The notes beneath the pieces were generated by a model. That model did no database searches and was not told the DNA's origin. It worked only from the letters and a program-made list of their open reading frames with translations. A program made the position numbers and the translations under genes. DNA of 7,454 bases, from positions 1 through 7,454 of the forward strand of contig JADFJB010000166.1 of NCBI GenBank assembly GCA_022566355.1. The letters are read 5' to 3'. How positions within the stretch are numbered: the stretch's first letter is position 1; every line of letters begins with the position of its first letter. Shown here piece by piece: positions 1-7,454 of this stretch. Source of the DNA: a candidate division KSB1 bacterium. Its GTDB lineage: Bacteria; Zhuqueibacterota; JdFR-76; DREG01.

Positions 1-1
1 A

Positions 2-301
2 AATGAAAAAGAGAATTGGGGTTCTGACAAAACGACACGCCGAAATTTTCTTGCCCAAAGTCATCGAATCATTTTACTTTTTGGAGACGATCTAAATGAT
101 TTTGTCTCGGGCGCTAAAGTTTCATTGGAAACGAGAGTCGAGCTTGCAAATAAGTACAAAAATTATTGGGGTGAAAAATGGATTACCATCCCGAATCCTC
201 TATATGGCTCCTGGGAAGCGGCATTGTATGAGTTTGATTATTCTCATTCCAAAGAGCAAAAAATTCAAAAGAAGATGAATAGATTGAATACCCTTAAATG
301 A
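2..301 (+). CDS. C-terminal fragment of HAD acid phosphatase / 5'-nucleotidase, e(P4) type (partial, 5' end outside window)
   Basis: This is the last 99 codons of a phosphatase in the HAD subfamily IIIB group (class C acid phosphatase, lipoprotein e(P4) 5'-nucleotidase). Family members are exported enzymes that remove phosphate from nucleotides or other phosphomonoesters outside the cytoplasm, often as lipoproteins of the outer membrane. The fragment shows SDKTTRR at fragment residues 8-14, which holds the motif III lysine (K10). It is followed by a hydrophobic strand and FGDDLNDF (residues 27-34), the motif IV acidic metal-binding loop. The family-typical block with IPNPLYGSWE lies near the end. 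The frame runs from base 2 to a TGA at 299-301. The nucleophile motif and any signal peptide lie outside the window, so lipoprotein status and exact substrate cannot be judged. The family call is firm from the two motifs and their spacing. Confidence 0.85.
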   Translation, partial: NEKENWGSDKTTRRNFLAQSHRIILLFGDDLNDFVSGAKVSLETRVELANKYKNYWGEKWITIPNPLYGSWEAALYEFDYSHSKEQKIQKKMNRLNTLK

Positions 302-497
302 GATTTGCATGATCTTTAATTAAAACTAAGTTTACTTTTGCATCCATTTTTAATTTCGTCAATTGTCCAATACATTTCTTAAATCCAAACATAAAAGTAT
401 GGGTTTCGTAACAAAATCTATGGCACCATTAATAATAAGAACAGTCAAAAACAGAGTAAAATAAATAATCTATGCCTAAAGATGAGGAGCGAGAGCC
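302..497. other. Intergenic, AT-rich, no gene seen
   Basis: This is 196 bases between the phosphatase stop and the next start. No reading frame of note, strong hairpin or convincing promoter is visible. A TAAAAT at 457-462 could be a -10 element for the following gene, but no matching -35 is present. Confidence 0.5.
484..489 (+). promoter_or_regulatory. Ribosome binding site for the barrel-like protein
   Basis: GAGGAG lies 8 bases before the ATG at 498. It fixes this start and argues that the short frame is a real gene. Confidence 0.75.
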
Positions 498-947
498 ATG
501 AAAAGTAGAACTATTTTTACAAGTTTATTCTTGGCCCTAATACTTTTTTCTACTGGTTCGGATGTTATTGCACATGGAAAAGTTCGATCCGGGGGAATCG
601 GTTTAAGGGGTACTTATTGGGGTAATGCAGACCATAGAGCGAATATCCTCATTAATCGTTACGATTATCTAAGCGTCAATTCTGAATTTGGCGGAGGCCC
701 TTATTTTCTTACCGATATAAGAGTTAGAGAAACTTTTTATGATGAAGAAGTAAATATAAGTACAGTTTTGAAACCCGGTGTTTATGCCGGCGGCGGATTG
801 GACTTTATGTTAAACAGCTGGTTCGGATTGAATTTCGATGTGAAATATCATGTTATCGATTTCGATGTCAGCCACGAACAGACCGGGTTTGAGTATGGAC
901 TTGGCATTCAATTTATGTGGGGACGATTTAGATCCCATATAAGATGA
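498..947 (+). CDS. Small exported protein, probable outer-membrane beta-barrel-like
   Basis: This is a 149-residue protein I cannot assign to a named family. Residues 1-25 form a typical signal peptide: K2 and R4, a hydrophobic core from about I6 to F17, and a likely cleavage after VIA at A25. The mature part alternates polar and hydrophobic residues and is rich in Gly, Tyr, Phe and Trp. It has GLRGTYWG near residue 35 and a Gly-rich stretch (GVYAGGGLDF) near residue 95. The C-terminal strands GLNFDVKYHV and GFEYGLGIQFMWG follow. This is the look of small porin-like or OmpW/OmpA-type barrels, although at about 124 mature residues it would hold only five or six strands, fewer than the usual eight. 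The C-terminus ends in basic residues (RFRSHIR) instead of the usual final aromatic. It may be a partial barrel, a lone domain or a beta-sandwich. It has its own strong RBS and stands alone on its strand. Confidence 0.65.
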   Translation: MKSRTIFTSLFLALILFSTGSDVIAHGKVRSGGIGLRGTYWGNADHRANILINRYDYLSVNSEFGGGPYFLTDIRVRETFYDEEVNISTVLKPGVYAGGGLDFMLNSWFGLNFDVKYHVIDFDVSHEQTGFEYGLGIQFMWGRFRSHIR

Positions 948-987
948 TTGATGCAAGCGCAATAATTTTGTTGGAAGATAGGGGAAT

Positions 988-1024
988 CTGGATGCCTAGG
1001 ATAAATTAAACTATGGGCATCCAG
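988..1024. terminator. Stem-loop between converging genes, possible bidirectional terminator
   Basis: CTGGATGCCTA (988-998) pairs with TGGGCATCCAG (1014-1024). This gives an 11-base-pair stem with one G-T wobble and a 15-base AT-rich loop. It sits between the end of the barrel-like gene (947) and the end of the opposite-strand locus (1030), where a shared terminator is expected. There is no clean T-run on either side, only TTAATT on the + strand, so termination is plausible but not certain. Confidence 0.45.
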
Positions 1025-1029
1025 CTTAA

Positions 1030-1575
1030 TTAAAGTTGATATACACTGTTTCGGTAGATGCCGAAATCCTGTCGCCAACGCCATGAAGAAGAAATCCAAC
1101 CCCTTTCCGGTTGCTCTACTTCTTCCGGAAAATTACAGATGCCCACAATCGATGTCTTCAATTTGATCTTGGAGAAAATCACCACTGTTTTTATTTGCCA
1201 AAGAGGCATCGATATTGGTTGACGATCTAACCAATGTCCATCAATAGAAGTTAAGGCGTATTTGAAAAAACCTGTGCTATCAATCCATTTTTCTTCTGGA
1301 GTATTCCTTTTCCAATAGAATTCTATTCTGCACTTATTGGCAATATTTTCCCTGGATGGCAATAATACTTTTACTTCGAATGTCGCTCTCCATTCATGAC
1401 CGCTCAAATTTGCAGCATATTTTACTCTACCGACCCACAGCTCTACTCGCAGAAATTTCTGATCTTTTTCAAGATTTGAGATGTTCGCCCAAAGTTATTT
1501 TTCAGATTCAGTCGGTAATTTGGATGCAAAAAATGACGTTAATTAATACAGCCCTTATTAAACTAGTTGCTTCAT
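1030..1575 (-). pseudogene. Broken gene for a predicted secreted protein of unknown family, four in-frame TAA codons
   Basis: On the minus strand a perfect Shine-Dalgarno (1589-1583) precedes an ATG at 1575-1573. Reading straight from it gives MKQLV, two TAA codons (1560-1555), GLY, a third TAA (1545-1543), LTSFFASKLPTESEK and a fourth TAA (1497-1495). After that come 154 uninterrupted residues to the TAA at 1032-1030. With the stops replaced by ordinary residues the N-terminus would be a plausible signal peptide, and the whole would be 181 residues. The open part looks like real protein, with alternating strand patterns such as FLRVELWVGRVKY, WRATFEVKVLLP and CRIEFYWKR, and eight or more Trp. 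No frameshift is needed to join the start to the body. An alternative is frameshift decay: a -1 shift after codon 5 reads LIRAVLINVIFCIQITD, also hydrophobic, but it still needs a shift back and still meets the stop at 1497. A TTG at 1407 is possible as a start but has no RBS. I do not recognise the family. Confidence 0.55.
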
Positions 1576-1580
1576 TTTGT

Positions 1581-1589
1581 TACCTCCTT
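1581..1589 (-). promoter_or_regulatory. Perfect Shine-Dalgarno of the broken minus-strand gene
   Basis: On the minus strand the sequence reads AAGGAGGTA, with AAGGAGG ending 7 bases before the ATG at 1575. It is the strongest RBS in the window. Its survival in front of a reading frame that stops after five codons suggests the gene was broken recently. Confidence 0.75.
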
Positions 1590-1653
1590 CCCATCATCAC
1601 TATCACTTCATCACTAGTTTCGATTTCGGTTTGTTGATTTACTTGACTAATTT

Positions 1654-1683
1654 ATGCTAGTTAAATTCACAAATATTTGTAAA
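1654..1683 (-). promoter_or_regulatory. Possible promoter of the broken minus-strand gene
   Basis: On the minus strand, TTTACA (1683-1678) and TAGCAT (1659-1654) are separated by 18 bases and lie about 80 bases ahead of the ATG at 1575. The match to the -35 consensus is five of six and to the -10 consensus four of six. The hit is weak in such AT-rich DNA. Confidence 0.25.
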
Positions 1684-1777
1684 ACGAATAGAAATTCTGT
1701 ACTATGTAAACCAACCTTTTTGATTTTACTTATTTATATTTTTATTATTAAATGGTTCCACAACGTAAACAATTAAT

Positions 1778-1783
1778 TATAAT
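1778..1783 (+). promoter_or_regulatory. Consensus -10 element upstream of the fdhD operon
   Basis: A perfect TATAAT sits 39 bases before the TTG start of fdhD and would give a short leader of about 33 bases. The best -35 at normal spacing (GTTCCA, 1755-1760) matches the consensus at only three of six positions, so this promoter may need an activator or a different sigma factor. It is the only good promoter candidate for the three-gene operon. Confidence 0.45.
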
Positions 1784-1805
1784 AGAGTTAAGGATTGGGT
1801 TTGTT

Positions 1806-1814
1806 GGAGAAGAA
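1806..1814 (+). promoter_or_regulatory. Ribosome binding site supporting the TTG start of fdhD
   Basis: GGAGAAGAA ends 8 bases before TTG at 1823-1825. No ATG or GTG in this frame lies close to it, so the RBS decides in favour of TTG initiation. Confidence 0.7.
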
Positions 1815-1822
1815 TTATTCTT

Positions 1823-2737
1823 TTGAGTCTTATCTCAACAACTCAACACTATATTTTGAATAGATCGAATCCAATTATTGATTCCAACGATTTGGGGATC
1901 CATCAGACATCCATCCAAAAGGTGGATGGAAAAAAACTTACCCAGGAACAAGATGTTGTCGCTGTGGAAGAACCATTAGAAATACGTTTGGGGTTCGAAA
2001 AAAACGGGCAAAGAACTCACAAAAATATATCCGTAACCATGAGAACTCCCGGCGATGATTTTGAACTAACCGCGGGTTTTTTGTTTGCCGAGGGGATTAT
2101 AGAAAATGCAAACGACGTCGATCAAATCATTTTTTGCGGCCCTGTTGTATCCGGAGCCAAGTCTCGAAATGTTGTTCGGGTTGAATTAAAATCAACTATT
2201 CAATTTGATCTTAAAAAATTAGATCGTCATTTTTATACCACATCCAGTTGTGGGGTATGTGGGAAAACCTCAATCGATGCACTGAAAACGCAAAACAAAT
2301 ATTGTACTGAAAAGATACCGAAGTTAGGCGGCCATTTTGACAGGGAAATGATCCATCAATTGCCGCGAATCATGAGTCAATCTCAGGATGTTTTTGATCA
2401 AACAGGCGGTCTGCATGCGACTGCTTTGATAAACGTTAATGGGGAGGCTGTAATTCTGCGAGAAGATGTCGGCAGGCATAATGCCATGGACAAGGTTATC
2501 GGTGCTGCTTTATTTAGGGATTTTATCCCCCTCAGTAATCATTTGATATTTTTGAGCGGACGAGCCAGTTTTGAATTGATACAGAAAGCTTTGATGGCCG
2601 GCATACCCATAATAGCCGCTGTCGGAGCGCCGTCCAGCCTGGCTGTGGAATTAGCCAAAGAGTTTGATCTCACCCTCATAGCGTTTGTCCGAAATAATCG
2701 TTTCAACATTTACAATGGCGCTTGGCGTATTAAATAA
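1823..2737 (+). CDS. fdhD: FdhD, sulfurtransferase for formate dehydrogenase-type Mo/W enzymes
   Basis: FdhD takes sulfur from a cysteine desulfurase (IscS in E. coli) and passes it to the bis-MGD molybdenum or tungsten cofactor, a step needed for activity of formate dehydrogenase-type enzymes in the cytoplasm. The 304-residue product carries the family's landmarks in order. These are TPGDDFELTAGFL near residue 75, the sulfur-transfer cysteines in SSCGVCG (C143 and C146), TGGLHATAL (194-202), REDVGRHNAMDK (213-224), SGRASFE (245-251) and VGAPSSLA (267-274). The C-terminal strand ends ARNN-like (FVRNNRFNIY), as usual. Length is within or slightly above the family range, with about 40 extra residues at the N-terminus. 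It opens an operon: the next start lies 10 bases after its stop. The oxidoreductase encoded two genes downstream is the obvious client. The start codon is TTG, chosen from the RBS. Confidence 0.96.
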   Translation: MSLISTTQHYILNRSNPIIDSNDLGIHQTSIQKVDGKKLTQEQDVVAVEEPLEIRLGFEKNGQRTHKNISVTMRTPGDDFELTAGFLFAEGIIENANDVDQIIFCGPVVSGAKSRNVVRVELKSTIQFDLKKLDRHFYTTSSCGVCGKTSIDALKTQNKYCTEKIPKLGGHFDREMIHQLPRIMSQSQDVFDQTGGLHATALINVNGEAVILREDVGRHNAMDKVIGAALFRDFIPLSNHLIFLSGRASFELIQKALMAGIPIIAAVGAPSSLAVELAKEFDLTLIAFVRNNRFNIYNGAWRIK

Positions 2738-2740
2738 GGA
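2736..2740 (+). promoter_or_regulatory. RBS of the small middle gene, overlapping the fdhD stop
   Basis: AAGGA overlaps the fdhD stop codon and lies 7 bases before ATG 2748. It supports ATG 2748 over an upstream in-frame start at 2685 that would overlap fdhD by 53 bases. Confidence 0.6.
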
Positions 2741-2747
2741 CTTAAGA

Positions 2748-3119
2748 ATGAAATTAAGAATCAAAGGGAACTCTTTAAGACTTCGGATATCACAATCAGA
2801 AGTAAAACAATTAAAGGATAATTTGCAAATCACTGAAGAAATACAGTTTAGCAAAGATAGCGCTTTAAGGTACACTCTTCAAAATCAGCCTGGGCTTAAC
2901 ACCATAAAAGCTGATTATTCTGAAAATAGTTTGCTAATAAGTTTACCTGAAACATTGGCAAAAGATTGGCTAAATTCAGATCAGGTTGGCCTTGAAGGTA
3001 TACAAGAAAACAGTGAAAATAATTTTTTAAAGATTCTGGTAGAAAAAGATTTTTCTTGCTTAAGCCCTCGTGGTGATGAAGATGAATCTGATCTGCTGCC
3101 CAATCCAAAACAATCTTAA
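2748..3119 (+). CDS. Small conserved protein of unknown function, DUF7009-like, in the fdhD-oxidoreductase operon
   Basis: This is a 123-residue soluble protein with no signal peptide or membrane segment. It begins MKLRIKGNSLRLRISQSEV. It continues with alternating strands (a central RYTLQNQPGLNTIKADY, then SLLISLPETLAKDWL) and ends with LKILVEKDFSCLSPR, an acidic DEDESD stretch and a final PNPKQS. From memory, this N-terminus and the acidic end closing in PNP match a small family labelled DUF7009, often found beside fdhD and YdeP-type oxidoreductases in Bacteroidota. I could not search to confirm this. It has one cysteine, in the DFSCL motif. The gene starts 10 bases after fdhD and is followed after 53 bases by the oxidoreductase, with no terminator between, so it is probably co-transcribed. 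A role in maturing, or binding to, the Mo enzyme is a guess from position. An in-frame start at 2685 would add 21 residues but overlap fdhD. Confidence 0.8.
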   Translation: MKLRIKGNSLRLRISQSEVKQLKDNLQITEEIQFSKDSALRYTLQNQPGLNTIKADYSENSLLISLPETLAKDWLNSDQVGLEGIQENSENNFLKILVEKDFSCLSPRGDEDESDLLPNPKQS

Positions 3120-3172
3120 CTGGATAGTTGAAATCTCTTATTCTAATAACTATTAACTTTATTTGATTAGTC

Positions 3173-5479
3173 GTGAAAAATCAACCGGATATAAAAGCTC
3201 AACCCCCTGAAGAAAAACGAACCATTTCTACCGTTATTCCTCCAAAAATTGCCGGTGGAATTCCTGCTGTTTTATCAGCTATCAAGCATTCAATCAGAGA
3301 GATGGGAATTGTTCGCAGTATCAAAACACTAAGCCGGTTAAACCAACACGAGGGCTATGATTGTCCCAGTTGTGCCTGGCCGGATCCGGAAGAACGTGCT
3401 AAAGTTGAATTTTGTGAAAATGGTGTAAAGGCGGTCGCTGAAGAAGCCACAAAGAAAAAAGTTATCCCGGAATTTTTTGAGCGATGGTCCATTTCAAAAT
3501 TATCTCAACAGAGTGATTATTGGCTTGGAAAACAAGGAAGACTCACTCACCCTATGTGGTTAAAAACAGGCGAGACTTTTTATCAACCCATAGAATGGCA
3601 GGATGCGTTTGATCTCATCGCAGAAAAATTAAACAGCCTCAAGACTCCGGATGAAGCAGCTTTCTACACCTCCGGACGTACAAGCAATGAAGCCGCGTTT
3701 TTGTACCAGTTGTTTGTACGGTTGTTTGGTACAAACAACTTACCCGATTGTTCAAACATGTGTCATGAATCCAGTAGTGTAGCTTTGAAAGAAGTAATTG
3801 GCGTCGGGAAAGGAACGGTTAAATTGGAAGATTTTAATTATGCCGACACAATTTTTGTGATCGGACAAAACCCGGGAACCAACCACCCGCGAATGTTAAC
3901 CGCACTCCAGCAAGCGGCAAGAAATGGCTGCAAAATTGTTAGCATTAATCCTCTTCCGGAGGCCGGAATGATTCGCTTTAAGCATCCCCAGGAAATCAGA
4001 GGACTGGTTGGAGCCGGAACTGAGTTGGCAACACTTTTTCTGCAAGTGAAAATTAATGGGGATGTTGCCCTTTTAAAAGGCATCATAAAAGAAATGCTGA
4101 TTGCTGAAGAGAAAAACCCCGGTAGCGTTATCGATCGCAATTTTGTTGACAATTTTACAAGTGGTTTTTTTGAGTTTGATAAAGATATCACACAAACGAC
4201 ATGGGAGACGATAACAGAAGAAAGTGGCGTAAGTCGGGATCAGATATATGAAGCAGCCCAGGTTGCCATAAACTCCAAGCGGATGATCTGGTGCTGGGCA
4301 ATGGGCCTTACCCAGCATAAAAATGCAGTTGCCAATATTCAAGAAATTATTAATTTACTTTTACTTGGCGGACATTTCGGTCGTAAAGGAGCTGGTGTTT
4401 GTCCTGTACGGGGACACAGCAATGTTCAGGGAGATCGTACCATGGGCATCTGGGAAAGGCCAACTAAGGATTTCTTAGATAACCTGGAAAATGAATTTCA
4501 TTTTGAGCCTCCCAGGGAACCGGGTTTTAACACGGTGGAAGCAATTGAAGCCATGGCTGAAAACAAAGTCAAAGTATTTTTTGCTCTCGGCGGGAATTTT
4601 GTATCTGCAACACCGGATACGGAATTCACGGCTAATGCAATTCGCAAATGTGAGTTGACAGTCCAGGTGTCCACCAAACTCAACCGTGCCCACCTGGTTA
4701 CAGGAAAGCAGGCTTTGATACTTCCATGCCTGGCGCGTTCTGAAAAAGATGTGGTGGATGGTAAAGTCCAGTTCGTCAGTGTTGAAAATTCGATGGGAAT
4801 TGTTCATCGTTCTTCGGGTAATCTTGCGCCTACATCTAAATATCTCAAGAGTGAACCAAGCATTGTCGCTCAATTAGCAAAAGCAACATTTAAAAATCAC
4901 CCGGACAAAGTAAATAAAGTGAGATGGAAATACTTAAGTGCAGACTATAGTCGTATCCGTGATCTCATCGAAAGGGTAATTCCCGGATTTACGGATTATA
5001 ATCAGCGTGTCCGAAGACCAGGTGGTTTTTATCTGCCAAATCCAGTCCGGGATGAGAAGGTATTTAATACTTCAAACAAAAAAGCACAATTTACTATTCA
5101 TACCATAAAAAGAACCAATCTGCCGCAAGGTCACTACATCATGATGACAATTCGAAGCCATGATCAATATAACACCACAATTTATGGATTAGAAGATCGC
5201 TATCGCGGCATCGCAAATGGACGAAGAGTAATTCTAATGAACAAAGAAGATATGTGTGAGGCTTCTTTTAAAAAAGGACAGTATGTTGACATTACCAGCC
5301 ATTTTCAAGGCCAAAAAAGAATAGCAAAAAAATTTGTAGTTGTCCCATATGCCATCCCTAGAAAATGTGTTGCTACATATTTTCCCGAAGCTAATGTTCT
5401 GGTTCCGATTGGCAGTATCGCAGATAAGAGTCATACACCTGCTTCTAAATCGGTTCAAGTCAGCTTAGCGCCTGCTTAA
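3173..5479 (+). CDS. YdeP/FdhF-like molybdopterin oxidoreductase (formate dehydrogenase alpha-like)
   Basis: This is a 768-residue cytoplasmic enzyme of the MopB_YdeP group, close to E. coli YdeP (759 residues, linked to acid resistance). It binds a bis-MGD molybdenum or tungsten cofactor; the natural substrate of the group is not known and formate should not be assumed. The N-terminal part has GYDCPSCAWPDP and FCENG, giving C64, C67 and C81 as candidate iron-sulfur ligands. DCSNMCHESSS puts C197 (TGT codon, not selenocysteine) at the metal-ligand position. MGD-binding blocks follow, such as VIGQNPGTNHPR, GAGVCPVRGHSNVQGDRTMG and FALGGNFVSATPD. The C-terminal dinucleotide-binding domain runs from about residue 640 (MMTIRSHDQYNTTIYGLEDR). 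There is no signal peptide or twin-arginine motif. The start is GTG with no clear RBS; a TGA at 3164-3166 rules out an earlier start. It is the last gene of the fdhD operon and the likely client of FdhD. No electron-transfer subunit is nearby. Confidence 0.93.
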   Translation: MKNQPDIKAQPPEEKRTISTVIPPKIAGGIPAVLSAIKHSIREMGIVRSIKTLSRLNQHEGYDCPSCAWPDPEERAKVEFCENGVKAVAEEATKKKVIPEFFERWSISKLSQQSDYWLGKQGRLTHPMWLKTGETFYQPIEWQDAFDLIAEKLNSLKTPDEAAFYTSGRTSNEAAFLYQLFVRLFGTNNLPDCSNMCHESSSVALKEVIGVGKGTVKLEDFNYADTIFVIGQNPGTNHPRMLTALQQAARNGCKIVSINPLPEAGMIRFKHPQEIRGLVGAGTELATLFLQVKINGDVALLKGIIKEMLIAEEKNPGSVIDRNFVDNFTSGFFEFDKDITQTTWETITEESGVSRDQIYEAAQVAINSKRMIWCWAMGLTQHKNAVANIQEIINLLLLGGHFGRKGAGVCPVRGHSNVQGDRTMGIWERPTKDFLDNLENEFHFEPPREPGFNTVEAIEAMAENKVKVFFALGGNFVSATPDTEFTANAIRKCELTVQVSTKLNRAHLVTGKQALILPCLARSEKDVVDGKVQFVSVENSMGIVHRSSGNLAPTSKYLKSEPSIVAQLAKATFKNHPDKVNKVRWKYLSADYSRIRDLIERVIPGFTDYNQRVRRPGGFYLPNPVRDEKVFNTSNKKAQFTIHTIKRTNLPQGHYIMMTIRSHDQYNTTIYGLEDRYRGIANGRRVILMNKEDMCEASFKKGQYVDITSHFQGQKRIAKKFVVVPYAIPRKCVATYFPEANVLVPIGSIADKSHTPASKSVQVSLAPA

Positions 5480-6025
5480 TACTATTTATCTATTTATTTA
5501 ATATGGTTTTCTATTTATTAAAAAATTGTATGAAAAGTATTCTCGGGTTTATTAAGAATAGTTCTCAATCAAGTAAGTAGCAGATCTCCGGCATTCAATT
5601 AATATCATTTAGACATTTTCATAAAATCGGGGTTAATGAATCGATTCATAATTCCTTTTTTAAGATCATTTTGAAATTATTTTTTCTCTCCCGCCAATCC
5701 ATCAATCATACTTAGCTTTTATTTCCTGGAATTCTTAAACTTACATATAAGGTTTACTTGAAACGATTTGTATAACCTTATCAAAAAAAATGATCCGTGC
5801 AAATAGCAAAGGGAAAAGACATTTATTTTGTCATAATATCGTCGATAAAATTATATATCGTGAGTTCGACATAATGACATTCATGGTTCGACTCCGCTCA
5901 CCATGGCTTAAATTAGTTGCCTGAGCGGTGTCGAAGGCTAATAATATATACATATTTTGCTTATGACATAGTTATGTCGAACTTAGGTTATATACCATAA
6001 ATCAATCGAATTTAAAACATATACA
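5480..6025. other. 546-base non-coding region between the oxidoreductase and deacylase genes
   Basis: No credible gene is present. The left part is AT-rich with three copies of CTATTTAT (5482-5489, 5490-5497, 5511-5518). A perfect 14-base palindrome lies at 5636-5649, within chance expectation. A weak hairpin pairs ATAAGGTT (5747-5754) with AACCTTAT (5774-5781). There is no obvious intrinsic terminator after the oxidoreductase gene. The right part holds the palindromic repeat element listed separately. Confidence 0.6.
5829..5994. repeat. Palindromic repeat element with nested inverted repeats
   Basis: GTTCGACATAA (5864-5874) is matched perfectly by TTATGTCGAAC (5972-5982). Inside, 5886-5900 and 5922-5936 pair at 13 of 15 positions around a TTCGAC-CCGCTCA core. 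A second local hairpin pairs CATGGT (5882-5887) with ACCATG (5900-5905). TGTCATAA (5829-5836) and TTATGACA (5961-5968) give a further, alternative pairing that crosses the outer arms, and TATATA tracts flank both ends. The TTCGACNCCGCTCA core is more GC-rich than its surroundings and resembles dispersed palindromic repeats seen in many bacterial genomes. It could be a REP-like or MITE-like unit. It ends about 30 bases before the deacylase start, so it could also carry that gene's promoter or leader. Confidence 0.6.
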
Positions 6026-7210
6026 ATGAACGGACAAACACTCAGATCTCTAAATTTTGAAGAAAAACCAGCGCCAAAGCGAATTATTGGTCATGTCAAA
6101 GGAACCTTACCTGGCCCTACTTTGATTTGCACTTCCGCTTTACATGGAAATGAACCTGCCGGATTCAAAGCCCTCGACAGGATATTTAATACCATTCGCA
6201 AAAACAAAATTACAATAAGAGGCGAGTTCCTCGGCCTGGTAGGCAATCTTTCAGCTCTAAAAGAGCAACGACGTTTCATCGATCGTGATCTCAATCGCGG
6301 ATGGTTTAAAGAACATATCGCCGCTCTCAAAGCAGGAAGTCAGTTGTTGGATAAAACTGAAGATCATGAGCGTCTGGAATTACTTGAAAATATTGAGAAA
6401 GTGGTACAGTCTGCAACAAGCGATATCATTTTTCTTGACCTTCATACGACATCCGGCAAGAGCGTTCCTTTTTTAGTAATTAGAGATATTCTACAAATTC
6501 GTAAATTCGTATTAGATTTTCCAATGCCAATCATTCTTGGCTTAGAAGAGCAGCTTAAAGGTACGCTCCAGGAGTACATGGGAAATTTAGTTCCCATTGG
6601 TTTTACGATCGAGGGCGGACAACATGATGATCCAAAATCGATCGATCAATTAGAAGCTGGGATTTGGCTAACTTTAGCCAATTGTGGGATCATTGAAAAC
6701 CAGGGTAAAAATGGATATGTCAAATACTCCAGGGATGCCTTGACTGCAGTTACTGAGGATTTACCACGTGTGTTTGAGGTTCGTTTCCGCCATTCAATGA
6801 AACCACAGGATCGGTTCCGGATGAAGCCTGGATATGAGAGTTTTCAAACAATAAAACAGGATGAAATCCTGGGCAGGGACGCAACTGGCGAAGTTAAAGC
6901 TGAAGAAAAGGGTAGAATACTGATGCCGCTATATCAAGCACAAGGTGAAGATGGCTATTTTATCATTCATGAGTTCAATTCAATTTGGCTTACTGTGTCA
7001 GAATATCTTCGTCGCTTGCAATTGGATTCGGTTTTGCACTTGTTACCTGGAGTGAAAGAATTTCGTGGGCAAAAAGATACCCTCATAATCAGTAAAATGA
7101 TTATTCGATTTTTTGCAATCGAAATATTTCATCTTCTGGGTTACCAAAAAATTAGAATGATGGGTAAAAATATTATCATGCGACGCCGATTAGACATTTT
7201 GCCCAAATAA
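6026..7210 (+). CDS. AspA/AstE-family zinc-dependent deacylase
   Basis: This is a 394-residue member of the succinylglutamate desuccinylase / aspartoacylase family (zinc carboxypeptidase M14 fold), enzymes that hydrolyse an N-acyl amino acid or related amide. The zinc ligands are visible: H40 and E43 in ALHGNEPAG, and H140 in DLHTTSG. RRFIDRDLNR supplies R83, N90 and R91, which line up with R63, N70 and R71 of human aspartoacylase. E196 in TIEGGQH is at the place of the catalytic glutamate. The catalytic part covers about residues 20-225. The rest is a beta-rich C-terminal domain, with the usual PGYESFQTIKQDEIL and GRILMPLYQAQGEDGYFII blocks, then about 60 residues ending in a basic tail. The substrate cannot be told from sequence. 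The ATG has no Shine-Dalgarno and follows AT-rich DNA. The gene stands alone, preceded by a palindromic repeat and followed by a terminator hairpin. Confidence 0.9.
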   Translation: MNGQTLRSLNFEEKPAPKRIIGHVKGTLPGPTLICTSALHGNEPAGFKALDRIFNTIRKNKITIRGEFLGLVGNLSALKEQRRFIDRDLNRGWFKEHIAALKAGSQLLDKTEDHERLELLENIEKVVQSATSDIIFLDLHTTSGKSVPFLVIRDILQIRKFVLDFPMPIILGLEEQLKGTLQEYMGNLVPIGFTIEGGQHDDPKSIDQLEAGIWLTLANCGIIENQGKNGYVKYSRDALTAVTEDLPRVFEVRFRHSMKPQDRFRMKPGYESFQTIKQDEILGRDATGEVKAEEKGRILMPLYQAQGEDGYFIIHEFNSIWLTVSEYLRRLQLDSVLHLLPGVKEFRGQKDTLIISKMIIRFFAIEIFHLLGYQKIRMMGKNIIMRRRLDILPK

Positions 7211-7232
7211 AGGTTTATTATTGGTAACAATT

Positions 7233-7424
7233 CTATTCAGCCATTAGCTTTTAGCTGTTGGCTTTTTAGAGTCCCGTCCTGAAAAAAGTTAACAGTTAGT
7301 AGTCGTAGTTTTTCTTTTTTTCTTTTTTTTTGTATATATGTGGATAACTTCAAACATGACAACCTATTTCAGGACAAGACACAGTAAGCTAAAGGCCAAC
7401 AGCTAAAAGCCAATGGCTGAATAG
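7233..7424. repeat. 192-base nested inverted-repeat (MITE-like) element
   Basis: The outer arms 7233-7266 and 7391-7424 are inverted copies matching at 32 of 34 positions. Inside them, 7271-7294 and 7357-7380 are a second inverted pair matching at 18 of 24 positions, with GTCCTGAAA / TTTCAGGAC as the perfect core. The centre (7295-7356) holds a T/C-only tract near 7309-7331 and no gene. Long arms, a short non-coding centre and a position just after a gene fit a MITE or an internally deleted insertion sequence. A large bidirectional terminator is the alternative. No target-site duplication is obvious outside the arms. Confidence 0.65.
7239..7267 (+). terminator. Intrinsic terminator of the deacylase gene
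   Basis: AGCCATTAGCT (7239-7249) pairs with AGCTGTTGGCT (7253-7263) around a TTT loop, with one T-T mismatch and one wobble pair. TTTT follows at 7264-7267. It lies 28 bases after the stop codon. The same hairpin is repeated in inverse orientation at the far arm of the surrounding element, where it would serve minus-strand transcripts. Confidence 0.65.
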
Positions 7425-7454
7425 TTACGACCATCAATAAAAAGTTTGCTAAAA

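Follow-up and report, generated by a model that had tools for sequence, protein, structure and literature searches.

The whole stretch of DNA analysed here (7,454 nucleotides; the window) carries three genes in a compact set, all on the + strand, in which a small open reading frame (2748..3119, ATG start, 123 residues) lies between fdhD (1823..2737) and a gene for a 768-residue molybdopterin oxidoreductase of the FdhF/YdeP family (3173..5479). The fdhD product, the accessory sulfurtransferase of formate dehydrogenase, has a CGVC (CXXC) motif and was recognised in profile searches (NF001943, 307.8 bits against a cut-off of 269; TIGR00129, over its cut-off; PF02634, E 9e-65), as was the oxidoreductase (TIGR01701, 955 bits against a cut-off of 582; PF00384 and PF01568). 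Only 10 bp separate the end of fdhD at 2737 from the small frame, and 53 bp separate the latter from the YdeP-family frame. By reading of the sequence, a Shine-Dalgarno-like AAGGA (2736..2740, + strand), overlapping the stop codon of fdhD, lies 7 nt ahead of the ATG, which is consistent with a single operon. Thus, we confirmed the features on which the original prediction was built: a 123-residue protein encoded between FdhD and a YdeP-type Mo oxidoreductase, tight spacing to fdhD, and a single cysteine near the end of the protein (C104, codon 3057-3059). Farther downstream (6026-7210) the window encodes an AstE/AspA-type (succinylglutamate desuccinylase/aspartoacylase) protein that is unconnected to these findings.

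Both neighbours have characterised relatives. FdhD transfers sulfur to bis-MGD and binds bis-MGD and GDP (PMC6239281). In Pseudomonas putida, fdhD shares a transcript with the YdeP homologue PP_0256, which has a part in formate oxidation (PMC10308882), and by analogy the enzyme in the window may be a formate dehydrogenase; the YdeP homologue Fdh4A of M. extorquens has been reported as coupled to Fdh4B (PMC10308882).

The small frame is more than a chance open reading frame, since PF22668 (DUF7009) covers its product from end to end (E 1.4e-36; 125.8 bits, cut-off 27; profile positions 1-119 of 119, protein residues 1-121 of 123), and it carries every invariant residue of that family, K2, R4, R11 and R13 together with an E-x-D-x-x-C motif. 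Judged by this profile match, it is a full-length member of a family that is already catalogued in Pfam with no function assigned and that is mentioned in none of the papers of the library searched. Pfam searches at E up to 0.001 gave no family except DUF7009, and thus no FdhD/NarQ (PF02634) match; the FdsD profile (PF11390), which does detect FdsD at another surveyed locus (L163), did not match either. There was no NCBIfam match, only weak matches in PHROGs, no relative in the PDB by sequence, and no phage record matching DUF7009. Long apparent DUF7009 fusions at two loci (L017, L048) were rejected as artefacts of GC-rich open frames. The source genome has one copy of the gene. A horizontal origin is plausible, since no other genome among the 53 of its phylum carries DUF7009, although FdhD is found in 12 of the 53.

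The invariant residues fall at the two ends of the domain. K2, R4, R11 and R13 lie in an N-terminal beta hairpin (2748..2789, +; model strands 2-5 and 9-14) and are invariant in 102 aligned members, while E99, D101 and C104, the last being the sole cysteine, belong to the motif E99-K-D101-F-S-C104 (3042..3059, +). Our GTDB scan for relatives (404 found, 80 kept) used the pattern [IV]EKDF[AKS]CL, and conservation among its members is biased for that reason; all seven residues also hold without exception in 34 members that profile or tblastn searches recovered independently of the motif, a set that excludes the most distant relatives (L155-L158, L133, L122, L123), some of which are missing the Cys motif. 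The acidic tail that follows (3060..3116, +; ending NPKQS, with NP at 119-120) is common in the family, absent in some members and less well conserved than C104. It had been proposed as a docking segment, and its acidic character and NP do hold, but two members encoded between fdhD and YdeP (L110, L111) stop right after the invariant cysteine, and therefore the tail cannot be essential in that setting. An AlphaFold2 model (mean pLDDT 93, pTM 0.83; 68-81 in the tail), computed from an alignment of 98 sequences with four plasmid-derived ones left out, predicts a beta-rich domain with two helices, in which the invariant basic residues sit on the first two strands and E99, D101 and C104 where the last strand ends. 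Searching the PDB with this model gave no clear fold match (Foldseek E no better than 0.02). The best was the C-terminal domain of SUFU (Suppressor of fused), with which we see no functional parallel and which at Z 5.7 (84 residues, 3.9 A; Z < 8) may share only a common arrangement.

We examined whether the gene keeps this company elsewhere in an unselected sample of 296 Bacteroidota genomes, where DUF7009 was present in 35, FdhD in 36, YdeP over the cut-off in 39 and MoaC in 178. DUF7009 co-occurred with FdhD (23/12/13/248; odds ratio 37, Fisher p 1e-16) and with YdeP (26/9/13/248; odds ratio 55, p 2.6e-20), both values being uncorrected for shared ancestry. Gene distance lends separate support to the association: fdhD lay within 2 kb of DUF7009 on the same strand in 17 of the 23 genomes with both (about 0.03 expected), upstream in 15 of these, and YdeP lay within 2 kb, on the same strand and always downstream, in 18 of 26. 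The co-directional trio fdhD-DUF7009-YdeP, whose conservation the original prediction had made the key to its proposals, is found in 16 of the 35 carriers, and also in Gemmatirosa (where a plasmid has the order mobA-fdhD-DUF7009-YdeP), Pyrinomonadaceae and a gammaproteobacterium. In some Bacteroidota the FdhD encoded directly upstream of DUF7009 and YdeP is of an unusual form, with a C-terminal GNAT acetyltransferase domain (PF13302; L140:4510-5928, also L142 and L150).

The association is not obligatory in either direction. DUF7009 is absent from 13 of the 36 FdhD genomes, from 13 of the 39 YdeP genomes, and from the E. coli and B. subtilis controls, which have FdhD, so it must be generally dispensable; gene absences in the survey are soft, since some of the genomes are draft MAGs. 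Conversely, FdhD is missing from 12 of the 35 carriers, six with YdeP and six without. Carriers of the family that lack both fdhD and YdeP-type genes, whose frequent occurrence had been named as evidence against a link, thus exist but are a minority (6/35). In four of these six the context is mobA: DUF7009 is directly upstream of mobA in G151 and G256, mobA is at the corresponding place in G105 (where the ORF picker missed the DUF7009 frame), and the same is inferred for G110, its locus unread, from a match score equal to that of G105. Another of the six, G131, has moaC and no Mo gene beside DUF7009; its sole PF01568 match, a 1006-residue frame, is probably a Mo-free ActB. At two Flagellimonas/Muricauda loci (L033 in G073, L086 in G102) DUF7009 and YdeP are paired with no detectable FdhD in the genome, as they are at L125 and L126; the L033 and L086 pairs raise the question of how the enzyme is sulfurated there.

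The partners extend to the wider molybdenum pathway. MoaC is present in all 35 Bacteroidota carriers (compared to 178/296 in the background), moaC in 42 of 42 carriers tested, and a PF01568 protein in 53 of 54. With neighbours labelled by blast against a few queries and key cases confirmed by profile, DUF7009 adjoins mobA at L119, L121 and L131 and moa/moe clusters at L004, L005, L129 and L146, and on a Persicobacter plasmid it lies within a moaA/moaE/moaD/mobA/moaC/moeA cluster. In Gammaproteobacteria it follows fdhF-fdhD-fdsD (G412, L163), a second copy adjoins napA, napB and napC (G088, L161), and a distant member lies in the order moaA-moeA-moaD-moaE-DUF7009-narK-like-narG (G544, L166). 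In G315 (L118), one of the six Bacteroidota carriers with neither FdhD nor YdeP, the neighbour is a NasA/formate-dehydrogenase-like enzyme. We also note that a distant member overlaps a ThiF-rhodanese (MoeB-like) gene (L167:1265-2760), and that G200 has a second copy (L135) beside a tetrapyrrole methylase gene and nirB, with a large molybdopterin enzyme some 9 kb away; the surroundings resemble a nitrate assimilation cluster.

At many gammaproteobacterial loci no Mo gene lies close by, and two clades of the tree (27 and 8 rows) account for most of these loci. We selected 50 genomes in which fdhD was not seen near the DUF7009 locus (L016-type adjacency aside) and found fdhD elsewhere in 44 of them, YdeP in only 11 and no YdeP in 39. 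Thus, FdhD and bis-MGD enzymes generally, rather than YdeP, are the steadier companions across phyla. Neighbourhood labels were not clustered on the DUF7009 tree beyond shuffles, and we therefore do not use them as evidence for separate origins. Several other neighbours were seen. A TIGR02453-family gene directly follows DUF7009 at L010, L014, L058 and about 22 other Woeseiaceae-type loci of the larger gammaproteobacterial clade, and divergent members at L122, L123 and L117 lie in menaquinone clusters beside menD (profile-confirmed in L122), with no Mo gene. In Rhodococcus, a plasmid encodes a small ThiS/MoaD-like protein (a Pfam match below the cut-off; L180:7317-7574) after fdhD and next to YdeP; neither it nor the small YdeP-adjoining protein of Rhizobium (no confident family) showed any sign of kinship with DUF7009.

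These partners suggest that DUF7009 assists the maturation of bis-MGD enzymes. Specifically, we think it probable (roughly 0.62) that this small protein works in the cytoplasm as an accessory factor for maturing bis-MGD (Mo/W) enzymes, probably around the step from MobA to FdhD or the apo-enzyme. Of the roles first proposed for the small protein, that of a maturation factor is well supported by the conserved trio, but the word "dedicated" does not, given the nap, nar, nas and moa neighbours and the 39 remote carriers without YdeP; DUF7009 is probably a general helper of Mo-enzyme maturation and not a part made for the enzyme in the window alone. Against this role in maturation we count the two gammaproteobacterial clades without Mo neighbours, the three men-cluster members, G131, and the dispensability of DUF7009 noted above.

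We considered that DUF7009 might work only with FdhD, for instance by relaying sulfur, or the cofactor once sulfurated, between FdhD and the enzyme that receives it. Such an adaptor would explain why fdhD is its closest and most regular neighbour, always co-directional in those 17 genomes, with a 4-bp overlap in a plasmid homologue from Granulicella, and why fdhD is kept in 44 of the 50 remote carriers. In its strict form, however, this proposal is weakened by the 12 Bacteroidota carriers with no detectable FdhD, by G073 and G102, which also have none, and by the members adjoining mobA, nap or nar, and we regard it as unlikely; a protein that commonly works with FdhD is the most likely arrangement given these gene neighbourhoods. 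That DUF7009 is a small subunit of the YdeP-type enzyme, or a chaperone reserved for it, is disfavoured and to us quite improbable. The regular placement of YdeP downstream in 18 of 26 genomes and the four DUF7009-YdeP pairs that persist without FdhD speak for it, but the family occurs without YdeP in 39 of 50 remote carriers, in places adjoins other Mo enzymes or only cofactor genes, and is found in 4 plasmid records compared to 408 with a YdeP homologue (both are present in Gemmatirosa).

A regulator, or a metal or oxygen sensor, for the expression of Mo enzymes would account for the loci apart from Mo genes and for the variable partners, and association alone does not separate regulation from maturation. 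Yet DUF7009 matched no DNA-binding or molybdate-binding family in Pfam or NCBIfam, a TOBE_3 match was weak and confined to one distant member (E 0.013), and the spacing within operons is tight; this explanation is very improbable.

Comparison with known systems sets the family apart. DUF7009 shares its genomic setting with the FdhD/FdsC sulfurtransferase-chaperones, but it is unrelated in sequence, only 123 residues long, and has one cysteine in EKDFxC rather than a CXXC motif. FdsD (PF11390), the delta subunit of NAD-dependent formate dehydrogenase, is likewise small and encoded beside fdhD and fdhF, but has no sequence match to DUF7009, and L163 has both side by side as separate genes. The NarJ/TorD/DmsD redox enzyme maturation proteins resemble the proposed DUF7009 in being accessory to bis-MGD enzymes. 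They are all-helical, whereas the DUF7009 model is mainly beta and its partners are varied rather than enzyme-specific; with no NarJ/TorD-type match in Pfam or NCBIfam, we rejected that identity.

If DUF7009 is a maturation helper, it would act at or near the handover of the guanine dinucleotide cofactor made by MobA to FdhD or the apo-enzyme, and for the window this would mean assisting FdhD in the maturation of the YdeP-type enzyme whose gene comes next. The basic hairpin (K2, R4, R11, R13) may make contact with phosphate groups, either of the cofactor or of a partner, and E99, D101 and C104 may hold a metal-sulfur centre or relay sulfur. More speculatively, DUF7009 could be an unrecognised bis-MGD handler with a fold of its own, carrying cofactor or sulfur on the E-D-C site and hairpin from MobA to FdhD and apo-enzymes, a step that the current scheme would omit because E. 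coli has no DUF7009; we offer this tentatively and consider it rather unlikely.

Membership in the family, association with the pathway across phyla, and the invariant residues place a family with no assigned function in a pathway, with a small set of partners and seven residues as targets for mutation. If the proposed role is correct, an additional protein takes part in maturing formate dehydrogenases, nitrate reductases and YdeP-type enzymes in many bacteria that lie outside the enterobacterial model, and this could matter when Mo/W formate dehydrogenases are to be made in active form in a foreign host.
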